Shown here piece after piece: positions 1 to 64,000 of a DNA stretch of 64,000 bases. The position numbers were made by a program, and so were the translations under genes. The DNA is taken from IMG/VR virus record IMGVR_UViG_3300018080_000138, positions 1 to 64,000 of that record; one strand, given 5' to 3'. The notes below the pieces were generated by a model. The model saw nothing but the letters and a program-made list of their open reading frames with translations, was not told where the DNA came from and searched no databases. This DNA comes from a virus. Position 1 is the stretch's first letter. Every line of letters begins with the position of its first letter.

Positions 1-1
1 A

Positions 2-325
2 GGCACAGATAATATTATTATAGGGCATGATGAAGATCCCCCACTTGCTACAACCTCTAACCATTTAAATATTGGTGGTACGATTTATGGTGACTTGTCT
101 ACAGATAAGGTAGGAATAGGAGTTGTTGCTCCAAATGAAAGTCTGGAAGCAGCAGGAAAAATAAGATCAAACAGTGTGTTTAATGTTAATGGGACGGATG
201 GTATCTCAGGGACGTTAACATTGGATGATGGTGCAAACTGGAGAATCACACTAACATTTTTAGGCGGTATATTGACAGGACAAACAACAGGTGTTAGTGC
301 TGGAGCATTGGCACAATGGGTATAA
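2..325 (+). CDS. fibre-like structural protein, C-terminal end (partial)
   Basis: The reading frame is open from the window edge, so only the last 107 residues are seen. They include a segment around NLNIGGTIYGDLST followed by KVGIG, a pattern common near the C-terminus of phage tail or head fibres and other trimeric fibre proteins. The rest is rich in Gly, Thr, Ser and Asn with no charged helix. It lies directly before the head-completion genes, so a head fibre, decoration protein or misplaced tail fibre are all possible. The family assignment comes from sequence style alone. Confidence 0.6.
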   Translation, partial: GTDNIIIGHDEDPPLATTSNHLNIGGTIYGDLSTDKVGIGVVAPNESLEAAGKIRSNSVFNVNGTDGISGTLTLDDGANWRITLTFLGGILTGQTTGVSAGALAQWV

Positions 326-347
326 TTTATATATAAGGAGAATAAAG

Positions 348-623
348 GTGACAGTAAAAACAAAAAAATTAAAAAAGGATAGAACAGATAACGCAACCAC
401 ATATTTAGAACAAGAAGAGATCAATGAAATAGCAGAACATATTCTTACTGAGAAGGAAAAAGCAAGGGAAATATTGATAGCGGAATGTAAGAAAGATGAA
501 GAAAAATGTTCAAAAGGTATTGAGGCTGTTTTAAAAGAGTGTAATTGCAGACTTGATATAGGTATGATGATTTTCGCCGGAAGAAATGAACCTATTATGA
601 GGGTTGTGTCCAATGGCATATAA
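348..623 (+). CDS. small charged protein in head region, unknown function
   Basis: I chose the GTG at 348 because AAGGAG at 335-340 sits 7 bases upstream; an in-frame TTG or GTG further up would overlap the previous gene and lacks a ribosome site. The 91-residue product is highly charged, with Lys and Glu runs between residues 5 and 60 predicting a long helix, and four Cys. No family is recognised. Its place just before the connector genes suggests a small head or neck accessory protein, which is inference only. Confidence 0.6.
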   Translation: MTVKTKKLKKDRTDNATTYLEQEEINEIAEHILTEKEKAREILIAECKKDEEKCSKGIEAVLKECNCRLDIGMMIFAGRNEPIMRVVSNGI

Positions 624-789
624 TTGCTTTGCAGATAGGTCTTCTGCAAAATTTGCACAAAGAAGTTATAATTTATGGTATAAGTGTCAATTTATCCATG
701 AGTGTTTTGATATTAATTTGGCGGATGATGAATTGGACAGTATTTTAGTAGACGATAATTTATCCGTAATAATTGGGGAGGTCTGTTAA
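613..789 (+). CDS. small hypothetical protein
   Basis: The start is ATG 613, with GAGGG at 599-603 as ribosome site; it overlaps the end of the previous gene, implying translational coupling. The 58-residue product starts with an aromatic and Cys-containing stretch and ends with an acidic segment rich in Asp and Leu. No family is recognised. It is retained because of the good ribosome site and tight packing inside the head operon. Confidence 0.55.
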   Translation: MAYNCFADRSSAKFAQRSYNLWYKCQFIHECFDINLADDELDSILVDDNLSVIIGEVC

Positions 790-790
790 A

Positions 791-1123
791 ATGCCCCTTA
801 CGAATTTTTATGTTGGGGAATCAAAAGATTTTTCAGTGACAATAACTTATAATGGTGCTACACCAAATATCACAGCCGATACAATTAGATGGATTGTTAA
901 GGAGAATAGATCCGATCTTGATACAAGTGCAGTAATAAATGTTACGGCAGATTGCGTTACTAATGGTGCTAATGGTGTTGCATATGTCAATGTAACGCCT
1001 GCGGAAACTGATATTACACCAGGGAATTATTATTGGGAATTGGTATGGAATTTGGCAACTGGGAAAGAGTTTGTACTTGAGCAGGATAAAATAGTGCTGT
1101 ATGAGCGCGTGGAGGACGTATGA
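791..1123 (+). CDS. probable beta-sandwich structural protein (head region)
   Basis: ATG 791 follows GGGGAGG at 775-781. The 110-residue product alternates short beta strands (for example FSVTITYNG and YYWELVWNL) and ends in a strand-rich segment with charged residues, like the immunoglobulin-like or BppU N-terminal-like domains often found in phage head and baseplate regions. The stop overlaps the start of the connector gene at 1120. A structural role is likely from composition and position, but the precise role is unknown. Confidence 0.6.
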   Translation: MPLTNFYVGESKDFSVTITYNGATPNITADTIRWIVKENRSDLDTSAVINVTADCVTNGANGVAYVNVTPAETDITPGNYYWELVWNLATGKEFVLEQDKIVLYERVEDV

Positions 1124-1770
1124 ATTATGTAACACTTACACAGATAACTAAGAGATGGACACCACCTGATGGTTTTTCAGATTCAGACATAGAAGAGTAT
1201 GCCGTATTGGCGGAGGAAATGATTGAAAAGTTTACAAATGATAAATTTAGAATTGTTTCCGATACATTAGAAGTTGATGGTAGTGGTAGTAGTATGCTTA
1301 ATATAAGTAAGTATACAAGTTTGCAAATATTGTCCATAACACAGATAAAGTATATTTCCGATACTTATGATGAAGTGATAGATAGTTCATATTATGAAGT
1401 GTATAAAAGGTTTATTAAGTTGGATGAATCATTAGAAATAAGAGGATATCCTTATTTATCCACAGGAAATTGGGTAAAGGGGTCGAAAAATTATGAAGTT
1501 ACTGGAACATTTGGATGGTCATCTACACCAGCACTTATTACAAGGGCAGCGATTTTATTGGCAAGGAAGTTAATAGATAATGATGATCCTGAGTCAGCAG
1601 GTGGGGCATTAAGTCCTTTAATGAAGTCAGAAAAGATTGGTGATTATTCATACACTAAGGATGATGGTGGTGACTTTGGAAAAAACTTACAATCATTTAC
1701 TGGAGACATTGAGATAGATAGTATTTTAAGTTCATATATAAATAAAATTCCATATGTTGGAGCAGTATAA
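1120..1770 (+). CDS. head-tail connector protein (gp6/gp15-like)
   Basis: This 216-residue protein starts at an ATGA overlap. The N-terminal motif of the form YVTLTQITKRW, then an acidic helix (SDIEEYAVLAEEMIEKFTN) and later the small-residue-rich helix with ALITRAAILLARK, match the overall plan of phage head-tail connector proteins that bind under the portal. Four overlapping genes follow in the canonical order connector, head-tail adaptor, gp10-like, tail terminator, which strongly supports the role. Length is somewhat above the usual 100-200 residues. Confidence 0.7.
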   Translation: MNYVTLTQITKRWTPPDGFSDSDIEEYAVLAEEMIEKFTNDKFRIVSDTLEVDGSGSSMLNISKYTSLQILSITQIKYISDTYDEVIDSSYYEVYKRFIKLDESLEIRGYPYLSTGNWVKGSKNYEVTGTFGWSSTPALITRAAILLARKLIDNDDPESAGGALSPLMKSEKIGDYSYTKDDGGDFGKNLQSFTGDIEIDSILSSYINKIPYVGAV

Positions 1771-2114
1771 TGTCTTTAAATGGAATGCTAAATGGAAGGG
1801 TGGATTTGTATAGAAGGACAAAAACTGCAGATGGTAGCGGTGGATTTACAGAAGTATGGAATATAGTAAAAAGAAAAATACCTGTTAGAGTTTGGAGGAC
1901 TGGTGAGAGAAGAACACATCTTCCATCGGGTGATAGTATTTCAGCAAGAAGGAAGATGGTTTCCAGAAAAAGTTCAAGTATATTAGTTGGTGATCGAGTG
2001 TACTATGAGAGTCAGTACTTTTTAGTTGTTGACAGATATTCAGTATCTGGATATAATTCTCAAAATCATTATGAGTATGTACTTGAGATGATTCCAAGAC
2101 AAATGGATGTATAA
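1770..2114 (+). CDS. head-tail adaptor (SPP1 gp16/HK97 gp7-type)
   Basis: The 114-residue product has the beta-barrel pattern of head-tail joining proteins: an N-terminal strand VDLYRRT, the central WNIVKRKIPVRVWR with a following polar loop, then ILVGDRVYYESQYFLVVD, a signature-like strand pair of this family. It would form the stopper ring between connector and tail. It overlaps its neighbours by one base on both sides. Confidence 0.72.
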   Translation: MSLNGMLNGRVDLYRRTKTADGSGGFTEVWNIVKRKIPVRVWRTGERRTHLPSGDSISARRKMVSRKSSSILVGDRVYYESQYFLVVDRYSVSGYNSQNHYEYVLEMIPRQMDV

Positions 2115-2479
2115 TGAGCAAATTTATTACTGTAGATTTTAATGAAGAAGAAGTAGACAAGGCATTTAATAAATTAACAGATATTGAGAAGGATATTATA
2201 ACTATTTGTGAGACATGTTCTATGATAGTTGTTACTGAAGCAAAACGAATAATAACAGAGAAGGGACATATAGTTACAGGAAATTTAAGAAGATCGATTA
2301 TAGGAGTTGTTGAGTCAATCGCAATAGATATTATCTTAGGTAAAATAGGTAGTCATTTAAATTATGCATATTATGTTGAAAGATTACCTGATGGTGGATA
2401 TTTATTTGAGGCATTGGAAAATAAATTTGATAATCTTGTTAAGTGTTTATCTAATAAAATAGCGGAGAGGATAGTATAG
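2114..2479 (+). CDS. HK97 gp10-like neck/tail-completion protein
   Basis: The 121-residue product has an N-terminal helix (EEEVDKAFNKL), a long central helix and the conserved core where a helix is followed by G-(H)-x-TGNLRRSI. The TGNLR-S motif followed by a strand that contacts the tail is the hallmark of gp10-like proteins. It sits exactly between the adaptor and the tail terminator as in HK97-like operons. Confidence 0.78.
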   Translation: MSKFITVDFNEEEVDKAFNKLTDIEKDIITICETCSMIVVTEAKRIITEKGHIVTGNLRRSIIGVVESIAIDIILGKIGSHLNYAYYVERLPDGGYLFEALENKFDNLVKCLSNKIAERIV

Positions 2480-2913
2480 TGTCTCACACTACAAGTATAT
2501 GGAAGTTAATCTATGATGAGTTAGTTGGTAATGCAGCATTAGTTGCCGCATTGGGGCATACAAGTAGCAATGAAAAAATAGGGAGAATGTCTAATAAAAA
2601 ACATTTAGGTGACCCATGTGTTGTATATTCGCAAAAATTATCAAATAAATTGGTGGACGAGGATCAAGAAAGAATAATAAGCATAAGAAAAAAATATATA
2701 GAATTGGCATCATTTAGTGAGAATAATGATACTATTGCAGTAGATAACATGGAATTGGTAATGAGTGCATTGGACGGAAAAAATTTAACTGATGGGACGT
2801 ATAAGGTAGTTTTACTGCAATGGGATGGATTTAGTAGTGCCGGATACTATGATGAGAATGAAAAAGCATATAGGATAGATACAAGATTTTTATTAATTAC
2901 AAGAGAGTTATAG
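2479..2913 (+). CDS. tail terminator-like protein
   Basis: The start is GTG 2479, overlapping the TAG of the previous gene. The 144-residue product begins with a helix of the form SIWKLIYDELVGNAALVAAL, typical of minor tail/terminator proteins, and ends with strand-rich sequence (YRIDTRFLLITREL). It precedes the tail tube gene, the standard place for the protein that caps the tail tube and joins it to the head. Confidence 0.68.
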   Translation: MSHTTSIWKLIYDELVGNAALVAALGHTSSNEKIGRMSNKKHLGDPCVVYSQKLSNKLVDEDQERIISIRKKYIELASFSENNDTIAVDNMELVMSALDGKNLTDGTYKVVLLQWDGFSSAGYYDENEKAYRIDTRFLLITREL

Positions 2914-2923
2914 GAGAAAAAAG

Positions 2924-3469
2924 ATGTCAAGAGATGATGCTAATAATTTGAATATAGGTAATATTATTATTGGTGCAGGTGAACTTGAAGTTGATGGTGT
3001 AAACGTAGGATTTACACGAGAAGGTGTTAAGTTTTCCTATGAAAGAACTATTTTAGAAGTGGAGGTTGACCAAGATACATCACCTGTAAAACATAAAAGA
3101 ACTGCTTCTGCGATGATTGTATCAACGAATTTGCTTGAGGCAACATTAAATAATATAAAAATTGTATGGGGGATCTCTGGAACTACTACATCACTTGGTG
3201 ATGGTACAACAGAATTAAAGTTTGGTTCGGAGTCTTCTTGTGAAGGTGAGACAGAACATGAGTTATGGTTTAGTGGACCTGGTCCTGATTGTAAAACAAG
3301 GTATGTTGAGATTTACAAGGCATATTCTATGGAAGCCGGTGAACATACATATACAAAAGCAGGTGAAGTAGTAATTCCGGTGGTATTTAAAGTGTTATCA
3401 GATAGAACTAAACCTGTTGGTGAACGCTTTGGTAGAATTCTCGACACAGAAGATGACTGGATAGATTAA
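2924..3469 (+). CDS. major tail tube protein
   Basis: ATG 2924 follows AGGAG at 2912-2916. The 181-residue product is strand-rich, with NIIIGAGELEVDGVNVG near the start, a central TLNNIKIVWGISG segment and a GPGPDC motif followed by strands ending in IPVVFKVLSD. Position between the terminator and the chaperone genes supports the tube role. A clear paralogue with the same GPGP-x-C and IPIVFKG features is encoded at 14706-15245. Confidence 0.75.
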   Translation: MSRDDANNLNIGNIIIGAGELEVDGVNVGFTREGVKFSYERTILEVEVDQDTSPVKHKRTASAMIVSTNLLEATLNNIKIVWGISGTTTSLGDGTTELKFGSESSCEGETEHELWFSGPGPDCKTRYVEIYKAYSMEAGEHTYTKAGEVVIPVVFKVLSDRTKPVGERFGRILDTEDDWID

Positions 3470-3492
3470 AAAATTAAATTGAGGATGAGAAT

Positions 3493-3762
3493 ATGAAAGT
3501 AGTAGAATATGACACGAGTGATTTTTATTTCTCAGCATATTTAAAATCAGTAGGACTTGACTTGGTTGGATCACGAAAGGCAGAAAATCATAATGGCCTT
3601 GTTTTTACACTGCGTGGTGAGATTCCTGTTGATGCTGAGTCATTATCAGTATTATATTATAGTAAGCAAGCATCTGTCAATGTAAATGCATTCGTGGATG
3701 CGGTAAGATATTTTAAGTCATATATAAATGATGGTGAAGGAAAAAATCAACTACAAGAATAA
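3493..3762 (+). CDS. DUF5659-like small protein
   Basis: The 89-residue product starts with a conserved pattern of the form Y-x-TSDFYFSAYLKSVG, a middle polar segment, then FTL and a C-terminal helix containing VNAFVDAVRYFKSYI. This matches my recollection of DUF5659 proteins, small proteins often found in phages. Its role is unknown. It lies between the tail tube and chaperone genes with AGGATG-type ribosome site. Confidence 0.55.
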   Translation: MKVVEYDTSDFYFSAYLKSVGLDLVGSRKAENHNGLVFTLRGEIPVDAESLSVLYYSKQASVNVNAFVDAVRYFKSYINDGEGKNQLQE

Positions 3763-3771
3763 GGAGAATAA

Positions 3772-4152
3772 ATGAGTTTAGGATTAGTAAAATTACAGAA
3801 AGAATTAGTATTGGAATCAGGTGAAAAAATAACTTTTATTCCATTAGTATTAGAGGAATATCTTAAGTTTATTGATGATTTTGTAGATATTATAATAGAA
3901 GTACATAAAAAGTATCCTGATTTTGATACAGATAAATTTTCAATAGATGATTTATTATTGGTGAAAGATATTTTACCAAAAATTTTAACGTTATCTGATA
4001 AGGTATTAAAAAAATCTCCTGATTATGCAAAGAAAAATTTTACATTGTTTGACATGACTAATATAATAGATATGTTTTTGGATGTAAATAAATTAAAAGA
4101 AGTATTTGCAAATTTAACGAAAACCAAGGATATCAAAAAGAAAAAGGTATAA
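3772..4152 (+). CDS. tail assembly chaperone, short form (gpG-like)
   Basis: The 126-residue protein starts at ATG 3772 with AAGGAG upstream. It is helical and acidic, with a middle region FVDIIIEVHKKYPDFD typical of Gram-positive siphovirus tail chaperones. It ends in a lysine-rich segment encoded by AAAAAGAAAAAGG, directly before a second open frame and the tape measure gene. In lambda-type tails the G protein and its frameshift extension bind the tape measure during tube assembly. Confidence 0.72.
   Translation: MSLGLVKLQKELVLESGEKITFIPLVLEEYLKFIDDFVDIIIEVHKKYPDFDTDKFSIDDLLLVKDILPKILTLSDKVLKKSPDYAKKNFTLFDMTNIIDMFLDVNKLKEVFANLTKTKDIKKKKV
4134..4147 (+). promoter_or_regulatory. probable -1 ribosomal frameshift site for tail chaperone fusion
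   Basis: Two consecutive AAAAAG hexamers lie at 4135-4146, read in the zero frame as AAA AAG AAA AAG, three bases before the TAA at 4150. After a -1 slip at either one, the new frame has no stop through 4152-4166 and runs straight into the open frame at 4167-4460. The downstream ATG at 4167 has no convincing ribosome site. This is the usual G/GT arrangement. The X position of each heptamer is C or G rather than the ideal A. Confidence 0.65.
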
Positions 4153-4166
4153 GTAGTAGAAAAGTA

Positions 4167-4460
4167 ATGGATATCCTTGGTGACTTGGTAGACAAGATTT
4201 TATCTGACTATGCATATACATTAGATCAGTTGATGAAGCAAGTAACACCATACCAATTGATTATGATGTCAAAGGCCATAGATAGAAGACTGGCTAAAAA
4301 TTTAAAGATATTTTCAAATGTTATTAGAATATCAGTATTAGGTAGTAGTGAAAATTTTGATAATCTTCAACTTGCTTTATCAGGTAATGAGATAAAAGAA
4401 ATGGTAAAATTAAGTACAAGTGTCCCAGGTTTTAGTATTATAAAGAAGGAACGAAAATGA
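4167..4460 (+). CDS. tail assembly chaperone, frameshift extension (T part)
   Basis: The open frame lies in the -1 frame relative to the upstream chaperone and continues upstream of its first ATG. I infer it is made mainly as a fusion of about 229 residues by frameshifting at 4135-4146 rather than as a free protein. The 97 residues from ATG 4167 are helical (LDQLMKQVTPYQLIMMSKAI) and resemble the T part that recruits the tape measure. It overlaps the tape measure start by 4 bases. Confidence 0.65.
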   Translation: MDILGDLVDKILSDYAYTLDQLMKQVTPYQLIMMSKAIDRRLAKNLKIFSNVIRISVLGSSENFDNLQLALSGNEIKEMVKLSTSVPGFSIIKKERK

Positions 4461-6847
4461 AGATAGCAGATGCGTGGATAAATCTGCAAACAAAAATAGC
4501 AGGCTTTAAACAAAATCTTACCAAAGCAAAGGCATCATGGCGGAATTTTGCAAAAGATATTAATTATAATATTAAAAAGATTGAAAAGAATTCCAAGTAC
4601 CTTAATTTTGCACTTAATAAGATAAAATGGGCATTTATTGGTTTAGGTGCTGGTGTTGGAATACTAACACGTTCGTTTGTTAAGTCATCGGCAGAAATGG
4701 AACGTTACAGTAAAATGTTTACTATTTTGTACGGTGATGCAGATATTGCTGCGAAGAAACTTAGAGATGTTGCGAGGTTTGCTGCACTAACACCATTTGA
4801 ACTACCTGAAGTAATTAATGCCACAAGACTATTAAAAGTTTTTGGTGTTGAGACAGAGGAGACGCTCAGAATAATTGGGGACGCTGCTGCTGCTGTATCG
4901 CAGCCGATAGAAGAAGTTGCATTGTGGTTTGGTAGAATTGCAGCTGGTGATGTTGGTCGTGGATTAATGAGACTTCGTGAGATGGGGTTGATAACAAAAG
5001 AAATGTTAGAAGGGAAAGGGCTTGAGTTTGATAAAGGTGGTGCATATAAGGGGTCTATAAATGTATTAATGGCAGCAATAACAGATATCCTTAAAACTAA
5101 ATTTATGGGCATGATGGATGAAATGTCAACATCATGGGAAGGAATGTTATCAAATCTTAGTGATTTCTGGTTTCAGATAAAGGCAAAAATCGGCGATGTG
5201 ATTTTACCGTATTTAAAAGAAAGGTTAAAAAAATTACTTGATACTTTAGATGAGTGGACGGAAAGTGGGAAGTTGGATAAGTATGTTACTCAAATAGGTG
5301 GAAAAATATTAACTACCTTTCAACTTATTGAGAAAGGTATAAAGACAATAGTAAAATACCGGGTTCAGATAATGGCAGTTGTTAATGGTCTACTGGCTTT
5401 TACTGCTGCATTAAAGATAGGCGCGGTTATCCTTAAATTTACCCTTGCCATAAAGGCAGCTGGAACTGTTTTTGGTGCGTTTACTGCATTAATAGCAAGC
5501 AATCCACTTGGTATTCTTGCAGCAGCAATAGGCGTTGTTGTTGGTGCAATCACAATATTGGTAAATAAATATAGTAGTTGGGGTGAAGTAATTGATTGGT
5601 TATGGCATAAAATAAAATTGTTCTCAGCATATATTATTGCGGATGGCCAAGTGGCCAAACAATATTTTATCTCTCTTGGAAAGACAATAAAAAATAAAAT
5701 GAAAGGTGATTTTCTTGGTGCCTCACGTGAGATGGAAAATTTTAATCAGGTTGCTACACAGAAGCATGCTGATCTTAGATTAAAGATGGCTCAAATAGAT
5801 GCTGACTATCAAACTAAAAAATTTAATAGAGAAATGAAAGCTATTAGTGCGGTACGTACTGAAAAGGATAAGAACATTGCGACTGAAAGAAAATCAATAA
5901 GTGATTTATTTAATACTGAGAATGAAATTACTGATAAAATGATTGAAGCACAGAAGGACGCTGCCAATAAGCGCTATGAAATACTTCATGGTGAGTTTGA
6001 GTCGAGAAAAAGACTTGCATTAGAAGATTATGAAAGAATGCTTAGTTTGGGTGTGGAAAAGCAAACTGCAAATATAATTTTACAGCAAAAACTTAGTGAG
6101 ATAGATAGGGATGAGTCGGCACATAGAATATCTATTGTCGAAGAGGAAGTTGAGAAAAAAATAGAGAAGATGAAGGAACTTGGTATTTTATCTGCCGAGG
6201 ATCAACGGGAAAGATTATTATTACTTAGGGATGAAGTTGAAGAGGGAACAGAGCTTTGGACAATGTATACGGATAAGATAAATGAACTTTCGAGTAAGAT
6301 TAGCAGTGCATGGGATACTGAGTTTGATAAAGCAATAGGAAGAATAACTTCTTCATTATCAAGTTCATTATCGAAAATGCTTAAGAATACACGGACATTT
6401 GCCAGTGGAGTAAAGGCAATTTTTGAGTCATTAAAAAATACAATAATTGATATAATAGCGGACATTGCTGCAAAATGGGCAATATCAGGTATATTGTCGG
6501 CTGCCGGGTTGCCAACTGGAGTTATACCTGGATTTGCTACAGGTGCAGTAGTGTTTAAAAAGACAATGGCAAATGTTGCGGAAAATGAACCTGAGGCTGT
6601 AATTCCATTTAGTAAACTTGCTGCCGCACTTAGAGAAAGTGATATTATGGATCATACAATACCAAGTTTAGGCAGATCAATATCAGGTGAGCAGGCAAAT
6701 ACACCTATGGCGGAGAAAAACGTTAATTTATCAATAATGAATAGTTTTGATGGTGCTGTGATTACAGATGATGATACATTGGATACGTTTTATGAAAAAG
6801 TAATACTTAAGGCGATGCGAAGATATAAAGAAAAGTTATCGGAGTAA
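4457..6847 (+). CDS. tail tape measure protein
   Basis: A 796-residue protein, long and helical. Residues about 90-185 carry the tape-measure N-terminal domain pattern (ARFAALTPFELPEVINATRLL, then AAAAVSQPIEEVALWFGRI and GRGLMRLREMGL). Hydrophobic segments occur near residues 58-75 and 305-370, followed by a charged coiled coil (about 400-650) and a Gly-rich C-terminal region with FATGAVVFKKTMANVAENEPEAVIPF, common at tape measure C-termini. It sets tail length; 796 residues would suggest a tail of ordinary siphovirus length. Confidence 0.9.
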   Translation: MKIADAWINLQTKIAGFKQNLTKAKASWRNFAKDINYNIKKIEKNSKYLNFALNKIKWAFIGLGAGVGILTRSFVKSSAEMERYSKMFTILYGDADIAAKKLRDVARFAALTPFELPEVINATRLLKVFGVETEETLRIIGDAAAAVSQPIEEVALWFGRIAAGDVGRGLMRLREMGLITKEMLEGKGLEFDKGGAYKGSINVLMAAITDILKTKFMGMMDEMSTSWEGMLSNLSDFWFQIKAKIGDVILPYLKERLKKLLDTLDEWTESGKLDKYVTQIGGKILTTFQLIEKGIKTIVKYRVQIMAVVNGLLAFTAALKIGAVILKFTLAIKAAGTVFGAFTALIASNPLGILAAAIGVVVGAITILVNKYSSWGEVIDWLWHKIKLFSAYIIADGQVAKQYFISLGKTIKNKMKGDFLGASREMENFNQVATQKHADLRLKMAQIDADYQTKKFNREMKAISAVRTEKDKNIATERKSISDLFNTENEITDKMIEAQKDAANKRYEILHGEFESRKRLALEDYERMLSLGVEKQTANIILQQKLSEIDRDESAHRISIVEEEVEKKIEKMKELGILSAEDQRERLLLLRDEVEEGTELWTMYTDKINELSSKISSAWDTEFDKAIGRITSSLSSSLSKMLKNTRTFASGVKAIFESLKNTIIDIIADIAAKWAISGILSAAGLPTGVIPGFATGAVVFKKTMANVAENEPEAVIPFSKLAAALRESDIMDHTIPSLGRSISGEQANTPMAEKNVNLSIMNSFDGAVITDDDTLDTFYEKVILKAMRRYKEKLSE

Positions 6848-6848
6848 T

Positions 6849-9800
6849 ATGCAAATATTTGAAGATGAAGCTGGACTTCTTGCTGAGCAAAGATCATTGA
6901 GTACAGAATGTTCGTATCGATGTTTTATCTATGAAAGACTTGGTAAGATAGTAGATTATGACGTAGCAGTAGCGGGTATGCAAAATATATATATCGAAGG
7001 CAGATTGGACTCTACACCCCACACTATCAATGTAATAAAAGGTGATTTTTTATTAATAGAATCAAGTAATAGGAGCTTTGAGGACGAATTTTATGTTAAT
7101 GCTAATAGTGGATATCAAGCGGGTGGTGGTAATACATGCATACAAATATCATTAGATAATAAGTATAAGAATGGATTTTTAGATGAGGGTGAAACACACA
7201 ATGCAATTGACGATGATGATTTAAATGGAATTGTGTACAAAAGGTATGAGGTAACAGATAATATTATTAAAAACTCGTTAAGATCTATTAACTATGGAAT
7301 GGATACATCTACATATTGCCGATCAAAGGCAACGGTAACACAATTTGAGTTAAGTAATAAGGATTATTTTTATTGTGATAGAGAGAATGAAAAAGGAATA
7401 TTTTTTTCAAAAATATTTAATTGCTCGGTTACGTCTATAACTGAGGGTGTACCTGACACAAAGGTATATTACTCAGGCTCGAGTTGGAAGGATAATTTAC
7501 AAGGAAGTACATTAGTTCCTATCTCTGGAGATACAATAGATGCTGAATATATGATTTTATCTTCTAATGCAGAATTAAATAGATTAGAAGTATACGGAAC
7601 ATTAGAGTCAGATGGTCTTGAGGTAGGTGATTATTTTACTATTGAGACATATAGAAGAAAATTAGTAAAGATAGTAGCCGGTTATAGAAGTATTGGCTCA
7701 GATTGGTATTTATTATTTGGTGGAATAATTAGAACTGATGGTTTTGTTGTGTCTGATGATAATAGAACAATAAACATTAAATGTTTTGGGCATGCAAAAG
7801 ATCTTGAGAATAATTATGCATATGAGGCTGCCGATGGTAGTTATTTTCATATTTTAAGTGGTGTTACGATTGTTGGATTTAGTGTCTATGGAAATGTTTC
7901 ATATGGTGTAAAGACAATAAATTATTTATTCTCAAATGGAGTCGCCATACCTGGAATAAACCCTATTTATGTTGATAAATGGTTTGGTGGTTCGCGTAAT
8001 AGATTGATTAGATTTAGACCATCTGATGAGTTAAGTTACGATAATGGCCCTTGGGTTACTGTAAGCAACTCAATATATGGAAACGATGGTGCAAACGTAA
8101 AGTATGAGGAAGAAGGTACATATAACTCACTTGAGAGAGCAGGATTAATTTCATTTGATACTGATGAAGATGCAACTATTAAAGAATATGGCGCAGTGGC
8201 ATTATCATTTGATGGTGGAAATGAAGTTGATATAGGATTTTCTAATTTTATAGTTTTATTTTATGATGCAGGAACAGCAACATATACGGATATTACAGGA
8301 ACAATAATTGATAGTGATGGTTACCATATTGATACAATTAGTCAGACAGGTGATGAAATAATAATTTGTTTTAAGTCACAATTTTTTGGTCTTGCGATGA
8401 CATTACTTAGTAAGTCAGATTATGTTGGTGGTGTTGAGTTTAAATACTCAAAAGGTGAGGATTGGTTGGCGTTGGCTGTGACAGATGGGACAGCTGGATG
8501 CACACAGAGTGGTAATATAACATATGATGATCCTGGTGATTGGAAACCATTTTTTCAAGACTTTGGTGGGACAATTGGTGAGGTATCTAATGTTTATGGA
8601 ATTAAAATTAGATCTACATCACCAGGAGGAACAGTAATTCTGGGCATGTTACAACCTTTTATAAAATTATATGGAAAAAGTGGTGTTAATCTTGATGTTA
8701 TTATTAATTATAGAAACCTTCCAAAAAAATCTGTAGAAGATAATGTCATAGTAAGACATGATAGTAATAATAATCCGACGGTGACAAATTGGTACAGTCA
8801 TATAACCGGTGCGTTATTGATTGAGCAACTATGCACTGCTGCTGGGATTGATAGTACTAAAAGAAATATTCCTGATTTAGAAGTTGATCTTGGTAAGTCA
8901 GTAATTTCTTTAATTGGAAGATGTCCAAATCAAAATTATGGCAAGTTACCTTGCTGTTCTTGTTACGATTCTGCGTCGGATACATATTTTTTTGGTGTAG
9001 GTAACGAAGTATGGAAGATGACCAATGAAGGATTTGTATTAATTGGTAAGTTAGATCCTTATGTAGGTGATTCATCGTGGGATACTGAAGTAACTGGCCT
9101 GGTAGATTGGGATAAGGTAACATGGTGTTTGGACATTTGGAAGATGAAAATAGATGGTAATGGTTATTTACAAGGAATTGCAATTTGGCACCCACAAAGA
9201 AGATCGGCAACATATTATAATGAATTTCACGATGATCTTCATGAGTTTGGTAGATCAACACCTTGTATTATATTTAGAAGTACAAATCTAACATCCATTA
9301 CACATCAAACTCAGGCAGATAATCCGGCAGGAAATGGTTGGAGTCAGATAAAAAGTGGTGAGTTATGCCACCGAAGAGGTGTTCAAGCAGATCCAGGTAA
9401 TCCTTGGGCGATAGGAAGGTTGGATTTAGTTTTAGGAATGGGTAGGGGAGAAAATATATGTATACCAATTCCACAATTTATTAATAAGCTGGAATGGCCT
9501 GGTGGTTTTGATACTGATGATAATTACTTAGGAAATGCTAAAGATATTGAGCAAGAAAGAATTACTACACAGTGTGAGGCTGACTCAATTTTACGATACC
9601 ATAGTGGTACAAAATGGTTAGTATATTATAAGTATGCGGGGGGAATTTATCCGGATGACCCACCTCCAGATGACGATGTTGGTTTTCCATTTACCCTTGG
9701 GCAGGCTGGATTAATGATATGGGATGAAGTAAATGATAGATGGATTACAGTTATAAATACAGAGGAAATTTTATATGGTATTGGTGCGGTATCAGTAACA

Positions 9801-11093
9801 GCTGGTGGTGCATTTAGTTCCGTATTATTTGGTAATTATGGCGCAGCCCCACCTGATGGTGGGAATGGATATGACTATGATTTTCTTTGTGGTGATGGTG
9901 TTGATGGTTCAGGTAATTTTTGGTTTTCAGAAATGTATTGGTATGATGGTTGGGGTACATTACCGGCTGCCGTAACATTAGTAAGATCAAAAAATAGAAT
10001 AATAAGGATGTCTTCAGTAGGTGTTCGAACTGTTGTGTTTGATTTTAGTGTTGATAACCCAGAAGCAGGATCATCATTATCCGGAGATGATATATATTAT
10101 GGTACTGTGATAACAATGGTATGGGATGATGTCCAAAATGTGCTTCATGGAACATTATTAGCAAGAAATACAATGGAATATCATTACTATGCATACGATA
10201 TTACAAACGATAAACTGTACACTACTCAAACAGCTAATAATTTTACATTCGATGTTAATAGACAGTTTATTAAGGGTTGTTATTGTTCTGATGGCTATTT
10301 GTATTGGTATTACACAGATCAACGATTTAGAGAATCTTCGGCTGTTCTTGTAAGAGTAAGTTGGGATGTTATTAATGGGTTTGAGATAACATCCTTAAGT
10401 AGTATAAGGACAAGTGAATGGAATGGTGGTGCTGATCTTATAGAAGGATCAGGGATGAGTATTTTTGGTGTGACGGCACCAAATGATAATTATATATTTA
10501 AGTATGACTCATCCTATAAGGTATGGATCTTTCATGGAAAATTTGATACAGATACAATAAGAAAATCTATAGAACGTATTGGTGAGATATTAGGATATAG
10601 ATTATTAATAAAACCAACAAAATTTTTACACCTATTAGATAGATTTACAGGATTAGATACTGTAACATTAAATAGAGAAGTAATATCTAAGGTAGGTGAT
10701 GTATCTGAGTATCCACATATTTATAATAATGTAAGTGTTAATTGGTATGACCCAGAAGGATCAAGAGGTACAGAAAGCTTTGGTAGTACTGGAATAAATA
10801 AAGAACCATTAACAATTAATAACTCACTAATAATCGACGAACATATTGCATTAGAACTTGCAAAAATTATATGGTACAAACTTGTTGGATGGAAAAATTA
10901 TATAGATAATACCGAATTAATATTTTATCATCAAATAGAGGTACAGGATATAGTGTATATTGATGTACCTTTAAAATTTTCAAAAATAAACAGTTCACAA
11001 CAATACTTAATAGAAGAACTTGTTTTTAACTTAATTAATTGGATAGTAAAATTATCAGTAGTTGAAATTGAAGAAATTTCAGAAGGTAGTTAA
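6849..11093 (+). CDS. large tail tip/baseplate hub-like protein with inserted propeller-like domain
   Basis: A 1414-residue protein following the tape measure. The N-terminal 350 residues are strand-rich. Around residues 655-680 a hub-like helix (GALLIEQLCTAAGID) is interrupted; residues about 690-1225 form repeated strand units rich in Trp, Gly and Asp (for example DTYFFGVGNEVWKMT), suggesting a beta-propeller. After it the hub-like segment resumes with IRKSIERIGEILGYRLLIKP and an N-V-S-V-NWYDPEG region. I infer a central hub or tail-tip protein carrying a large inserted domain, possibly surface exposed. Distal-tail (Dit) function could also be included. Confidence 0.65.
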   Translation: MQIFEDEAGLLAEQRSLSTECSYRCFIYERLGKIVDYDVAVAGMQNIYIEGRLDSTPHTINVIKGDFLLIESSNRSFEDEFYVNANSGYQAGGGNTCIQISLDNKYKNGFLDEGETHNAIDDDDLNGIVYKRYEVTDNIIKNSLRSINYGMDTSTYCRSKATVTQFELSNKDYFYCDRENEKGIFFSKIFNCSVTSITEGVPDTKVYYSGSSWKDNLQGSTLVPISGDTIDAEYMILSSNAELNRLEVYGTLESDGLEVGDYFTIETYRRKLVKIVAGYRSIGSDWYLLFGGIIRTDGFVVSDDNRTINIKCFGHAKDLENNYAYEAADGSYFHILSGVTIVGFSVYGNVSYGVKTINYLFSNGVAIPGINPIYVDKWFGGSRNRLIRFRPSDELSYDNGPWVTVSNSIYGNDGANVKYEEEGTYNSLERAGLISFDTDEDATIKEYGAVALSFDGGNEVDIGFSNFIVLFYDAGTATYTDITGTIIDSDGYHIDTISQTGDEIIICFKSQFFGLAMTLLSKSDYVGGVEFKYSKGEDWLALAVTDGTAGCTQSGNITYDDPGDWKPFFQDFGGTIGEVSNVYGIKIRSTSPGGTVILGMLQPFIKLYGKSGVNLDVIINYRNLPKKSVEDNVIVRHDSNNNPTVTNWYSHITGALLIEQLCTAAGIDSTKRNIPDLEVDLGKSVISLIGRCPNQNYGKLPCCSCYDSASDTYFFGVGNEVWKMTNEGFVLIGKLDPYVGDSSWDTEVTGLVDWDKVTWCLDIWKMKIDGNGYLQGIAIWHPQRRSATYYNEFHDDLHEFGRSTPCIIFRSTNLTSITHQTQADNPAGNGWSQIKSGELCHRRGVQADPGNPWAIGRLDLVLGMGRGENICIPIPQFINKLEWPGGFDTDDNYLGNAKDIEQERITTQCEADSILRYHSGTKWLVYYKYAGGIYPDDPPPDDDVGFPFTLGQAGLMIWDEVNDRWITVINTEEILYGIGAVSVTAGGAFSSVLFGNYGAAPPDGGNGYDYDFLCGDGVDGSGNFWFSEMYWYDGWGTLPAAVTLVRSKNRIIRMSSVGVRTVVFDFSVDNPEAGSSLSGDDIYYGTVITMVWDDVQNVLHGTLLARNTMEYHYYAYDITNDKLYTTQTANNFTFDVNRQFIKGCYCSDGYLYWYYTDQRFRESSAVLVRVSWDVINGFEITSLSSIRTSEWNGGADLIEGSGMSIFGVTAPNDNYIFKYDSSYKVWIFHGKFDTDTIRKSIERIGEILGYRLLIKPTKFLHLLDRFTGLDTVTLNREVISKVGDVSEYPHIYNNVSVNWYDPEGSRGTESFGSTGINKEPLTINNSLIIDEHIALELAKIIWYKLVGWKNYIDNTELIFYHQIEVQDIVYIDVPLKFSKINSSQQYLIEELVFNLINWIVKLSVVEIEEISEGS

Positions 11094-12511
11094 TGGCAGT
11101 CGCAATTGCATATCAATTTATTGATACAGGTAATAAACCTACAAGAGTATTTAGAGCACTTGACTCAACGCAGTTATGGAAGGAATCTTCTATTTTTATC
11201 TCACCACCTTACTCACCTTACTTTGTAGTGGATAGAATTACAGGTAATGATTATGTTTACTCAGTTGGTAATGCTGGTGGTTTAGAATTACGGACTGATG
11301 GTGGTCTATTGATTAATACATATTCGGCACAAGATTATTGTCCTTTTTTTATGACATCTGATAAGATTTGGTGGTTTTATAGAAATAGAGGTTCTGGTGG
11401 AAATCTTGTTGGGAATTGTGATTTAGATCTTAGTAATCCATTTACAACTGTGCCATTATCGGCAGGTGTAATATATGATGCAGCTGTTACATTTGATGGT
11501 GCATATGTATATTTTACTACAGGCAGTAAATTGTATAAGTTTAATATAAATAATATTAGTGCCGGTAATGAGATATGGTCATGGACAAGTGGTAGTAACT
11601 GCTATACTGTGTGTTGTGACTTAAATGGTGATGCCTATGTAAGTTCATTATTGACATGTACAGGAAATTATTATTGTACAAGAAAAGTGGATGGTAGTAC
11701 AGGATTGCAAGTAACACCATTTGGAAATCTTGGCACAGGATATATAATAGGAGGTGGGTTAAATTGTTGTTCCTCACCTGATAGAGATAAATTATACACA
11801 CCAACGTGGGCAGCAACATCTGCTGCTGCTACTTTTGGGGGGATTGAGTTTGATCCAAGGAGGAATAGTGAGTATACAACGGGGGGTATTTTTGTTGGTA
11901 GGACAAAGGGAGCCGATGTATTAGGAACACCTTGGAGACCTTTTACTTATTGTACCGCAATATATAATAGTAGCTATTTATTTGCCGGATCATTATATGA
12001 TGGCAGTATACAAGATTCAGGTATTCGTCGTTATACTATATCATCTGATTGGCCTGTATCACCAGGACACCAGGATCAGGATTGGTACATCCATGAGTAC
12101 AATGGTACACATCAATTTGCAGGTGATCCCACAGGATATATATCATATTATATATGGTATACTCCAATAGAAGGTGGTGAAATTGGAGCAGCGTTGGATA
12201 AGCAGGTGGATGTTTTACGAAATGTCACTGTTACAGGCACACCACCAATAGGTGGATATACATATTTTCAAGTACAGATAGCACGTGACTCAGGTTTTAC
12301 AGATATTAGTTATAATGGTTACTCAACAGACTTATATAACCATAAAGTATCACCTGATAACGGAACTTTTTATGGTACTATGGAAAATAGATTGGATAGA
12401 CTTAAACTTTATTATGTTAGAGTGCGGTGGGGCAATGATGGTGGTGAAAGTTCATGGTCTTCAGTGCTATGGTTTCAAACAGGAGAAAAGGGATCAGCCT
12501 GGTACAACTAA
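11093..12511 (+). CDS. tail protein with propeller-like repeats and C-terminal fibronectin-like domain
   Basis: The 472-residue product starts at a TAATG overlap. Residues 1-330 have repeated short strands with Asp/Gly turns and aromatic residues (such as VYFTTGSKLYKFNI), a propeller-like pattern related in style to the insertion in the upstream hub protein. The last 120 residues have the fibronectin III-like pattern FQVQIARDSGF ... LYYVRVRWGNDGGESSWSSVLWFQT. Likely a receptor-binding or baseplate accessory protein. No enzyme motif is seen. Confidence 0.55.
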   Translation: MAVAIAYQFIDTGNKPTRVFRALDSTQLWKESSIFISPPYSPYFVVDRITGNDYVYSVGNAGGLELRTDGGLLINTYSAQDYCPFFMTSDKIWWFYRNRGSGGNLVGNCDLDLSNPFTTVPLSAGVIYDAAVTFDGAYVYFTTGSKLYKFNINNISAGNEIWSWTSGSNCYTVCCDLNGDAYVSSLLTCTGNYYCTRKVDGSTGLQVTPFGNLGTGYIIGGGLNCCSSPDRDKLYTPTWAATSAAATFGGIEFDPRRNSEYTTGGIFVGRTKGADVLGTPWRPFTYCTAIYNSSYLFAGSLYDGSIQDSGIRRYTISSDWPVSPGHQDQDWYIHEYNGTHQFAGDPTGYISYYIWYTPIEGGEIGAALDKQVDVLRNVTVTGTPPIGGYTYFQVQIARDSGFTDISYNGYSTDLYNHKVSPDNGTFYGTMENRLDRLKLYYVRVRWGNDGGESSWSSVLWFQTGEKGSAWYN

Positions 12512-12570
12512 ATTTTAACGAGCGCAGTTAGGGTAAATTTACACTTATTACTTAAAGGTTATTAGTTTTT

Positions 12571-13434
12571 ATGAGTGATTATTCAAAAACATATAAAACA
12601 CCAACAGATGGAGTTGGTGTTCCAATATTATTAAGTGTTGGTGAAGAGTTATGTGACAATAGATTTTTTGACGACGATACCACAGGTTGGAATATATGGA
12701 ATGCATCAATAGAAAGGGAAGAATATGAAACACATATTGGTAATTATGTTTTAAAAGTAGAGGATTCAGGCGCAAACTTAGGGTTTACATATTATCAGGT
12801 TGCTGTAAATCCAGGTACATATGACCTTTTATTTGGTGGTTGGATAATGGGAATAGAATCTGATTCTTGGCAAGGAATTATAGCATTTTATGACTTAAAT
12901 ACTTTATTAGGATGGAAGTACATAAATTTTACAAATTCATGGGAATTTTACTCAATTCTCGTTTTAGATGCAACTATCACAAATGGAACATTAAATATTA
13001 GAATTTTTCCTACTATTGAAGATATAGATGTAGGTAGCATTCGTTTGATAAATCCAAAAATAAGAATTGTGAATAATATCGCAGAACTTGGGCAACCTTA
13101 TACCAGGAATGATAGTTCAAAAAAAGAGTTTTTTTATGATAATACAGTCCAAACAATGTCCAAAAATGATACTATATTACAAGGTATAAGAATAAATGAT
13201 AGTATAAATTTTAATAACATTAATAGAAATTATTTGTCTGATGCATTAGAAATATTACAATCTAAAAGAATAGTATATTATCCACATCTTGACGCAGACA
13301 TATTTTACTTGGTAAGACCAGATGGTGATTGGGGATATGGTTATTTAAGTAATAAGTATCTTGCACAGACATTTACCATTTTATTAAGAAATCTTGAGTT
13401 GAGAGATTTCTTGTCAATGTATGGAGGTTGGTAA
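12571..13434 (+). CDS. tail protein with carbohydrate-binding-like jelly-roll domain
   Basis: The 287-residue product has, at residues about 25-170, the jelly-roll pattern of CBM4/9-type domains: NRFFDDDTTGWNIWNAS, then YVLKVEDSG, an aromatic-rich centre and a strand DVGSIRLINPKIRI. The C-terminal 100 residues resemble the end of the next protein (both have an INI/NNINxxYLxxAL-type helix followed by a YYPHLD/MFPHPD turn), so the two look like paralogues with different N-termini. It probably contributes to host surface binding. Confidence 0.55.
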   Translation: MSDYSKTYKTPTDGVGVPILLSVGEELCDNRFFDDDTTGWNIWNASIEREEYETHIGNYVLKVEDSGANLGFTYYQVAVNPGTYDLLFGGWIMGIESDSWQGIIAFYDLNTLLGWKYINFTNSWEFYSILVLDATITNGTLNIRIFPTIEDIDVGSIRLINPKIRIVNNIAELGQPYTRNDSSKKEFFYDNTVQTMSKNDTILQGIRINDSINFNNINRNYLSDALEILQSKRIVYYPHLDADIFYLVRPDGDWGYGYLSNKYLAQTFTILLRNLELRDFLSMYGGW

Positions 13435-14705
13435 TGCCTGTACCTGATACACCAATTATATATACACCTAAGGATAATGATTCTGGAGTAGATAGAAATT
13501 TATGGATAGTAACATCAGAATACACATCTGGTGGTGCTGAACCTTTTATTGAGTCAGATTGGCAAGTTGCAACTGATGAATTTTTTACCAATATAGTATG
13601 GGAAGATTCCGCATCAGATGCAGAATGGATAAACCAAGTATCTACTGATAGTATAAATTACCAATCAAATTTAATGTATAACCATGGCCTGGGATTTGGT
13701 GAATCTTATTGGGTACGTGTACGATGGAAAAATATGCATGGTTATAGTGACTGGAGTGTACCTGTTAATTTTGCTGTATTAGTAGGTACAAATTTTGTTA
13801 GGTACGTAACAGGTGGTGCGTCTCCACCATTAGTCGCAATTACTACAGATGAGAAGTTTTTTGAAAATGGAACAGATATCCGAGATAGTGTATATTTTAG
13901 AAATAAGTTACAGGGTTGGTATACAACCGATATGCATGATACAGCAGAACCTCATATAACAAGATATGGTAATATTTTTTCTCAGCATGTTTTTAGAATA
14001 CCTGATAATGATCCATTATCGGCGATATATTCTTATTTGGATTGGACACCAGAAGACACTTCATATGGTGTTCTTGTAATTTTGTGGATAAGGGCATCTA
14101 CAGATACAACAGCAACGGTTGCCATAACAAATAATCAGGCAGCATTTGACCCAGCAGATACTTTGGTATTAAGGAAAGTAAATATTAGTGATTCTCTTAG
14201 GCGATACGTATTTTATTACCCAAGAGTACCATCACTATTTGAGTCAGATCAAAGAAGATTATGGGTATGGCCAACAGAAGTAGATGATATATCTCAGGAA
14301 GCAACTGTTGACATCGCAAAAGTAATTGTTAGAGATGTAATTGAAGATGTTCAACTTCCACAACCAATTAGTTATATCTTAAAATTTGATAAACAACAGG
14401 ATTCAAGGTATAATATATTGGATGGATCTGAGAAAAATTATATAGATGGTTTTTCATTTGACATTAATATACAATATGATTTATTATCAGCATTAAATAC
14501 AATTGGATTACGAAAAATATATAACGCAAGTAATATTTTTATGTTTCCTCATCCTGATACTTTATGGTGCAATGGTGTAGTGTTTAATAGTGATTTTTTA
14601 AAGGCATATTTTTCAAACAAAGTAATTTATGGTTATGGGGGGAAATTAGTCGTCAAGTCGAAGGAAAATTTTCCAGACTTAGACTATACAACTGTGGAGG
14701 TTTAA
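13434..14705 (+). CDS. tail protein with fibronectin-like and jelly-roll domains
   Basis: I chose ATG 13434, six bases after GGAGG (13423-13427), overlapping the previous stop. The 423-residue product has an FN3-like first domain (about 1-115, with WQVATDEFFTNIVW and YWVRVRWKNMHGYSDWSVPV), a carbohydrate-binding-like jelly roll (about 135-305) and a C-terminal region paralogous to the C-terminus of the preceding protein, with an SALNTIGLRKIY helix and an FPHPD turn. Likely receptor binding at the tail tip. Confidence 0.55.
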   Translation: MPVPDTPIIYTPKDNDSGVDRNLWIVTSEYTSGGAEPFIESDWQVATDEFFTNIVWEDSASDAEWINQVSTDSINYQSNLMYNHGLGFGESYWVRVRWKNMHGYSDWSVPVNFAVLVGTNFVRYVTGGASPPLVAITTDEKFFENGTDIRDSVYFRNKLQGWYTTDMHDTAEPHITRYGNIFSQHVFRIPDNDPLSAIYSYLDWTPEDTSYGVLVILWIRASTDTTATVAITNNQAAFDPADTLVLRKVNISDSLRRYVFYYPRVPSLFESDQRRLWVWPTEVDDISQEATVDIAKVIVRDVIEDVQLPQPISYILKFDKQQDSRYNILDGSEKNYIDGFSFDINIQYDLLSALNTIGLRKIYNASNIFMFPHPDTLWCNGVVFNSDFLKAYFSNKVIYGYGGKLVVKSKENFPDLDYTTVEV

Positions 14706-15245
14706 ATGTTCGGTGGAACATTAGGTGATATAATTATCGGCCCAGCTTATATTGAAGTTTCAATGTTTGGTAATACTTATTGTTTAGGATATACAATAGG
14801 TGGTATATCAATTAAGCCACAAACAATTTATAATGAGTTAACAAAGATGGATACTATAGGAATATACGATTATAAAAAAGTCTCTGAAAGTATTTTAATA
14901 AAAACAGTATTATCTGAGGCTTCATTGGATCATTTAAAACTTGTCTGGGCTGGATATAGTGAAGTTTCATCAACATGCTTTTATGGTGGCGATGATGTAT
15001 CTATTCCTGGTATTGGGTTAAAGTTTATTGGACCAGGTCCAAATTGTATTAGAAGAGAAGTAACAATATGGAGAGTGGTTGCATATGATGTTGGTGAGTA
15101 TATTGCTGTTGGTAGTCAGGCAACAGTGTTACCAATTGTATTTAAAGGTGTTCAGGATATGGCCAGAGTAGAAGGTAAACGTCTTTATATGGTATGTGAT
15201 TATCCAGAGCGGCAATTTAATTTATTAGAAGGAATTGAGGAATAA
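14706..15245 (+). CDS. second tail-tube-like protein
   Basis: The 179-residue product shares the plan of the tail tube protein at 2924-3469: an early GDIIIGPAYIEV strand, the helix-strand LDHLKLVWAG, the GPGPNC motif, a following R-x-VTIWR strand, and ATVLPIVFKG near the end. It sits at the distal end of the tail module instead of near the chaperones. It could be a tail-tip adaptor with the tube fold, or a second tube subunit. The homology is visible by eye but should be tested by profile search. Confidence 0.6.
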   Translation: MFGGTLGDIIIGPAYIEVSMFGNTYCLGYTIGGISIKPQTIYNELTKMDTIGIYDYKKVSESILIKTVLSEASLDHLKLVWAGYSEVSSTCFYGGDDVSIPGIGLKFIGPGPNCIRREVTIWRVVAYDVGEYIAVGSQATVLPIVFKGVQDMARVEGKRLYMVCDYPERQFNLLEGIEE

Positions 15246-16504
15246 TGAAAAAAACTGATAAAGAAATAATAAAGTTTATACAATCATACGTTATTGAAGA
15301 TAAGACATTATCTTCTGCAAAAATAAATGAAAAATTACAGGAAAAAGGATTTGCAATAGCTGAGCGGACAATTAGAAAAATAGTCGCAGCCCAAAAGTCA
15401 GAAATTAGAAAAAAAGAAAAAGATAAAGAAATGTCTTTAATGCTTGAGAATGAGCAGTTAAAGGCACGGACTAAAAGTTTAACAAAGGAAATATCTGATT
15501 TAAAAAATTATTCTTCAAAGCAACTTAATATAATTAATAAACTGCGGTATATTGTTCCAAAAATTCAACTTGTTGATTTTTGTAAAAAACAGGAAATTCC
15601 TAAACCTAAAACAAATAGAGGTGTATCTGAAGCATGCCTATTATTATCGGACTCACATATTGGTGAAACTGTTATTTATGAACAAATGGAAGGTTATAAT
15701 GAGTATGATTTTAATATTTTTTGTTCCCGTTTGTATTTATTAATTAGAGAAACTATTCATACTACATTACTTATGAGTAGTATGTCAAAGTTAGATACAC
15801 TAAATGTATTTATGCTTGGTGACATGGTAAGTGGTGAAATCCATGAAGAATTAATGAAAACAAATGAGTTAATGTCTTTACAAAGCTGTGCAATGGGTGC
15901 ATTAGTATTTGCACAAGCAATTATAAAATTATTAACTGTGTATAAAAAAATTAAAATATTTTGTGTTGTTGGTAATCATGGTAGAACAACAAAGAAAAAG
16001 GAAAGTAAATTTGGACATATTAATAATTATGATTGGATTTTATACCAGTTACTGAGATCATACTTATTAAATTATGAAAAGAAAAATTTAGTGGATTTTA
16101 TAATACCAGATAGCTTAGAAGCAATAGCCTGTATCTTAAATTATAGAATTCTTTACGGTCATGGTGATGCAATAAGAATGTTTTATCGCACACCATTTTA
16201 TGGTATAGAAAATGACAGTGCTAAGCAACAGCGTATGCGAAGATTAAACCATGGATTTGATTTTCGTGTTATGGGACATTTTCATGAGCAATCTAATTTA
16301 AAAAATGAAGTATTAATGAATGGTTCGATGATTGGTCCAAATGAGTATGGAAAGAATAAATTACATGAAGTTGCACCACCTGTACAAAAGTTTTTTGAGA
16401 TAAATGAAAAGTATGGTATTGGTTGGGAATTTAATTTTAATCTTACAAATGCCGATGAGCATGACTTTAAAATAAACATTGATGATACATTAAATATTTT
16501 ATGA
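15245..16504 (+). CDS. calcineurin-like phosphoesterase with N-terminal helix-turn-helix/coiled coil
   Basis: A 419-residue protein. The first 60 residues look like a helix-turn-helix (KINEKLQEKGFAIAERTIRKI), followed by a coiled coil to about residue 105. The catalytic part has all metallophosphoesterase motifs: DSHIGE, GDMVSGEIHEE, GNHGR, GHGD and GHFHE. Such proteins in phages are usually predicted DNA-associated phosphoesterases or nucleases. It lies at the boundary between tail and replication genes and overlaps the previous stop by one base. Confidence 0.8.
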   Translation: MKKTDKEIIKFIQSYVIEDKTLSSAKINEKLQEKGFAIAERTIRKIVAAQKSEIRKKEKDKEMSLMLENEQLKARTKSLTKEISDLKNYSSKQLNIINKLRYIVPKIQLVDFCKKQEIPKPKTNRGVSEACLLLSDSHIGETVIYEQMEGYNEYDFNIFCSRLYLLIRETIHTTLLMSSMSKLDTLNVFMLGDMVSGEIHEELMKTNELMSLQSCAMGALVFAQAIIKLLTVYKKIKIFCVVGNHGRTTKKKESKFGHINNYDWILYQLLRSYLLNYEKKNLVDFIIPDSLEAIACILNYRILYGHGDAIRMFYRTPFYGIENDSAKQQRMRRLNHGFDFRVMGHFHEQSNLKNEVLMNGSMIGPNEYGKNKLHEVAPPVQKFFEINEKYGIGWEFNFNLTNADEHDFKINIDDTLNIL

Positions 16505-16525
16505 TAATAACATCCCGGAGGACTT

Positions 16526-17017
16526 ATGAAATGTTCTGTTCCCAAGTTAAACGGGAAGTTTGGTAGAATTGTACCACATTATAAAAATAAAAAAATAGAC
16601 CATGTTTGTCTTGAAGGTAAATATCAAAATATTCTTTTGACATGCCAAGCTACTGTTACGTTTAAAAAAGGATATCTTTATTTTCGGATAAAAATAAATA
16701 AGAATACAAAGTATATAGCAGTGCATAGACTTGTATATGCATTTATACATGGGTACATACCAAAAACACACCATGTCCATCATAACGATGAAGATAAGTT
16801 AAACAACTTCCCAAAAAATCTAAAATTATTACTAATTCCAGTTCATATGAAGTTACATGGAAGGAATAAATCGGAAAAAACATTTACTGAGATAAAGAAA
16901 AAACAGGAAAAAGTATGTGATGTTTGTAAAAAATCACAACCTATACGTTTTTTTAAAGCCTTTAATGATACTTGTAAACAATGCACCAAGAAAGGTTTAA
17001 TTGCGGATGAATTATGA
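16526..17017 (+). CDS. HNH endonuclease with C-terminal zinc finger (probable homing enzyme)
   Basis: The 163-residue protein follows GGAGG at 16516-16520. Residues about 65-120 carry AVHRLVYAFIHGYIP, then HHVHHNDEDKLNNFPKNLKLL, the HNH core with the His-His and Asn spacing of phage HNH homing endonucleases. The C-terminus has CDVCKK and CKQC, a two-knuckle zinc site. It is a free-standing insertion between the phosphoesterase and helicase genes, as expected of a mobile intergenic homing gene. Confidence 0.82.
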   Translation: MKCSVPKLNGKFGRIVPHYKNKKIDHVCLEGKYQNILLTCQATVTFKKGYLYFRIKINKNTKYIAVHRLVYAFIHGYIPKTHHVHHNDEDKLNNFPKNLKLLLIPVHMKLHGRNKSEKTFTEIKKKQEKVCDVCKKSQPIRFFKAFNDTCKQCTKKGLIADEL

Positions 17018-18383
17018 AGAAACAATATTACAGTTAATAAACGATAAAAGCCCACTAAAACTATTTATAAAGGCAAGATTAAAAATAAAGCAACAATATT
17101 TTTCGGATAAGTTACACAGATTAATATGGAAGTTACTATGTAAGACATATGTTATTACAGGAAAATTACCTGGTGAAAAAGTTTTTTATGATATTGTTAG
17201 TAAGCTTGAAATTGACGATGAGTTAAAATCAAATGTAACTTATAGGTATAAGGAATTAACAACATATGGTAGTCCGGATAATGATGGATTTAATTATGCG
17301 TTGACGATGTTACCACAAGAGTATAATAAAAGAATGTATATAAGTATTCTAACAACGTCTATTGCGTGCATTGATAATAAGATAAAATTCTCTGGAAAGA
17401 TGTATGAAGGATTAGAACAATCAAAACAATATTTAATGGCAAGGCTTTCGGCTTTGCAGGCAAACATGGAGGTAGAACATTTTAATTTCAGTATGATGTG
17501 GAAAAACTTTTTATTAGCAAAAACACAAAAGAAAGTACCTGGTATTCTTTCTGGAATAGATTGTCTTGATAACTTAACACGTGGTGGTGATCCTGGTGAA
17601 GTATGGATTTTATTTGCCTTTGCAGGGGAAGGTAAATCAATGCTAACAGCAAATTGTGCCTATAATGCACGTATTAACCAGAAAAAAAATATAGTATTAT
17701 TTATTGGTGAAATGAATAAACAGATTTACGCAAGACGGTTACTTGTTAGACATTCATGGCATAATAAATTTGGATTAGAAGAAGGTTTTTTATACGATAA
17801 TATTAAATATGGTAAATTAGGAAAAGAGGATTCTATTCTATATAAAAAGATAATTAAAGATTTTATTAGTGGTGATTATGGTAAACTTAGATTAGAGTCT
17901 ATTCCAATGGGTGCAACACCTGAGTATATTTGGTTAAAACTTTGTGAGATTCAGCAAGAGTTCCCTATTGATGCAGTATATATTGATAGAGTTGAGTTAC
18001 TGTCATCTACACAAAAAAGAGCAAATATTCGTGTAGAATTAATGGAAATTCTTCAGCAACTTAGACAGCAAAGTTTAGATTTTAATAAAGGAAAGGGATT
18101 ATTTTATTTCTTAGTAAATCAAGTTGGTAGAGCTGCATGGAAGGAGGCTTTAAAAGTAGGTAGATATACTCTTGCAGATGGTGCTGAGACAGGAGAAATT
18201 GAAAAGACGGGTGATATTGTTATGTGGTTATTACGTGATAAGGATGTAACTGAGTTACAAAGAATAAAATTTGGGATTGCAAAGAATAGAGATGGAAAAG
18301 TGCTACCAGAGACATACCTTAAAACTTTATATGAAAGATCATTTATAGGTAACCTTGGTAAAGTAGATGAGGTAATTCTTTGA
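17007..18383 (+). CDS. replicative DNA helicase, DnaB-like
   Basis: I chose ATG 17007 rather than the in-frame TTG at 17001. The 458-residue product has an N-terminal helical domain like DnaB-N, then a RecA-fold helicase with Walker A FAGEGKS (residues 205-211), a Walker B-type strand DAVYIDRVELL, and a C-terminal region with the loop TGDIVMWLLRD and KNRDGKVL, matching DnaB/gp41 arginine-finger and K-N-R-x-G motifs. It unwinds DNA 5' to 3' at the fork. It overlaps the HNH gene by 11 bases. Confidence 0.88.
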   Translation: MNYEETILQLINDKSPLKLFIKARLKIKQQYFSDKLHRLIWKLLCKTYVITGKLPGEKVFYDIVSKLEIDDELKSNVTYRYKELTTYGSPDNDGFNYALTMLPQEYNKRMYISILTTSIACIDNKIKFSGKMYEGLEQSKQYLMARLSALQANMEVEHFNFSMMWKNFLLAKTQKKVPGILSGIDCLDNLTRGGDPGEVWILFAFAGEGKSMLTANCAYNARINQKKNIVLFIGEMNKQIYARRLLVRHSWHNKFGLEEGFLYDNIKYGKLGKEDSILYKKIIKDFISGDYGKLRLESIPMGATPEYIWLKLCEIQQEFPIDAVYIDRVELLSSTQKRANIRVELMEILQQLRQQSLDFNKGKGLFYFLVNQVGRAAWKEALKVGRYTLADGAETGEIEKTGDIVMWLLRDKDVTELQRIKFGIAKNRDGKVLPETYLKTLYERSFIGNLGKVDEVIL

Positions 18384-18988
18384 ACGGATTAGAAAAACTT
18401 TGTAATACAGTTTCTATTGAACAAGTATTAGTTGATATGGGATTTAATATTGATACAGGAAATTCAAGACAACAAATAAAATGTCCTTTTAAGAAATTTC
18501 ACCAAGATGGTGATTTTCATCCATCTGCAAGAATCTATAATGACACCAATAAATTGTATTGCTTTACTGAAAAAAAAGTACGTAATGTAGTTCAAATAGT
18601 ATCTGAGTTAAAAGGTATACCAAAAAATGATGCTATTAATATTATTGTAAAAAAATATTTAAAGCATGTTGATTTATCTAAATATAATAAAAATTTAATG
18701 TGTACTAAAAAAATAAAGGAAGAGAAATTAATATATAGTTATTTTTATACATATAGTAATAAGCTGATTCGTGCTCATCAAAAAATTAGAAAACTTTTTC
18801 CTGATACCATGTACATTGACAGTGTTTATGATTATATATTTGATGTAGCTGATAATTCAAGGTTTAGAGAATTATCAAATGTTGTTGATTGGTATTTTTG
18901 GGCAAAAAAATTGTATAAAAATGAAATTTTACAAGCAAATAAAATTAAATTATCTTGCATGAAGTGTCGCAATCTGTCTATTAGATAG
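18380..18988 (+). CDS. CHC2-type primase zinc-binding domain protein
   Basis: The start is TTG 18380 with GAGG at 18369-18372, overlapping the helicase stop. The first 85 residues match the DnaG zinc-binding domain plan: VSIEQVLVDMGF, then K-CPF-K (C35), H41 or H47 with HPSARIY, and LYCF (C61) followed by a helix VQIVSELKGI. The usual second Cys of the last knuckle is missing. The C-terminal 100 residues have no TOPRIM motif, so this is at most a partial primase or a primase helper. Confidence 0.7.
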   Translation: MNGLEKLCNTVSIEQVLVDMGFNIDTGNSRQQIKCPFKKFHQDGDFHPSARIYNDTNKLYCFTEKKVRNVVQIVSELKGIPKNDAINIIVKKYLKHVDLSKYNKNLMCTKKIKEEKLIYSYFYTYSNKLIRAHQKIRKLFPDTMYIDSVYDYIFDVADNSRFRELSNVVDWYFWAKKLYKNEILQANKIKLSCMKCRNLSIR

Positions 18989-19025
18989 AACTAAATATAT
19001 TAGTTAACTTGCATAAAGGAGAATT

Positions 19026-19805
19026 ATGCGTCATTTAAAACCAATTTCAGATAAGGCACTGATGGAAAAATGCCCCCCCATATTTTCAAAAGAACCAAAG
19101 CCTATAGTTTCAAAAAAATATCAATTTATATCAACATTAAGTATAATAAAGGAGATGCGGAATATAGGTTGGTACCCTGTTGCCGCTGAATATCGCCATG
19201 GAAGAGGTAATGATACTAATATATACCAACGTCATTTAGTGCGGTTTCAAAAATCTGACTTACAATTTAATAATGAGGCAATTGAGGCTGTTTTATCAAA
19301 CTCACACAATAAATCATGTGGATATAGTATGCGTGCAGGTATTTACCGCCTTATTTGCTCAAATGGTTTGGTGATAGGTAGAGATATTACAGAGTACAAC
19401 CATAGACATTTAAATATAACATATGATGAAATTTTAAGTAACTCAGAAGCTGTGGTACGAGAAGCTTATCAAATTTTACAAATCGCATCTAAAATGAAAT
19501 CAATACTTTTATCTGGTTCTCAACAAAAAGAATTGGCAAAGCAAGCATTGATTAGTATAAATAAATCAGATAAATTTGATAGTTCATTATTACTTAAGCC
19601 AAGACGTGAGATAGATAAAAAAAATGACTTATGGACTATATATAATGTTATCCAAGAAAATATAATGAAAGGTGGTGTAACATACTCAAAAGAGAATAAA
19701 GATGGGAAAACAAAAATCAAACTGACAAGACCAATTAATAACATAACTAAAAATATTCGTTATAACTCAAAGTTATGGAACCTCGCCAATGCATTTTTAA
19801 ATTAA
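19026..19805 (+). CDS. DUF932-like phage/plasmid protein
   Basis: The 259-residue product follows AAAGGAG at 19015-19021. It carries the typical plan of DUF932 proteins: FISTLSIIKEMRNIGWYPV near the start, a HLVRF strand, then GYSMRAGIYRLICSNGLVIG, where a small Arg-x-x-CSNGL motif is diagnostic. The family is common in phages and plasmids near replication genes; function is unknown. Location next to primase and sigma-like genes is consistent. Confidence 0.78.
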   Translation: MRHLKPISDKALMEKCPPIFSKEPKPIVSKKYQFISTLSIIKEMRNIGWYPVAAEYRHGRGNDTNIYQRHLVRFQKSDLQFNNEAIEAVLSNSHNKSCGYSMRAGIYRLICSNGLVIGRDITEYNHRHLNITYDEILSNSEAVVREAYQILQIASKMKSILLSGSQQKELAKQALISINKSDKFDSSLLLKPRREIDKKNDLWTIYNVIQENIMKGGVTYSKENKDGKTKIKLTRPINNITKNIRYNSKLWNLANAFLN

Positions 19806-19819
19806 TAGGAATTTACTTT

Positions 19820-20413
19820 ATGGATTATCGTGAACAACTAATTGAGTGTTTAGAAAATATACCTAAAATTTTAAGAAGTTTAGGATATACAAATGTAGAA
19901 GACATAAAAGATACTGCCCAAGATTTTGCATTAAAATTTCTTGAGAAAGGGTATATTGAAAAATATGACCCAAAAATAGCGAAGCCATTTTCATATGTAT
20001 TTGGTTTTGTAAAGATAAGATCTATTGGAAGATTACAGAGATTTGCAAGGGATAAGTTACGGCATGCAGTGTCAATTTTTGATGAAGCAATTAATATTCC
20101 AATAAAAGATAAAAATTTTATAGATACACATAGCAGTGATAATGAGATAGAATTTTATTTGCAGTGCGAAAAAATTCGTGATGATCTTCGTGAGTATGGG
20201 GTATGGTCTACTTGTGAAAAAGATGGTAAGGTAATAGAACGTTCTCTTTTACAGTTATTTAACTTAATAATTCTTGGGTGTAATAGAGAAGAAATTCGTC
20301 AATACTTTAATGTATCGAATACTACTGTTACGAATATGTTGCAACAACTTCGTACAGTAAAAAGTGTTAAACATCTGAAGGAAATATATGCTGAGTCTTC
20401 CACTAATTATTGA
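19820..20413 (+). CDS. sigma-70-like protein
   Basis: I chose ATG 19820 with AGGA at 19807-19810; an upstream in-frame ATG at 19775 lies inside the previous gene. The 197-residue protein has a region-2-like helix pair (DTAQDFALKFLEKGYIEKYDPKIAKPF then SYVFGFVKIRSIGRLQRF) and a C-terminal helix-turn-helix (LIILGCNREEIRQYF followed by VSNTTVTNMLQQLR) like region 4. It may direct phage transcription or act as a DNA-binding replication factor. The assignment rests on helix pattern, not on strong conserved residues. Confidence 0.6.
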   Translation: MDYREQLIECLENIPKILRSLGYTNVEDIKDTAQDFALKFLEKGYIEKYDPKIAKPFSYVFGFVKIRSIGRLQRFARDKLRHAVSIFDEAINIPIKDKNFIDTHSSDNEIEFYLQCEKIRDDLREYGVWSTCEKDGKVIERSLLQLFNLIILGCNREEIRQYFNVSNTTVTNMLQQLRTVKSVKHLKEIYAESSTNY

Positions 20414-20897
20414 GACATCTTGTTCCAATGACATAATACAATCAGTCAAAGAAAATTTATTAAAATTAAAAGACAGCACCGACCTACTTATTTATGAATG
20501 CCCTAAGTTAACAATAGATAAGTCAAGAGACATAGTTAAAGAATGCCAAAAACATTATCATAAAAATCGTTTAATCATAATTAATATAGGTGAACTTAGT
20601 AATAAGGCACAAGAACCTTTATTAAAATTATTTGAAAGTGCAATTGATGGTATTAAAATTTATATCTTGGTTGCCAATAAGTATATTTTATCAGATGTAT
20701 TAAGATCAAGATGTATATCTAAAAAATTTTATGATGCCGAGACAGAACTATTATATTTTTTAAATAATAGAAAAATTGATGTTAGTTTTAAAATAAACGA
20801 TTTAACTAATATTGATGTTAAAAACATTGCCAAAAGTATTAAACATGATAGGTTAAGAGATATTTTACCGGATGAATTAATGGATTTTATATGGTAA
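20388..20897 (+). CDS. DNA polymerase III delta-prime-like clamp loader subunit
   Basis: The 169-residue protein overlaps its neighbours. It has the AAA+ sensor-1 region of delta-prime/tau proteins: KNRLIIINIGELSNKAQEPLLKLFESA, then KIYILVANKYILSDVLRSRCISKKF with the SRC arginine motif. There is no Walker A, as in bacterial delta-prime. The C-terminal collar domain is short or absent. It is followed by a delta-like gene, and DnaX and DnaN homologues lie at 38-41 kb, supporting a clamp-loader role. Confidence 0.72.
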   Translation: MLSLPLIIETSCSNDIIQSVKENLLKLKDSTDLLIYECPKLTIDKSRDIVKECQKHYHKNRLIIINIGELSNKAQEPLLKLFESAIDGIKIYILVANKYILSDVLRSRCISKKFYDAETELLYFLNNRKIDVSFKINDLTNIDVKNIAKSIKHDRLRDILPDELMDFIW

Positions 20898-21838
20898 GTA
20901 TAAATAAGTTTAATCAAATAAATATAAAAAAAGCCAAAAAGAATAAAGTTTTTTGTGTTATTGGAAATGATACATTTTTAACCAATGAGGCAATTAGACA
21001 CATAAAAAAAATTCATGGATTTCCACCTGAGTTAAGTGAAAAAATATTACTACCAATAAGTGAAAGTGAGGCAATACAATTATTATCCCATGATTTTTTT
21101 GCAGTATTAAACATATTAGATATTAGTAAAGTAAAAGGAAAAAAGCTTAAACTATTAAAGCATCTAATGCTTAAAAAAACACCTGTAATATTAATACCTA
21201 TATCTAATACTACAACTAAATTTGTGGAAAAATTAACCAAGACATTCATCACAATAAATTGTAAGCAAATAAATAGGTATGGTAATGAGTTACCGGCCTA
21301 CATTAAAAAAAGGGCGACTATTTATAATGTTATTCTTTCACATGAGATGGTGGCGTATATTATAAAGGCTGTATCAAATAACTTACAAAGAATAGAAAGG
21401 ATATTAATAAATTTACGGCATCTTAATAAAAAGTTATCTTTACTTGATGTTGTAAGAACAGTAGGATCGGATACAGCAATTGTTTATGAAGTAGTCGATA
21501 AAATTATCTGTAAAAATTCAAATGAAATTTTTAATGGATATATTAAGATGGTAGAAAATAATGTCTATCCTTTAATTTTACTTAATCTTTTATCGGAAAA
21601 GTTTGTAAAGATATATAAGATAAAAAATGAGGGTATATCTGATCCAAATATGAGTATTCATTATCTACACCCAAAAGAAAAAAAGTTTCTTATATATCGG
21701 TCAAGATATTGGGAAGTATCAGAAGTAAAATCTATATTAAGAAGTCTGTATTATGCATATGTTGACATTAAACAATTAAATAAAAATCCATGGTATGCAT
21801 TATCTAAAATAATTATTAATATAGTTGAAAATTGTTAA
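20891..21838 (+). CDS. holA: DNA polymerase III delta-like clamp loader subunit
   Basis: The 315-residue product matches the length and plan of HolA: an N-terminal strand with FCVIGNDTFLTNEAI (the Y/F-x-x-G-x-D-x-F-L pattern), no P-loop, a central INRYGNELPAYIKKRA, the helix VAYIIKAVSNNLQRIERIL where E. coli delta has its AAA+ lid with N-L-x-x-x-x-E, and a helical collar LLNLLSEKFVKIYKI. Delta opens the sliding clamp. The start overlaps the delta-prime gene by 7 bases. Confidence 0.75.
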   Translation: MVSINKFNQINIKKAKKNKVFCVIGNDTFLTNEAIRHIKKIHGFPPELSEKILLPISESEAIQLLSHDFFAVLNILDISKVKGKKLKLLKHLMLKKTPVILIPISNTTTKFVEKLTKTFITINCKQINRYGNELPAYIKKRATIYNVILSHEMVAYIIKAVSNNLQRIERILINLRHLNKKLSLLDVVRTVGSDTAIVYEVVDKIICKNSNEIFNGYIKMVENNVYPLILLNLLSEKFVKIYKIKNEGISDPNMSIHYLHPKEKKFLIYRSRYWEVSEVKSILRSLYYAYVDIKQLNKNPWYALSKIIINIVENC

Positions 21839-21881
21839 TTTACAGTAAAAATAGTATTATAATAAAGTATAGGAAAAATTC

Positions 21882-22559
21882 ATGGACATAAAAATAAGAT
21901 CAAAAAATATACCTTACTATAACTTTATTAAAGATTATAAGTCAGTATTACCAATATGGAGAGATCCAAGATCAAATAATCATACACGTATACAGCATGG
22001 ATTGACATGTCTACATGAGTTAGTGGTTAGATGTGGTGCATGTAAGTTAGCCCATAAATGTGCGACGAAAGTTGTTCCAGGAACAAGTTTAATTGCACCA
22101 GTGATGATTATTGGTAAAAATCCTGGTATTTATGAGGATAAGGGTGGAAGACCATTTGTTGGTAAGGAAGGGGTTATTTTAAATAATATTATTAAAGCAA
22201 TTGGATTTGCAAGGGCAAATTTTTACATTACAAATATTGTAAAATGCTATGCTGGTGGTAAAAAATTAACTGATAAAGAAATTAATGTGTGCAGGCCTTG
22301 GATATATACAGAGATGACATTAATTAAGCCACGAGGTGTAGTTTTGCTGGGAGGACGGGTAATAAATTCATTTTTCCCAGAAATAACAGATGCATTAAAA
22401 TACTCTGGAAAAATACTACAAAAAGGTAGTGTAAAATACTTTATGTTTGTCAATCCAAGTTACATTATAAAACATGGATATACTAAAAAGCTAAAAAAAG
22501 ATATTTTAAAAATGAAAAAATTTATTAAATGGTGTTATCGGTATGAAATCGTGGGTTAG
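21882..22559 (+). CDS. uracil-DNA glycosylase, iron-sulfur family 4-like
   Basis: The 225-residue protein has the family 4 active-site motif in the form GKNPGIYEDKGGRPFVGKEG (residues 78-97), with CGAC (C51, C54) upstream and a second Cys pair (IVKCYAGG ... INVCRPW) that together would bind the 4Fe-4S cluster. The C-terminal motif VNPSYII corresponds to H-P-S-x-x-L/I, with Asn in place of the usual His. It would remove uracil from DNA. A TATAAT at 21858-21863 may be part of its promoter. Confidence 0.85.
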   Translation: MDIKIRSKNIPYYNFIKDYKSVLPIWRDPRSNNHTRIQHGLTCLHELVVRCGACKLAHKCATKVVPGTSLIAPVMIIGKNPGIYEDKGGRPFVGKEGVILNNIIKAIGFARANFYITNIVKCYAGGKKLTDKEINVCRPWIYTEMTLIKPRGVVLLGGRVINSFFPEITDALKYSGKILQKGSVKYFMFVNPSYIIKHGYTKKLKKDILKMKKFIKWCYRYEIVG

Positions 22560-22569
22560 CAATATTTGA

Positions 22570-22633
22570 TTATGTATAATTTAATTAAATTCTGACAGGC
22601 ATAACCAGGGCAAATTTTAATTAAATTATTATT
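22570..22633 (+). repeat. AT-rich intergenic region with paired TTTAATTAAA palindromes
   Basis: Between the glycosylase gene and the next small gene, two short palindromic blocks of the form ATTTAATTAAAT occur near 22581-22592 and 22617-22628, with TATAAT at 22578-22583 close by. The remainder is AT-rich without an open frame. A promoter or operator role is possible but not shown. Confidence 0.3.
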
Positions 22634-22661
22634 TGCATGTCAATGTATCTATTAACCAATT

Positions 22662-23039
22662 ATGTATAAAATTAAATTAGGTAAATATATGATAATATTA
22701 ATAATTACAATTTCAATGTGTATCTCAACTCTTATATTGGCACGACTAAAAAAATTGCATATTGCAATGTCCATTATTTTAGTTTTTTTATTCATATGTT
22801 TAATGTCCATTAATTATTTTACGATAGAAACAAAAATTACCATTGAGAAATATAAGATAGTAAAAAAATTATACGAAGAAGATATAAAAAATACAATCGG
22901 TATTTATAGTACTGAGGTACAGTTATATGTCTTTGAATATAATGAATGGTTAGCAGGAATAAAGGAATTAAATAAAAATATTATACTAAAAGACTTTATT
23001 CCGGATACCGTAGAATCATTAAAACCAATTTCTTTTTAA
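22662..23039 (+). CDS. small membrane protein, two transmembrane segments
   Basis: The 125-residue product has two hydrophobic segments (about residues 9-27 and 34-54) separated by a short basic loop, then a charged helical C-terminus of about 70 residues likely outside or inside the membrane as a coiled coil. No family is recognised. It is flanked by non-coding AT-rich stretches on both sides (102 bases before, 176 bases after), in which I see no other gene. A role in lysis or superinfection exclusion cannot be told. Confidence 0.55.
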   Translation: MYKIKLGKYMIILIITISMCISTLILARLKKLHIAMSIILVFLFICLMSINYFTIETKITIEKYKIVKKLYEEDIKNTIGIYSTEVQLYVFEYNEWLAGIKELNKNIILKDFIPDTVESLKPISF

Positions 23040-23215
23040 ATTTTAATAATACTTTTAACCATATAATTGTTATAAATTGTAGATTTATATTCACTTCTGC
23101 AAAATGTTTTTTTAACAAATTTTAAATTAGTGGATATTATATATGGACAGGGATAAGAATAGGGAAAGATGTATTATAAATTACGAAAAAATTTAAATTT
23201 AACTTAGGTAAGGTT

Positions 23216-23431
23216 ATGGCACAGGTAGAAGGTGAGACATATAAACAAATTGACGACTGGGAATGCCCAAAGTGTTCAGCTTATAGAACATACATAAGAA
23301 TTGGTATAACATTGTCTTCATTTTGGAAACCATATATCCATTGTACATCATGTAATAGTTATTTTACAGTAGATGGTAAAGAAATCCCTGAGGACGTTAT
23401 ATATAATAGGTTTTATTTTAATGGAGTATGA
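23216..23431 (+). CDS. small zinc-ribbon protein
   Basis: The 71-residue product carries CPKC at about residues 18-21 and CTSC at about residues 43-46, a two-knuckle zinc ribbon, separated by an aromatic strand region. Such small zinc ribbons are common in phage early regions, with unknown roles. ATG 23216 is preceded by TTAGGTAAGG. Confidence 0.65.
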   Translation: MAQVEGETYKQIDDWECPKCSAYRTYIRIGITLSSFWKPYIHCTSCNSYFTVDGKEIPEDVIYNRFYFNGV

Positions 23432-23711
23432 GGTCGTTTTAAATACAGAGTTTATTGAAAAAGTTATCTTATCGATACTTAGAAATGTATATCCAAGTAT
23501 CGATTTTAGTAATTTTTCTATTACTCCTGTAAATGGTACATTTCATTATATATCTGTAGATAATTGTTTTGATACTAAAAAGATTTATCTACAACATTAC
23601 ATATCAAGTAAATACATGATAGTTGTGAATATTGGTTATGATCTTAGCAGTAAGGTAATTTTTTATTCAGATTTTAGTAAACCAAATAAGGACAGTTTTA
23701 TATCTATTTAG
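23421..23711 (+). CDS. hypothetical protein
   Basis: I chose ATG 23421, which overlaps the previous stop; an in-frame TTG at 23373 lies inside the previous gene. The 96-residue product mixes helices and strands (EFIEKVILSILRNVYP, then KMIVVNIGYD-type strand). No family is recognised. The next frame downstream (23720-23980) is of similar size but begins with a nonsense codon. Confidence 0.55.
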   Translation: MEYEVVLNTEFIEKVILSILRNVYPSIDFSNFSITPVNGTFHYISVDNCFDTKKIYLQHYISSKYMIVVNIGYDLSSKVIFYSDFSKPNKDSFISI

Positions 23712-23719
23712 GAAGTATT

Positions 23720-23980
23720 ATGTAGGTTGCAGCATCAGAAGAAGTAGTATTTGTTAATGGTGTTAGATTTGCTAATCTTTTAGTAAATTTAGATAATTGT
23801 ATATTTATACTACCAAGTATAATTACCAATACAGATAGTAAGGAATATTTTGGATGCATTACATTTGAGTATCCAGCCAATCTTGGTAGTACAAAAAATG
23901 AAATTTGTTGGTATTATGATAATGAAGAAGATTGTTATAAAGATTTTTACATGCTTAGCAATAAATTAATAGGTAAATAA
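23720..23980 (+). pseudogene. open frame whose start codon is followed directly by TAG
   Basis: AGGAAG at 23710-23715 sits correctly before ATG 23720, but the second codon is TAG (23723-23725). After that the frame stays open for 84 codons to TAA 23978, encoding a protein-like sequence with strand segments (NCIFILPSIIT, ITFEYPANLG, EICWYYDNEEDCYKDFYML). No other start codon exists between the TAG and the protein-like part. Either codon 2 mutated to amber, or the amber is read through, or this is a start-stop regulatory site. TAG is a normal stop elsewhere in the window. Confidence 0.55.
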
Positions 23981-23983
23981 ATT

Positions 23984-24340
23984 ATGTATATTATATCAAA
24001 AGAAGTAATAATATCAGCGGCACATTGGTTAGATTTATCATACGAGTCAAAGTGTTCTGAGGTACATGGGCATAATTGGAAAATAAAAGTTATTTGTTGT
24101 AGTGATGAAGTAAATAGTAATGGTATGGTAATAGATTTCACAAAAATAAAAACTATAGTAAATCAGTATGATCATTCAACAATTAATCATACACTTAGTA
24201 ATCCTACAGCTGAAAGGCTTGCACGTGTACTTTGTAGTGATATACCATTTTGCGTTGCCGTAGTTGTTGAAGAAACAGAAGGAAATAAGTCTATTTATAT
24301 TGATCCTGAATGTCCATCCTGTATAAAGGTAATAGTATGA
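23984..24340 (+). CDS. queD: QueD, 6-carboxy-tetrahydropterin synthase
   Basis: The 118-residue protein is of typical QueD length. Zinc ligands H14, H28 and H30 are seen in AAHWLDL and VHGHNW, the catalytic Cys is C24, and the active-site Asp-His appears in YDHSTIN. A C-terminal E-E-T motif also fits. It converts dihydroneopterin triphosphate to 6-carboxy-tetrahydropterin, the second step to preQ0. It belongs to the 7-deazaguanine island with queE, queC, folE and dpdA. Confidence 0.93.
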   Translation: MYIISKEVIISAAHWLDLSYESKCSEVHGHNWKIKVICCSDEVNSNGMVIDFTKIKTIVNQYDHSTINHTLSNPTAERLARVLCSDIPFCVAVVVEETEGNKSIYIDPECPSCIKVIV

Positions 24341-24672
24341 TAAATAAAATAATACAATATTTTTCACATCCAACAGTAAAAATACCTATAAGACATAAAA
24401 AACAACTAAAAGCAAGATTTGATTATACCAATCTTGTACGTAATTATAATTTTGTAGATGAGGTTTATGAAATAGAAATTCCATGCCCATTGTGTTTAAC
24501 ATATAGCAACTGTCCTAAAAAATCTACATGTTCTGAATGTCCATTTCATAAATATGATCAAAGGTATACTGGTTGTGATGCTTTTATTCATAAAGCAATT
24601 AAAGATAAGGTAGTGTTTAGTACTAATTTTTATAGTGTGTTTCTTGCAAAAAAGACATTAAAAAAGGAATAA
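24337..24672 (+). CDS. zinc-finger protein of a phage paralogous family (copy 1)
   Basis: ATG 24337 overlaps the queD stop. The 111-residue product has KIPIRHKKQLKARFD near the start, then CPLC, later C-x5-C-x2-CPF and a TGCDAF segment, giving a conserved Cys pattern shared with genes at 50767, 57139 and 60820. Its frame ends at TAA 24670, but the conserved C-terminus continues in the -1 frame to 24731, after an A-AAA-AAG slippery sequence. Function unknown; a metal-binding or nucleic-acid-binding role is plausible. Confidence 0.65.
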   Translation: MINKIIQYFSHPTVKIPIRHKKQLKARFDYTNLVRNYNFVDEVYEIEIPCPLCLTYSNCPKKSTCSECPFHKYDQRYTGCDAFIHKAIKDKVVFSTNFYSVFLAKKTLKKE

Positions 24673-24731
24673 AGCAATTAAAAATGCTTAATAAATATGC
24701 AGAGAAACATATTGAATGGATAAACGATTAA
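24660..24731 (+). other. possible -1 frameshift or indel extending the zinc-finger protein
   Basis: A AAA AAG lies at 24660-24666 in the proper phase of the upstream gene (codons TTA AAA AAG GAA TAA). A -1 slip enters a frame open to TAA 24729 and adds 21 residues (GIKQLKMLNKYAEKHIEWIND part), giving a 131-residue product whose end matches that of the paralogue at 57139-57489 (ending KAKEYIEWV). This is either programmed frameshifting or a one-base loss in the A run. Confidence 0.5.
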
Positions 24732-24764
24732 GTTATATCAAAGAATAAAAAGGAATTATTAGAT

Positions 24765-25322
24765 ATGACTGTTGACAATGGCGATATTATTCTTCAAATG
24801 AAGTCCGGCAATTTAAAGATTACGAGACAAAAACATATAGCAAGTGACTTTGTTATTACACCTGATTGGTGTGCTAAAGATATTATTACATATTTTAAGC
24901 CTACAGGAAAAATTCTTGATCCATGTAGAGGAGAAGGTGCATTTTATAAATCTATACCACAGGGTTCATATTGGTGTGAAATCCGGCAAGGAAAAGATTT
25001 TTTTGATTTTAATAAGAAAGTAGATTGGATAATAGGTAATCCACCTTATTCAATATTTGATAGGTGGTTAATGCATAGCTATGATATTGCCGATAATATT
25101 GTATACCTTGTACCAACCTATAAAATATTTAACCCTCTTGGCATAATAAGAATGATAAAAAGTAGAGGGCATGTAAAACATCTTAGAATTTATGATGTTG
25201 GTAGAAAAATTCCATGGGCACGTGGGAGACCAATAGCTGCAGCCTATATTAAAAAAGGATATTATGGACCAATGGAATGGTCATTTTATAAACAAGAAGA
25301 TGAATTTTTTACAGATAAATAA
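24765..25322 (+). CDS. DNA adenine-N6 methyltransferase-like protein
   Basis: The 185-residue protein has a SAM-binding motif I of the form ILDPCRGEGAF (residues 50-60) and the catalytic NPPY at 92-95 (IIGNPPYSIFD), with motif order I then IV typical of N6-adenine methylases. It is short and lacks an obvious target recognition domain. It would methylate adenine in DNA, possibly together with the guanine modification made by the adjacent island. Confidence 0.82.
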   Translation: MTVDNGDIILQMKSGNLKITRQKHIASDFVITPDWCAKDIITYFKPTGKILDPCRGEGAFYKSIPQGSYWCEIRQGKDFFDFNKKVDWIIGNPPYSIFDRWLMHSYDIADNIVYLVPTYKIFNPLGIIRMIKSRGHVKHLRIYDVGRKIPWARGRPIAAAYIKKGYYGPMEWSFYKQEDEFFTDK

Positions 25323-25362
25323 TTAACATATGGTTTATATTTTTTGGTGAGGTACTGTAATA

Positions 25363-25761
25363 ATGAATATTTATTGTATTAATTGTAAATTTTTTGTCGT
25401 GAGGAATGCTCGTAGGGGAATTACAGGATGTTGGAAGATGAAAGAATCAGCCATCCCATTAAATTATCTGAAACCTATTGATAAGTTTAAGCCTATGGTG
25501 CCAGATAATGTTGACTATCCAAATAAAGAAGGTAATTGCAAATTTTATCAGAGAAAGTGGTGGAAATTTTGGGTAAGAAGGGTTCGTGCAGAAAATAGAA
25601 GAGACGGTTTAAAAAGTACCATGGATAGCCCAAAAAGTATTATGAATAGTTCGAAAGGTGTTCAAGAGAATATACTTGTATATACCTTGACACCAACTGA
25701 TGCCCCGGGTTATTTATATGACCCATCACAGATAAATAGTAGAGGAATATATAATGAGTAA
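25363..25761 (+). CDS. small Cys-containing hypothetical protein
   Basis: The 132-residue product starts CINCKFF and has further Cys at GCWKM and NCKFYQ, a spacing that could bind zinc. A basic, Trp-rich stretch (KWWKFWVRRVRAENRR) follows near residue 65, then a Ser/Pro-rich tail that looks disordered. No family is recognised. GTGAGG upstream of ATG 25363 serves as ribosome site. Confidence 0.5.
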   Translation: MNIYCINCKFFVVRNARRGITGCWKMKESAIPLNYLKPIDKFKPMVPDNVDYPNKEGNCKFYQRKWWKFWVRRVRAENRRDGLKSTMDSPKSIMNSSKGVQENILVYTLTPTDAPGYLYDPSQINSRGIYNE

Positions 25762-25876
25762 TAAATGTATTGTACATGGTTGCAGTAATCATAAGGATGA
25801 AAGGGGAAGTTTATTGGTGACATGTGTGGTTAAAGGTGTTTTAACCGTGCCTTATCTTAAGGTTTGGAGGATATAG
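25754..25876 (+). CDS. very small Cys-containing protein
   Basis: A 40-residue frame from ATG 25754 to TAG 25874-25876, overlapping the end of the previous gene and preceded by AGAGGAA at 25741-25747. The start MSNKCIVHGCSNH resembles a zinc-knuckle opening, followed by a strand-rich hydrophobic part. The tight packing between two genes supports it; function unknown. Confidence 0.45.
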   Translation: MSNKCIVHGCSNHKDERGSLLVTCVVKGVLTVPYLKVWRI

Positions 25877-25880
25877 AATT

Positions 25881-26393
25881 ATGAGTATATGGTTTACCGC
25901 AGATACACATTTTGGACATAAAGGTATAATTAAGTGGTGCGGACGACCATTTGATACACTTGAAGAAATGGACAGTATATTAATAAGTAATTGGAATTCA
26001 ATGGTAAAAGAAGTAGATGTTGTTTATCATCTCGGTGACTTTGCATTTGGTAAACAAAAAAAGTATTTAAAAAAATTGAATGGTAGAGTAATATTAATAA
26101 AAGGAAATCACGATAAAGGCATCGATAAGTTAGTTGGCAAGTATGGATTGATGGAAGTATGTGATGTGAAGTATATAGTATATAAATCTGCACAAATTTA
26201 CATGTCCCATTATTCTCATAGAGTTTGGAGGAATTCATGCCATGGTAGCTTTAATTTATATGGGCATAGTCATGGAAAGTTACCTTTTTTTAGGAATAGT
26301 TGGGATGTTGGTGTGGATAATAATAATTTTTATCCAATAAGTTTTTATCTTTTACGGAGAAAGATTATCACAGAAAATCATTATTTAAAGTAA
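25881..26393 (+). CDS. calcineurin-like phosphoesterase
   Basis: The 170-residue protein has all core metallophosphoesterase motifs: ADTHFGH at residues 7-13, YHLGDFAFG near 50, KGNHDKG near 73, MSHYSH near 109 and LYGHSHG near 126. The length and motif spacing match a group of small phage and bacterial phosphoesterases of unknown substrate. It lies between the methylase and queE, so a link with nucleotide or nucleic-acid modification is possible but unproven. Confidence 0.88.
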   Translation: MSIWFTADTHFGHKGIIKWCGRPFDTLEEMDSILISNWNSMVKEVDVVYHLGDFAFGKQKKYLKKLNGRVILIKGNHDKGIDKLVGKYGLMEVCDVKYIVYKSAQIYMSHYSHRVWRNSCHGSFNLYGHSHGKLPFFRNSWDVGVDNNNFYPISFYLLRRKIITENHYLK

Positions 26394-26420
26394 TTAGTAC
26401 TAATTAAAGGAATAAATTAT

Positions 26421-27002
26421 TTGTATAAGATAAGTGAGTTATTTTATTCTATCCAGGGCGAAGGACATCATACCGGGATGCCCGCTGTGTTTATACGATT
26501 TTCTGGGTGTAACTTACATTGTAGTTATTGTGACACTAAATATCATACGGAAGGAAGTAATCTTTTATTGCAATGTATATGTAATGAGATATCTAAGTAT
26601 GATACAAAACATGTTGTTTTGACAGGTGGTGAGCCTTTTTTACAGATAGATAGTGAATTATTAGTTGAACTTGAAAAAAAACATTATCTCATCCATGTTG
26701 AAACCAATGGAACAATTAATTTTAGGGATAAGTTCCCTGATGGATTAATACATTGGATAACTGTCTCACCAAAAAAACATGCTGAACCAATAATTACCAG
26801 TGCAGATGAATTAAAAGTAGTAACATCTGTTCCATATAATGATGTGGATTGGTTATTTCATCTACAAAATACTATTAAGTGCAGATATTATTTTATTCAG
26901 CCAGAGTCAGAAAAGAATATAGATACAGTAATTAAATTTGTTAAGGATTACCCTACATTTAGATTAAGCATACAGGTTCATAAACTTTTAAATATTTTAT
27001 AG
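26421..27002 (+). CDS. queE: QueE, 7-carboxy-7-deazaguanine synthase
   Basis: The start is TTG 26421 after AAAGGA at 26406-26411. The 193-residue radical SAM protein has SIQGEGHHTG, the CxxxCxxC cluster as GCNLHCSYC (C30, C34, C37) and VVLTGGEP. The short core and C-terminal IQVHK motif are typical of QueE. It converts 6-carboxy-tetrahydropterin to 7-carboxy-7-deazaguanine, the third step to preQ0. Confidence 0.93.
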   Translation: MYKISELFYSIQGEGHHTGMPAVFIRFSGCNLHCSYCDTKYHTEGSNLLLQCICNEISKYDTKHVVLTGGEPFLQIDSELLVELEKKHYLIHVETNGTINFRDKFPDGLIHWITVSPKKHAEPIITSADELKVVTSVPYNDVDWLFHLQNTIKCRYYFIQPESEKNIDTVIKFVKDYPTFRLSIQVHKLLNIL

Positions 27003-27016
27003 AGGAATATAACATA

Positions 27017-27421
27017 ATAGATAATAGTTTTTACAAACCGACACTACAAATAAAATTCGGTGTAGAAGGTAATTGCTTAGCCGCATGTATTACTACTTTA
27101 TTCGATGTGAGTATAAACGATGTACCAATGTTCTCAAGTTATTGTTGGGAATTTGAGTTAACAAAATGGTTTTCTGATAGATATGATTTATTTGTTGTGG
27201 CAATTAAGGCCAATAATAAAGATGATGTTAATCTTTTTGAAGATAGTTTAATTATTGCAACTATTAACTCAGACCACCCAAATATTGAGCGGCATGCTGC
27301 CATTACAAAAGGAAATAAAATTGTATTTGATTCAATGGTAGGTGAGGTTAATTTAGAAATAACTAAGGAAATGGATATAACTTATTTTATAATTAGTAAT
27401 ATTAGAAGGATGTGCAGATGA
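27017..27421 (+). CDS. small C39-peptidase-like/DUF protein, apparent ATA start
   Basis: The first ordinary start in this frame is GTG 27107, but the frame is open upstream and encodes KPTLQIKF followed by GNCLAACITTLFDV and NDVPMF, the conserved N-terminus of a small phage family with a catalytic-like Cys. Only ATA codons (27014, 27017) are placed correctly 7-10 bases after GAGGA (27002-27006), so I infer ATA initiation. The fold resembles C39-like cysteine peptidases. It sits between queE and queC. Confidence 0.6.
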   Translation: MDNSFYKPTLQIKFGVEGNCLAACITTLFDVSINDVPMFSSYCWEFELTKWFSDRYDLFVVAIKANNKDDVNLFEDSLIIATINSDHPNIERHAAITKGNKIVFDSMVGEVNLEITKEMDITYFIISNIRRMCR

Positions 27422-27768
27422 AAGTAATTATTGCAGGATCAAGACAAATTGATGACTATAATATTGTAGTGGAAGCTATAAATGAGTCAGAATTTTGTAT
27501 AACAGAAGTAGTATCTGGTACAGCGCGTGGTGTAGATAGTATTGGAGAGGAATATGCCATGATACACAACATTAAAGTAAAAAAATTTAAACCAATGTGG
27601 AATCTTTATGGAAAAAAAGCTGGTATTTTAAGAAATATTAAGATGGCAGAGTATGCTGATGCCTTAATTGCTATTTGGGATGGAAGTAGTATTGGAACAA
27701 AACATATGATAGAATTTGCAAATGAAAGAGGTTTAAAAGTGCACACAAAAATTGTGGAGGATACTTAA
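27418..27768 (+). CDS. DUF2493/SLOG-type nucleotide-binding protein
   Basis: I chose ATG 27418, seven bases after AGAAGGA; an in-frame GTG lies at 27412. The 116-residue product has the family signature: KVIIAGSRQIDD at the start, then VVSGTARGVDSIGEEYA, and DALIAIWDGSSIGTKHMI. The GSR and SGxARGxD motifs define the DUF2493 (YspA-like) SLOG fold, thought to bind nucleotides. It lies directly before queC within the deazaguanine island. Confidence 0.85.
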   Translation: MKVIIAGSRQIDDYNIVVEAINESEFCITEVVSGTARGVDSIGEEYAMIHNIKVKKFKPMWNLYGKKAGILRNIKMAEYADALIAIWDGSSIGTKHMIEFANERGLKVHTKIVEDT

Positions 27769-27770
27769 AA

Positions 27771-28517
27771 ATGCACGATAAAAACGTATTATTATATAGT
27801 GGTGGTCTTGATAGTTTTTGTCTTCATTATATTTTAACAAAAAAAGGTATAGAACATGATCTTTTGGTGGTCTTAACAGGAACAGATGATAATTATATCG
27901 AAGTGGAAAGAGCATTTAAATATATTAATGAACCTATTAATACTACATGTATTTTGTTAGACAAGTTTGAGTTGCAGAATAAAATAGTTCCCCTTAGAAA
28001 TGCATTATTTATTTTAGCTGCCGCAAATTTTGGAAATAAAATTTATTTTGGTAGCACAGTAGATGATGTACCAAAGGATGGTGATTATATCTTTAAGTCG
28101 ATAATGGAGACATTGCTTAATTACTATGGTAGTGATAGAAATGGTGTGTCAGAAGACATGGGATACCCATATGAGATAATAATGCCATTTAAGGAGTATA
28201 CAAAGGCAATGATTATACAGGAATATTTGAACTATGGTGGTCATATAGACGGTGTATTATATACATCGTATAGTTGTTATAAAGGAAGTAAGAAGCCATG
28301 TGGTATATGTACTCATTGCTTAAGAAAGTTTGTTGCATTACTTGTAAATGGTATTGATGTGGGCATCAATTATTATGAAAATGATCCAAAACTTAAATTA
28401 CTTGATTTTTATAGGGAAGCCTCTCATTTTCATAGAAAGGAGGCTCCCGATATTTGTGGTGCACTTGATATATGTAAAATTGAATATGAGTTGGAGGACA
28501 TTGTAGATGTTAAATAG
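27771..28517 (+). CDS. queC: QueC, 7-cyano-7-deazaguanine (preQ0) synthase
   Basis: The 248-residue protein has the PP-loop SGGLDS at residues 10-15, RNALFILAAA, YFGSTVDD, and the zinc site formed by SYSCYKG and CGICTHCLRK. It uses ATP and ammonia to make preQ0 from 7-carboxy-7-deazaguanine. It is a plain QueC without a fused amidotransferase domain. It overlaps folE by 11 bases. Confidence 0.93.
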   Translation: MHDKNVLLYSGGLDSFCLHYILTKKGIEHDLLVVLTGTDDNYIEVERAFKYINEPINTTCILLDKFELQNKIVPLRNALFILAAANFGNKIYFGSTVDDVPKDGDYIFKSIMETLLNYYGSDRNGVSEDMGYPYEIIMPFKEYTKAMIIQEYLNYGGHIDGVLYTSYSCYKGSKKPCGICTHCLRKFVALLVNGIDVGINYYENDPKLKLLDFYREASHFHRKEAPDICGALDICKIEYELEDIVDVK

Positions 28518-29415
28518 TAGTAAAATAATTAATGTTGAGTACGGAGACATTAAAAAGTTTTCATTTGTAATGGCAAGACAAATAGTTGAAAAAAGTATTA
28601 AGGTGTCAAGTGTATATCCAATAAATCTTGAGTCATTTACATTCGCAGCCGCGTTGAGTAGATGTTTAAAGGTACCAATTGTGTTTAATCGTCGGAAGGA
28701 TTCATTGTCTGCATATATTGTGCAGACTGGACCGATAGTTAGTATGGATAAATCACATGCTGTGTTACTTGTTACTGATAAGGATAAAATAAATGTTCCG
28801 AATTTATTTTATGGTTTGGATTATTCAACTATTAACAATCCAAAATTTGTATTTCCATGGTCAGAAGTATTTTCTCCGGAAAAAAAGATATCTGACATAA
28901 TCTCATATATTGGTGATGACCCTACAAGAAGCGGTTTAGTAGAGACACCGAGGCGCGTTGTAAATTCATGGAAAGAGTTGTATAGTGGTTATGGTATTGA
29001 TCCAGTATCTGTAGTGAAATTATTTGATATTGATACTAATATGGATGAGATAATTGCAATAAAGAATATTGAGTTTTATTCAACATGTGAACATCACATG
29101 TTGCCATTTTATGGAAAGATTTCCGTTGGGTATGTTCCTAATAAAAAGATAATTGGTATTTCAAAGATACCAAGGTTAATAGAAATATATGCACGTCGTT
29201 TACAGATTCAGGAAAATTTAACATCTCAGATAGCCAATATATTATTTGATATGTTAAAACCAAAAGGTGTTATGGTAGTATGCCATGGAAAGCATTTGTG
29301 CATGGTTCAAAGAGGCGTAAAAAAGCAGGATGGCTGGATGGTAACGAGTGCCGTACTTGGTATCTTTAAGACTAACCCACCAATTAGGGCGGAATTTATG
29401 GAGATAATTAAATGA
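28507..29415 (+). CDS. folE: GTP cyclohydrolase I with extra N-terminal phosphoribosyltransferase-like region
   Basis: Residues about 125-302 are FolE: DDPTRSGLVETPRRVVNSW, the zinc motif STCEHHMLPF (C194, H197), IGISKIPRLIE, and GKHLCMVQRG (C265). It makes dihydroneopterin triphosphate from GTP, the first step to preQ0. The first 120 residues are additional: PINLESFTFAAALSRCLKVPIVF, a HAVLLVTDKD strand and an FPW motif near 116-118 resemble a degenerate guanine/xanthine phosphoribosyltransferase. Usual FolE is about 180-220 residues, so this is a fusion. Confidence 0.9.
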   Translation: MLNSSKIINVEYGDIKKFSFVMARQIVEKSIKVSSVYPINLESFTFAAALSRCLKVPIVFNRRKDSLSAYIVQTGPIVSMDKSHAVLLVTDKDKINVPNLFYGLDYSTINNPKFVFPWSEVFSPEKKISDIISYIGDDPTRSGLVETPRRVVNSWKELYSGYGIDPVSVVKLFDIDTNMDEIIAIKNIEFYSTCEHHMLPFYGKISVGYVPNKKIIGISKIPRLIEIYARRLQIQENLTSQIANILFDMLKPKGVMVVCHGKHLCMVQRGVKKQDGWMVTSAVLGIFKTNPPIRAEFMEIIK

Positions 29416-30215
29416 GAATATATTTTGTTGCTGGTGGTAAGTGGTATTTAAAATGGCCTGTTTTAATGGATAATACAAAAAATATTCTTATTAGTTATCA
29501 TTATGCAAAGAATTGTGTTGATGAACTTAAGTCAATAGATAAAAATATTTTTATTGATAGTGGTGCGTTTAGTGCATTTAATCTTAATAAGGAAATAAAC
29601 TTAGATAATTATTGTAAATTTATTAAGGAAGTAGGAGGAAAAGTATATGCTGCACTTGACGTTATTAGAAATCCACAGCAAAGTATCGATAATTATCGGT
29701 ACATGAAAGAAGTGCATGGATTGAATTCTATCCCTGTATTTCATTATAATGAACATATTAAATACCTTAGGATGATGTTGGATGAGGATGTAAGTTATAT
29801 TGGTATTGGTAGTACATTTCAACGTCTTCGAAATTTTAATATATGGTTGGATAGTGTTTGGTCAATTATATTAAGGTATAGACCTGATATAAAAGTACAT
29901 GGTTTTGGTGCAACTAATTGGAATTTAATACAACGATATCCGTGGTACTCAGTAGATAGCACTACATATTTATCACCACAAAGATTTGGCCGTGTTAATC
30001 ACTATGTAAAGACAAAGAAAATTTTTATCCAATTGTCATTAAGAAAATTTGCTGTATTAAAAAAGTTAGACTATGATAAAGAATTTTCTAAGGTTAAGAG
30101 TATGGGTGTTATTCATACAATTAAGTCATATGAGAGACTTGTTGCTGACATTACTGAAAGTAATAAGGTAAAAAATTTTAGTTATTTAAAAAATAGTAAA
30201 GATTTTTTTATGTAG
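29412..30215 (+). CDS. dpdA: DpdA-like DNA guanine transglycosylase
   Basis: The 267-residue protein overlaps folE by 4 bases. Its plan matches phage DpdA, a TGT paralogue: FIDSGAFSAFN near residue 50, a Y-x-A-LDVIRNP strand, PVFHYNE, GIGST, KVHGFGATNW and YSVDSTTYL. DpdA replaces guanine in DNA by a 7-deazaguanine (preQ0 or a derivative) to block restriction. Together with the preceding que genes it completes a self-sufficient DNA modification pathway. Confidence 0.87.
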   Translation: MRIYFVAGGKWYLKWPVLMDNTKNILISYHYAKNCVDELKSIDKNIFIDSGAFSAFNLNKEINLDNYCKFIKEVGGKVYAALDVIRNPQQSIDNYRYMKEVHGLNSIPVFHYNEHIKYLRMMLDEDVSYIGIGSTFQRLRNFNIWLDSVWSIILRYRPDIKVHGFGATNWNLIQRYPWYSVDSTTYLSPQRFGRVNHYVKTKKIFIQLSLRKFAVLKKLDYDKEFSKVKSMGVIHTIKSYERLVADITESNKVKNFSYLKNSKDFFM

Positions 30216-30225
30216 AAGGTTATTT

Positions 30226-32322
30226 ATGTTATTTCCTGGTATGGAGAAATATTTTTTTAGTGGAAAGAATTTGACGTGGTTATATAACGCAAATTTTTAT
30301 GAGTATAATACTGACGATGGTAGATATGCTGTAGAATATATGTTAGGTAGGTCTAAGGGAATTCCAATAAGTCTTGATACCGAAACTACTGGACTAAATA
30401 AGATGAAAGATAGAATTATTGGAATATCTTTATCAGTTGTTCTTGATAATGTAATTAAATCTGTATGGATACCGATAAGTGAGATAGACAATTTACAGTC
30501 ATTTCTTTGTAGGTTGTTCCGCACAACCGTGGTTATGCACAATAAAAAATTTGACCTATGTATGATTCAAAATGAGGGTATTGATGTTGATGAACTTGGG
30601 TTTACATCTGTTATAGTTGATACAATAATTTTATGTTATTATATGGATCCAGATGGTGAAGTAAACCTTGATTATATGACAAAAAAGTTACTAAAGAGAC
30701 AGACAATTAAATATTCTGACCTTAAGACTGCGTTTGGTGGATTTATTCCTGCACCTAAAAATATTAAAAAGTTGTATGCTTGCCAGGATTCTATGAATAC
30801 ATTAGAGTTATACTTTTGGATAGAAGAGAATAGAAGTGATTTGTTGAAAAATAAAGCCGTGATTATTACAAATGAAGTAACAGATATTTTACGACGGATG
30901 GAAAGACGCGGGATAAGAGTGGATGTAGATTTTTTAAAGAATGCTGAGAAGTCATTAAAGAAAAAGCTTTTTAGTGTTGAGAAAGAAATTTATAAATTGG
31001 CTGGTAAACGATTTAATATTTCATCTGATGATCAGGTAGCAGATGTTCTTTTTAATAAATTGCGGTTACCGCCGACTCGTTTGACTGGAAAGAAATTAAG
31101 ACCATCAGTTGCTGAGAAGTATCTCAAGCCATTAAAAAAGAAACATAAAATTGTAGAAAAAATATTATATTACTCAGAATTGGATAAAGCATGTGGTACG
31201 TATGCGATAGGATTGCAGAAACATATAGTTGATGGATTAGTCCATACATCTTATAACCCTGTTCGTACTGGTACAACAAGATTATCCTCTGATGAACCAA
31301 ATCTTCAAAATTTACCAAAGTTTGGTGCGTTAAATATTAGAAACGCATTTATTCCCAGGAAGGATCATTATTTTATAAAAGCAGATTATAGTCAGATAGA
31401 ATTAAGAATTTTTTGTTATATGGCTAAAATAACACAGGCTATAAATATCTTTGAGTCGGGTGGTGATATCCATGCCAAAATGGCAAGTTGGATATTAAAA
31501 GTACCGGAGAAAAATGTTACTGAGGAGCAAAGAAAGAGAATAAAGACTATTAATTTTGGTATTATATATGGTATGTCAGAATATGGTCTTGCAGCTAACC
31601 TTGGTATAAGTGTTGCTGCGGCGGTTGGGTTATTGTCTGATTATTTTAGAATATTACCAGGTGCTAAATCTTATATAGAAAGTGAGATAAAAATTGCAAG
31701 AAAACTTGGGTATGTTGACTTAGCATATGGTGGACGGCGGTTAGTTAAAGGCATTAATTCAAAAGTTGATAAAGTGAGAAGTTATGCAGAAAGAATTTCT
31801 GTAAATACAAGGATACAAGGAATTGCCGCTGAGATAATGAAAATTGCATTGATTAGGTGTGCCAGATATTTGAAGAAGATTTCCGCAAATATTTATTTAA
31901 TCGCAACAACACATGATGATATTTTATTTGAGGTTCATAATAAGATTAGTTTTAAGGACGCAACGACTATTCTTAAAAAATGTATGGAATTCTCAATAAA
32001 TACAAAGATGTTAAAGATGCCTTGTATCCCAATTGATTCAGAGTTTGGAAATAAATGGGGTGAACTTAAAGAAGTAAAAAAGAAAAAACCTAATACTAAT
32101 CATAACTTATCTGAGTTTAGTAGAATTGTTTTTAAGTTTAATACATTAACTGAAGATGATATTGTGTATCTAAAGCGTTTGCAATCTTTTAATAATGGAT
32201 GTTCAGTACCTGGTTATTTAGGGTATAATGGGCGGTTAATAAATTTGAGGTGTCATTACAATAATGACTCAATAATAAGAATAAAAAAAACATTGGATTG
32301 TACAGTTATAGGTAAAAAATAG
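30226..32322 (+). CDS. family A DNA polymerase with 3'-5' exonuclease
   Basis: A 698-residue Pol I-like replicase. The exonuclease has SLDTETTGL (D51, E53), an N-K-K-FD motif and CQDSMNTLEL. The polymerase has motif A DYSQIELR (D387), motif B KRIKTINFGIIYG and motif C THDDILFEV (H563-D564). No 5' nuclease domain is present. About 75 residues follow the usual C-terminal end (after EFGNKWGELKE), a basic linker and a globular-looking extension whose role is unknown. It probably replicates the phage genome. Confidence 0.95.
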   Translation: MLFPGMEKYFFSGKNLTWLYNANFYEYNTDDGRYAVEYMLGRSKGIPISLDTETTGLNKMKDRIIGISLSVVLDNVIKSVWIPISEIDNLQSFLCRLFRTTVVMHNKKFDLCMIQNEGIDVDELGFTSVIVDTIILCYYMDPDGEVNLDYMTKKLLKRQTIKYSDLKTAFGGFIPAPKNIKKLYACQDSMNTLELYFWIEENRSDLLKNKAVIITNEVTDILRRMERRGIRVDVDFLKNAEKSLKKKLFSVEKEIYKLAGKRFNISSDDQVADVLFNKLRLPPTRLTGKKLRPSVAEKYLKPLKKKHKIVEKILYYSELDKACGTYAIGLQKHIVDGLVHTSYNPVRTGTTRLSSDEPNLQNLPKFGALNIRNAFIPRKDHYFIKADYSQIELRIFCYMAKITQAINIFESGGDIHAKMASWILKVPEKNVTEEQRKRIKTINFGIIYGMSEYGLAANLGISVAAAVGLLSDYFRILPGAKSYIESEIKIARKLGYVDLAYGGRRLVKGINSKVDKVRSYAERISVNTRIQGIAAEIMKIALIRCARYLKKISANIYLIATTHDDILFEVHNKISFKDATTILKKCMEFSINTKMLKMPCIPIDSEFGNKWGELKEVKKKKPNTNHNLSEFSRIVFKFNTLTEDDIVYLKRLQSFNNGCSVPGYLGYNGRLINLRCHYNNDSIIRIKKTLDCTVIGKK

Positions 32323-32351
32323 TTATAAATTTTAATAAAAATGGGTATAAT
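32323..32351 (+). promoter_or_regulatory. possible sigma70-type promoter before 32361
   Basis: TTATAA at 32323-32328 and TATAAT at 32346-32351 are separated by 17 bases. The next gene starts at ATG 32361, nine bases after the -10, with no ribosome site between, so the transcript could be leaderless. The -35 match is weak. Confidence 0.4.
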
Positions 32352-32360
32352 AAATAAGAC

Positions 32361-32609
32361 ATGAAGATAACAATAACTAAGAAAAGACCTGAGTATGGTA
32401 TTGACTTTGCATCAAATCATTTAAGTACTGAACTTGAGTTAAAGGATATAGGGATTACGGATGATATGTTGGTACAAAATTTTAAGGGTGCCGTTGATAG
32501 TTTGGTAAAGGCATCAGTATATCTTTTTCTTAAGGCTGGTATGGCATCAAGAACATTAACTAAAAAGGATGTAAAAAAATTGAAAGAAGTATTGTATGGA
32601 AAAAAATGA
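32361..32609 (+). CDS. hypothetical protein
   Basis: The 82-residue product has a basic N-terminus, an acidic middle (STELELKDIGITDDM) and a helical C-terminus ending in Lys residues. No family is recognised. There is no ribosome site upstream; a promoter-like TATAAT ends 9 bases before the ATG. It overlaps the next gene by 14 bases. Confidence 0.55.
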   Translation: MKITITKKRPEYGIDFASNHLSTELELKDIGITDDMLVQNFKGAVDSLVKASVYLFLKAGMASRTLTKKDVKKLKEVLYGKK

Positions 32610-33126
32610 TTTCATAGAAAAAATAGATAGAAGAATAACTAAATGGTATACTGAGATATATAGTCTTAAGATTAATATTAAAAATCTTCAGCAAGATAAT
32701 ATTGATGAAGTTACAGATATGGTAGTTAGTATTCGTGAGAATATTCAACGCTTAATAGTGGTTATTGGTAGGTCGATTATAATAAGAGATAAGATTGAAA
32801 GTTCTCTTACTATTAAGCGAAGAATAATGAAAGAAAAGGTAGATTATTTATTGATAAATGATGCTGAAGTACAAGGTGGAAAAAGTAAGGGTGAAAGAGA
32901 AAGTATTGCAGAGAGTAAACTTAAGAAGTTTAACCAGGAAATTGATGATATATCCGCATTATTTATTAGAATAAAAAGTTTTATTTCGGTTGCTATGTTA
33001 GTACATGAAAATTTAAGGCATGGTAGAAGAGATATGGATTTTATTTATAACGCAGAATTATTTCGTAGAAATATTGGAATTAATGATAATAAGTTTAAAA
33101 AGGATACAAAAGTATCATTTAATTAA
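32596..33126 (+). CDS. helical hypothetical protein
   Basis: A 176-residue, highly charged, mainly helical protein with probable coiled coil around residues 20-70 and 90-130 and no Cys. No family is recognised. It lies between the polymerase and the HU-like gene, so a role in replication is possible by position only. Confidence 0.55.
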   Translation: MEKNDFIEKIDRRITKWYTEIYSLKINIKNLQQDNIDEVTDMVVSIRENIQRLIVVIGRSIIIRDKIESSLTIKRRIMKEKVDYLLINDAEVQGGKSKGERESIAESKLKKFNQEIDDISALFIRIKSFISVAMLVHENLRHGRRDMDFIYNAELFRRNIGINDNKFKKDTKVSFN

Positions 33127-33159
33127 AATAATATTAATATAATTTTTGGAGTAAAGTAA

Positions 33160-33828
33160 ATGGCGTCACAAATCAATGGATCAATAACTAAAATTGCAAA
33201 GAAGCTTAATATTCCAAGGCGGACAGTAAAGCTCGTTGTTAGAGCTTTGATGCAAGATATTTTAGTTACATTACCAAAAGAAGGAATTTTTCGTTTTGGA
33301 AATTTGTTTACTTTAAAGGTAAAGAAACTTGCAGCAAAGAAGTATTGGAATAATTTTAAGTCTGAGTTTGGTAAGGTTGGTGAAAGAAATACGGTTCGTA
33401 TTAAGGGAGGTACGGCCTTAATAACTGCTGTTAATGATGGAACACATCCAAAGAAGGATAGGTTGGCTAAAAGAAAAAAAGAGAAGGCAGAAAAACCTGT
33501 AGCTGAGAAGAAAAAGAAGAAGAGTGAAGCTAAATCAAAGAAACAAAAAACGAAGAAAGTTGTAGCTGAGAAGAAAACCAAGAAGAGTGAAGCTAAATCA
33601 AAGAAACAAAAAACGAAGAAAGTTGCGGCTGAGAAGAAAACCAAGGCAAAAAAAGGAAAAAAAGTAAAAGAAGAAGTAATTGAACCTGATGTTAATGATG
33701 ATCTTTTAATTGAGGAAGATCTTGGTTTGGAAGATCTTGGTTTGGAAGATGATAATGATGGTAGTGAAATTTCCGACGATGACGATGACTTGGATGGTTT
33801 AGATGATCTCGATCTCGGTGATATTTAG
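33160..33828 (+). CDS. HU/IHF-like DNA-binding protein with basic repeats and acidic tail
   Basis: The first 95 residues fit the HU fold: ITKIAKKLNIPRRTVKLVVRALM (helices), GIFRFGNLFTLKVKKLA (the FG-x-F strand turn) and the C-terminal VRIKGGTALITAVN. Residues about 105-170 are a histone H1-like lysine/alanine tail built from 21-residue repeats. The last 50 residues are almost all Asp, Glu, Leu and Gly. It may compact or organise phage DNA. The fusion of basic and acidic tails to HU is unusual. TTTTGGAG precedes ATG 33160. Confidence 0.7.
   Translation: MASQINGSITKIAKKLNIPRRTVKLVVRALMQDILVTLPKEGIFRFGNLFTLKVKKLAAKKYWNNFKSEFGKVGERNTVRIKGGTALITAVNDGTHPKKDRLAKRKKEKAEKPVAEKKKKKSEAKSKKQKTKKVVAEKKTKKSEAKSKKQKTKKVAAEKKTKAKKGKKVKEEVIEPDVNDDLLIEEDLGLEDLGLEDDNDGSEISDDDDDLDGLDDLDLGDI
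33499..33645 (+). repeat. 63-bp tandem repeat encoding lysine-rich tail
   Basis: Copy 1 spans 33499-33561 and copy 2 33562-33624, nearly identical (differences in one codon pair, AAG AAG against ACC AAG), followed by a partial third copy 33625-33645. Each encodes 21 residues beginning VAEKK and ending KQKTKKV. The repeat is in frame and explains the expansion of the basic tail. Confidence 0.9.
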
Positions 33829-33840
33829 TTAGGAGACGAT

Positions 33841-34560
33841 ATGAAAGTAAATTGGGATGATGATTCTGTAAAAGATGATAATCAGTTTGGCACAAAGTAT
33901 AAGGTGAAAGCTGGTAAAATGGATAGAATTTTTATTGTCGATAAAAATGCTGTACTTGTAATGCGGCATTATAAAAATAGTTATTTCGTATGTACAAAAG
34001 AATCAGGAAAGTGTGTTGGTTGTAGTAGAGGTTTAAAGGCGACTAAAAGTTTTGTTGCCCGTGTTGTACAATACTCAACGGAGTCTGACGGAAAGTTATC
34101 AAAACCATTTAAGATGGAGTTAAAAACATGGGTATTTGGCTACGATAAGTTTGCGACATTAAGGTCAAAAGCTAAAGTTCATGGTAGTCTGCAAAAGATT
34201 GATTTAATGACCACATGTAACACAAAACGAGATGAAAAATTTCAAGATATTGATATTGATGTTGCACCGAAGTGTTTGTTTGCAACTAATGCAAAGGTAA
34301 AGAAAAAAGTACTTGAACTTGTCAAGAAATCAGATATTGATTTAAAATCCCAAGCCGCAAGAACATTGACATTGAAGGAGCAAGCAAAATTATTCTTGGA
34401 AGGTAGTCAAGAAGATGAATCTTTCTCAGAACTTGATGATGATAGTTCAGTTTCTGAGCTTGAGAATGATTTGTTTGGTGACGATACGGGTGATAACCTT
34501 GAGGACAATGATGAGATTAATGACTCGGGCGAACTTGATGACTTGCTTGATAATTTATAG
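33841..34560 (+). CDS. probable single-stranded DNA-binding protein
   Basis: The 239-residue product has a beta-rich N-terminal region (residues 20-115, with KMDRIFIVD, CVGCSRG, KPFKMELKTWVFGYDKFATL) and a strongly acidic C-terminal tail of about 45 residues ending DELDDLL-type sequence, the usual layout of phage SSB proteins such as T4 gp32 and T7 gp2.5. A CxxC pair may bind zinc. The neighbourhood (polymerase, HU, RuvC, RecA) supports it, but no direct homology is recognised. Confidence 0.6.
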   Translation: MKVNWDDDSVKDDNQFGTKYKVKAGKMDRIFIVDKNAVLVMRHYKNSYFVCTKESGKCVGCSRGLKATKSFVARVVQYSTESDGKLSKPFKMELKTWVFGYDKFATLRSKAKVHGSLQKIDLMTTCNTKRDEKFQDIDIDVAPKCLFATNAKVKKKVLELVKKSDIDLKSQAARTLTLKEQAKLFLEGSQEDESFSELDDDSSVSELENDLFGDDTGDNLEDNDEINDSGELDDLLDNL

Positions 34561-34573
34561 TAGACATTACTTT

Positions 34574-34618
34574 AACCACCAACCATGTATTATATATATA
34601 TGGTTGGTTGGTTTTTTT
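34574..34618 (+). terminator. intrinsic terminator after SSB-like gene
   Basis: CCAACCAT at 34579-34586 pairs with ATGGTTGG at 34600-34607, extended by AACCA against TTGGTT with one bulge; the loop is AT-rich and a run of seven T follows at 34612-34618. This is a clear Rho-independent terminator 14 bases after the stop codon. Confidence 0.85.
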
Positions 34619-34633
34619 CATTTTTAGTATAAT
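34604..34633 (+). promoter_or_regulatory. probable promoter for RuvC/RecA operon
   Basis: TTGGTT at 34604-34609 and a perfect TATAAT at 34628-34633 are 18 bases apart. The site follows directly on the terminator (sharing its right arm) and faces the long operon running from 34.6 to about 47.5 kb. The expected transcription start near 34640 lies almost at the first codons of the RuvC-like gene. Confidence 0.6.
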
Positions 34634-34646
34634 AGTAGGTATTATC

Positions 34647-35204
34647 ATAGAAAAAGAAATAAAATTTATTGGGATTGATTACTCATTAAGTAAGACAGGA
34701 TTAGTTATACTGTGTCCGGATGGTAGATATGAGGCATCTTTGATTAAAGTTACTGGAAAAGGTATTAAAAGGACTAAGGATTTGGCCGATACTATAGTTG
34801 ATACTTGTGGTGAAAGGAATATTATTATGATTGAAGATGTTTTTGCCGGTAGGAGTCCTGGTAATGCCATGAAGATTGCTAAAGGATGGGGAATGATTGT
34901 ATGTAGTTTAATAAATAATGGTAATACAGTAATTTCTATGCCACCAAGTAGGTTAAGGTCATTTATACATAAAGGAAACCTTGGAAAATGGAAAGAATAT
35001 ATCCCAAGGGTTAGAAAGCAGTGGAATGTTGATGAGTATCAAGAAGATATTGTTGCTGCCTATGCATTGGCAAGGGCCGCAATGCTTTGGGAAATTAATA
35101 GGGTAAGACCTACTGCAATAAAGTTAATTTCCAAAGGATTATCAAAGAAATTTACACCTCAGCAGGTATTAGTAATAAAAAGGCAATTTGATTTATATGA
35201 GTAA
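34647..35204 (+). CDS. RuvC-like Holliday junction resolvase
   Basis: The conserved part begins FIGIDYSLSKTGL (catalytic Asp), followed by IIMIEDVFAGR (Glu), and a C-terminal DIVAAYALARAAM motif with the last acidic residue (D-I-V-A-A-Y-A-L), the RuvC/RNase H pattern. The only ordinary in-frame start, TTG 34608, lies in the terminator and upstream of the promoter -10; I infer initiation at ATA 34647 (TAGG seven bases upstream) or ATT 34641. It would cut branched DNA before packaging. Confidence 0.8.
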   Translation: MEKEIKFIGIDYSLSKTGLVILCPDGRYEASLIKVTGKGIKRTKDLADTIVDTCGERNIIMIEDVFAGRSPGNAMKIAKGWGMIVCSLINNGNTVISMPPSRLRSFIHKGNLGKWKEYIPRVRKQWNVDEYQEDIVAAYALARAAMLWEINRVRPTAIKLISKGLSKKFTPQQVLVIKRQFDLYE

Positions 35205-36105
35205 AAAGAAGAATAGTGTTGGGAAGGTAGAACTTGATCAATGTATTTCATTTTTAGAGAATAAACTTTATCCAAATATTATCCAAGGGTTAACTGATGA
35301 CATGGTCGAGGTTTATGATGTATGGAAAACAGGTTTACCTACTTTTAACTCAATCTCAGGAATTGGTGGTTTACCGAAGGGTAGACTTATTGAGATATTT
35401 GGTTCAGAAGGTGTTGGAAAATCATCACTTGCATTAAAATTTATAAAGGTTGTACAACAAGCTGGTGGTGTTGCGTTATACCTTGATTATGAGCATAGTT
35501 TTTCTACGAGATATGCAAGGATAAATGGTGTATCTTGTACAAAGGATAAATTTTTATTTTCTCAACCGGAATGCCTTGAAGATGGTTGGGACATTATAGA
35601 TGCACTTATTACTAATAATTTAGTTGATTTAATTGTCTTAGATAGTCTTGCGTCGGCACCAACAAGGGCAGAAGTAGAGGGTGATATTGGTGACTCACAA
35701 ATTGCTGTCCATGCAAGAGCAGTATCTCATGCACTTCGAAAATTAACATCGAAATTAGGTAAATCAAATACAACGTTGATTTTTATAAATCAGATAAGAT
35801 CAAAAATACAGACAATGGGATATGGTAGAAAAGAAACAACTCCTGGTGGAAAGTCTGTAAAATTTTATGCATCTATGCGGTTTAGGATGGTAAGAACGAA
35901 GGGAATTAGAAGGAATATAAATATTGATGGGTTATCACAAAAAATTGAAGTAGTTAGTGAGATTAAAGTGATTGCTGCAAAAAATAAAATGGCACCTCCA
36001 TTTAAGGAAGGTTATTTATATCTTGTACATGGTGCTGGAGTTTTTGAGAAGGTATCTGTTGATAAAGTATTAAAAGAATTGAAGAGAAGAGAAAATGTTA
36101 AATAG
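35197..36105 (+). CDS. RecA-like recombinase
   Basis: I chose ATG 35197; an in-frame TTG at 35188 is an alternative. The 302-residue product has Walker A GSEGVGKSS (69-77), ALYLDYEHSF (RecA E96 region), LIVLDSLASAP (Walker B), LIFINQIRSK with the conserved N-Q-x-R, and TTPGGKSVKFYAS. It lacks the long acidic C-terminus of bacterial RecA. It pairs strands in recombination-dependent replication and acts next to the SbcCD-like genes. Confidence 0.93.
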   Translation: MSKKKNSVGKVELDQCISFLENKLYPNIIQGLTDDMVEVYDVWKTGLPTFNSISGIGGLPKGRLIEIFGSEGVGKSSLALKFIKVVQQAGGVALYLDYEHSFSTRYARINGVSCTKDKFLFSQPECLEDGWDIIDALITNNLVDLIVLDSLASAPTRAEVEGDIGDSQIAVHARAVSHALRKLTSKLGKSNTTLIFINQIRSKIQTMGYGRKETTPGGKSVKFYASMRFRMVRTKGIRRNINIDGLSQKIEVVSEIKVIAAKNKMAPPFKEGYLYLVHGAGVFEKVSVDKVLKELKRRENVK

Positions 36106-37072
36106 AGTAGTAATCAAAAATTTTCAGAGTTTAGAGCATATCGAGTTTGTACTTGGTAATATTACAGTAATTACCGGCGAGACTGACCATGGTAAGTCAG
36201 CAATTATTCGTGCAATTGATATGTGTAGTTCAGGAAGATTAGTAGGTGAGCATGTTACATTTGATAAAGAATTCTCTGAGACTCACTTGTTTTTTGATGA
36301 TATTTCTATAAGTTGTGTGAAAGGTAAAAGGATAAATTCTTATATAGTTGGTAGTAAAAAGTATAGTTCTGTTGGTCGTACATTACCAGTAGAAGTAATA
36401 AATGGACTAAACATGAAACCTATAAGTGGAATTAAAAAAGAAGTGTATTTTCCTCATATAGCTACTCAAAAACAATCACCTTTTATACTTTCTACATCTT
36501 CATCCGCTGCTAATAGAATAATAGGCAATTTGACTGGTATTGATGTTTTAACCAATGCTACTTATGATAATCAGAGTGAGATCTTGAAGCTTAAAAGAAA
36601 AAGAAGATTTCATTTGGAAGAGGTACAGAGGTTAAAACAAGAGTATGATCCAAAAAAATTTTTAGTATTAAAGAAATTATTATTAAAAGTTCGTAAGTTA
36701 GAGGATAGTTATATAAAAGCCATTAAAAAGCGGTCTGTATTGTTGGAAAAGGAAAAGTTGACTAAACATGTTAAGAGTATTAGATGTAAATTGCAAAGTT
36801 TAAAGAAACAATTGGCAATAGTTAATAAATTACCAAATGTTGATAATAAAATTAATGAGATAAGTGCAAAGAATGATGAGTGTGTATTGGTAGAAAATAT
36901 TTTTAAGAGATTGTCTTTAGCTGAAGAAAATCTTAGTAAAATAAATAAATCCTTTAAGCAAGCATTAAAGGATTTAAAAGTTAAGTTGGATGGTTTAAAA
37001 GTTTGCCCATTTTGCCTGTCAAGTATAGATACTAAGAAGATAAACAAAATTGTAAGGGAATTAATAAGATGA
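36095..37072 (+). CDS. SbcC/Rad50 N-terminal half with zinc hook (split gene)
   Basis: The 325-residue protein starts like SbcC/Rad50 (RVVIKNFQSLEHIEFVLGNITVITGETDHGKSAI, Walker A at 28-35), then Q-K-QSPFILS, corresponding to the Q-loop, then a coiled coil from about residue 165. It ends just after the zinc hook CPFC (304-307) with 18 more residues. The signature motif and Walker B are absent and are found in a separate gene at 39271-39888. I infer the two halves assemble through the coils. Confidence 0.85.
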   Translation: MLNRVVIKNFQSLEHIEFVLGNITVITGETDHGKSAIIRAIDMCSSGRLVGEHVTFDKEFSETHLFFDDISISCVKGKRINSYIVGSKKYSSVGRTLPVEVINGLNMKPISGIKKEVYFPHIATQKQSPFILSTSSSAANRIIGNLTGIDVLTNATYDNQSEILKLKRKRRFHLEEVQRLKQEYDPKKFLVLKKLLLKVRKLEDSYIKAIKKRSVLLEKEKLTKHVKSIRCKLQSLKKQLAIVNKLPNVDNKINEISAKNDECVLVENIFKRLSLAEENLSKINKSFKQALKDLKVKLDGLKVCPFCLSSIDTKKINKIVRELIR

Positions 37073-37992
37073 TACTTATGTTTATAAATGATATACACCT
37101 TACATTGACATCACCTGCAAAAAGGAAGCAAACATATTTTAAAGAAATTTGTGCGAAGTTAGAAGAAATAAAGGAGGTTGCAGAAAGAATTGGTAGTACT
37201 GCGATAGTATTAACAGGTGATATTTTTCATAGGAGAAATGAGGATTACCTTACATTAAATTGGTTTTTGAATTGGATAAAAGAATGCCCATGTCCTGTTC
37301 ATGCAGTTATTGGAAATCATGATTATGTAGGTAATTTGGCAAATATTAGGTATAAACCAATGGGATCATTAATATGGTCGGGATTGTGTAATGTGAATAA
37401 CGCATTTATTGAAAGTGAGAATACTTCATGCATGTTATTTAAAAAGCATTGGAAGTATTCTAATGATGTAGAATACTATAAGGTTAAGAAAAGTTCTGCA
37501 AGGTATAATATACTCGCAACACATGCACCATTTATTCCTGATGGTGTAAAGGGATTTGGAACAGTATTTAAGTATTCACAGATAAAGATGACCGTCGACT
37601 ATATTTTTCATGGGCATCACCATAATGATTATGGTATTCAAGCAGTTAATGGAATACGATTTGTTAATCTTGGTGCATTATCAAGAGGATCGTTGGTTGA
37701 GAGAGATTTAAAGCGAGAAATAAAGATCCCAATTCTTTATTTAGGAAATAAGGCTACGGTAAAACAGTATAAGTTAAAAAATGTTTTACCAATTCACGAG
37801 GTCATATCTTCATCTGAGGAACAGTTATATGATATTGAGCGGTTGGATAAAGAAAAGGTAGATTTGTTTTTAAGTGAAGTTGGTATGACAAGAAAGGATA
37901 CAATAGATTTTTCTTGGGTATATGAAGATGTAGGTGACCCTGTTAAAACGTGTGTTAAGAATTATATAGAAAGACATATTTATGGACATTGA
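37069..37992 (+). CDS. sbcD: SbcD/Mre11-like nuclease
   Basis: The 307-residue phosphoesterase has NDIHLT (D8, H10), VLTGDIFHRR (D51), IGNHDY (N83, H84), ATHAP and FHGHHH, with a C-terminal extension of about 80 residues like the Rad50-contacting part of Mre11. It lies between the two Rad50-like half genes, which supports an SbcCD complex that processes DNA ends. It overlaps the upstream gene by 4 bases. Confidence 0.9.
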   Translation: MILMFINDIHLTLTSPAKRKQTYFKEICAKLEEIKEVAERIGSTAIVLTGDIFHRRNEDYLTLNWFLNWIKECPCPVHAVIGNHDYVGNLANIRYKPMGSLIWSGLCNVNNAFIESENTSCMLFKKHWKYSNDVEYYKVKKSSARYNILATHAPFIPDGVKGFGTVFKYSQIKMTVDYIFHGHHHNDYGIQAVNGIRFVNLGALSRGSLVERDLKREIKIPILYLGNKATVKQYKLKNVLPIHEVISSSEEQLYDIERLDKEKVDLFLSEVGMTRKDTIDFSWVYEDVGDPVKTCVKNYIERHIYGH

Positions 37993-38215
37993 TAAACTTA
38001 AAAAGAAAATTCTTGAAATAAAAACCAGGAAGAATATATTAGAAACTAAGATAGAAACTTTGGCCGTTGAACTACAAGCATTGCAGGAAAAGACAGGATT
38101 AATTAGTACTGATGATATAGCAGCTCAGATTAAGCAGAATAACAATGAGATTAGAACAATAATATCGGTTGCTGATAAAATTTTATTAAAGGTAAAAGAA
38201 AACGATGGAATTTAA
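37982..38215 (+). CDS. small coiled-coil protein
   Basis: The 77-residue product is one continuous heptad-like coiled coil (KLKKKILEIKTRKNILETKIETLAVELQALQ region), with a short break near residue 40. It overlaps both neighbours. Located between SbcD and the clamp, and close to the two Rad50 halves, it could add a coiled-coil segment to the split SbcC, but this is inference. Confidence 0.6.
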   Translation: MDIDKLKKKILEIKTRKNILETKIETLAVELQALQEKTGLISTDDIAAQIKQNNNEIRTIISVADKILLKVKENDGI

Positions 38216-39281
38216 AATACATAGCCAGATATTGAGTAGTATAGTAAAAAAATTTAGTCCAATATTGGCAAGTAAGGGCATGATAGAAGGACATGGGAAT
38301 ATTTTTTTAAATGCAAAAGGTAATAAGTTGCAGGTATTTGGAGAGAATACTTCAGTTGGGTTACTATTAAATGAATGTGATGTATCAATTATTAAAGATG
38401 GTAAAGTAGTAATAGATTTTTTAGTATTAAAAGAAATTTCAAGTCATACAAAAGATAATGTATTATTTAAAACTTCTGATAAGTTAGAAATAGTAAATAA
38501 AAGTACAAAATGGAAATTTGAGTTATTACAACAAAAATCTAAATTTCCTGGATTCCCAAAAAATAATACGAATAAAGTTGTACTAAAAACGAATGAACTT
38601 AATATTGCAATTAATCATACTTCGTATTCTGTTTGTAAAGATATGGCAAGGGTTGAGTTAAATCAGCTTGCGACATCTTCGGGATATTTGGTTGGGACAG
38701 ATGGTATTAGATGTAGTATGTATAAAACAAAACTTGATTTAGCCATTCCTGAGGTTGCTATACAGTCATTGGTAACTTTATTAGACATTTTTGATGATAA
38801 AGACGTTTCTATCATAAGCTCTAAAAGTCATACATATTTTCTTTTTCCGTCTAATGTGTATTATTTTAGGAAGTATAATGCAAATTTTCCTGATATAAAG
38901 GAATCCGTACTTAATTTAGTAAAAGATTATGACATGTATATCGAAGTAAATAGAGAACGTTTTATTGATACACTTGGTAGAATTGATATAGCAATTTATA
39001 AGGATCCTACAACACCAGTTGATATTATTGTGTCCAATGGTAAACATTTAATAGTAAAAAGTGTAAGTAATACTGTGAAAAGTGTTGCTAAGATACCTGT
39101 AAGATTAGAAGGAATTAGTATTAATATTCGTGTTCGTTTAAAACATCTTACCGACGCATTAAATAAGTTATCGTCTAAGAATGTGAAGATATTTTATGCG
39201 GGATCTTCTAAACCTTTGTATATAAAGGCCGATAAGTATAAGATAGTAATTTTACCAATGGAAAAGGAAGATGAGAAATAG
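38205..39281 (+). CDS. dnaN: DNA polymerase III beta-like sliding clamp
   Basis: The 358-residue length fits the three-domain bacterial clamp. Features include an N-terminal FKIHSQILSSIVKKFSPIL helix, a domain 2 segment ELNIAINHTSYSVCKDMARVELN matching the F-A-x-S-x-D-x-x-R-P-x-L-x-G block of DnaN, YLVGTDGIRCSMYK matching the V-A-T-D-G-H-R block, and a final VKIFYAGSSKPLYIKADKYKIVILPM matching the P-x-x-I/L terminal strand. The terminal peptide -VILPME extends 6 residues past the usual end. It would be a ring tether for the polymerase. Confidence 0.85.
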   Translation: MEFKIHSQILSSIVKKFSPILASKGMIEGHGNIFLNAKGNKLQVFGENTSVGLLLNECDVSIIKDGKVVIDFLVLKEISSHTKDNVLFKTSDKLEIVNKSTKWKFELLQQKSKFPGFPKNNTNKVVLKTNELNIAINHTSYSVCKDMARVELNQLATSSGYLVGTDGIRCSMYKTKLDLAIPEVAIQSLVTLLDIFDDKDVSIISSKSHTYFLFPSNVYYFRKYNANFPDIKESVLNLVKDYDMYIEVNRERFIDTLGRIDIAIYKDPTTPVDIIVSNGKHLIVKSVSNTVKSVAKIPVRLEGISINIRVRLKHLTDALNKLSSKNVKIFYAGSSKPLYIKADKYKIVILPMEKEDEK

Positions 39282-39888
39282 ATTAAAACATTCTATTGAG
39301 AGAATAGAAAAACAATTAAATATGTATAATAGTATGAGAATGAGTATTAAATATCATGAAGTTGAGTTAGAAAAAATTAACTCAGAATTATTGATTCAAG
39401 AAAAGAGTTTTTCCGTACTAAAGAAGGCACAAGAGGGAGTTACGGATATCCATAGTAGGCTTGAGGCAATGCAGTCGTATGCCTTAAGTTATATTTTAGA
39501 GCAGAATGTAAAATTTTCTTTTAACTTTTCTTCTGCAAAGTCTGGTTCAATGAGGTTTAAATTGTCATTGGATAATTCTAAACAGAAGACAGATATCTGT
39601 GGGTCAAGGGGTGGCGGTGTTGAAGACATAATGAGTTTTTTGTTTCGTGTGATTTGTGTATTAACACGAAAACAACGAAAATTTATAGCATTAGATGAAC
39701 CATTTACTGCGATATCACAGAATAAATTTGAACGTTTGATGGAATTTATTGCCATGATAGTAAAAAAAACAGGTTTACAGCTTTTAATTGTTACACATAA
39801 AAAACAATTATTAGACATAGCCGATGTTAAGTATAAGGTAAATCTTATAGATGGGAGTACTAAAATAAAAAGGTTAAAAAATGGTTAA
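39271..39888 (+). CDS. SbcC/Rad50 C-terminal half (split gene)
   Basis: The 205-residue protein begins with a coiled coil (residues 1-70) and continues with the Rad50 C-terminal ATPase lobe: signature SRGGGVEDIMSFLFRV (112-127), Walker B FIALDEPFTAIS (138-149) and H-loop IVTHKK (H176). No Walker A is present; that is in the gene at 36095-37072. Together they would make one Rad50-type ATPase. It is separated from its partner by SbcD, a coiled coil and the clamp. Confidence 0.85.
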   Translation: MRNRLKHSIERIEKQLNMYNSMRMSIKYHEVELEKINSELLIQEKSFSVLKKAQEGVTDIHSRLEAMQSYALSYILEQNVKFSFNFSSAKSGSMRFKLSLDNSKQKTDICGSRGGGVEDIMSFLFRVICVLTRKQRKFIALDEPFTAISQNKFERLMEFIAMIVKKTGLQLLIVTHKKQLLDIADVKYKVNLIDGSTKIKRLKNG

Positions 39889-41002
39889 TCTTGCAATAAA
39901 GTACAGACCGGTAACATTTGATAAAGTAATTGGACAAGAAGTAACTGTAAAAATACTTAAAAATATGGTAAAAACAAAGGACATATGCTTATCCTATGTA
40001 TTTTCTGGATCGTTTGGTACTGGAAAGACAACGTTAGCACGTATTTTTTCACGGGCTATAAATTGTGAGAATAAAGAATTTGGGTATAATCCCTGTAATA
40101 AATGCCATACATGTAAAAGTATTAGTTCAGATACTGCAATGGATGTTGTAGAAATGGATGCAGCATCCAATGGTCTTGTTAATGATATTAGAAATTTATC
40201 AGAGGCCGCAAAGTATAAACCAATTATTAATTATAAGGTTTTTATACTTGATGAAGCACATAGTATAAGTAATACGGCATTTCAGGTGTTTTTAAAGATG
40301 CTTGAGGTACAGGGAAAAGCCGTATTTATTTTTTGTACAACAAGAAAAGATAAGATTCCTGAGACAATTTTATCAAGAAGTAGTGTTCATGATTTTTACC
40401 CTGTATCTGATGTGGATATTTTTTCTTTACTTAAAGATATAGCAGGTAAAGAAAATTTAAAATATGATGAGAAGGCATTGAAAATTATAAGTAAGTTGTC
40501 AGATGGATCAGTCAGAAATGCATTGACTGTATTGAGTGATTTATCAACAATTGAAATAAGTGTGGCAAATACAGTAAAGTTATATGGATTGGTAACTAAT
40601 AAATATTCTGATAGTATTTTTGAGTATTTATTCTCAGGAAGTGTAAACAATGCACTTAGATTGACTGTAAATGAGATAAATAAAGGAAGTGACATTAAAA
40701 ATATGATTAAGTCGTTATCAAACACGTTACTTGATATTGTAAGTGCAAAATATAAGTGTTACCAGAGAATAAACGGATCATTAGAAAGAAAGAAAAGAAT
40801 CTCAAAGTTAGCCCTAAAATTAAAAAATGGTATACCTTCTAAGTTATTTACGGAATTTTGTAATGCTGATTTTAATCTTCGTTCATTAATCCCAAGTAAT
40901 ATAACTATGTTATTATTAATTTCATCAATGGCAGAAGTAATTGGAGTTGAGCAGAGAAATATATTGGATGTTTCTGATATTGAGAGGTTAATAAATGAGT
41001 GA
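39881..41002 (+). CDS. dnaX: DnaX-like clamp loader ATPase
   Basis: The 373-residue protein starts with the DnaX opening KYRPVTFDKVIGQE, Walker A GSFGTGKT (43-50), zinc-binding Cys at 62, 72, 75 and 78, EMDAASN, VFILDEAHS (D124, E125) and ETILSRS, the SRC motif with Ser for Cys. The C-terminus holds the collar helices; the length equals gamma rather than tau. It would load the DnaN-type clamp with the delta and delta-prime-like proteins at 20.4-21.8 kb. Confidence 0.92.
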   Translation: MVNLAIKYRPVTFDKVIGQEVTVKILKNMVKTKDICLSYVFSGSFGTGKTTLARIFSRAINCENKEFGYNPCNKCHTCKSISSDTAMDVVEMDAASNGLVNDIRNLSEAAKYKPIINYKVFILDEAHSISNTAFQVFLKMLEVQGKAVFIFCTTRKDKIPETILSRSSVHDFYPVSDVDIFSLLKDIAGKENLKYDEKALKIISKLSDGSVRNALTVLSDLSTIEISVANTVKLYGLVTNKYSDSIFEYLFSGSVNNALRLTVNEINKGSDIKNMIKSLSNTLLDIVSAKYKCYQRINGSLERKKRISKLALKLKNGIPSKLFTEFCNADFNLRSLIPSNITMLLLISSMAEVIGVEQRNILDVSDIERLINE

Positions 41003-41534
41003 TATAATAAAAAGAAATGAACTTATTTTAGCAATGATCCCAAAAGGTAGAGGGATGGTAGCAAAGTCAGAATATTTTAAGAAAATAATTAAGTTTTTTC
41101 TTCAAGGTTATAGCCCTGAGGTGATAGCCAGAATACTTCGTTTAAAACATGGAAGTAAGATTACAGCCGATTCTATAAGAAAGTATGTAAAGAGATATAT
41201 TGATCCAAAGTTATTAAAATATCATTTAATTCTAAGAAACAAACTGAGAAAAAACTCAGTATATGTCGCAATAGAAGAGTTGTCTGCAATACAAGAGAAT
41301 AGATTGTATAATTTACTTAGACTTGAGAAAAAAAGTAAGGACAAATATATATCTGACGCAAGGTTTGAGATAGGTACACTGTTAAATCTTTATAAAGCAT
41401 TAAATTCAATGGACGTTATTGTTACTGAGGATGAGATTACTGCTAAGCAAGATTTAAGTTTTTCAAGTGATGGTGTTAGAGTTGATAAGGTAGTATCTCT
41501 TGCTAAAAGGATAAAACAAATAAGAGGTTATTAG
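40995..41534 (+). CDS. probable terminase small subunit
   Basis: The 179-residue product has a helix-turn-helix near residues 25-65 (KIIKFFLQGYSPEVIARILRL, then KITADSIRKYVKR), followed by long helices. It lies directly before the terminase ATPase gene and overlaps its neighbours, the usual setting of TerS, which recognises the packaging site. No family-specific residue was identified. Confidence 0.6.
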   Translation: MSDIIKRNELILAMIPKGRGMVAKSEYFKKIIKFFLQGYSPEVIARILRLKHGSKITADSIRKYVKRYIDPKLLKYHLILRNKLRKNSVYVAIEELSAIQENRLYNLLRLEKKSKDKYISDARFEIGTLLNLYKALNSMDVIVTEDEITAKQDLSFSSDGVRVDKVVSLAKRIKQIRGY

Positions 41535-42700
41535 TGAGTGTTAGACGTGAGGTAGAAAATCTTACTGATTCTGAGAAACAACTATTGAGAAAGATGTTGG
41601 ATGATGAGATTTTTTATAAGGAAGTAATAGATAATATTTATATTTGTGATAAGGTGGGAATTCAGCAATTTATTGAAGATGAAAATTATCTTGGAAGTGG
41701 TGATGAGATTTGGCCGGCAATAAAAAACGATCTTATTAAGATATATGAGTTGGGGGTTCGAGAAGCATTTATGGTGGAGGGTATAGGTGCTGGTAAATCA
41801 ACAAAGACGGCTCTTGCGTTGTGTTATGAGTTATTTAAATTAGGGAGGTTAAAAAATCCACAAAGATACTATGGTTTACGTTCAAAAACAAAAATTGCTG
41901 TTATTAATATGTCAATTAGAGCAACACAGGCAAAGGATGTGTTGTTTGATGATATCCAAAGTTTAATAGGAATGTCACCTTGGTTTAATAAATTTTTTAA
42001 GCCAGATCAGAAAGTCCATTCAAAACTTAAATTTCCTAATAATATTTTTGCTATTCCTGGAAATTCACAGGAATCACTTCCAATAGGATTTACGTTAAAA
42101 GCCGCAGCATTGGATGAAGCGGCACATTTTATGACTAAATTTCATATTGGTGATGATATGGATCAAAGTAGAAATGTTTACCTTTCATTATTGAAGAGAT
42201 TAAGATCAAGATTTATGGATTATTTATTAATTGTTTGTACATCTCCGAGATTGGTAGAAGATTTGACTGAGAAGATGAGGGAAAAAGCACTAAAATCCAA
42301 TGGTGACATGTTTTGGATAAGAAGACCACTATGGAAAGCAAAACCAAAAGGATATTATGCAAATGATTATTTTGTCTATGATGAGAGGCATCAAAAAATA
42401 ATTGGTTCGGCAAAGGATGTTATTGAGTGTGTGTTTGGTAAAATAGATGGATTTGAGAAACTATGTCTTGAGGAGGTTCAGTACTTGGTTAATTTAATGT
42501 ATAATTATAAGCCTGAAGCGGTTAGTGATTATGTTATTGACGAGACATTGGAGGTAGTAGACCCTGGATTAGGAATAACAAGGGCCGATGCTGATCTAAG
42601 TGTTGTTAATATTCTTGATAGTATTAGTAACCTTGAGAAAGATGATGAGTTCGATTCTATTGAAGATATTTCCGAGAGCGCTGAGGTGCTCACTATATGA
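41534..42700 (+). CDS. terL: terminase large subunit, ATPase half (split gene)
   Basis: The start is GTG 41534. The 388-residue protein has the packaging ATPase motifs: Walker A VEGIGAGKST (81-90), IAVINMS, Walker B AAALDEAAHF (190-199) and the coupling-type motif LIVCTSPR. The C-terminal 60 residues are acidic and look like a linker. No nuclease motif is present; the nuclease is in the next gene, which overlaps by 4 bases. Confidence 0.87.
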   Translation: MSVRREVENLTDSEKQLLRKMLDDEIFYKEVIDNIYICDKVGIQQFIEDENYLGSGDEIWPAIKNDLIKIYELGVREAFMVEGIGAGKSTKTALALCYELFKLGRLKNPQRYYGLRSKTKIAVINMSIRATQAKDVLFDDIQSLIGMSPWFNKFFKPDQKVHSKLKFPNNIFAIPGNSQESLPIGFTLKAAALDEAAHFMTKFHIGDDMDQSRNVYLSLLKRLRSRFMDYLLIVCTSPRLVEDLTEKMREKALKSNGDMFWIRRPLWKAKPKGYYANDYFVYDERHQKIIGSAKDVIECVFGKIDGFEKLCLEEVQYLVNLMYNYKPEAVSDYVIDETLEVVDPGLGITRADADLSVVNILDSISNLEKDDEFDSIEDISESAEVLTI

Positions 42701-43446
42701 AAATTGAAAGTATAAAAATTCATTCAGACTCAATATTAACTGTTATCCCAAGTCATTTCCTTCCAGATTACCAGGAAGATGCTGGTAAGGCACATAGAGA
42801 TTTTGGTGCAAAAACACATAGAGAATCAATAAGATTTATAAGAGATGAGTTATTAGTTGATTCTATGTTTGATCAGTCAGTTAGTAGACCAATAACAGAT
42901 AATCTTGTACTTTACCGGTGGTTTTTACCTAAGAAAAATTGTTATTACCATGCGCATATTGATCTTGGGTTTAACCATTGTAGTTGTGGTATTGCACTTG
43001 CTCACCAAGAGGGTTGGGGAACAGTAATTGATTTGGCCGAGTCATTATCGCCTAAGTTATTTGGTGGTGAGATAGATTTTGAAGAAATTAGGCAAATAGT
43101 AAAATCTCTTGTTTTAAGAAGATTTAATGTCACTGTCACATACGACAGTTTTCAGTCATTTGATAGTATACAACAGTTAAGACAAGGTGGGATAATTGCT
43201 GATTTATTTTCAGTAGATAGAGATATGAGAGCATATATTTCGTTGAGAAGAGGGTTATATGAGAAGTCTATCAAATGTTATTTTTCTGAGAAGTTAAGAA
43301 ATGAGCTTCTTGGTTTAGTAAGAAGTGGTGATAAAATTGATAAGCCTGTTAATGGTTCAAAGGATCTTTCTGATGCTGTTGCAGCAGCAGTATACCATTG
43401 CAGAGAGTTTTCAAATAGATTAATCACAGAAGGGAAGGTGGTATAA
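42697..43446 (+). CDS. terL: terminase large subunit, nuclease half (split gene)
   Basis: The 249-residue product has the RNase H-like terminase nuclease pattern: HAHIDLGFNHCSCGIALAH (D89), VTVTYDSFQS (D150) and GSKDLSDAVAAAVYH (D223/D226). It lacks any ATPase motif. Together with the preceding gene it rebuilds a normal TerL. It cuts concatemeric DNA during headful or site-specific packaging. The ATGA overlap suggests equal expression of the halves. Confidence 0.85.
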   Translation: MKIESIKIHSDSILTVIPSHFLPDYQEDAGKAHRDFGAKTHRESIRFIRDELLVDSMFDQSVSRPITDNLVLYRWFLPKKNCYYHAHIDLGFNHCSCGIALAHQEGWGTVIDLAESLSPKLFGGEIDFEEIRQIVKSLVLRRFNVTVTYDSFQSFDSIQQLRQGGIIADLFSVDRDMRAYISLRRGLYEKSIKCYFSEKLRNELLGLVRSGDKIDKPVNGSKDLSDAVAAAVYHCREFSNRLITEGKVV

Positions 43447-43448
43447 GT

Positions 43449-43748
43449 ATGAAAAATATTAAAAAGTCTGCAAAAAAAGTTACGGGAAATATTTTTTGTA
43501 AGTATTGTAGAAAAATTACCTCACATAGGGTATCAATAGACATAGGGTACGGAAAAGTGGTGGTTATGTGTCTGAGCTGTTTAAGAATAGTACATTCTGT
43601 TTCATTACAGACATTTGATAAATATATTCAGGAAAAAAAAGATAGTATAAAAAAGATAAAGATTGCAGTGCTTGATGATATAAAGTCGTTGGATAGTGCC
43701 AAGCAAGATTTAATCAATAAATTTATTGAGAAAGTAGATGGAAAATGA
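43449..43748 (+). CDS. zinc-ribbon protein with helical tail
   Basis: The 99-residue product has CKYC at about 17-20 and CLSC at about 41-44, a zinc ribbon, followed by a charged helix (residues 52-99). No family is recognised. It follows the terminase genes with a GGAAGG ribosome site and overlaps the next gene by 4 bases. Confidence 0.6.
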   Translation: MKNIKKSAKKVTGNIFCKYCRKITSHRVSIDIGYGKVVVMCLSCLRIVHSVSLQTFDKYIQEKKDSIKKIKIAVLDDIKSLDSAKQDLINKFIEKVDGK

Positions 43749-44035
43749 AAAGAAGTACTAAGTTACATCAAAGAATTAGTTTAATTGCTGACGAAGTCCA
43801 TCAAATAGCCATTAAACAGGCAGAGGTAAAAGGATTATTTGATTCTTTAAAGGCAAATATATTAAAAGATTTTAACGAAGCTATTTCTGAGATCCGTGTA
43901 TTGTATGATGTAAAATTACAGAAGCATGATGATGAGTTAGAGGAATTACACTCAAAGTTTAAGATAAGAACAACACTTTTTGTTATTTTTATGATAGTAA
44001 TTGAAGCAGTTGCCGTTGTGTTGAAGACATCATAA
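43745..44035 (+). CDS. coiled-coil membrane-anchored protein
   Basis: The 96-residue product is a long amphipathic coiled coil (residues 1-72) followed by one C-terminal transmembrane helix (TTLFVIFMIVIEAVAVVL). This architecture recalls small phage proteins that anchor to the inner membrane, and the i-spanin or XhlA-like hemolysin group; no definite assignment is possible. Confidence 0.55.
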   Translation: MKRSTKLHQRISLIADEVHQIAIKQAEVKGLFDSLKANILKDFNEAISEIRVLYDVKLQKHDDELEELHSKFKIRTTLFVIFMIVIEAVAVVLKTS

Positions 44036-44060
44036 TATATTTTATTAAGTATTGGTGATA

Positions 44061-44999
44061 ATGGTACGTGATAATCAGATTGGTTTGCTACAGTTTTGCA
44101 GTGAGCAAAGAAAAATTCTTATACTAAGATCGATAGGTGGTATTGGTGACATTATTAATACACGGCCTTTATTTAAACAGATAGCCGAGTTGTCTAATGG
44201 AAGTGAAATAACTTATGGATTACCGAGGGAATATATCTCATTAGTTATTGATCATCCGTATATTGATGCTGTATTGCCAATAGATTTAATAGATCAGGAT
44301 GAGTATGCCTGGGTCGGTGATACAACTAATAAGGCTGGAAATTATGAATATAAGCATTTACCTAATATTAGTTTACATCGGTCAGAGATTTGGGCAAGAT
44401 ATCTTGGATTTAATTTAGAAAACCATGACTATAATATTACCTTTTATAATAATGAAAAAAAATTGCAGGAAGAATTTATTGACGATTATTCTAATAAGGA
44501 GATTTTTATTGGATTAATGACTAAGACATCACATCCATCTAAGGATTGGTTTGATCATAGATGGATTGAACTTATAGATAGAATAAAAAGTGAGTATAAT
44601 AATATACATGTATTTAGGTTTGGTATGAAAAAGCCAAAAATGAGTAATGTTATAGATGTTGATACAAGAGGTAATCTTAGAAAATGGATGTATCTTACTG
44701 CTACAATGAATCTTATTATTACTCCGGCGACGTCCATGTTTTGTCTTGCCAACGCATTACATATACCAACTGTCGCAATTTTTGGCGTCGAAGATGGTCT
44801 TGTTTACGGCAAATATTTTAATGAATGTATTGTAGTAGAAAGAAGGAAAAAGGATGGTATTAAGTGGAGTAGTTGTCCATGTTGGGGCAGTCAGTATTGT
44901 TCTCATAGATTAGTAGATGGGATGGTAGAATGTATGCGGAGTATAACCGTTAATGAGGTATTATCTACACTTAGGAAAAAGTTAGATGCACTTATCTAA
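44061..44999 (+). CDS. glycosyltransferase family 9-like protein
   Basis: I chose ATG 44061; TTG 44052 and GTG 44055 are in frame but poorly placed. The 312-residue product has the GT9 (heptosyltransferase) pattern: KILILRSIGGIGDIINTRPLF, IDAVLPID, a SHPSKDWF segment and the C-terminal donor-site motif LIITPATSMFCLANALHIPTVAIFG. It probably transfers a sugar to a phage or host component. With the next large gene it forms a glycosylation pair. Confidence 0.8.
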   Translation: MVRDNQIGLLQFCSEQRKILILRSIGGIGDIINTRPLFKQIAELSNGSEITYGLPREYISLVIDHPYIDAVLPIDLIDQDEYAWVGDTTNKAGNYEYKHLPNISLHRSEIWARYLGFNLENHDYNITFYNNEKKLQEEFIDDYSNKEIFIGLMTKTSHPSKDWFDHRWIELIDRIKSEYNNIHVFRFGMKKPKMSNVIDVDTRGNLRKWMYLTATMNLIITPATSMFCLANALHIPTVAIFGVEDGLVYGKYFNECIVVERRKKDGIKWSSCPCWGSQYCSHRLVDGMVECMRSITVNEVLSTLRKKLDALI

Positions 45000-45282
45000 G
45001 AATAAAATAAAAAAGATATTGAAGTATAAATCCGGAGATTTATTTGATATAAAAAAATTACAACCTGTGGTATTGGGATTACTTAGAAAAATACGATTTG
45101 AAGGCGATGTTATTGTTTCAAAAGAAGTATTTCTTGAGTGTTCGGTCTGTAATGAAAGTATAGAATTTTTATTAGAATTTTTATGTTATGTATTTGAACT
45201 TGATTTTGTGTTTGAGAAAGAAAATATAAGGATAAAGATAAAAAGTGACAGTAGGACAAATAATAGTAATAGTAAAAAATAA
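44986..45282 (+). CDS. hypothetical protein
   Basis: A 98-residue product overlapping both neighbours (14 bases with the glycosyltransferase, 38 bases with the next gene). It has a basic N-terminus, ECSVCNESIEF in the middle (one CxxC) and a Ser/Asn-rich basic tail. No family is recognised. Confidence 0.5.
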   Translation: MHLSKNKIKKILKYKSGDLFDIKKLQPVVLGLLRKIRFEGDVIVSKEVFLECSVCNESIEFLLEFLCYVFELDFVFEKENIRIKIKSDSRTNNSNSKK

Positions 45283-45448
45283 GGGTAGAGTAAAAGTTAC
45301 TTTTAGGTCGTTAAGAAAATTAGTACCAAATAAACAGGCAACACAGACTGCAAGATCAATTGCGAAAAGGTACAATCTTTTGGTAAGGATAGACATAAAA
45401 GGAAAATTTGTTGTGTTTACAAGTAAAAAACAAAAGAGGAAAGGTTGA
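45245..45448 (+). CDS. small basic protein
   Basis: The start is GTG 45245, inside the previous gene. The 67-residue, very basic product reads like a small winged or helix-turn-helix domain (TFRSLRKLVPNKQATQTARSIAKRYNLLV) with a lysine-rich end. It may bind nucleic acid; the large overlap with the upstream gene lowers confidence. Confidence 0.5.
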   Translation: MTVGQIIVIVKNKGRVKVTFRSLRKLVPNKQATQTARSIAKRYNLLVRIDIKGKFVVFTSKKQKRKG

Positions 45449-45453
45449 GTATA

Positions 45454-46878
45454 ATGTCATTTATTAAATCAGTAGTTACTGATGATATTAAAAAAGTTTT
45501 AGATAAAGTAGTGACAGGAAAAATATTATTAATTTATGGTAAGAATAAAACCATTACCACACAAGCAACTAATATTATATTAGGTAATACATTTGGATTA
45601 TTTGACAAATTTGAAGTAACAGATATTTTCTATAAAGATTTAGAAGGCCATATACAAAAATATGGAAAAGGTGGCTTTGATATTGTTCTAATGCTTGACT
45701 ACGATCCTGATATGGATACAAATAAGATATATTCTCTTTGTATTGCAGGTGGGTATATTGTTATTGCTGTCAATAAGTGTACCATGGTAAATGATTATAG
45801 TATAAAGAAATTTGAGGATGCGCACTGTGAACACTATCCAAAGTATGATTCTTATACCTTTGTTATAAGAAAAAATAAATTTTATACTGATTTATTGGAT
45901 AAAAAGGTTGCGATGATTTGTCCAGTGGATGATCACCCATTGCGAAAGATAGATAGACCAAAAACTCCTGCTCATTCATGGACTGAGTATATAAAGATAG
46001 TACCATTGGACGGGTTTTATGGTGTTCCAAGCCATAGACATTATAATGAACTTAGTAAATATGACATTATAATAGTAGTGTCATTTATTAATTACGCAAG
46101 TTCAATTATATCCATGCTAAAGACATGGTTTCCAGAGAAAAAAATTGGATTATATGCAGATTCCTATTTACTTAGTATGTTTAATGCGGGTGAAGGAAAT
46201 TGGCCTATTGCTGAGTTTTTGCATAATGCTAAGTTTTGTGACTTTTATGCGTATAATAGACCTGATGGTGATAGATTTTGGAAGTCATTTGTTCCCGAGC
46301 ATAGTGATAGATCTGTTTTTTTATCCTTTCCTATAGATGTTGGGTATATTAGAAAGAATTATTGTAGCAAGAATGTTGATAACTCAGTATTTGTTGCTGG
46401 TGATCATTTGTGTTCTTCTTCGGTGGCTTTTGTTGAAAAAAATTCTCCTGGTTCAATTATAAAGATGGTTGATTACCGTATCGGTAACCAACGTCCGCAG
46501 ATAGAACAATTTAAAATACATAAGGAAATTTTTCCTAAAGTATCACAGGATGAGTTTTATAGGATAATTTCAAATAGTAAGTTCTGTGTTTATTTTGATA
46601 CAAAAGGATCAGTTGGTAGAATTCCAAGAGATATGGCTGCACTACGTATTCCTTGTGTTGGATTTTCATGTACAGGTTATCAGCAGCAACTTTTTCCAAG
46701 TATGACGATCGAAAATCTTACGGAACTTGGTAGGTTAGCAAATAGATTACATACCCTGGAAAAGGAAATTATAAGAGAAGATGTATTGAGTGTATCTGAT
46801 AAATGGATAAAGGAATATGATATTGAAGAAAGTATTAAAAGATTTTATAAGTTCGTAGAATTTGTTACTAATTTATAA
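45454..46878 (+). CDS. GT-B glycosyltransferase-like protein
   Basis: I chose ATG 45454 rather than TTG 45445, which sits too close to GAGGAAAGG. The 474-residue product has an N-terminal Rossmann-like part (GKILLIYGKNKT, FDIVLMLDYD) and a C-terminal GT-B part: KIGLYADSY, then a strand FVAGD, and near the end KFCVYFDTKGSVGRIPRDMAALRIPCVGF, the position of the GT4/GT1 donor-binding helix. Probably a glycosyltransferase acting with the GT9-like gene upstream. Confidence 0.65.
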   Translation: MSFIKSVVTDDIKKVLDKVVTGKILLIYGKNKTITTQATNIILGNTFGLFDKFEVTDIFYKDLEGHIQKYGKGGFDIVLMLDYDPDMDTNKIYSLCIAGGYIVIAVNKCTMVNDYSIKKFEDAHCEHYPKYDSYTFVIRKNKFYTDLLDKKVAMICPVDDHPLRKIDRPKTPAHSWTEYIKIVPLDGFYGVPSHRHYNELSKYDIIIVVSFINYASSIISMLKTWFPEKKIGLYADSYLLSMFNAGEGNWPIAEFLHNAKFCDFYAYNRPDGDRFWKSFVPEHSDRSVFLSFPIDVGYIRKNYCSKNVDNSVFVAGDHLCSSSVAFVEKNSPGSIIKMVDYRIGNQRPQIEQFKIHKEIFPKVSQDEFYRIISNSKFCVYFDTKGSVGRIPRDMAALRIPCVGFSCTGYQQQLFPSMTIENLTELGRLANRLHTLEKEIIREDVLSVSDKWIKEYDIEESIKRFYKFVEFVTNL

Positions 46879-46898
46879 CTGAGAGGTAGGAGGTAGGT

Positions 46899-47516
46899 AT
46901 GATACCATTTGATATTAATAGTAGTACATTAGATAATAATAATAAAGATAAGGTAGTTATTGAAGAACCGACAGTATTGGAAGTATCTGGGAATAAAATT
47001 TTCTTTTATTCGGAAATTGATAGGTCATCTATTCTAACCTTAAATAAGACGATAACAAATAAAAGTTCTGGTTATATGGCAGAGCAGGCTGATTACCAAG
47101 CAAATGAACCATATCCGATTTATCTCCATATTAATAGTTATGGTGGTGGTGTGTTTCAAGGATTGGCTGGTATGGATAGGATATTGGCAGTTCGTAAGGA
47201 TACACCAATTAATACAGTAATTGATGGTTGTTGTGCATCTGCAGCGACTCTTTTAAGTATTGTTGGTAGTAAAAGATATATTTATAAGCATGCATTTATG
47301 TTGATCCATCAGTTATCCTCATTTTCATTTGGAAAATATTATGAAATTAAGGATAATATGGATAATCTTGACCGAATTATGGATATATTGAGAGAAATTT
47401 ACTTGGAATATACAAAAATTCCAAAGGAAAAGTTGGAAGAAATCTTAAAGCATGATTTATGGTTTGATGCAAAACAATGCTATGAGTATGGTCTTGTAGA
47501 TGCAGTATTGGGGTAA
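46899..47516 (+). CDS. clpP: ClpP-like serine protease
   Basis: The 205-residue protein has the ClpP core: YLHINSYGGGVFQGLAGMD, the nucleophile in CCASAATLL (S114), H137 in MLIHQLSS and D186 in KHDLWFDA. The catalytic triad is complete. Phage ClpP-like proteins usually mature the capsid, but this gene lies among glycosyltransferase and ligase genes, so it may instead alter host or phage protein turnover. GGTAGGAGG precedes the start. Confidence 0.9.
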   Translation: MIPFDINSSTLDNNNKDKVVIEEPTVLEVSGNKIFFYSEIDRSSILTLNKTITNKSSGYMAEQADYQANEPYPIYLHINSYGGGVFQGLAGMDRILAVRKDTPINTVIDGCCASAATLLSIVGSKRYIYKHAFMLIHQLSSFSFGKYYEIKDNMDNLDRIMDILREIYLEYTKIPKEKLEEILKHDLWFDAKQCYEYGLVDAVLG

Positions 47517-47560
47517 TGACTATAATATTTTATATTTATTTTTAATGTGTTGAAAATAAG

Positions 47561-47569
47561 TGGTATAAT
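47561..47569 (+). promoter_or_regulatory. extended -10 promoter
   Basis: TGGTATAAT at 47561-47569 is a perfect TG-N-TATAAT extended -10 element in the 69-base gap after clpP, upstream of the small zinc gene and RNA ligase. No good -35 is found at 17 bases. Confidence 0.55.
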
Positions 47570-47585
47570 AGTCAAGGGAGGATTG

Positions 47586-47774
47586 ATGAATAGTGATTAT
47601 ATTAGAAAGTGCAAGAGAAAAAAAATATTTTATGATGAACTTGATGCTAAATTGGCCGGCCTTAGAATGTCATTGATACATAAAACTAATCTGAGTAATT
47701 ATGTATGTAAATATTGTGGTAATTGGCATATTGGAAGAAGTGATAAGATAAATTTTTATGGAGGATTAAAATAA
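47586..47774 (+). CDS. small zinc-knuckle protein
   Basis: I chose ATG 47586, after GGGAGGA at 47576-47582. The 62-residue product ends with YVCKYCGNWHIGR, the CxxCGxWHxG pattern common in small phage proteins. Role unknown. It begins a transcription unit after an extended -10 promoter and is followed directly by the RNA ligase gene. Confidence 0.65.
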   Translation: MNSDYIRKCKRKKIFYDELDAKLAGLRMSLIHKTNLSNYVCKYCGNWHIGRSDKINFYGGLK

Positions 47775-47775
47775 T

Positions 47776-48654
47776 ATGTTTATCCCATATCAGGACGTTG
47801 AGAGGTTGGGTAACAGTGAAGTTGAGGGAATTCTCAATGGAAAATGTTATATTTTTCCAAAGTTGGATGGTACATGTTCATCATTGTGGTATAATAATGG
47901 TATACAGGCTGGCAGTAGAAGAAGGCAGTTAAGTATTCATAGTGATAATAGAGGATTTTATAAATCCACCTCTACTAATATTAGATTCATGAAATTGTTT
48001 AAAGAATACCCTAATCTCATGTTATATGGTGAGTGGTTAGTTCTGCATACTATTAAGGATTACCTTGACTCTGCATGGGGAAAGTTTTATGTGTTTGATA
48101 TATTGAAAGTCGGTGCTTCAACACTAACCTATTTGCCATATATTCTATACGAGGATATCCTTGTAAAGTTTGGTATTGATTTTATTCCATGTATTGGTGT
48201 GTTGGTTGACCCAACAATTGATGATGTGAAAAAATATCTTGATAAAAATACATATTTAATGAAGAAGGGGTATGGGGAAGGTATTGTCATTAAAAATTAT
48301 GATTTTGTCAATAGGTATGGAAGGACGACATGGGCAAAATTAGTTAGGGATGAGTATAGTCATGAAAATCGCAGAAAAAAGAAAAAAGTGGATAAGTCCT
48401 TTGTGGAAGAAATGATAGTTGAGAAGTTTGTTTCTCGTCATCTTATCGATAAAGTCTATGCTAAGATATGTAGTGATAATGGTGGGTGGAGTAGTAAATT
48501 TACCCAACAATTGTTGAATACGATATTTTATGATTTAGTGAGGGAAGAATCATGGAATATGGTTAAAAAATTTAAATATCCAACAATTAATTATAAGGTA
48601 TTAAAGGCTGTAACATTTAGTAGGATAAAAGTAATTAAAAAAGAATTGTTTTAA
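47776..48654 (+). CDS. RNA ligase, Rnl2/DraRnl-like nucleotidyltransferase
   Basis: The 292-residue protein has motif I FPKLDGTCSSLW (Lys 29, the adenylation site), motif III-like MLYGEWL, motif IIIa FDI, motif IV GEGIVIKNYD and motif V TWAKLVRDEY. The C-terminal 90 residues form a helical domain. It would seal nicked RNA, for example tRNAs cut by host anticodon nucleases; DNA or mRNA capping roles are less likely. Confidence 0.87.
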   Translation: MFIPYQDVERLGNSEVEGILNGKCYIFPKLDGTCSSLWYNNGIQAGSRRRQLSIHSDNRGFYKSTSTNIRFMKLFKEYPNLMLYGEWLVLHTIKDYLDSAWGKFYVFDILKVGASTLTYLPYILYEDILVKFGIDFIPCIGVLVDPTIDDVKKYLDKNTYLMKKGYGEGIVIKNYDFVNRYGRTTWAKLVRDEYSHENRRKKKKVDKSFVEEMIVEKFVSRHLIDKVYAKICSDNGGWSSKFTQQLLNTIFYDLVREESWNMVKKFKYPTINYKVLKAVTFSRIKVIKKELF

Positions 48655-48672
48655 TATATAAGGAAATATATT

Positions 48673-48978
48673 GTGGAAAAAGATCAATTTTATTTTTCGT
48701 CATTTTATATTGATGATTTATTGGTGACAGAATGTGAGTTGCATGTTCATTATGATAAGATAAATGCGGAGTATAACCAACAGATTATATTTAAAGGTCG
48801 TGCAGTAAAGCATCCGAGTGATCAATTATATAGGGCATTTGGTAGAAAATTGGCATTGAGGAGAGCAACTGAAAATGCCATGGTTAAAGTTCCTAATTTT
48901 GATAAATGTAGAAGAAAAGCACTTTGGGATAAGTTTTATTCGTATAAATCTAACAAATCTTTATTGAAGAGGAAATGA
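48673..48978 (+). CDS. hypothetical protein
   Basis: The start is GTG 48673, after AAGGAAA at 48660-48666. The 101-residue product has an acidic beta-rich N-terminal half and a basic C-terminal half (GRKLALRRATENAM, then CRRKALWDKFY), an arrangement seen in small phage early proteins. No family is firmly recognised. Confidence 0.55.
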   Translation: MEKDQFYFSSFYIDDLLVTECELHVHYDKINAEYNQQIIFKGRAVKHPSDQLYRAFGRKLALRRATENAMVKVPNFDKCRRKALWDKFYSYKSNKSLLKRK

Positions 48979-49358
48979 TGTTAATACTTGTTCAGAGAGA
49001 GAATTTTGTTGATCCTCAGGGCGCATCATTTACTCCAACTTCATTGAAAGAAAATGATGGGAAGGAAGTATCTATAACAGATAATTTTAATAAGGTTTCT
49101 GTATTTGGAACAGGTAAGTTGAAGGCAATTGGCGAAGGAAAAGGTTTATATATAGATATAGATGATTCGTTGGCCGGTACATTATTTGGATCCATGCCAA
49201 TTGGATTTATGACTAATGTAAATGACATACAGAATGTTGATGGACGAAGAGTTTTTACGTCAATAGATGTTACTGAAGTTGCCTGCATAAAAAATCCCGT
49301 AGATGATACATTACCAAAAATTGAAGATATATTGGACATGGAAATGGTGAAAAAATGA
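48975..49358 (+). CDS. hypothetical protein
   Basis: The gene starts at ATGATG (48975 or 48978), overlapping the previous stop. The 127-residue product is beta-rich with acidic patches (GLYIDIDDSLAGTLFG, VFTSIDVTEVACI) and an acidic C-terminus. No family is recognised. Confidence 0.55.
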   Translation: MMLILVQRENFVDPQGASFTPTSLKENDGKEVSITDNFNKVSVFGTGKLKAIGEGKGLYIDIDDSLAGTLFGSMPIGFMTNVNDIQNVDGRRVFTSIDVTEVACIKNPVDDTLPKIEDILDMEMVKK

Positions 49359-49558
49359 GTGATTGGAAATTAGTTGAAGAGAGTTTACCACCAGTAATAG
49401 AAGGATTTCCTTTTTCCCAGATGAGTATCCGGGTATTTGTAAAGGATGGTAATAATTATACATCTGGTTTTTACATGTATAGGTTTAATAAATGGTATGG
49501 TATTAATACAAATGATGAGTTATCCAATGTTAAGTGTTGGATGTTTATCCCCGAATAA
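49355..49558 (+). CDS. DUF551-like small protein
   Basis: The 67-residue product follows the DUF551 pattern: WKLVEESLPP at the start, a strand RVFVKDGNNY, a G-F-Y segment and the ending W-M-F-I-P-E. Family members are common in phages, with unknown function. It overlaps the previous gene by 4 bases. Confidence 0.65.
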   Translation: MSDWKLVEESLPPVIEGFPFSQMSIRVFVKDGNNYTSGFYMYRFNKWYGINTNDELSNVKCWMFIPE

Positions 49559-49576
49559 AATTATAGAGAGGATAGG

Positions 49577-49849
49577 ATGTTTACACATGTAGAACGTAAC
49601 GAAATAGGTTATAGGAATACTATTCATATAAGTCATTTACACAGGTATATTTCAGCGTATGAAACATGTAAATATACTATAGATGAACTTATTAATAGCA
49701 TTGAGAATGCATTAGTTGAGGCAGAAAAAACAAAAAAAACAGTGATAGTTGATCAAGATGGTGAGTTTTGCTTTCATGTATCTCCAGTTGGTTATATTAC
49801 ATTAATGATACCTTGGAAAATGTTTACTGTAGTAAGGGATAAGAAATGA
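49577..49849 (+). CDS. hypothetical protein
   Basis: A 90-residue product with AGAGAGGATAGG upstream. It has a His-rich start (HISHLHRY), a helical middle (TIDELINSIENALVEAEKTKK) and a strand-rich end. No family is recognised. Confidence 0.5.
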   Translation: MFTHVERNEIGYRNTIHISHLHRYISAYETCKYTIDELINSIENALVEAEKTKKTVIVDQDGEFCFHVSPVGYITLMIPWKMFTVVRDKK

Positions 49850-49929
49850 TAAAGATTCCTGTTAAATACAAAAAGGATGCATGGGCTGTTTTGAAAGATA
49901 AGGGAGTTGTGGTAGAATGGACAGAGTAG
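49846..49929 (+). CDS. 27-residue remnant related to zinc-finger family
   Basis: A short frame overlapping the previous stop: it starts MIKIPVKYKKDAW, like the N-termini of the family members at 24337 and 57139 (KIPI-x-x-K), and ends VVEWTE, like their EWxx ends, with the Cys-rich middle missing. It reads as an internally deleted paralogue. A functional micro-protein cannot be excluded. The 63 bases after it hold nothing recognisable. Confidence 0.4.
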   Translation: MIKIPVKYKKDAWAVLKDKGVVVEWTE

Positions 49930-49992
49930 GCAGCTTTTATCTCTGACATTAAAAAGAATATGTAAATCGATTATTTTTGGATTGATAAAATA

Positions 49993-50190
49993 ATGAGAGT
50001 AATAATAGATTTAGAAATTGAAACACCTGATTATGAAGGCGTAAAATTTATGGTAGAAATTAATAAACTTCTTTCAGATATACGGAAAGATATGGGGGAT
50101 AATGAGAAGAATTTACGTTTGGTAAAGTTTAAAATGCGCGATAAATATGGCGATTTATCTGATAGTAGAGATTTTGAATGGACAGAATAG
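49993..50190 (+). CDS. hypothetical protein
   Basis: A 65-residue product with a strand VIIDLEIETPD at the start, a helical charged middle and the ending RDFEWTE, close to the end of the preceding micro-ORF (WTE). No family is recognised and the ribosome site is weak. Confidence 0.45.
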   Translation: MRVIIDLEIETPDYEGVKFMVEINKLLSDIRKDMGDNEKNLRLVKFKMRDKYGDLSDSRDFEWTE

Positions 50191-50203
50191 ATTGGAGGAT
50201 TAG

Positions 50204-50536
50204 ATGACTACCTTCTTATTGGGTATGAGTATTGGATTTTTGTTAGTTTGTTTGCTGATTAGAAGATGGGTAAAAGTGGAGGATTTAATAGACACTGCAA
50301 TCAAATCTTTTGTGGTTTTGTTGATAACAAAGTTATTTTATTTTATAGTTTTTGGTTTGACTATATACCATTTTGAGCACCTTCAAAAGTTGAATACTGA
50401 TGATAGTCGCCCAAAAGTAAATCAGGAGTATTTTGAGGGGGTTAGAGATACGGTGGATATTTTGAAGAATTTGAATTCTACTTGGTGGTTTGGTGATTTA
50501 GTTCCGGATAGAGTTGATAAACTTGAACTATGGTGA
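50204..50536 (+). CDS. small membrane protein
   Basis: TTGGAGG precedes ATG 50204. The 110-residue product has two transmembrane helices (residues about 3-19 and 36-55) and a soluble acidic C-terminal half. No family is recognised; a membrane role is likely. Confidence 0.6.
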   Translation: MTTFLLGMSIGFLLVCLLIRRWVKVEDLIDTAIKSFVVLLITKLFYFIVFGLTIYHFEHLQKLNTDDSRPKVNQEYFEGVRDTVDILKNLNSTWWFGDLVPDRVDKLELW

Positions 50537-50563
50537 GGTTATAGAAAATAGTAGGGGTACTTT

Positions 50564-50767
50564 GTGAAATTGAATATAAGCATAGAAATAGATGACTTAG
50601 ATGATCGAACCTGTGGTGAGCATTGTCCATTTTTGCAGGATGATGAGTGTTTACTTTTTTCCTGTGATTTAGAAGAAACTATCTTACCTAAGAATCATGT
50701 TTGGCAAGATGGTGTTAGTCCAACCAGGCAGAGAACTTATCGATGTTTAACATTTGGAGTAGAGTAA
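50564..50767 (+). CDS. small Cys-rich protein
   Basis: The start is GTG 50564 with AGGGG at 50553-50557. The 67-residue product has CGEHCPF, DECLLFSC and RCLTFG, six Cys in all, with the CPF element also present in the zinc-finger family. It probably binds zinc. It ends at the first base of the next gene start. Confidence 0.55.
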   Translation: MKLNISIEIDDLDDRTCGEHCPFLQDDECLLFSCDLEETILPKNHVWQDGVSPTRQRTYRCLTFGVE

Positions 50768-51204
50768 TGTATAAGATTCCAATTTATTTTAGAAGCAAGT
50801 TAAAAAGAAGGTTTAATGAGAATTTATTAATCTATACAGAGGGTGTAGTTAGGCGGATTGATGGACAATGTCCTTTATGTAAGGTTTATCGTAAGTTAGG
50901 ATATTGTCAATTATGCCCATTTGTTACTGGGCATAATTGTGCGCATTTTGTAGTTGCTAATGTAAAGAAGGATTATACTGATGGTAAGATATTAATTAAA
51001 CTTAACCTTGATGGATTTTCCATTCCAAATGCTTCTATGGAAGAAGGGAAAAAGATGATAATAAGTTTGAAGAAAAATGCAAAGAAGCAAATTAGATGGA
51101 CATTTGGTAGAGAGTCACTAAGATTATATTTTAAGGATTTTGTAAGTTTTGTAGAAAAACTTATGGATTGGATAAGTTATGATATACCGGCACGTTATAC
51201 GTAG
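50767..51204 (+). CDS. zinc-finger protein of the paralogous family (copy 2)
   Basis: I chose ATG 50767, overlapping the previous stop. The 145-residue product has YKIPIYFRSKLKRRFNE at the start, then CPLC, YCQLCPF and TGHNCAHF, the Cys pattern shared with 24337, 57139 and 60820, and a long helical C-terminal extension not present in the others. Role unknown. Confidence 0.6.
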   Translation: MYKIPIYFRSKLKRRFNENLLIYTEGVVRRIDGQCPLCKVYRKLGYCQLCPFVTGHNCAHFVVANVKKDYTDGKILIKLNLDGFSIPNASMEEGKKMIISLKKNAKKQIRWTFGRESLRLYFKDFVSFVEKLMDWISYDIPARYT

Positions 51205-51317
51205 TTTAGTATATATATAACAATGAATTAAAGTAAAAAAAAAATGATTAGGCACTAAGATATTGATTTGTATTTATTCCTATTCTTATACAAGATAGTT
51301 TTAGGTCGTTCATTAAC
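51205..51317 (+). other. start of non-coding region, no feature seen
   Basis: AT-rich sequence after the last gene of the 48-51 kb block. I find no open frame with a ribosome site, no terminator and no RNA gene here; it leads into the inverted repeat at 51318-51401. Confidence 0.5.
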
Positions 51318-51401
51318 ATGACCCGGAAAATTTAATAGAAATCGGACAGTAGTATTAATGTAAATTGAGACATTAGTACACTAAGAATATTTCCGGGTCA
51401 T
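51318..51401 (+). repeat. 12-bp perfect inverted repeat with nested stem
   Basis: ATGACCCGGAAA at 51318-51329 is the exact reverse complement of TTTCCGGGTCAT at 51390-51401, with a 60-base loop. Inside it, GTATTAATGT and ACATTAGTAC can form a second stem with one wobble. The GC-rich arms stand out in this AT-rich genome. It may be a structured RNA, an origin element or a protein-binding site. Confidence 0.75.
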
Positions 51402-51469
51402 ACTATTATAGTGCATCTAATAGTAGTTGGATGGTAAAGAAAGTTAACGGTAAACATAGCGAGTAGTCA

Positions 51470-51649
51470 ATGCTGATCAAAGTAAAGAATTTTTTATACA
51501 TAATTAAAATGTATTGTAAAAATGAGTGTATTGAGTATATCCATGTAAAGGAAATTTTAGTGGATGCTATACGTTTTGTTTTTAGGTCTCCTGTACAAGA
51601 TAGATTGTTACGTTATCAAAGAAGGAATATAAGATCACCTGGTAGATAG
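51470..51649 (+). CDS. small basic hypothetical protein
   Basis: A 59-residue frame from ATG 51470 to TAG 51647-51649 with protein-like composition (CIEYIHVKEILVDAIRFVF, then a basic C-terminus with several Arg). The ribosome site is weak (AGCGAG). It is the most convincing coding frame in the 51.2-53.0 kb stretch; function unknown. Confidence 0.4.
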   Translation: MLIKVKNFLYIIKMYCKNECIEYIHVKEILVDAIRFVFRSPVQDRLLRYQRRNIRSPGR

Positions 51650-51716
51650 GGATATGGATAAGATTTATAAAAATAGAATTGGTAGAGTACCAGTCGATAT
51701 AGAGAATTAAACAGAT

Positions 51717-51787
51717 AAATAGTCAGTTGGTAGCCCATTAAAAAATTAAGGTATAGTGATGGTGCACCGGCTGGCTATTTTTTATTT
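51717..51787 (+). terminator. long stem-loop terminator
   Basis: AAATAGTCAGTTGGT at 51717-51731 pairs along its whole 15 bases with ACCGGCTGGCTATTT at 51766-51780 (three G-T pairs), followed by a T run from 51778 to 51787 broken by one A. It looks like a Rho-independent terminator with a large 34-base loop, or a stable small RNA 3' end. Confidence 0.7.
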
Positions 51788-51864
51788 ATACCTGGCCCGA
51801 TGGTTAGTAATGGTAAAGTAAAAGTAAAGTTAGAAAATAATGTATAAGAAGAAAGGAAATAGGA

Positions 51865-51948
51865 ATGAGTAAGTGTAAGATAAATAAAACAAGTAAAAGT
51901 ATAGATAAAAAAACCAAGATTACCAAGCATAGCAGTCATAGGATATAG
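51865..51948 (+). CDS. possible 27-residue basic peptide
   Basis: GAAAGGAAATAGGA precedes ATG 51865 and the frame runs to TAG 51946-51948. The peptide is Lys- and Ser-rich with one Cys and no recognisable domain. The good ribosome site is the only support. Confidence 0.25.
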   Translation: MSKCKINKTSKSIDKKTKITKHSSHRI

Positions 51949-51965
51949 GAGTAACAGACAGAGAC

Positions 51966-52166
51966 ATGGTGAGGAGGGGGAAAAAGCCAACCGCGTTTAC
52001 CTGGGGGCGGCGGTTAATCGAGTTATCAGTAATCTTTCCTACTCAGCATCATACTATCCTACCAAGTATTAAACCAGAGATAGCAAAGAAAATACTTACC
52101 CCGCATATTAATGTAAAAGATCAGGTAAGACAAATAAACCAAATAGGTACTGCAACTTTACCATAG
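51966..52166 (+). CDS. possible small protein in a locally GC-rich segment
   Basis: A 66-residue frame starts at ATG 51966. Its first 20 codons are unusually GC-rich for this genome (around 51975-52018, including AACCGC paired with GCGGTT as a small stem). The product is Pro- and Ile-rich. No ribosome site is evident, so coding is uncertain and the stem may be the true feature. Confidence 0.3.
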   Translation: MVRRGKKPTAFTWGRRLIELSVIFPTQHHTILPSIKPEIAKKILTPHINVKDQVRQINQIGTATLP

Positions 52167-52967
52167 TTGAGGTTGATTTCAATACGAAGTTGACACACTA
52201 CTAAAGAGAAGATGCAATAAGCGTGAAGTCAATAGCAAAAGTGGTATATAGTAAATAGAGTTGCCAAGTACGGTAAAAACTATATCATTTATTATAGATA
52301 CAATATCTTAAAATCCTATATATTGTAGTAGTTTCTATATAATCAGGCAATATCTTAGATAGTTTTAGTGAACTTTCCGAGTATTTAGGCATTTTTAGGC
52401 ATTTTTAGCGGAAAAACACGGTTATTCAGTAGAAATTAGCGGAAATAGTAGTATTTAGAGGGAATGTAGCAGTTTTAGCCTTAGAAATCCGCCTTAACTT
52501 GCTTTGGAGGGCATTTTTATAGGGTTGGTGGTTCAGTCGGTTACCATTAGGAATAGTAGTCGCTGATCAAAATTTTAGGCAATGGGATTTTTTAAGAATT
52601 TTAGGCAAGTTACGGCGGATTAGTCCACTTTTGTTACTTATTGTGAATAGTACAAGTATTCAGGCATGTATCTAAGAATGTTTTAGCATAAATGGTAGTT
52701 GGTCGTGTAAAATATAGAGTGGTTGAGGTAAGTCGGGTATATTGCCACTTGTTAACTTAAATGTAATAAGGTAGTTTGGTTCTCCAGAGTGATGTTATGA
52801 TTAGTAGTGAGTAGAAATTGGCGCTCATTGGATGGGTATGTATGATTAAGTGTGGTAGGGAGGTATTATGTGAGTTTTATACTTGGTAATGTATCATGGG
52901 GTTAAGTCATCATCACATATAAAGGAAAGAGAAGTGAGAAAGTTGAATAAGTTATATGAGTAGGTGT
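52167..52967 (+). other. 800-base non-coding region with TTTTAGGCA repeats
   Basis: No credible gene is seen on either strand. The motif TTTAGGCA recurs at 52384-52391, 52394-52401, 52574-52581 and 52600-52607; TTAGCGGAAA occurs near 52405 and 52437. A segment GTAGTC...GCTGATCAAA near 52556 also occurs near 51463. The region could hold an origin of replication with iterons or a non-coding RNA. Its base composition is slightly richer in G than the flanks. Confidence 0.45.
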
Positions 52968-52969
52968 TT

Positions 52970-53022
52970 GTGGGATGATTTTTGCACTATATTTTTATGA
53001 ATTAAACAAATGAGGTGACAAA
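52970..53022 (+). promoter_or_regulatory. promoter-cassette copy A (divergent)
   Basis: GTGGGATGATTTTTGCACTA at 52970-52989 matches the GGGATGATTCTTGCA core of the cassettes at 53354, 57632 and 60153, and a TGAGGTGA ribosome site follows before ATG 53023. The -10 is poor (TTTTAT). Confidence 0.45.
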
Positions 53023-53190
53023 ATGAAATATACAAAACGACCTTATGATAGAAAAACGATGATTTTCAAGGCCAATTATATACTATGCACTGCAATGCAA
53101 GACTACACAGCCTTAAAGGAGGTCTTGTTGGAGGCCGTGGCCGATGGTATTATTTACCCTGAAAAAACTACAACTGATTCAATTATATAA
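53023..53190 (+). CDS. small hypothetical protein
   Basis: A 55-residue frame from ATG 53023 (after TGAGGTGA) to TAA 53188-53190. It starts MKYTK, as does the next gene at 53409, and has a helical middle with LKEVLLEAVADGIIY. It is the first of the cassette-driven small genes. Function unknown. Confidence 0.5.
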   Translation: MKYTKRPYDRKTMIFKANYILCTAMQDYTALKEVLLEAVADGIIYPEKTTTDSII

Positions 53191-53211
53191 CATTTCATCG
53201 ACTTAGTAAAA

Positions 53212-53231
53212 GTATGGAGTAAACTCCATAC
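53212..53231 (+). promoter_or_regulatory. palindromic site 1
   Basis: GTATGGAGT at 53212-53220 and ACTCCATAC at 53223-53231 form a perfect 9-bp inverted repeat around AA. Related sites lie at 54235, 57492, 57535 and 60011. A dimeric repressor operator or an RNA hairpin are both possible. Confidence 0.7.
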
Positions 53232-53353
53232 ATTTTAGTCAAGAATCGGGCAGAGATTACATATTTTTCGGCTTATATAATATACCATAGTTATATATGG
53301 TCGTTAGGGGTCCTCTGTCTCATAAGGGAAAAAACTTCCTTTTCTTAGAAGGT

Positions 53354-53382
53354 TTGGGATGATTCTTGCAATATAATATAAT
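53354..53382 (+). promoter_or_regulatory. promoter in cassette B
   Basis: TTGGGA at 53354-53359 and TATAAT at 53377-53382 are exactly 17 bases apart, conserved in the other cassette copies. It lies 27 bases before ATG 53409, with AAGGAG as ribosome site. Confidence 0.75.
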
Positions 53383-53408
53383 GAAAATAAAGATAAAGGA
53401 GTAAGAAA

Positions 53409-53603
53409 ATGAAATATACAAAGATCAAAATTAGGTTTACTGACAAAGACGGGAGTCTTGGAAAAACGGCAACTAAAACATTGTATAATGATAGTTACGA
53501 TATGTATGAAAAAATTGTTGCCTATGCAGCTAAGCTACACAAACAACGGTTATTAGATGATGCATTGATTGCACAGTTGATGCAAGAGACCCCTTATAAA
53601 TGA
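53409..53603 (+). CDS. small hypothetical protein
   Basis: The 64-residue product starts MKYTKIKIRF, a strand, followed by a helical half (YDMYEKIVAYAAKLHKQRLL). It is expressed from cassette B. No family is recognised; a tRNA-like element follows 23 bases downstream. Confidence 0.55.
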   Translation: MKYTKIKIRFTDKDGSLGKTATKTLYNDSYDMYEKIVAYAAKLHKQRLLDDALIAQLMQETPYK

Positions 53604-53625
53604 GTTAAATGAGTACAAAATACCC

Positions 53626-53724
53626 GCCATCGAAGCCCAATAACTGGCAGAAATGTTAGCACATTTGGGTGGTATGGAAAGGTCGTAATAAGGCGGCAAG
53701 CCGGTTCGATTCCGACCGATGGCA
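53626..53724 (+). tRNA. tRNA-like element, anticodon not assignable
   Basis: GCCATCG at 53626-53632 pairs fully with CGATGGC at 53717-53723, followed by an A. Just before it a T arm GCCGG-TTCGATT-CCGAC (53700-53716) has the standard TTCGA loop and one mismatch. A D-type stem GCCC with GGGT closes a 28-base loop that contains an extra hairpin (AAATGT with ACATTT). The only possible anticodon arm has a poor stem and no U33. It may be a degenerate or unusual tRNA. Confidence 0.5.
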
Positions 53725-53748
53725 CAAAAAAACAAATGAGGTAATAAA

Positions 53749-53916
53749 ATGAGATGTAAACCGGGAACAAGAGTAAAATTTTATGACTATGATTTAGAAG
53801 TGGTACAGATAGGAGTATATCTAAAACATTTTGCACCTTGTGTAATGTCAATTTATGTACCACTTGACGATAAGGTATACTATGTCAATGAAAATGATAC
53901 TACACCTATTAAATGA
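53749..53916 (+). CDS. small hypothetical protein
   Basis: A 55-residue frame from ATG 53749, after TGAGGTAA, to TGA 53914-53916. It is strand-rich with RVKFYDYDLEVVQIGVYL and two Cys. Its last codons and the downstream ribosome site are duplicated near 54917-54981. Confidence 0.5.
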   Translation: MRCKPGTRVKFYDYDLEVVQIGVYLKHFAPCVMSIYVPLDDKVYYVNENDTTPIK

Positions 53917-53935
53917 TATACTCAGGAGGTATTAA

Positions 53936-54178
53936 ATGACGAATACTGATAAAGCATATATTAGTGCCAGGATGAGGATTAATTTTCCTGGTATAAAGCA
54001 TAAAGATTTGGATAATGGCGTGGTGTTTCCAACACTGAGGTTTAGAGTGACTCAAAAAAATGAAAAATTTTATTTGGAGAGCGCAGCACGTGGATTATAT
54101 TTTACTGTCAGAAGTTCGGAAAATGTTGTGCGAATTATGGATGAGTTAGTTGATGAAGTAAAATTTTGGACTGAGTAA
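53936..54178 (+). CDS. small hypothetical protein
   Basis: The 80-residue product follows CAGGAGG at 53922-53928. It has a basic N-terminal half and a C-terminal helix (ENVVRIMDELVDEVKFW). No family is recognised. Confidence 0.55.
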   Translation: MTNTDKAYISARMRINFPGIKHKDLDNGVVFPTLRFRVTQKNEKFYLESAARGLYFTVRSSENVVRIMDELVDEVKFWTE

Positions 54179-54234
54179 CTTGAAAAAAGGGGCTTAAAGG
54201 AACGTTGTATAGAAATTGACCAAGAAAAGTAAAA

Positions 54235-54254
54235 GTATGGAGTTTATCCCATAC
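54235..54254 (+). promoter_or_regulatory. palindromic site 2
   Basis: GTATGG at 54235-54240 pairs with CCATAC at 54249-54254; the inner bases GAGT/ATCC are imperfect relative to the consensus. It is followed by AATTTGGTCAATAG, as in other copies. Confidence 0.6.
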
Positions 54255-54356
54255 AATTTGGTCAATAGTTAAGGATATTTCTCTATATGTTATTTTATGT
54301 GTGAGTGTGATTGTCCTCTCTGAGTTATTAACGGGAGTTACTATTACCCAGGAGGT

Positions 54357-54385
54357 TTGGGATGATTTTTGCATTATATTAATGT
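54357..54385 (+). promoter_or_regulatory. promoter-cassette copy C (divergent)
   Basis: TTGGGATGATTTTTGCA begins at 54357, but at 17 bases the -10 is only TAATGT (54380-54385); TATATT at 54375 is closer. GGAG precedes ATG 54412. Probably a weaker or altered version of the cassette promoter. Confidence 0.5.
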
Positions 54386-54411
54386 GAAAACAAAGACAAA
54401 GGAGTAATAAA

Positions 54412-54600
54412 ATGAGAGTATATGTTAATACTGATAAATATAGATGGTCACACGGTAAAAAACCTCGTGGCAAAGGCCAATGGTGGTTTGAAATTGGTAG
54501 TGATGATTTTGGATTAAATGCAACTTATGGTGAGGCCGTAAAAGCTGCGAGGAAAAAAGCTGAGTTAGAAGGAGTTAATGAAATATATGTACTTCCATAA
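54412..54600 (+). CDS. small protein with HGKxPxGxGxW motif
   Basis: The 62-residue product has DKYRWSHGKKPRGKGQWWFEI and a helix EAVKAARKKAELEGV. The HG-K-x-P...W-x-F-x-I pattern occurs in small proteins of many phages and again in the broken gene at 56258-56542. Function unknown. Confidence 0.6.
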   Translation: MRVYVNTDKYRWSHGKKPRGKGQWWFEIGSDDFGLNATYGEAVKAARKKAELEGVNEIYVLP

Positions 54601-54651
54601 ATGAAGCGATAAGATGAAATACAATCGGCTGGAAAAAAGGAGTGTGGAATA

Positions 54652-54918
54652 ATGTCAGTAACAAGGGAACAAATAAAAGAGGCATTACACGCAGTATTAG
54701 CACAGAGGGAAAGGGATGATTTGAATAAATTGTTTATTACAGATGTTAAGAATCATCTTTCACAGGCTAATAAAAATGGTGAAACGTTAACATACATTAA
54801 ATGGCGGAATAGAACGGAATTCAAACTGAAAGCATCTATCACAGCAATCATGGCACAGTTTTCGGCAGCAGGATTTAATGTTGAGTGGTGTGGTACACAT
54901 AATTTTGAAATTTGGTAG
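54652..54918 (+). CDS. small hypothetical protein
   Basis: The 88-residue product follows AAAGGAGTG. It is helical with a charged N-terminus (REQIKEALHAVLAQRERDD) and an aromatic C-terminus (VEWCGTHNFEIW). No family is recognised. Confidence 0.5.
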   Translation: MSVTREQIKEALHAVLAQRERDDLNKLFITDVKNHLSQANKNGETLTYIKWRNRTEFKLKASITAIMAQFSAAGFNVEWCGTHNFEIW

Positions 54919-54981
54919 ATGTACTATGTCAATATAAATGATGTCATAGTCCTTTAGTAGTGTACTCAGGAGGTATTAATG
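54917..54981 (+). repeat. duplicate of the 53874-53939 junction
   Basis: The sequence around TACTATGTCAAT and GTACTCAGGAGGTATTAATG resembles the end of the gene at 53749 plus the ribosome site of the next gene. The coding end is degraded here. It records a local duplication of a gene tail and its spacer. Confidence 0.55.
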
Positions 54982-55089
54982 GATGAAGTGTTATTTTGTT
55001 GTAAGTGGTGTAAGCATTTAAACCTATTAATTGGGATTTACAAAGATTACTTAGTTAATACCTTAAAAATAAGGAAAGAAGAATATTAG
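54979..55089 (+). CDS. 36-residue Cys-containing protein
   Basis: CAGGAGG at 54967-54973 precedes ATG 54979; the frame ends at TAG 55087-55089. The start MDEVLFCCKWCKHL suggests a partial zinc knuckle. It may be the truncated remnant of a longer gene. Confidence 0.4.
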   Translation: MDEVLFCCKWCKHLNLLIGIYKDYLVNTLKIRKEEY

Positions 55090-55148
55090 ATGTTGGCAGG
55101 GAATACATAAAGATCAGAAACAGTCATAATCTATTTAAAGGTGATGAA

Positions 55149-55595
55149 ATGCAAGGTGAAATCAGTAGACAGAATGCTCTTCGGTATATATTAGCGGGTA
55201 ATGCAATCATTACCATGAAGAACATTAGCACTGGTAATAGGTTCACTTATAAAATAAGTAAATTGAAAAAGAAATATCAGCAAACGAATAAGTCAACCGA
55301 TATTTATTGGGTAAGAGTGTTAACATGCCCAAATAATACAAGGGGGTATCGGTTTTTCGGAACAGTATTTGTTAATGGTTCAGTTAATTTTAAAGTATCA
55401 AATAAAAGTAAAATTTCAAAAGATGCGCAAAGTGTTCGTGTTTTTCATTATTGTTTATATCATCTAACTAAGAATGATTTATCTGATGATGTAAAATTTT
55501 ACCATGAAGGGTATTGTGGTCGTTGTGGTCGATTGTTAACTGTCCCTGAGAGTATTGTTGCAGGATATGGACCAATCTGCATTAATTTAATTTAA
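55149..55595 (+). CDS. DUF6011-like zinc protein
   Basis: The 148-residue product has a beta-rich N-terminal part and ends with GYCGRCGRLLTVPESIVAGYGPIC, matching the DUF6011 motif CxxCGRxLTxPxSxxxGxGPxC. It is frequent in phages and plasmids; role unknown. Confidence 0.75.
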   Translation: MQGEISRQNALRYILAGNAIITMKNISTGNRFTYKISKLKKKYQQTNKSTDIYWVRVLTCPNNTRGYRFFGTVFVNGSVNFKVSNKSKISKDAQSVRVFHYCLYHLTKNDLSDDVKFYHEGYCGRCGRLLTVPESIVAGYGPICINLI

Positions 55596-55615
55596 TAATA
55601 TAATGAGGTATTGAG

Positions 55616-55822
55616 ATGTTTAATTTTCCAACTGAAGAAGAAATTAATGAATTTTATGCAGAAAGAAAAAATTCAACACTTGTTAAATCCGAGAATGAAA
55701 AAGTCCTTAGAGAACTTGCGATAATGTATAAACAAAGTCCATTTACATTAGATGTATTTAAAAAAATGGTTTTGAATAATTTAAACATTCTGACCACCGT
55801 CTATAAGGATATAGTCGGATAA
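55616..55822 (+). CDS. small helical protein
   Basis: The 68-residue product starts with FPTEEEINEFYAERKNS and continues with helices. A broken paralogue lies at 56928-57115 (LPTKKEVDEFYAAYG). Function unknown. Confidence 0.55.
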   Translation: MFNFPTEEEINEFYAERKNSTLVKSENEKVLRELAIMYKQSPFTLDVFKKMVLNNLNILTTVYKDIVG

Positions 55823-55838
55823 TAAATGAGGTGATAAA

Positions 55839-56033
55839 ATGGGCAGTTTAGTTGTTTTAAAACGTTATAAAGAGCCGGATGCTGAGTGGTTTCCAACAAC
55901 ACTTGCCGAGTGCATTGAGCATACAGAGGGTTCAGGTTATTGGGGAAAAGACACAGTAACCTATTTACTAAGTACTGGTAATGTTGTATGGACTCCATTT
56001 GCAGAGTATAAAAGAGGAGAAACAGATGCATAA
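55839..56033 (+). CDS. small hypothetical protein
   Basis: The 64-residue product follows ATGAGGTGATAAA, the same ribosome-site string found before 53023 and 53749. It is beta-rich with several Trp and Glu. It overlaps the next gene by 8 bases. Confidence 0.55.
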   Translation: MGSLVVLKRYKEPDAEWFPTTLAECIEHTEGSGYWGKDTVTYLLSTGNVVWTPFAEYKRGETDA

Positions 56034-56283
56034 AGTAATAAAAAATGCTAAGCTGGTAGAAATAAGGAGTGATGGTGCTCAAAAATATGAGTATGATGAT
56101 CCAACAGAGGAGTTTCCAGCGGTGTGGCTAACAGGGATTCAACGAGCAAGTAATCCGGAGATAGGAATGGTTGGCGACCTCGTTTATAGGAAATTTAGGT
56201 CAGGTGCATGGTTTATGTTTAGAAGGTATCCTATAAAAAGAGTGAAGGAGAATGAAGATGATACGGATGGTAGTATTAACTAA
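56026..56283 (+). CDS. small hypothetical protein
   Basis: I chose ATG 56026, after AGAGGAGA. The 85-residue product has KLVEIRSDGAQKYEYDD and FRSGAWFMFRRYPIKRV. No family is recognised. It overlaps the following broken gene. Confidence 0.5.
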   Translation: MHKVIKNAKLVEIRSDGAQKYEYDDPTEEFPAVWLTGIQRASNPEIGMVGDLVYRKFRSGAWFMFRRYPIKRVKENEDDTDGSIN

Positions 56284-56542
56284 GAAACGTCTCATGGAAA
56301 TTAAAAAAATGTCAAAAGTAAAAGTCAACACGGATGAATATAAAAAGGTTCATGGTAAATGTCCGGATAATAATACGGATGCTATTTAGACGGTTAGTAT
56401 AGATGGTATAGTGAAAGATAGATCATTTTCAGTATATCTAAATTGTTTAACTATAAATAATAAGAAAGCTACGGTAAAAGAATTAGAGCCGTTACGTAGA
56501 GGCGCAAAAAATGGATTAGATGGGTTAAAAAGGAAAATATAA
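56258..56542 (+). pseudogene. gene interrupted by in-frame TAG
   Basis: From ATG 56258 (seven bases after GAAGGAG) the frame meets TAG at 56387-56389 and then stays open for 50 more codons to TAA 56540-56542. The first part contains TDEYKKVHGKCPDNNTDAI; the part after the TAG begins TVSIDG. Aligned with the protein at 54412 (HGKKPRGKGQWWFEI), the TAG replaces a Trp codon (TGG to TAG). Decay or read-through are both possible. Confidence 0.6.
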
Positions 56543-56543
56543 A

Positions 56544-56912
56544 ATGAACATATATGTTGAAACTATTGTACCTAATAAGTATAGTGTTAAGTTATTAGGC
56601 TATAATGCAGTATTACATTATAAGGTAGTTGATAATCCTATGGATATAATTAATGAAATATTTACAGGTATTGGGTGGTATTTAGATATGAAAGAAATGT
56701 TTAATGATGATCCTGAAAGTATTTGTGTCAACCAAGATAAGTTACAGGGTGAACAGATTGTAGGGCGGACTGTTGAAATAAAAGATGGTTTTTGGAATGC
56801 TGGTTACCGTGGGATGGTTACTGAGTATGAAGGCATTGTTGGCTGGTACACGGTTATCATTAATGAAATTAGTTTTATCTATGTACGTGACGAATTTGTT
56901 GTACTTAATTAG
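56544..56912 (+). CDS. hypothetical protein
   Basis: The 122-residue product has an N-terminal beta region and, in the C-terminal half, VGRTVEIKDGFWNAGYRGMVTEYEG, a KOW/SH3-like beta-barrel pattern ending in a YVRDEFVVL strand. Function unknown. Confidence 0.55.
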   Translation: MNIYVETIVPNKYSVKLLGYNAVLHYKVVDNPMDIINEIFTGIGWYLDMKEMFNDDPESICVNQDKLQGEQIVGRTVEIKDGFWNAGYRGMVTEYEGIVGWYTVIINEISFIYVRDEFVVLN

Positions 56913-56927
56913 ATAAGGAGATTTTTA

Positions 56928-57115
56928 ATGAAGACATTACCTACAAAGAAAGAAGTCGATGAGTTTTATGCCGCATATGGTACTACTAATTTTTATGTAA
57001 TGGATGCCGATAAAAAAGTAAAAGAAATTCTTACACAGCTATATAAAGAGGGTTTTTAACCAAGGCCTCATTTACAAAGGTTGTACTGAAAAATATTAGG
57101 GATATGAACGGTTAA
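56928..57115 (+). pseudogene. frameshifted paralogue of the 55616 gene
   Basis: ATG 56928 follows AAGGAG and encodes 43 residues (LPTKKEVDEFYAAYG and TQLYKEGF) to TAA 57057. The matching C-terminal part continues in another frame at 57065-57115 (ASFTKVVLKNIRDMNG), parallel to FKKMVLNNLNIL in the intact gene. A short indel around 57050-57065 would join them. Confidence 0.55.
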
Positions 57116-57138
57116 ATAGTATAGTTAGTGGAGATGGT

Positions 57139-57489
57139 ATGAGAAAAATAAAAATACCTATAAAGTATAAGGAACAATTAGAGGCAAGATTTGATCCAAA
57201 AAACCTTATTTGTGATTTTTCAACAAATAATTATTACATTAGAATTCCATGTCCATTATGCGAGGATTATGGAGGTAATTTGGTTTGTAGTAATTGTCCA
57301 TTTCGTGAACCTATAGATTTATGCAAAGTTGATAGTTCTTGCGGGGGTTTTGTTGAAGACATTATTGGTTTACCTAAATTTTCTTGGACAAAAGCAGACA
57401 TAATAATACATAAGACATTATATAATCAGGCTGTTGAGCAATTAATTGAACTCAGAAGTAAAGCAAAGGAGTACATTGAGTGGGTATAA
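57139..57489 (+). CDS. zinc-finger protein of the paralogous family (copy 3)
   Basis: The 116-residue product reads KIPIKYKEQLEARFDPKN, then IPCPLCEDY, CSNCPF, a Cys near GG-F-V, and ends KAKEYIEWV. It is the best full-length match to the frameshifted copy at 24337. GTGGAG precedes ATG 57139. Function unknown. Confidence 0.65.
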   Translation: MRKIKIPIKYKEQLEARFDPKNLICDFSTNNYYIRIPCPLCEDYGGNLVCSNCPFREPIDLCKVDSSCGGFVEDIIGLPKFSWTKADIIIHKTLYNQAVEQLIELRSKAKEYIEWV

Positions 57490-57491
57490 AA

Positions 57492-57554
57492 GTATGGAGT
57501 ATACCCCATATAATTTGGTTAAAAGTATGGGATAAACTCCATACTTTTGTAATA
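57492..57554 (+). promoter_or_regulatory. two palindromic sites in tandem
   Basis: GTATGGAGTATACCCCATAT at 57492-57511 and GTATGGGATAAACTCCATAC at 57535-57554 are two imperfect copies of the 20-bp palindrome, 23 bases apart. They lie between the zinc-finger gene stop and cassette D. Confidence 0.65.
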
Positions 57555-57631
57555 AAATAAACAACTAATTTTATAGAGCCGGTATATTCCCGGCAAACCC
57601 TTACAATAAAAATGCTCATTTCTTAGAAGGT

Positions 57632-57660
57632 TTGGGATGATTCTTGCAATATAATATAAT
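57632..57660 (+). promoter_or_regulatory. promoter in cassette D
   Basis: TTGGGA at 57632-57637 and TATAAT at 57655-57660 with a 17-base spacer, identical to cassettes B and E from about 57623 to 57670. It drives the gene at 57706. Confidence 0.75.
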
Positions 57661-57705
57661 GAAAATAAAGACAAAAAATAACAATTTAAAATATGAGGCA
57701 TTAAA

Positions 57706-57891
57706 ATGAAACGCAAGGTCAGTAAAAAAGAAATGGAATTATATATAGAGCCAGCAGAAAAAATATATAATTCGATGTCAGTAGTAGAGTTTGACTTATT
57801 AATTCAAGCCGCAAAAAATCGAGCAGACAAGTTTAATAAAGGAACAGTTGCAAAAGATACATTGAGATCAATTGTAGTTCCAGAAGATTGA
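57706..57891 (+). CDS. small helical protein
   Basis: The 61-residue, charged, helical product starts MKRKVSKKEMELY. Ribosome site TGAGG. No family is recognised. The 113 bases after it contain only a 15-codon frame that I do not consider a gene. Confidence 0.5.
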   Translation: MKRKVSKKEMELYIEPAEKIYNSMSVVEFDLLIQAAKNRADKFNKGTVAKDTLRSIVVPED

Positions 57892-58004
57892 AGCCATCTG
57901 ACCTTTATAATAATGAAGTCGGGGAGTGGCGTGGGCATGGTTATTGTACACAATAAGTAGGTTAGATTTCGGTCAATGACGTTAAAGTAGAGGAGTATGA
58001 TAAG

Positions 58005-58229
58005 ATGAATAATCAAACATTCATTAATAATCATATAGGGGTACAACAGCATAAAAGTAAGTACAAAGATTTATATGTTGTTACTGTTAGGTCTAAACTT
58101 GTTGTTAGATTATTGAAGGAACGATTTGAGATTTCCACTAAGCGGGGTAAAGTAGTAAAATTTGATCAAGGTGAACTTGACATATTAAAGCGACTGATAC
58201 TACAACATTATTTAGATAATAACTATTAA
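58005..58229 (+). CDS. small hypothetical protein
   Basis: GAGGAGT precedes ATG 58005. The 74-residue product is basic, with a strand LYVVTVRSKL and helices VVRLLKERF and ELDILKRLILQHYL. It may bind nucleic acid; no family recognised. Confidence 0.5.
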   Translation: MNNQTFINNHIGVQQHKSKYKDLYVVTVRSKLVVRLLKERFEISTKRGKVVKFDQGELDILKRLILQHYLDNNY

Positions 58230-58254
58230 CCATAAAATTGGATGAGGTGATAGA

Positions 58255-58608
58255 GTGGTACAGCAGTTGAGTTCGATTGAGAAGCGGTTAACAATACAAT
58301 ATAATAGTTCGATGTTGCATGAGCTTAAGACAGAATTGGAATCAAGAGGGATTACATTAAGTGTTATTGAGTTTAATGTAAAATTGGCGGATTATATCAT
58401 TAAACCATTACCGTTAGCGTTGTTATGCTCGTTTAATACGGAGGAGAAGGTATATAAATACAGGGTGACGGTTGCCGATAATAAGTATGTTATTGTTGAT
58501 GGTGATGGTTTGGCAGTTGCAAGGACTTCGGCGGTTGATTATGCAGTTGATGAGATAATTGATGATGTTGTTTTTAGTGTAACATCAATAAAAGGAAAAG
58601 ATAAATGA
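58255..58608 (+). CDS. hypothetical protein
   Basis: The start is GTG 58255 after GAGGTGAT. The 117-residue product is beta-rich in the C-terminal half (YRVTVADNKYVIVDGDG). It overlaps the radC gene by 4 bases, so the two are co-translated. Confidence 0.55.
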   Translation: MVQQLSSIEKRLTIQYNSSMLHELKTELESRGITLSVIEFNVKLADYIIKPLPLALLCSFNTEEKVYKYRVTVADNKYVIVDGDGLAVARTSAVDYAVDEIIDDVVFSVTSIKGKDK

Positions 58609-59090
58609 ATGAACTTAGTAGACAAAAAAAGGTGGAAGTATTATATCAACTACAATATGTTGAACCTGTTATTGTACGGGATAAGACAGTGGCAAGTAAA
58701 ACTGTGGGGTGTCCTGAGGATATAGTAAATATTTTACGTGAGCTGAAGTATGCTGCAGTTGAAAAGTTTATTGGTGTATATCTTGACTCAAGAAATCATG
58801 TTTTAGCGGTATCAATTTTACATGTTGGCGGTATTACGGAAACAGTAGTTGATCCTAAAATAGTATTTGGAATGGCATTTTTATGCAATGCTACTGCATT
58901 GGTGGTAGTACATAACCATCCATCCGGGAATAATGCGCCAAGTGACAAAGATAAAGAAATGACAAGAAAACTTGTTACATGTGGTGATTTTTTAGATATA
59001 AAGTTATTTGATCATATTATAATAGGTAGTGATGGATATTATTCATTTGCTGAATCTTTGGGCGATGAATTACTCATTGGTCGACATTGA
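58605..59090 (+). CDS. radC: RadC/JAB-domain protein
   Basis: The 161-residue product has the JAMM metal site HNHPSGNNAPSDKD (H103, H105, D116), with FIGVYLDSRNHVL and DHIIIG around it, and lacks the N-terminal helix-hairpin-helix domain of bacterial RadC. Phage and plasmid RadC-like proteins are common; the function is unsettled. Confidence 0.87.
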   Translation: MNELSRQKKVEVLYQLQYVEPVIVRDKTVASKTVGCPEDIVNILRELKYAAVEKFIGVYLDSRNHVLAVSILHVGGITETVVDPKIVFGMAFLCNATALVVVHNHPSGNNAPSDKDKEMTRKLVTCGDFLDIKLFDHIIIGSDGYYSFAESLGDELLIGRH

Positions 59091-59117
59091 TTTAGTAGTA
59101 ATAGATTGGAGGATGTA

Positions 59118-59336
59118 ATGGCAGCAAAGTTGAATAAGTTGCTTAGTGGTAGTATTAGGCAGTCAGATTATACCCCTGGTACATTGAAGCGATTGGCAAA
59201 AAAGACTGCAAATGATTTTAACGCAATTCAATACAATTACGCAATTAGACATTCTGCAAAAACACATCAAATGTTATTAGTGGTTGACATGATGCTAAAA
59301 AGTTTGAAATTAGTCACACATACAGTAGTTTTATAG
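59118..59336 (+). CDS. small helical protein
   Basis: I chose ATG 59118, five bases after GGAGG. The 72-residue product is basic and helical (GTLKRLAKKTANDFNAIQ). Function unknown. Confidence 0.5.
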   Translation: MAAKLNKLLSGSIRQSDYTPGTLKRLAKKTANDFNAIQYNYAIRHSAKTHQMLLVVDMMLKSLKLVTHTVVL

Positions 59337-59351
59337 TAAAAGGAATGTATT

Positions 59352-59759
59352 ATGAAACCAGAAAAAGTGTACTTGGTCGATGTGGATGATGTTTTTTTGG
59401 CGGGTTTATCAAGATCACAGAGGTCTCGTATTAAATCAAGGGGATATATTATTTTTGGCTATCATAGACAACAAATTAACGTGAATTATGATAACATTGA
59501 TTTTGAGATAAAAGATATAAGAAAAATTGTTGGTAGTGAACTTCATAAGTATATTTCCTATGGCCATTATTATTTTGATGACATTGTGTCGGAGGTAGTC
59601 TATAATTTTCTAAGAAAGTCGGGAAAAATAAAGAAAAATGCCATAGGTTTTTTAAGATCAATAACAAAATCAACATGTATGAATTTTTGTAAAAAGTCAT
59701 GGGCTGTGAAGGAATATCCAATGACAGGAGTTGGAATAGATGAAAGAAATATACAATAA
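59352..59759 (+). CDS. second sigma-70 region-2-like protein
   Basis: The 135-residue product has, from residue 60, VGSELHKYISYGHYYFDDIVSEVVYNFLRKSG and AIGFLRSITKSTCMNFCKK, the pattern of sigma-70 region 2 helices (D-x-V-S-E-V-x-x-x-L then a helix of F-L-x-x-I-x-x-x-x-C). No region 4 helix-turn-helix is present. It may partner with the sigma-like protein at 19820 or be an anti-sigma or a remnant. Confidence 0.5.
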   Translation: MKPEKVYLVDVDDVFLAGLSRSQRSRIKSRGYIIFGYHRQQINVNYDNIDFEIKDIRKIVGSELHKYISYGHYYFDDIVSEVVYNFLRKSGKIKKNAIGFLRSITKSTCMNFCKKSWAVKEYPMTGVGIDERNIQ

Positions 59760-59776
59760 GGAATAGTATAATTATT

Positions 59777-59995
59777 ATGAAAAAAATAAAAATAACGAAC
59801 AATGTTCATTTTATATTGGAACATGAGCTATTAGTAGTTTCATTTCCGTCGGGAACAATAGTCGGTTATAGAAGGTATCCAAAAGAATTGGATAAAACGG
59901 TTATTATTGATTGGTTGGAAAAGAATTTTGGTACAAAGATAGCCCATGATTACTTGGATAAAATTTTAAGTGACCAGGATTTGGAATGGGAATAA
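59777..59995 (+). CDS. small protein paralogous to 60361
   Basis: The 72-residue product ends VIIDWLEKNFGTKIAHDYLDKIL, matching EIVVWLKTYFGEAEAQKFQDVV in the protein at 60361-60573. TATAAT lies at 59767-59772, only four bases before the ATG, so the true promoter and start context are unclear. Function unknown. Confidence 0.5.
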   Translation: MKKIKITNNVHFILEHELLVVSFPSGTIVGYRRYPKELDKTVIIDWLEKNFGTKIAHDYLDKILSDQDLEWE

Positions 59996-60010
59996 TTTAG
60001 TCATGTTAAT

Positions 60011-60030
60011 GTATGGAGTATACTCCATAC
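60011..60030 (+). promoter_or_regulatory. palindromic site, perfect copy
   Basis: GTATGGAGTATACTCCATAC is a perfect 20-bp palindrome, the consensus of all copies, placed 16 bases after the previous stop and 123 bases before the promoter in cassette E. Confidence 0.75.
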
Positions 60031-60152
60031 ATTTTAGTCAAGAATTGGGCATAGATTACATACTTTTGTGCCTATATGACATGTTATAGTTATATATAGT
60101 AGGTGTGAGCCTTTTGTCCCATGTTAGAAAAAACTTCCTTTTCTTAGAAGGT

Positions 60153-60181
60153 TTGGGATGATTCTTGCAATATAATATAAT
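60153..60181 (+). promoter_or_regulatory. promoter in cassette E
   Basis: TTGGGA at 60153-60158 and TATAAT at 60176-60181, spacer 17. It precedes a 37-residue gene at 60207. Confidence 0.75.
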
Positions 60182-60206
60182 GAAAATAAAAAGGTAAGTT
60201 AAAATA

Positions 60207-60320
60207 ATGCAGAAAAAATATGAGGAATTAATTAAGCGATTGGATGCCATGTATTTGGCGGCAATAGAATTATCAAAGAGGTATGATAAAATTTTATCAT
60301 ATATTTTGGATGAGAAATGA
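60207..60320 (+). CDS. 37-residue helical protein
   Basis: ATG 60207 to TGA 60318-60320; the peptide is a single amphipathic helix (YEELIKRLDAMYLAAIELSKR). AAAGGTAAG is a modest ribosome site. It directly follows cassette E. Confidence 0.45.
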   Translation: MQKKYEELIKRLDAMYLAAIELSKRYDKILSYILDEK

Positions 60321-60360
60321 GGGGTATTAATTATAACGCAAATTAAATCAGGCATGAGAA

Positions 60361-60573
60361 ATGAAAACATATGAGCAAGTAATTCATGTTACAGATACAG
60401 TTTATATTATCCCGGCACTTAGACGGTGTGTGTACCATAAATTGGATACAATTCTTGGTGTAAAATATATTGATTCTCATACATCAACCGATGAAATTGT
60501 AGTCTGGTTAAAAACTTATTTTGGTGAGGCTGAGGCCCAAAAATTTCAAGATGTAGTAGTAGGGAGGTTATGA
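60361..60573 (+). CDS. small protein paralogous to 59777
   Basis: The 70-residue product shares the helix-turn pattern WLKTYFG with the gene at 59777. Otherwise beta-rich. Function unknown. Confidence 0.5.
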   Translation: MKTYEQVIHVTDTVYIIPALRRCVYHKLDTILGVKYIDSHTSTDEIVVWLKTYFGEAEAQKFQDVVVGRL

Positions 60574-60657
60574 TATTAATTATTGTTTATTAGTTGAGTG
60601 AGGGGTAGTATGCTGTTACTCAGCCATTTATTTTATTATTATTTATAGGGTGGTAAA

Positions 60658-60780
60658 ATGAAATTCAAACATGGTTTGTATCTCATGAAAAAATTGGAAC
60701 TGCTACGACTTAACAGTAGTAAGAATAAAAAACAAATTCGTCGGGTTGAAACCGCATTATATGTAAAAATTATGAGGTAG
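60658..60780 (+). CDS. 40-residue basic protein
   Basis: ATG 60658 after AGGGTGG, to TAG 60778-60780. The peptide is Lys-, Arg- and Leu-rich (GLYLMKKLELLRLN). Function unknown. Confidence 0.45.
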   Translation: MKFKHGLYLMKKLELLRLNSSKNKKQIRRVETALYVKIMR

Positions 60781-60819
60781 TGATAAAAGTATTAATTATA
60801 TTACTAAAGAGTAAATAAG

Positions 60820-61167
60820 ATGACTAAGCTAATTTTACCGAGTAATTTTAGAAGTATTACCATAAAAAGATATGACCCAGTATTTTCTGTAAAGGTGTAC
60901 GATGATTTATTGGGTATAAAAATTAGATCATCTATATGTGATTTGTATTTAAGGGATGTCAATTGTTCGTTATGTCCTTTTAATCAGTTTGTTGTACAAA
61001 GAACTGGTTGTATAGAGTTATTTAGGACTATTTTGGGTGAAAAGTTGGCATTTAGTGATAGATTATCCGGGGTATTTTGGTTTAGTTATATGTCGGATAA
61101 GGTTATTCCACAACTTGAAGTAATAAGAAATTTTTTTGAGTATGATGTTGTATGGTATAAGGTATAG
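60820..61167 (+). CDS. zinc-finger protein of the paralogous family (copy 4, divergent)
   Basis: The 115-residue product has SICDLYLRDVNCSLCPF and RTGCIELF, retaining the C-x2-CPF and TGC elements but having lost one Cys of the CPLC motif. It is the most diverged member. Function unknown. Confidence 0.55.
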   Translation: MTKLILPSNFRSITIKRYDPVFSVKVYDDLLGIKIRSSICDLYLRDVNCSLCPFNQFVVQRTGCIELFRTILGEKLAFSDRLSGVFWFSYMSDKVIPQLEVIRNFFEYDVVWYKV

Positions 61168-61175
61168 AAATATTT

Positions 61176-61346
61176 ATGGAAGATTATATAGGGAAAAAGT
61201 TAAATTTTAATTATTTTGCATTATTTCAAAGTATTGCAGTATCATGGTGGATTGCAAGGTATGTGTCCTGGATAGTTGGATATGTAATAGAAGCAACTAA
61301 GGTTTGCCTTGATTATGGATTTGATATTCTTATAATAAAAATTTAG
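61176..61346 (+). CDS. 56-residue membrane protein
   Basis: ATG 61176 to TAG 61344-61346. The central part (FALFQSIAVSWWIARYVSWIVGYVIEA) is hydrophobic and Trp-rich, likely membrane-inserted. Ribosome site is weak. Function unknown. Confidence 0.4.
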   Translation: MEDYIGKKLNFNYFALFQSIAVSWWIARYVSWIVGYVIEATKVCLDYGFDILIIKI

Positions 61347-61359
61347 TTGGAGGAGTTTT

Positions 61360-61551
61360 ATGTTTGGATTAGGCGATACATCATTATGCACGAGAATTCC
61401 GTGTCCTGGATATCATCATATACCTTTACCAGATTTTTGGAGAATTAAAAAGAGGGAATTGGTAAAAGTAAAACTTAGAAAGGAAGTAGTTAGAAAAGTT
61501 AGGTATTCAAGAAGAATGATGCTAATTAAAACCAGAAAGGTTAGTGAGTAG
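61360..61551 (+). CDS. small basic protein
   Basis: TTGGAGGAG precedes ATG 61360. The 63-residue product has CTRIPCPGYHHIPLPDFW and a very basic C-terminal half (VKVKLRKEVVRKVRYSRR). Possibly nucleic-acid binding. No family recognised. Confidence 0.5.
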   Translation: MFGLGDTSLCTRIPCPGYHHIPLPDFWRIKKRELVKVKLRKEVVRKVRYSRRMMLIKTRKVSE

Positions 61552-62065
61552 AATAATGCTAAAAAGAATGTGGAAATATATTACGGCACAAGGTACAATA
61601 AGTATTTTGTTTGGTTGCCATAGTATAGTACATTCAATTTCTATTTTAATAAGATGGTATCAAATCTATGGAAAATGGCCAGAGTTTTGGGAAATAGTTT
61701 GTATTTTTCTTCATGATATAGGCCATATTGGAAGAGATTATCTAAGTAAGGAAATTGAAAAAGATAATCATTGGAAGTTAGGTGCAAGAATAGCATGTTC
61801 TTTATTTGGGCCAAGAGGAATGATTTTTATAGCCGCACATTATCCAAAAGTTGGTTTTGATAAGAATAAATTGTTCTATGCGGATGTTCGTAGTTATGAG
61901 ATTGTTCCACGATGGTGGGTAGTTTCAAATGCTATTTTTGAACCTAAGTTAAAAAAAGGGAAGACGATTAGGGAAGCGGTTGATACGTTTATTAAAGATG
62001 TCAGAAAAAGAGAACAAACGGGTATATATGTCGGTAACCATGACCTTTATTTAACGAGGAAATAA
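61544..62065 (+). CDS. HD-domain-like protein
   Basis: Start is GTG 61544 (AAAGG close upstream) or ATG 61556. The product, about 170 residues, has GCHSIVHSISIL and VCIFLHDIGHIGRDYL, an HD motif (H-D) with a second His-containing helix AAHYPKVGF. The arrangement His...HD...(H) suggests an HD phosphohydrolase, possibly acting on nucleotides, though conserved Asp is not certain. Confidence 0.65.
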   Translation: MSRIMLKRMWKYITAQGTISILFGCHSIVHSISILIRWYQIYGKWPEFWEIVCIFLHDIGHIGRDYLSKEIEKDNHWKLGARIACSLFGPRGMIFIAAHYPKVGFDKNKLFYADVRSYEIVPRWWVVSNAIFEPKLKKGKTIREAVDTFIKDVRKREQTGIYVGNHDLYLTRK

Positions 62066-62296
62066 ATGGATAGGGAAAGTATTAACGGTATTATTTTATC
62101 GTATAAAAATACATTAGAAATGTACCAGGCATCATTGCTAAGTTATGGGCAATTTGAAGATAACATTATGTGTTTATATGGGTATGTGATGGAAGAATTT
62201 GATACTATTGAATCCTTTAGAGAGTATGGAATATCCATTAATAAAGAAGTAGATGAGCTATGCAGTTTATTTATAACATTAATGGATGAAGATTAA
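62066..62296 (+). CDS. small helical protein
   Basis: The 76-residue acidic, helical product follows the HD gene after the TAA with an AACGAGGA ribosome site. No family is recognised. Confidence 0.5.
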   Translation: MDRESINGIILSYKNTLEMYQASLLSYGQFEDNIMCLYGYVMEEFDTIESFREYGISINKEVDELCSLFITLMDED

Positions 62297-62318
62297 AAAT
62301 TTTTAAGAAATGCCTGTT

Positions 62319-62333
62319 ATCAGTATTATAATA
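62319..62333 (+). promoter_or_regulatory. possible -10 element
   Basis: ATTATAATAAAGG near 62320-62335 contains TATAAT in the 101-base gap before the gene at 62398. No clear -35 is seen, so it is uncertain. Confidence 0.3.
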
Positions 62334-62397
62334 AAGGATAGTAATTATACAAAAAACTTTTCATGGTATTGCCAAATAAAAAAGGAAGGAGTATAGA

Positions 62398-62715
62398 ATG
62401 CAAGAAAGAAGTAAGGAAACCAAAATAGGCAAACGAGTGACAGTTAATTGTATTAAAGCATTAAGTCCTGATACATTAGTTATTGGAAGATTAAATAACT
62501 CAATATTTATTGGTAGAGTTAGGGTTATAAAGTTAGTTAGGGGTAGAAAAAGAGTAAGAAAGGTAAAATATATTGAGACAATTAGAAGAATTGGTTTTAA
62601 AAAAACAAGATTAAATTTAGTAACTTTTCTTAAGAGTGAAGGTATTGTGTATATGGTGGATGAAGGTGACCAGGAATCGTTGTTGAAAGCATTTTTTAGG
62701 GAGACTTATGATTAG
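62398..62715 (+). CDS. basic hypothetical protein
   Basis: GGAAGGAG precedes ATG 62398. The 105-residue product is strongly basic in the middle (VRGRKRVRKVKY), beta-rich and ends with an acidic helix. No family is recognised. It overlaps the glycosyltransferase gene by 8 bases. Confidence 0.5.
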   Translation: MQERSKETKIGKRVTVNCIKALSPDTLVIGRLNNSIFIGRVRVIKLVRGRKRVRKVKYIETIRRIGFKKTRLNLVTFLKSEGIVYMVDEGDQESLLKAFFRETYD

Positions 62716-63355
62716 TATATTAACCGCAACAATTGGAAGAAATGTATTGCATGATTTGTTTATTTCGTTAGCAAACCAAGTATCACCTAATTGGGAATGG
62801 GTAGTAGTATTTGATGGTAATTGCTCATATAATAGATATTTTTCTGATTATATTAATTTATATAAAACTTCATCAGGAAAGATAAAGATTAGTATTGAAG
62901 AGACACCACATAATTTTGGGAGACCACAGAGAAAGGCTGCTGTTAGTATAATGTCGGGTGGTTTTGGAATGTATGTTGACGACGACGATATTTTATACCC
63001 CCATGCTATTAGTACACTTGAGAAATATATAAAGTATCATGATTTTATAATTTTTCGTACTTGGTGTGATTGGTTAGGTAGATCAATTCCAGCATCTTTG
63101 CATCTACCTAAGATTACTTGTGGAGAGGTTGCATCTTGTAGTTATGCTGTTAGTAATGAGTTATTGAAGGCATTGCCATGGCCACAACAGACTGGTAGGG
63201 AGGTTGGTGGGACTGCCGCAGATTATTATTGGTTTAGAGAGATGAAGAAATTGGCAAAAAGGCCGGTAGTAATACCGGATGTCCTTGCATATGCAAGGCA
63301 TTATTATGTAGAAAGAGGGTGTGAACCTTCTTGGGTTTCTCGTTTTGGGCATTAG
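62708..63355 (+). CDS. glycosyltransferase family 2-like protein
   Basis: The 215-residue protein has the GT-A plan: ISILTATIGRN, WEWVVVFDGN, the nucleotide/metal motif MYVDDDDILYP and an ED-like segment near ADYYWFREM. It would transfer a sugar from a nucleotide donor. It is the third glycosyltransferase of the window and lies apart from the pair at 44-47 kb. Confidence 0.8.
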   Translation: MISILTATIGRNVLHDLFISLANQVSPNWEWVVVFDGNCSYNRYFSDYINLYKTSSGKIKISIEETPHNFGRPQRKAAVSIMSGGFGMYVDDDDILYPHAISTLEKYIKYHDFIIFRTWCDWLGRSIPASLHLPKITCGEVASCSYAVSNELLKALPWPQQTGREVGGTAADYYWFREMKKLAKRPVVIPDVLAYARHYYVERGCEPSWVSRFGH

Positions 63356-63397
63356 AGGTAGTTGTTGTATAGGAGATAAATAAATGGAAAGAGATGT

Positions 63398-63664
63398 ATG
63401 TTTAAAGAAATAGTGAGTTTTGTCATAGTTGTGTTAATAGTAGGATTATTACTTGATTGGCTTAGTACGCCTCATTATCTGGCTAATGAAGATGAGATGA
63501 AGGTACATTATTGTGATTATATTGTAGTTGATAAAAATGCATCTTTTATTGGTGGAAATAAAATAGTAGTGAAGAACGACACCATATACTGTTCGTTTCG
63601 GTGTTATGATATTTTATACGAAAAGTATTTAGTAGGTGATATAATAGGAGAAGAAAATAGATAA
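63398..63664 (+). CDS. small membrane-anchored protein
   Basis: The 88-residue product has one N-terminal transmembrane helix (IVSFVIVVLIVGLLLDWL) and a beta-rich domain with three Cys. The ribosome site GGAG (63372-63375) fits better a 9-codon frame at 63384-63413 that overlaps the start, so expression may be coupled to that leader. Confidence 0.5.
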   Translation: MFKEIVSFVIVVLIVGLLLDWLSTPHYLANEDEMKVHYCDYIVVDKNASFIGGNKIVVKNDTIYCSFRCYDILYEKYLVGDIIGEENR

Positions 63665-64000
63665 TGTTTCATATAAAACATAAAAATCATGGGAAGAATA
63701 AGGATGAAAAGTATCGTATAATGCGATCGTATTCTTCTTATAAGGAAGCAGTATGGGGTTTATGTGCACATGAACTGAGAGCGTATTTTTCCCTCTCCGG
63801 TATAATGGAAAATGATGAGTTAACAGAGGTGGGTATTTTTGAGAATGATAAATGGGTAGATTGGAGGAATATAGATTTTTCACGTTCATCTTTTGCCTTA
63901 GAATGTATATGTTGCGATTCGGTTGACCATCCAAACCATTATAATGAGAACCTGAGTGGAGTAGAATGCATAGAGGTAGTTGAGCGTATGAATTTTAATC
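63664..64000 (+). CDS. DUF3310-containing protein (partial, cut by window end)
   Basis: The frame is open from ATG 63664 to the window edge. The last visible residues, SVDHPNHYNENLSGVECIEVVERM, match the DUF3310 motif (D/S-V-x-HP-x-HY...G-x-E-x-I-x-V-I-E), a phage domain related to nucleotide kinases in annotation. About 85 residues precede it. Confidence 0.7.
   Translation, partial: MFHIKHKNHGKNKDEKYRIMRSYSSYKEAVWGLCAHELRAYFSLSGIMENDELTEVGIFENDKWVDWRNIDFSRSSFALECICCDSVDHPNHYNENLSGVECIEVVERMNFN

Follow-up and report, generated by a model that had tools for sequence, protein, structure and literature searches.

The window analysed here covers positions 1-64,000 of a virus record of 96,708 bases, which has no end repeats and may be incomplete. 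Positions 23984-30215 hold an island of genes, all in + orientation, among which a small number of short unassigned open reading frames are interspersed. The island starts with queD (23984..24340, 118 aa, Pfam PTPS 1.4e-20), encoding 6-carboxytetrahydropterin synthase, and continues with a small NPPY DNA methyltransferase gene (24765..25322, phrog_799 9.5e-29), a calcineurin-like phosphoesterase gene (25881-26393), queE for 7-carboxy-7-deazaguanine synthase (26421..27002, 1.9e-36 to phrog_2076, the PHROG QueE family), a variant queC recognized by profile and motifs (27771..28517, Pfam QueC 1.2e-12), folE (28507-29415) and dpdA for a putative DNA guanine transglycosylase (29412..30215, phrog_887 1.2e-46). 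The folE frame combines an N-terminal domain that appears to be a degenerate xanthine-guanine phosphoribosyltransferase (XGPRT; 28507..28863) with a GTP cyclohydrolase I domain (28879..29412, residues 125-301, Pfam 1.4e-68). The queC and folE frames share 11 bases, and those of folE and dpdA share 4. A family A DNA polymerase gene (30226..32322, + strand, Pfam 1.4e-104), similar to those of Queuovirinae, follows directly 3' of dpdA as context outside the pathway. The preliminary description had located the five pathway genes correctly, and each enzyme gives a strong family profile match; the adenine methylase and the phosphoesterase that it mentioned are likewise present. The methyltransferase is a candidate pathway partner by its position inside the island only. 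The SLOG/DUF2493 gene between queE and queC (27412-27768) was considered as a pathway component and set aside as context, since apart from this phage only Vibrio AL-2 has it in the vicinity of dpdA.

Several further genes were recorded in passing. A small Cys-rich family (PCPLC...CPF) has four paralogues in the window (24310-24672, 50719-51204, 57100-57489 and 60808-61167), the first of which overlaps queD, and an RNA ligase-family gene lies at 47776-48654 (Pfam 1.7e-14). Beyond the window, record positions 92815-94038 (15816-17039 of locus L003) encode a DUF6395 protein whose Cys cluster resembles that of QueC; its gene lies within a glycan-type gene group at ca. 62-94 kb that also contains a DegT aminotransferase, WbqC, an epimerase, a radical SAM/SPASM protein and glycosyltransferases.

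By gene content, the island falls within the known FolE-QueD-QueE-QueC-DpdA class. These five genes recur as a set in dozens of additional phage contigs, which excludes chance assembly. The placement of folE-dpdA shortly upstream of a DNA polymerase is the Queuovirinae arrangement, seen also in 9g, CAjan, HD01 and VpKK5, with dpdA adjoining clamp and polymerase genes in 9g, CAjan and HD01. The dPreQ0 island of CAjan and other Seuratviruses shares FolE, QueD, QueE, a QueC without GAT domain and DpdA with the window, as well as folE-dpdA near the polymerase, but differs in gene order and in carrying a putative preQ0 transporter. The same five functions are encoded within one operon in the dPreQ0 island of Rosebushvirus (Rosebush, Laurie), in the different order dpdA-queC-queD-queE-folE. 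The dG+ island of Enterobacteria phage 9g has an alignable DpdA and folE-dpdA followed by clamp and polymerase, but encodes a Gat-QueC and makes archaeosine, whereas the window record has no GATase. The absence of QueF, ArcS-like and amidotransferase-fused QueC genes, previously noted for the window, extends to the full record: profiles for GATase-6, ArcS (DUF5591) and the Vut_1/YhhQ preQ0 transporter found nothing across the 96,708 bases of this possibly incomplete record, and the sole match of the QueF profile was FolE itself. In CAjan and Rosebush, gene content without an amidotransferase leads to dPreQ0 (PMC6884629).

The conserved features of four of the five enzymes are in place. QueD displays the active-site residues AAH, C-x3-HGH, YDH and EE by eye, QueE carries the radical SAM motif CxxxCxxC, and FolE conserves the zinc ligands C194, H197 and C265 and scores 225 bits against the NCBIfam folE equivalog (cut-off 181.6). 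QueD reaches 80.1 bits against an NCBIfam cut-off of 89.25, and the NCBIfam QueE models match at up to 1.1e-39, all under their cut-offs. QueD, QueE and QueC thus all score below the NCBI equivalog cut-offs, which we counted against the interpretation given below. The active-site motifs were previously described as intact throughout; this holds for QueD, QueE, FolE and DpdA but fails for QueC, where YxQxHxxE and YPDC are missing.

The window DpdA resembles phage enzymes that act on DNA. It is 31-36% identical to the DpdA proteins of 9g (36%), CAjan and HD01, and a tblastn search with it matched 230 phage records, with 9g-type DpdA found down to E 2e-28. Residues D49-S-G, D83, H111, H163 and D182 are conserved, the catalytic acids D49 and D182 being invariant. 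Direct hhalign comparison with E. coli TGT aligned the DSGGF motif alone (E 0.007) and the relation to TGTs was therefore examined by fold search. The best PDB matches of the DpdA model are archaeosine and queuine TGTs (archaeosine TGT 1j2b, E 9.9e-7); the C-terminal third of the model is poor and the protein is short, two points that likewise count against the interpretation. Together with the 9g and CAjan alignment, these matches bear out the earlier assignment of the protein to the TGT superfamily. Neither FolE nor DpdA of the window had a close relative among viral contigs in a single-sequence scan. The same four biosynthetic steps also feed queuosine, and phages with the pathway but without DpdA have been proposed to raise queuosine in host tRNA (PMC6884629), so that the island might serve host tRNA instead of modifying DNA. 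We regard this as very improbable, given that the window DpdA belongs to the type by which phages modify DNA, that in the alignment it lacks the region bearing the C-terminal zinc motif of E. coli TGT and that dpdA lies near queC at almost every locus. With high confidence, the locus can be read as a modification island.

Some variation around dpdA was observed in other phages. In MT835482.1 (8680-10878 of L008) the dpdA frame is broken by a large, intein-like in-frame insertion, and locus L017 has a tandem pair of dpdA-like genes, at 1975 and 2880. A ParB-like gene lies immediately 5' of dpdA in many islands (3018-3506 of L004 and like open reading frames at about 20 loci; 1-458 of L071), and the gene before dpdA in Laurie is annotated as ParB-like.

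The QueC of the island belongs to a divergent group lacking residues of the canonical active site. Canonical QueC proteins share the motifs SGGxDS, YxQxHxxE, VPxRN and YPDC and a zinc motif, and the E. coli enzyme is inactivated by Y35A, R99A, Y131A and Y189A (PMC13329287). The window protein retains SGGLDS (SGGxDS), PLRN (PxRN), K165 and the zinc cysteines C(x)7CxxCxxC (SCYKGSKKPCGICTHC), while both YxQxHxxE and YPDC are replaced. It scores 43.8 bits against the NCBIfam QueC equivalog TIGR00364 (cut-off 150.3), with QatC as a weak second NCBIfam match. In contrast, the QueC proteins of CAjan, with YGQRH and YPDC, and of Rosebushvirus, read in Laurie as stand-in for Rosebush and Qyrzula, possess all canonical motifs. 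Scanning with five variant QueCs as queries identified 55 viral loci through QueC alone, and 51 of these encode dpdA within the retrieved locus DNA. Among 48 distinct variant sequences none keeps Y35 or Y131, while E42, R99, N100, D133 and K165 never vary; most have lysine at position 134, giving D-K in place of YPDC, and the window has glycine there (D-G). The variant is scarce among 50,697 phage records, of which E. coli QueC matches 303. Bacteroides is among the hosts of its carriers, as are Phocaeicola and Tannerellaceae for carriers found in genome contigs. The same variant adjoins dpdA in human gut phage MT835752.1 and Bacteroides phage BS162P1; MT835752.1 differs from the window in its order dpdA-queC-queD-queE-folE and in an unfused FolE. 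Variant sequences cluster in the QueC tree, the backbone of which is weak and the window branch long, so that single-clade status is unsupported by the tree.

Given its conservation and its association with dpdA, the variant enzyme is predicted to be probably active, and its product is the main question raised by the locus. The earlier proposal of deazaguanine DNA modification holds for the phage-encoded route and DpdA; its further statement that preQ0 itself is the DNA base is made less certain by a QueC that, unlike those of CAjan and Laurie, is devoid of YxQxHxxE and YPDC and scores this far below the family cut-off (43.8 versus 150.3 bits). Our literature search found no product measured for variant-QueC phages, for which reason preQ0 can be called only the likeliest base, at about an even chance. 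The second choice would be a CDG derivative produced by the variant QueC, either ADG or another. An enzyme that halts at the amide (ADG) or couples CDG to another amine, leaving a DNA base other than preQ0, is a substantial possibility that we rank below an even chance. Loss in all 48 sequences of Y35 and Y131, both essential in E. coli QueC, combined with invariant D133, R99, N100, E42 and K165, points to a remodelled and conserved pocket, and the QueC relatives QatC, the weak second match of the window protein, and Cap9 conjugate proteins using CDG. However, the gene content of the island equals that of dPreQ0 phages, an aligned tyrosine at position 39 in 34 of the 48 sequences may replace Y35, and the window protein itself has D-G rather than D-K.

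The second unusual feature, missing from the preliminary description, is a domain of about 120 extra residues at the N-terminus of FolE; CAjan FolE has no such phosphoribosyltransferase (PRTase)-like domain. Searched as a single sequence against Pfam, PDB and phages it gave no credible match, and the AlphaFold model of FolE, with pLDDT below 50 over residues 1-121, was left out of the fold search. Compared with a profile of 68 intact PRTase domains, it reaches 7.8 bits, above the 6.9 bits of the best of 1,000 shuffles (hhalign P 5e-4), which suggests remote homology. It aligns co-linearly with the PRTase motifs, in a comparison that included E. coli Gpt, and shares the FPW junction, where FPWE has become FPWS. 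The PRGG loop is replaced (GIPRGG to YPINLES), as is the PRPP loop DDxxDSGxT (DDIVDSGAT to AYIVQTGPI). A lineage-specific extension unrelated to PRTases would fit the missing Pfam match, the low AlphaFold confidence and pairwise scores against PRTases that are weak when taken alone. We consider it quite unlikely in view of a profile score exceeding every shuffle, the shared site before FolE, the co-linear motifs and the common FPW junction. We read the window FolE as a probable descendant of an XGPRT-FolE fusion in which the N-terminal domain is a decayed copy. If it is a PRTase, the domain is very probably inactive, having lost the PRPP-binding residues.

Intact versions of this fusion are encoded in many related phages. 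Among loci found through QueC, an intact PRTase precedes FolE in two FolE lineages, and other such loci have a separate PRTase gene just 3' of folE; the separate PRTase annotated beside QueC in Menderavirus Ps15 is unlike PRTases in sequence and was left out of this count. A search with a DNA pattern for the domain junction, of which dpdA was not part, found at least 80 stretches (L074-L153), and among the matches listed at least 67 encode the fusion with a PRPP motif. Where at least 2.5 kb is available on both sides, again among the matches listed, DpdA, QueD and QueE are present in 23 of 23 cases and a detectable QueC in 14, in a sample that is non-random and includes near copies. The remaining nine islands encode DpdA, QueD and QueE with no detectable QueC and therefore may have CDG as the inserted base or depend on a QueC that is host-encoded or unrecognised. 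The fused domain also matches 31 phage records, at the GTP cyclohydrolase gene wherever this is annotated. Quinobequin-P09, VpKK5 and PSASB_03 resemble the window in having a purine PRTase N-terminal to FolE in a que/dpdA island, but differ in that their PRTase loops are intact where those of the window are decayed. In all three the fusion lies beside que genes; dpdA is next in VpKK5 and PSASB_03, and Quinobequin-P09 has a gene annotated as hypothetical at that place. In the cultured phages Quinobequin-P09 and VpKK5 the XGPRT domain is unannotated, and in all three phages the gene is named just GTP cyclohydrolase.

The fused domain belongs with the xanthine-guanine PRTases, as indicated by PDB profile matches at 5e-11 and a match to E. 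coli Gpt at 1.9e-16. From this specificity class, the fusion itself and its co-occurrence with the pathway, a role in guanine salvage in the relatives appears somewhat probable. In the main alternative, the domain could join PRPP to the deazaguanine itself and make nucleotides. The precedent is tubercidin synthesis, where TubE is a purine PRTase proven on CDG and PRPP (PMC6112128) and is paired with the GTP cyclohydrolase TubC, and the fusion resides in a CDG-making operon. TubE and TubC, however, are separate proteins of an antibiotic pathway rather than of DNA modification, and a nucleotide route would be unneeded because DpdA inserts free bases. DpdA accompanies every well-flanked fusion among the matches listed, the closest profiles are those of xanthine-guanine PRTases, and some relatives have a separate PRTase right after folE instead, leaving nucleotide formation improbable.

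We infer modification of the phage DNA, and the identity of the base, from the observed gene set, order, overlaps, homologies and motifs. In the proposed pathway, GTP would be converted by FolE, QueD, QueE and the variant QueC in turn to a 7-deazaguanine base, which DpdA would exchange for guanines in phage DNA. Each insertion would free one guanine, and each base made would consume one GTP. In the relatives, XGPRT could convert the guanine released by DpdA to GMP, to be remade into GTP for FolE. A phage operon for 7-deazaguanine synthesis and DpdA-mediated exchange, with a FolE derived from a fusion, is in our assessment the best explanation of the locus as a whole, and quite a probable one. 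More tentatively, and on balance doubtful, the two features may be joined: the variant QueC would make a 7-deazaguanine other than preQ0 for DpdA and XGPRT-FolE would close the guanine cycle, the window combining the variant QueC with a decayed fusion. While the island class is known, the literature searched holds no description of the QueC subgroup or of the XGPRT-FolE fusion.

The modified DNA would probably protect the phage from host restriction enzymes. For a considerable number of phages, among them some of gut Bacteroidota, gene content fails to reveal the DNA base, because their dpdA-linked QueC subgroup is missing residues regarded as essential in preQ0 formation. The fusion of a guanine-salvage enzyme to GTP cyclohydrolase in DpdA phages suggests how a phage that removes many guanines may pay for the replacement base.

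Follow-up and report, generated by a model that had tools for sequence, protein, structure and literature searches.

Two Rad50/SbcC half-genes in one phage operon

A 96.7-kb phage contig, of which the window analysed here covers 64,000 nucleotides, divides the coding of Rad50/SbcC over two genes, an N-half and a C-half. As the initial annotation had proposed, and as the open reading frames of the window confirm, the two are separated by the genes for SbcD, for a small coiled-coil protein of 77 aa (hereafter M) and for a sliding clamp. The features of the locus are as follows:

36095..37072, + strand: N-half of Rad50/SbcC, 325 aa (ORF, Pfam, PHROGs, AlphaFold2 model and Rad50 profile match)
36176..36199, + strand: Walker A GETDHGKS, N-half residues 28-35 (from the sequence; G28, G33 and K34 invariant)
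36539..37003, + strand: N-arm from lobe to hook, 155 residues, in the shortest length class
37004..37015, + strand: zinc-hook motif CPFC, N-half residues 304-307, with 18 residues remaining after it
37069..37992, + strand: SbcD/Mre11 nuclease, 307 aa (Pfam Metallophos, 1.9e-14, and phosphoesterase motifs)
37982..38215, + strand: M, small coiled-coil protein, 77 aa (family profile, AlphaFold2)
38205..39281, + strand: sliding clamp, mid-operon (Pfam, PHROG)
39271..39888, + strand: C-half of Rad50/SbcC, 205 aa, with a coil at about 1-77 followed by the C-lobe (PHROG, match to Rad50 C-chains)
39607..39621, + strand: degenerate ABC signature RGGGV, C-half residues 113-117
39682..39699, + strand: Walker B FIALDE, C-half residues 138-143 (D142 and E143 present in every one of 59 aligned C-halves)
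39796..39798, + strand: H-switch histidine H176 of the C-half (His in 53 of 59 aligned)

The operon is tight, with the N-half stop codon overlapping the SbcD start, and also includes the genes for RecA, the clamp and the clamp loader. SbcD harbors the motifs DxH, GDxxH, GNHD and GHxH. The clamp matches Pfam DNA_pol3_beta_3 (2.5e-9) and the PHROG 'DNA polymerase processivity factor' (2.3e-30); it occupies the same position in many relatives and probably lies outside the Rad50 complex itself. In the window's contig a single match was found for AAA_23 (E up to 0.1), and likewise for the C-half (E up to 1), leaving one gene of each kind.

Partition of the Rad50 motifs between the two chains

The N-half is composed of an ABC lobe (residues 1-148), helices at 149-183, 186-243 and 250-300, the hook, and a short terminal helix (313-324); its AlphaFold2 model has a mean pLDDT of 89.3 and a pTM of 0.55. 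It matches Pfam AAA_23 (2.2e-8) and phrog_16465 (1.1e-15), and its profile finds the Rad50 ATPase 5f3w in the PDB (1.7e-15). Pfam matches of the C-half all fall below the curated cut-offs (DUF2326, 2.6e-4; SMC_N, 4.9e-3), but it is assigned to phrog_15167 (2.8e-17) and its profile matches the separately expressed Rad50 C-terminal chains 3qkr_B and 1ii8_B (1.6e-16).

The motifs of the ATPase are divided accordingly. Walker A (G....GK[ST]) is present in 85 of 87 N-halves and in none of 66 C-halves, 65 of which carry the Walker B pattern. The 87 N-halves are non-redundant and come mostly from IMG/VR viral contigs, loci L001-L008, and hence Microbacterium phage Magritte, being excluded. In an alignment of 66 of them, from which the one N-half lacking CxxC (L094) was omitted by choice, the only invariant residues are G28, G33, K34, R39, C304 and C307. 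Among the 59 of the 66 C-halves that were aligned, D142 and E143 are found in all and H176 in 53, so that the Walker B and H-switch expected of a C-terminal ABC lobe are present. The two-chain Rad50 suggested initially is thus borne out at the level of motifs and of matches to the respective halves of archaeal Rad50. Of the two motifs ascribed to the C-half, Walker B holds; the signature is degenerate, the canonical LSGGE/Q being replaced by a family consensus (F/R)GG(G/S/A)V, with the signature serine retained in 6 of 59 C-halves in the HMMER register against Rad50.

Engineered two-chain Rad50 segments assemble into an ATPase. In these catalytic domains (PDB 1f2t/1f2u, 1ii8 and 3qkr), N and C segments are separate chains A and B, as here; they are man-made and their arms are truncated, whereas the phage division is natural and the N-arm and hook are kept. 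In fold, the N-lobe resembles Rad50 no more closely than it does the heads of SMC and RecF proteins (Z 10.9-11.3 for Rad50 chains vs 12.6 for SMC, mainly over residues 1-183, the distal arm being barely covered), and the PADLOC model LmuB matches the N-half at 1.3e-12, which would suit an SMC-, RecF- or Lamassu-like machine that merely lies beside SbcD. We regard such a machine, as opposed to an Mre11-Rad50 nuclease, as very improbable, given that the best PDB sequence matches of both halves are to Rad50, that a CxxC hook is present and that the operon encodes an SbcD with phosphoesterase motifs.

The break at the hook, first noticed at this single locus, is a family-wide property: the CxxC lies 2-21 residues ahead of the C-terminus in 86 of the 87 non-redundant N-halves. 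L094, the exception, has CPIF, and the Magritte N-half, which lies outside the 87, is without CxxC. The best PDB match of the hook-tail profile is the Rad50 hook structure 1l8d (1.5e-5), followed by an unrelated coiled coil (2.2e-5). This E-value by itself would prove little; what appears to matter is that CPxC is aligned with the 1l8d hook. Both cysteines reside in the N-half and are invariant in the 66 aligned sequences, which agrees with the earlier proposal that the hook would be formed by the N-half only.

Recurrence of the split and linkage of the genes

Relatives were gathered with closer sub-alignments, a degenerate signature pattern and a single distant C-half; one of these searches took in the best 80 of 158. 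A search of viral contigs with the window's C-half as single query gave no match. The search of other genomes for the same split was successful: it recurs in distant, very divergent phages and in prophages, those of Brevibacillus fulvus and Paenibacillus being among the members. Many phages thus appear to make Rad50 as two half-proteins with a small coiled-coil partner, the break falling just after the zinc hook.

No convincing C-half was found in 181 N-matching ORFs from relatives that include the best 80 of 158. In the scan for fused forms (E up to 10), the best C match was 0.029, and matches reaching the Walker B end had values of at least 0.13. As a control, the intact SbcC of Achromobacter phage JWF matched the C-half profile at 3.2e-4, which fails the 1e-5 cut but passes the looser scan. 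A second intact-looking candidate, L208 (a 616-aa stop-to-stop frame), gave a C match only at 0.62, so that divergent fused forms can be missed. Because the CxxC is near the N-half end in 86 of 87 cases and no convincing C-half occurs in those 181 ORFs, the split is, judging from the sequences, not local damage.

Phage genes split by homing-endonuclease insertion are known, for example Aeh1 nrdA, whose products NrdA-a and NrdA-b form a phage enzyme from two genes that is still functional, according to the accessible part of the source (PMC3653736). In Bacillus phage vB_BboS-125, N and M are separated by a gene with an AP2 domain. It is nonetheless extremely improbable that the break reflects a sequencing error, recent damage, or an intron, intein or homing-endonuclease split awaiting RNA or protein splicing: highly divergent phages share it, their hook cysteines are invariant where the N-chain ends, other genes intervene, and both halves possess start and stop codons of their own. 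The Aeh1 split is the work of a mobile endonuclease in one lineage, whereas the Rad50 split is widespread and accompanied by a conserved extra subunit. The split could go back to an ancient insertion, as distinct from a present splicing unit.

A scan of 70 loci based on the C-half found N in the flanks of 62, M in 68 and SbcD in 66. The commonest gene order, N-SbcD-M-clamp-C, accounts for 30 of 87 non-redundant loci. Bacillota prophages contribute 17 loci of the order N-M-C-SbcD, with M between N and C and no clamp match in the loci.

N, M, SbcD and C share a genome even where the genes are far apart. In Tunturi_5, N, M and SbcD lie at 124-128 kb and C at 19 kb, M directly following N and C being about 108 kb off; in Magritte, N lies at 94 kb, SbcD at 120 kb, M at 127 kb and C at 0.3 kb.

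Among viral records with N only, 13 of 16 are without C (four exceed 50 kb), and among those with C only, 3 of 8 are without N, records that may be fragments. Distances of N and C correlate with r = 0.83 (partial 0.54 given recA), the correlations N-SbcD (0.83) and N-recA (0.78) being about as high. The wide separation in Tunturi_5 and Magritte, and weak matches of the N-half to PADLOC models of other AAA proteins (AriA, 1.1e-11, besides LmuB), might suggest that each of the two genes is part of a complete ATPase of its own, the outcome named at the outset as speaking against a joined Rad50, or that each half has another partner. This is very improbable: neither half is a complete ATPase, the contig offers no second AAA_23 or C match to complete one, and N and C recur together.

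M, arm length and a putative three-part Rad50

M is predicted by AlphaFold2 to be a helical hairpin (helices 3-38 and 44-74; mean pLDDT 82.5). It is a real family, with one profile match per locus in 165 loci (44 of 64 M proteins were aligned), and its gene falls between those for N and C in all 68 loci that have all three. Its distances, given recA, track N and C alike (partial 0.36 and 0.38, respectively). Its PDB matches, the best being a designed PPR protein (1.3e-9), are weak, some coiled-coil-like and others heterogeneous, and were taken as compositional noise. The suggestion that M could be a third part of Rad50 is therefore supported as far as a conserved component is concerned, through family profile and gene order.

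N-arms range from 147 to 302 aa, with class means of 153, 201, 237 and 291 aa, and lengthen in steps of about 46 residues (period R 0.52 vs a 95% level of 0.32 under a uniform null), in a test that ignores shared ancestry and tries many periods, the null also taking its best period. N-arm length is correlated neither with the C-coil (rho -0.10, n=54), whose length is measured from the start of the ORF and hence inflated wherever the start codon is wrong, nor with M (rho 0.13, n=40). M plus C-coil averages 163-175 aa whatever the N-arm class, vs N-arms of 153-291 aa, which rules out M plus C-coil as a full-length return strand family-wide. The agreement in length between outgoing and returning coil that is typical of Rad50 is thus not found here. 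Because the N-arm grows while M and C do not, an ordinary antiparallel coiled coil cannot extend over its whole length. In the window itself, M (77) plus C-coil (76) sum to 153 residues vs an N-arm of 155.

We consider it highly probable, on these sequence grounds, that the operon encodes a trans-assembled Mre11-Rad50 (SbcCD) nuclease with an N-chain-only zinc hook and M as third subunit. The N-half and C-half, as separate chains, would join into one Rad50 ATPase head. Two of these heads, with two ATPs enclosed between them, would work with an SbcD dimer in processing DNA ends during recombination-dependent phage replication. As the hook ends the N-chain, two N-chains would meet there through Zn without a covalent return strand. 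M would be a dedicated subunit, most likely packed against the N-arm or in the gap that the missing return strand leaves between hook and C-coil. A further and tentative idea is that this three-piece Rad50 is built to be open at the hook, M being a removable latch that replaces the return strand. The zinc-tipped arms would then consist of N-chains alone and would lengthen independently of the C-chain, through the addition of helical modules of about 46 residues.

It is also possible, though we doubt it, that N and C rebuild Rad50 while M is non-structural, acting as an assembly chaperone, a regulator of the nuclease or an adaptor to the clamp or RecA. In the order seen most often M adjoins the clamp gene, its combined length with the C-coil is independent of the N-arm, and its weak matches resemble generic coiled-coil noise. 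Against this stand the 17 Bacillota loci, where M sits between N and C without a clamp match, Tunturi_5, where M directly follows N despite the distant C, the constant position of M between the two halves, and its similar tracking of both.

The proposed three-chain complex shares with Rad50/SbcC of cells and phages (T4 gp46, SPN3US gp186, JWF SbcC) a Walker A ABC half, arm, CxxC hook, coil and Walker B, as well as an SbcD partner encoded nearby. By contrast, known Rad50/SbcC is one chain; in the phage operon the N-chain stops at its hook, a second gene encodes the C-half, and M comes in as an additional protein. In JWF SbcC (670 aa) the hook is mid-chain, at 326, and the consulted part of one source gives 63.6 kDa for T4 gp46 and 95.7 kDa for SPN3US gp186 as single chains (PMC5105663). 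Bacillus phage 0305phi8-36 has an SbcD-SbcC fusion in which one SbcC P-loop NTPase segment is missing, as stated in the available portion of its description (PMC3175470). The predicted model of this fusion (A7KV18, 769 aa) ranks third among the structural matches to our N-half (E 4.2e-11), and it is probably SbcD fused to an N-half, in one chain where the window has separate genes. Full-text searches of the literature found no description of a split phage Rad50; the portions seen of PMC6375668 do not mention SbcC/Rad50, and those of PMC11924767 mention none of SbcC, SbcD, Rad50 or exonuclease. In the PHROG library, N belongs to phrog_16465 ('exonuclease', 6 of 6), C to phrog_15167 ('ATPase', 6 of 6) and M to the unnamed phrog_18563 (2 of 5), and nothing links the three as one machine.

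These three families, labelled 'exonuclease', 'ATPase' or nothing, would gain functions, and M becomes a candidate new subunit for Mre11-Rad50, which is among the most conserved repair complexes. To our knowledge, all models of Rad50 and SMC proteins take the arm as one chain folded back. A natural family cut at the hook provides a test of whether coupling between ATP hydrolysis and hook needs a continuous coil, and of how the Mre11-Rad50 ring opens. If the latch idea were true, the SbcCD ring would open by releasing chains, the zinc bond staying unbroken, and head motions driven by ATP would be passed on to the hook with no continuous coil leading back. This raises the question of whether an uninterrupted arm is necessary for Rad50 in the first place.

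Gene cluster of the window

The window comes from a 96,708-bp IMG/VR virus record and carries the following consecutive genes, most of which overlap by a few bases.

33841: SSB-like protein, assigned on position and profile
34608: RuvC
35188: RecA/UvsX
36095-37072: Rad50/SbcC N-half (Walker A, residues 28-35; CPFC zinc hook, residues 304-307)
37069-37992: SbcD
37982-38215: M, a small coiled-coil protein
38205-39281: sliding clamp
39271-39888: Rad50/SbcC C-half (coil, signature-like GGG, Walker B, H-switch)
39881-41002: clamp loader

Library searches gave no clear match for the SSB-like gene. AAA_23 and the C-half are each matched once in the contig. The N-half runs for 18 residues beyond CPFC to a stop codon that overlaps the SbcD start. 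After the clamp loader region, a gene at 41534-42700 matches the terminase large subunit in its ATPase part only (phrog_17415, 5.3e-7) and overlaps a 249-aa ORF (42697-43446) without any PHROG match; the terminase may be a second split case, with separate ATPase and nuclease genes. No tRNA genes were found in the window, and G-over-C skew on the + strand is strong throughout (0.17 to 0.42 per 2-kb block).

The split and its distribution

The initial annotation read the two genes as a Rad50 divided exactly at the hook, with the hook cysteines in the N-half. Both points hold across a family of loci, and the split is not limited to the window. Tblastn searches of phages with either half matched the same distant genomes, with both halves found in vB_BboS-125, Tunturi_5, Microbacterium phage Magritte, and the 485-kb LR745208; in Mvi-JY20 only the C-half was matched, the N-half being identified via the adjoining gene. 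The LR745208 order (N, SbcD, PD-(D/E)XK nuclease, M, clamp, C) is that of the window plus the nuclease. Scans of viral_contigs with N-alignments recovered 80 loci (of 158 relatives) and 20 loci, and removal of fragments and of sequences at least 90% identical left 87 N-halves, including that of the window. CxxC lies 2-21 residues from the C-terminus (median 9) in 86 of them, the exception being locus L094, and a C-half is present in the same locus for 72. The reverse scan with C-halves gave 70 loci, many of them the same contigs, whose flanks hold N in 62, M in 68, and SbcD in 66.

No ORF matched both profiles at 1e-5 (181 N-hit and 169 C-hit ORFs), and the best C match within N-hit ORFs, allowing E up to 10, was 0.029 and covered coil only. 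The positive control, an undivided SbcC from Achromobacter phage JWF, matched both profiles in one 670-aa ORF (N 1.4e-10, C 3.2e-4) with its hook mid-chain; unlike the split genes, it encodes a single chain. A second intact-looking ORF, in locus L208, had a C match of only 0.62, so the test for fused ORFs is not blind but imperfect.

The conserved motifs are partitioned between the two halves. G28, G33, K34, R39, C304, and C307 are invariant in 66 aligned N-halves (about 18-28% identity to the window N-half), indicating that the hook is constrained as strongly as the P-loop, and G114, D142, and E143 are invariant in 59 aligned C-halves. The best PDB match of the N profile is the Rad50 ATPase 5f3w (1.7e-15), and the C profile best matches C-terminal chains of Rad50 (3qkr_B, 1.6e-16) whose crystals contained the protein as two chains. 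In NCBIfam, the halves of a related locus (L016) cover residues 4-461 of an 883-residue and 804-892 of an 895-residue Rad50 model, respectively. The hook tail aligns to the outgoing helix and CPxC of the Rad50 hook structure 1l8d (residues 1-61 of 112) and then ends. The signature departs from the canon, reading (F/R)GG(G/S/A)V, with the serine present in 6 of 59 C-halves.

Two unusual N-halves, of 748 aa (L162, 3352-5598) and 706 aa (L131, 2683-4803), are interrupted by ~315-350 residues exactly within the Walker A loop, at a point that separates GK from the remainder of the lobe; their hook is still C-terminal, and the insertion looks like a putative intein in the P-loop. The Magritte N-half (L004, 3501-4553), outside the set of 87, is the only complete one seen entirely without a terminal CxxC. 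It is a natural hookless case, in a genome that still carries M, C, and SbcD.

The small coiled-coil protein and gene linkage

M is a real protein family rather than an arbitrary coiled coil. A profile iterated on same-strand ORFs gave no anti-strand matches at 1e-3. Among 12,318 ORFs of 55-140 aa in 165 partly overlapping loci, it picked out a single ORF per locus (E up to 1e-3), for a total of 112 distinct M sequences. M was also detected in all six distant records, with E-values from 7e-22 to 0.007; one of these matches, Magritte gene 245 (3.7e-8), lay outside the training set. AlphaFold2 models helices 3-38 and 44-74 flanking a conserved G-x-D-P turn. In all 68 non-redundant loci with the three genes, M occupies the position between N and C, as expected for the middle segment of a single gene, although shared ancestry makes these far fewer independent cases. 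The orders are N-SbcD-M-clamp-C (30), N-M-C-SbcD (17), N-SbcD-M-C (14), clamp-N-SbcD-M-C (5), and two others (1 each).

Of the 72 non-redundant loci that have both M and SbcD, 35 also encode a PD-(D/E)XK nuclease, usually in the SbcD/M gap (L018, 7648-8622, PDDEXK_1, 7.8e-15; L007, 6810-7820, 4.9e-16); the family has no match in the window, where SbcD overlaps M directly. Some Bacillota phages carry one extra gene between N and M (L001, 6398-6970; L016, 9062-9601), annotated in vB_BboS-125 as an AP2-domain protein. Such mobile-endonuclease-like genes could hint at the original splitting, for which a homing-endonuclease insertion is a possible origin by analogy with the split Aeh1 nrdA (PMC3653736).

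The genes are retained even where scattered, which argues for a functional set: Tunturi_5 has its C gene at 19 kb and the other three at 124-128 kb, and in Magritte the positions are about 94 kb for N, 120 kb for SbcD, 127 kb for M, and 0.3 kb for C. Distance correlations across 43 loci (N-C 0.83, N-SbcD 0.83, N-recA 0.78; partial values given recA, N-C 0.54, N-M 0.36, C-M 0.38) lend weak support, because all genes share one genome. C was absent at 1e-3 from 13 of 16 N-only records (nine below 19 kb; the others 58, 63, 77, and 205 kb) and N from 3 of 8 C-only records (34, 69, and 91 kb). Among the five C-only records in which N was detected, one match is a 38-residue end fragment. As virus records may be fragments, missing partners neither prove nor exclude true loss. 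A C-half was found in 2 of 197 Paenibacillaceae genomes, one being the genome on which the search was centred, and in none of 14 control genomes, a rarity that fits prophage genes.

Arm length, assembly, and relation to known systems

The AlphaFold2 model of the window N-half (mean pLDDT 89.3, pTM 0.55) predicts a Rad50-like lobe, helices 149-183, 186-243, and 250-300, and the hook. Its best Foldseek match in the PDB is Rad50 1f2u; by VIA-align, SMC and RecF heads equal or exceed Rad50, in a comparison that hardly reaches beyond residue 183. Lobe-to-hook lengths are stepped in 66 members (about 147-161, 183-213, 225-249, and 278-302 residues), with a best period of 46 (R 0.52 versus 0.32 for 95% of the uniform null, ancestry uncorrected). 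Neither the C-coil (73-119; Spearman -0.10, p 0.46, n=54) nor M (77-98; Spearman 0.13, p 0.41, n=40) follows N-arm length, and the mean summed length of M and C-coil in the four arm classes is 173, 173, 175, and 163 aa (n=7, 14, 13, 4). In the window M and C-coil together come to 153, close to the N-arm at 155. With the N-arm varying and M plus C-coil not lengthening with it, a simple out-and-back coiled coil suits the shortest class only; the extra arm modules of longer classes must be self-paired, paired with another N-chain, or unpaired.

Separately expressed Rad50 N- and C-segments assemble into an ATPase. Here, N and C would form a single head in trans, SbcD would bind its base, and zinc would link two N-chains. 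The initial annotation had proposed M as a third part; its conservation supports it as a component, and it may replace the absent return strand or lock it. It is rather unlikely that the ring is open by design, with M as a latch.

The system differs from Rad50 in three defining features, having neither a single chain, nor a canonical signature, nor matched coils. In phages, canonical SbcC is made as a single chain (PMC5105663). T4 gp46/gp47 resect DNA ends for recombination (PMC3016280). A split Rad50/SbcC was not described in the full-text literature searched, whose coverage leaves out subscription papers and preprints. The closest printed hint, in a 2011 report, is an SbcD-SbcC fusion of Bacillus phage 0305phi8-36 without one P-loop segment (PMC3175470), which we think is SbcD joined to an N-half. 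Locus L066 (8940-11446), the sole SbcD-N-M-C order in the tally, has SbcD immediately before N and overlapping it, an arrangement that could be the source of such a fusion. The split system would act like Mre11-Rad50, from which it descends. The original observation is confirmed, and its interpretation is supported and widened to a phage-borne, three-gene Rad50.
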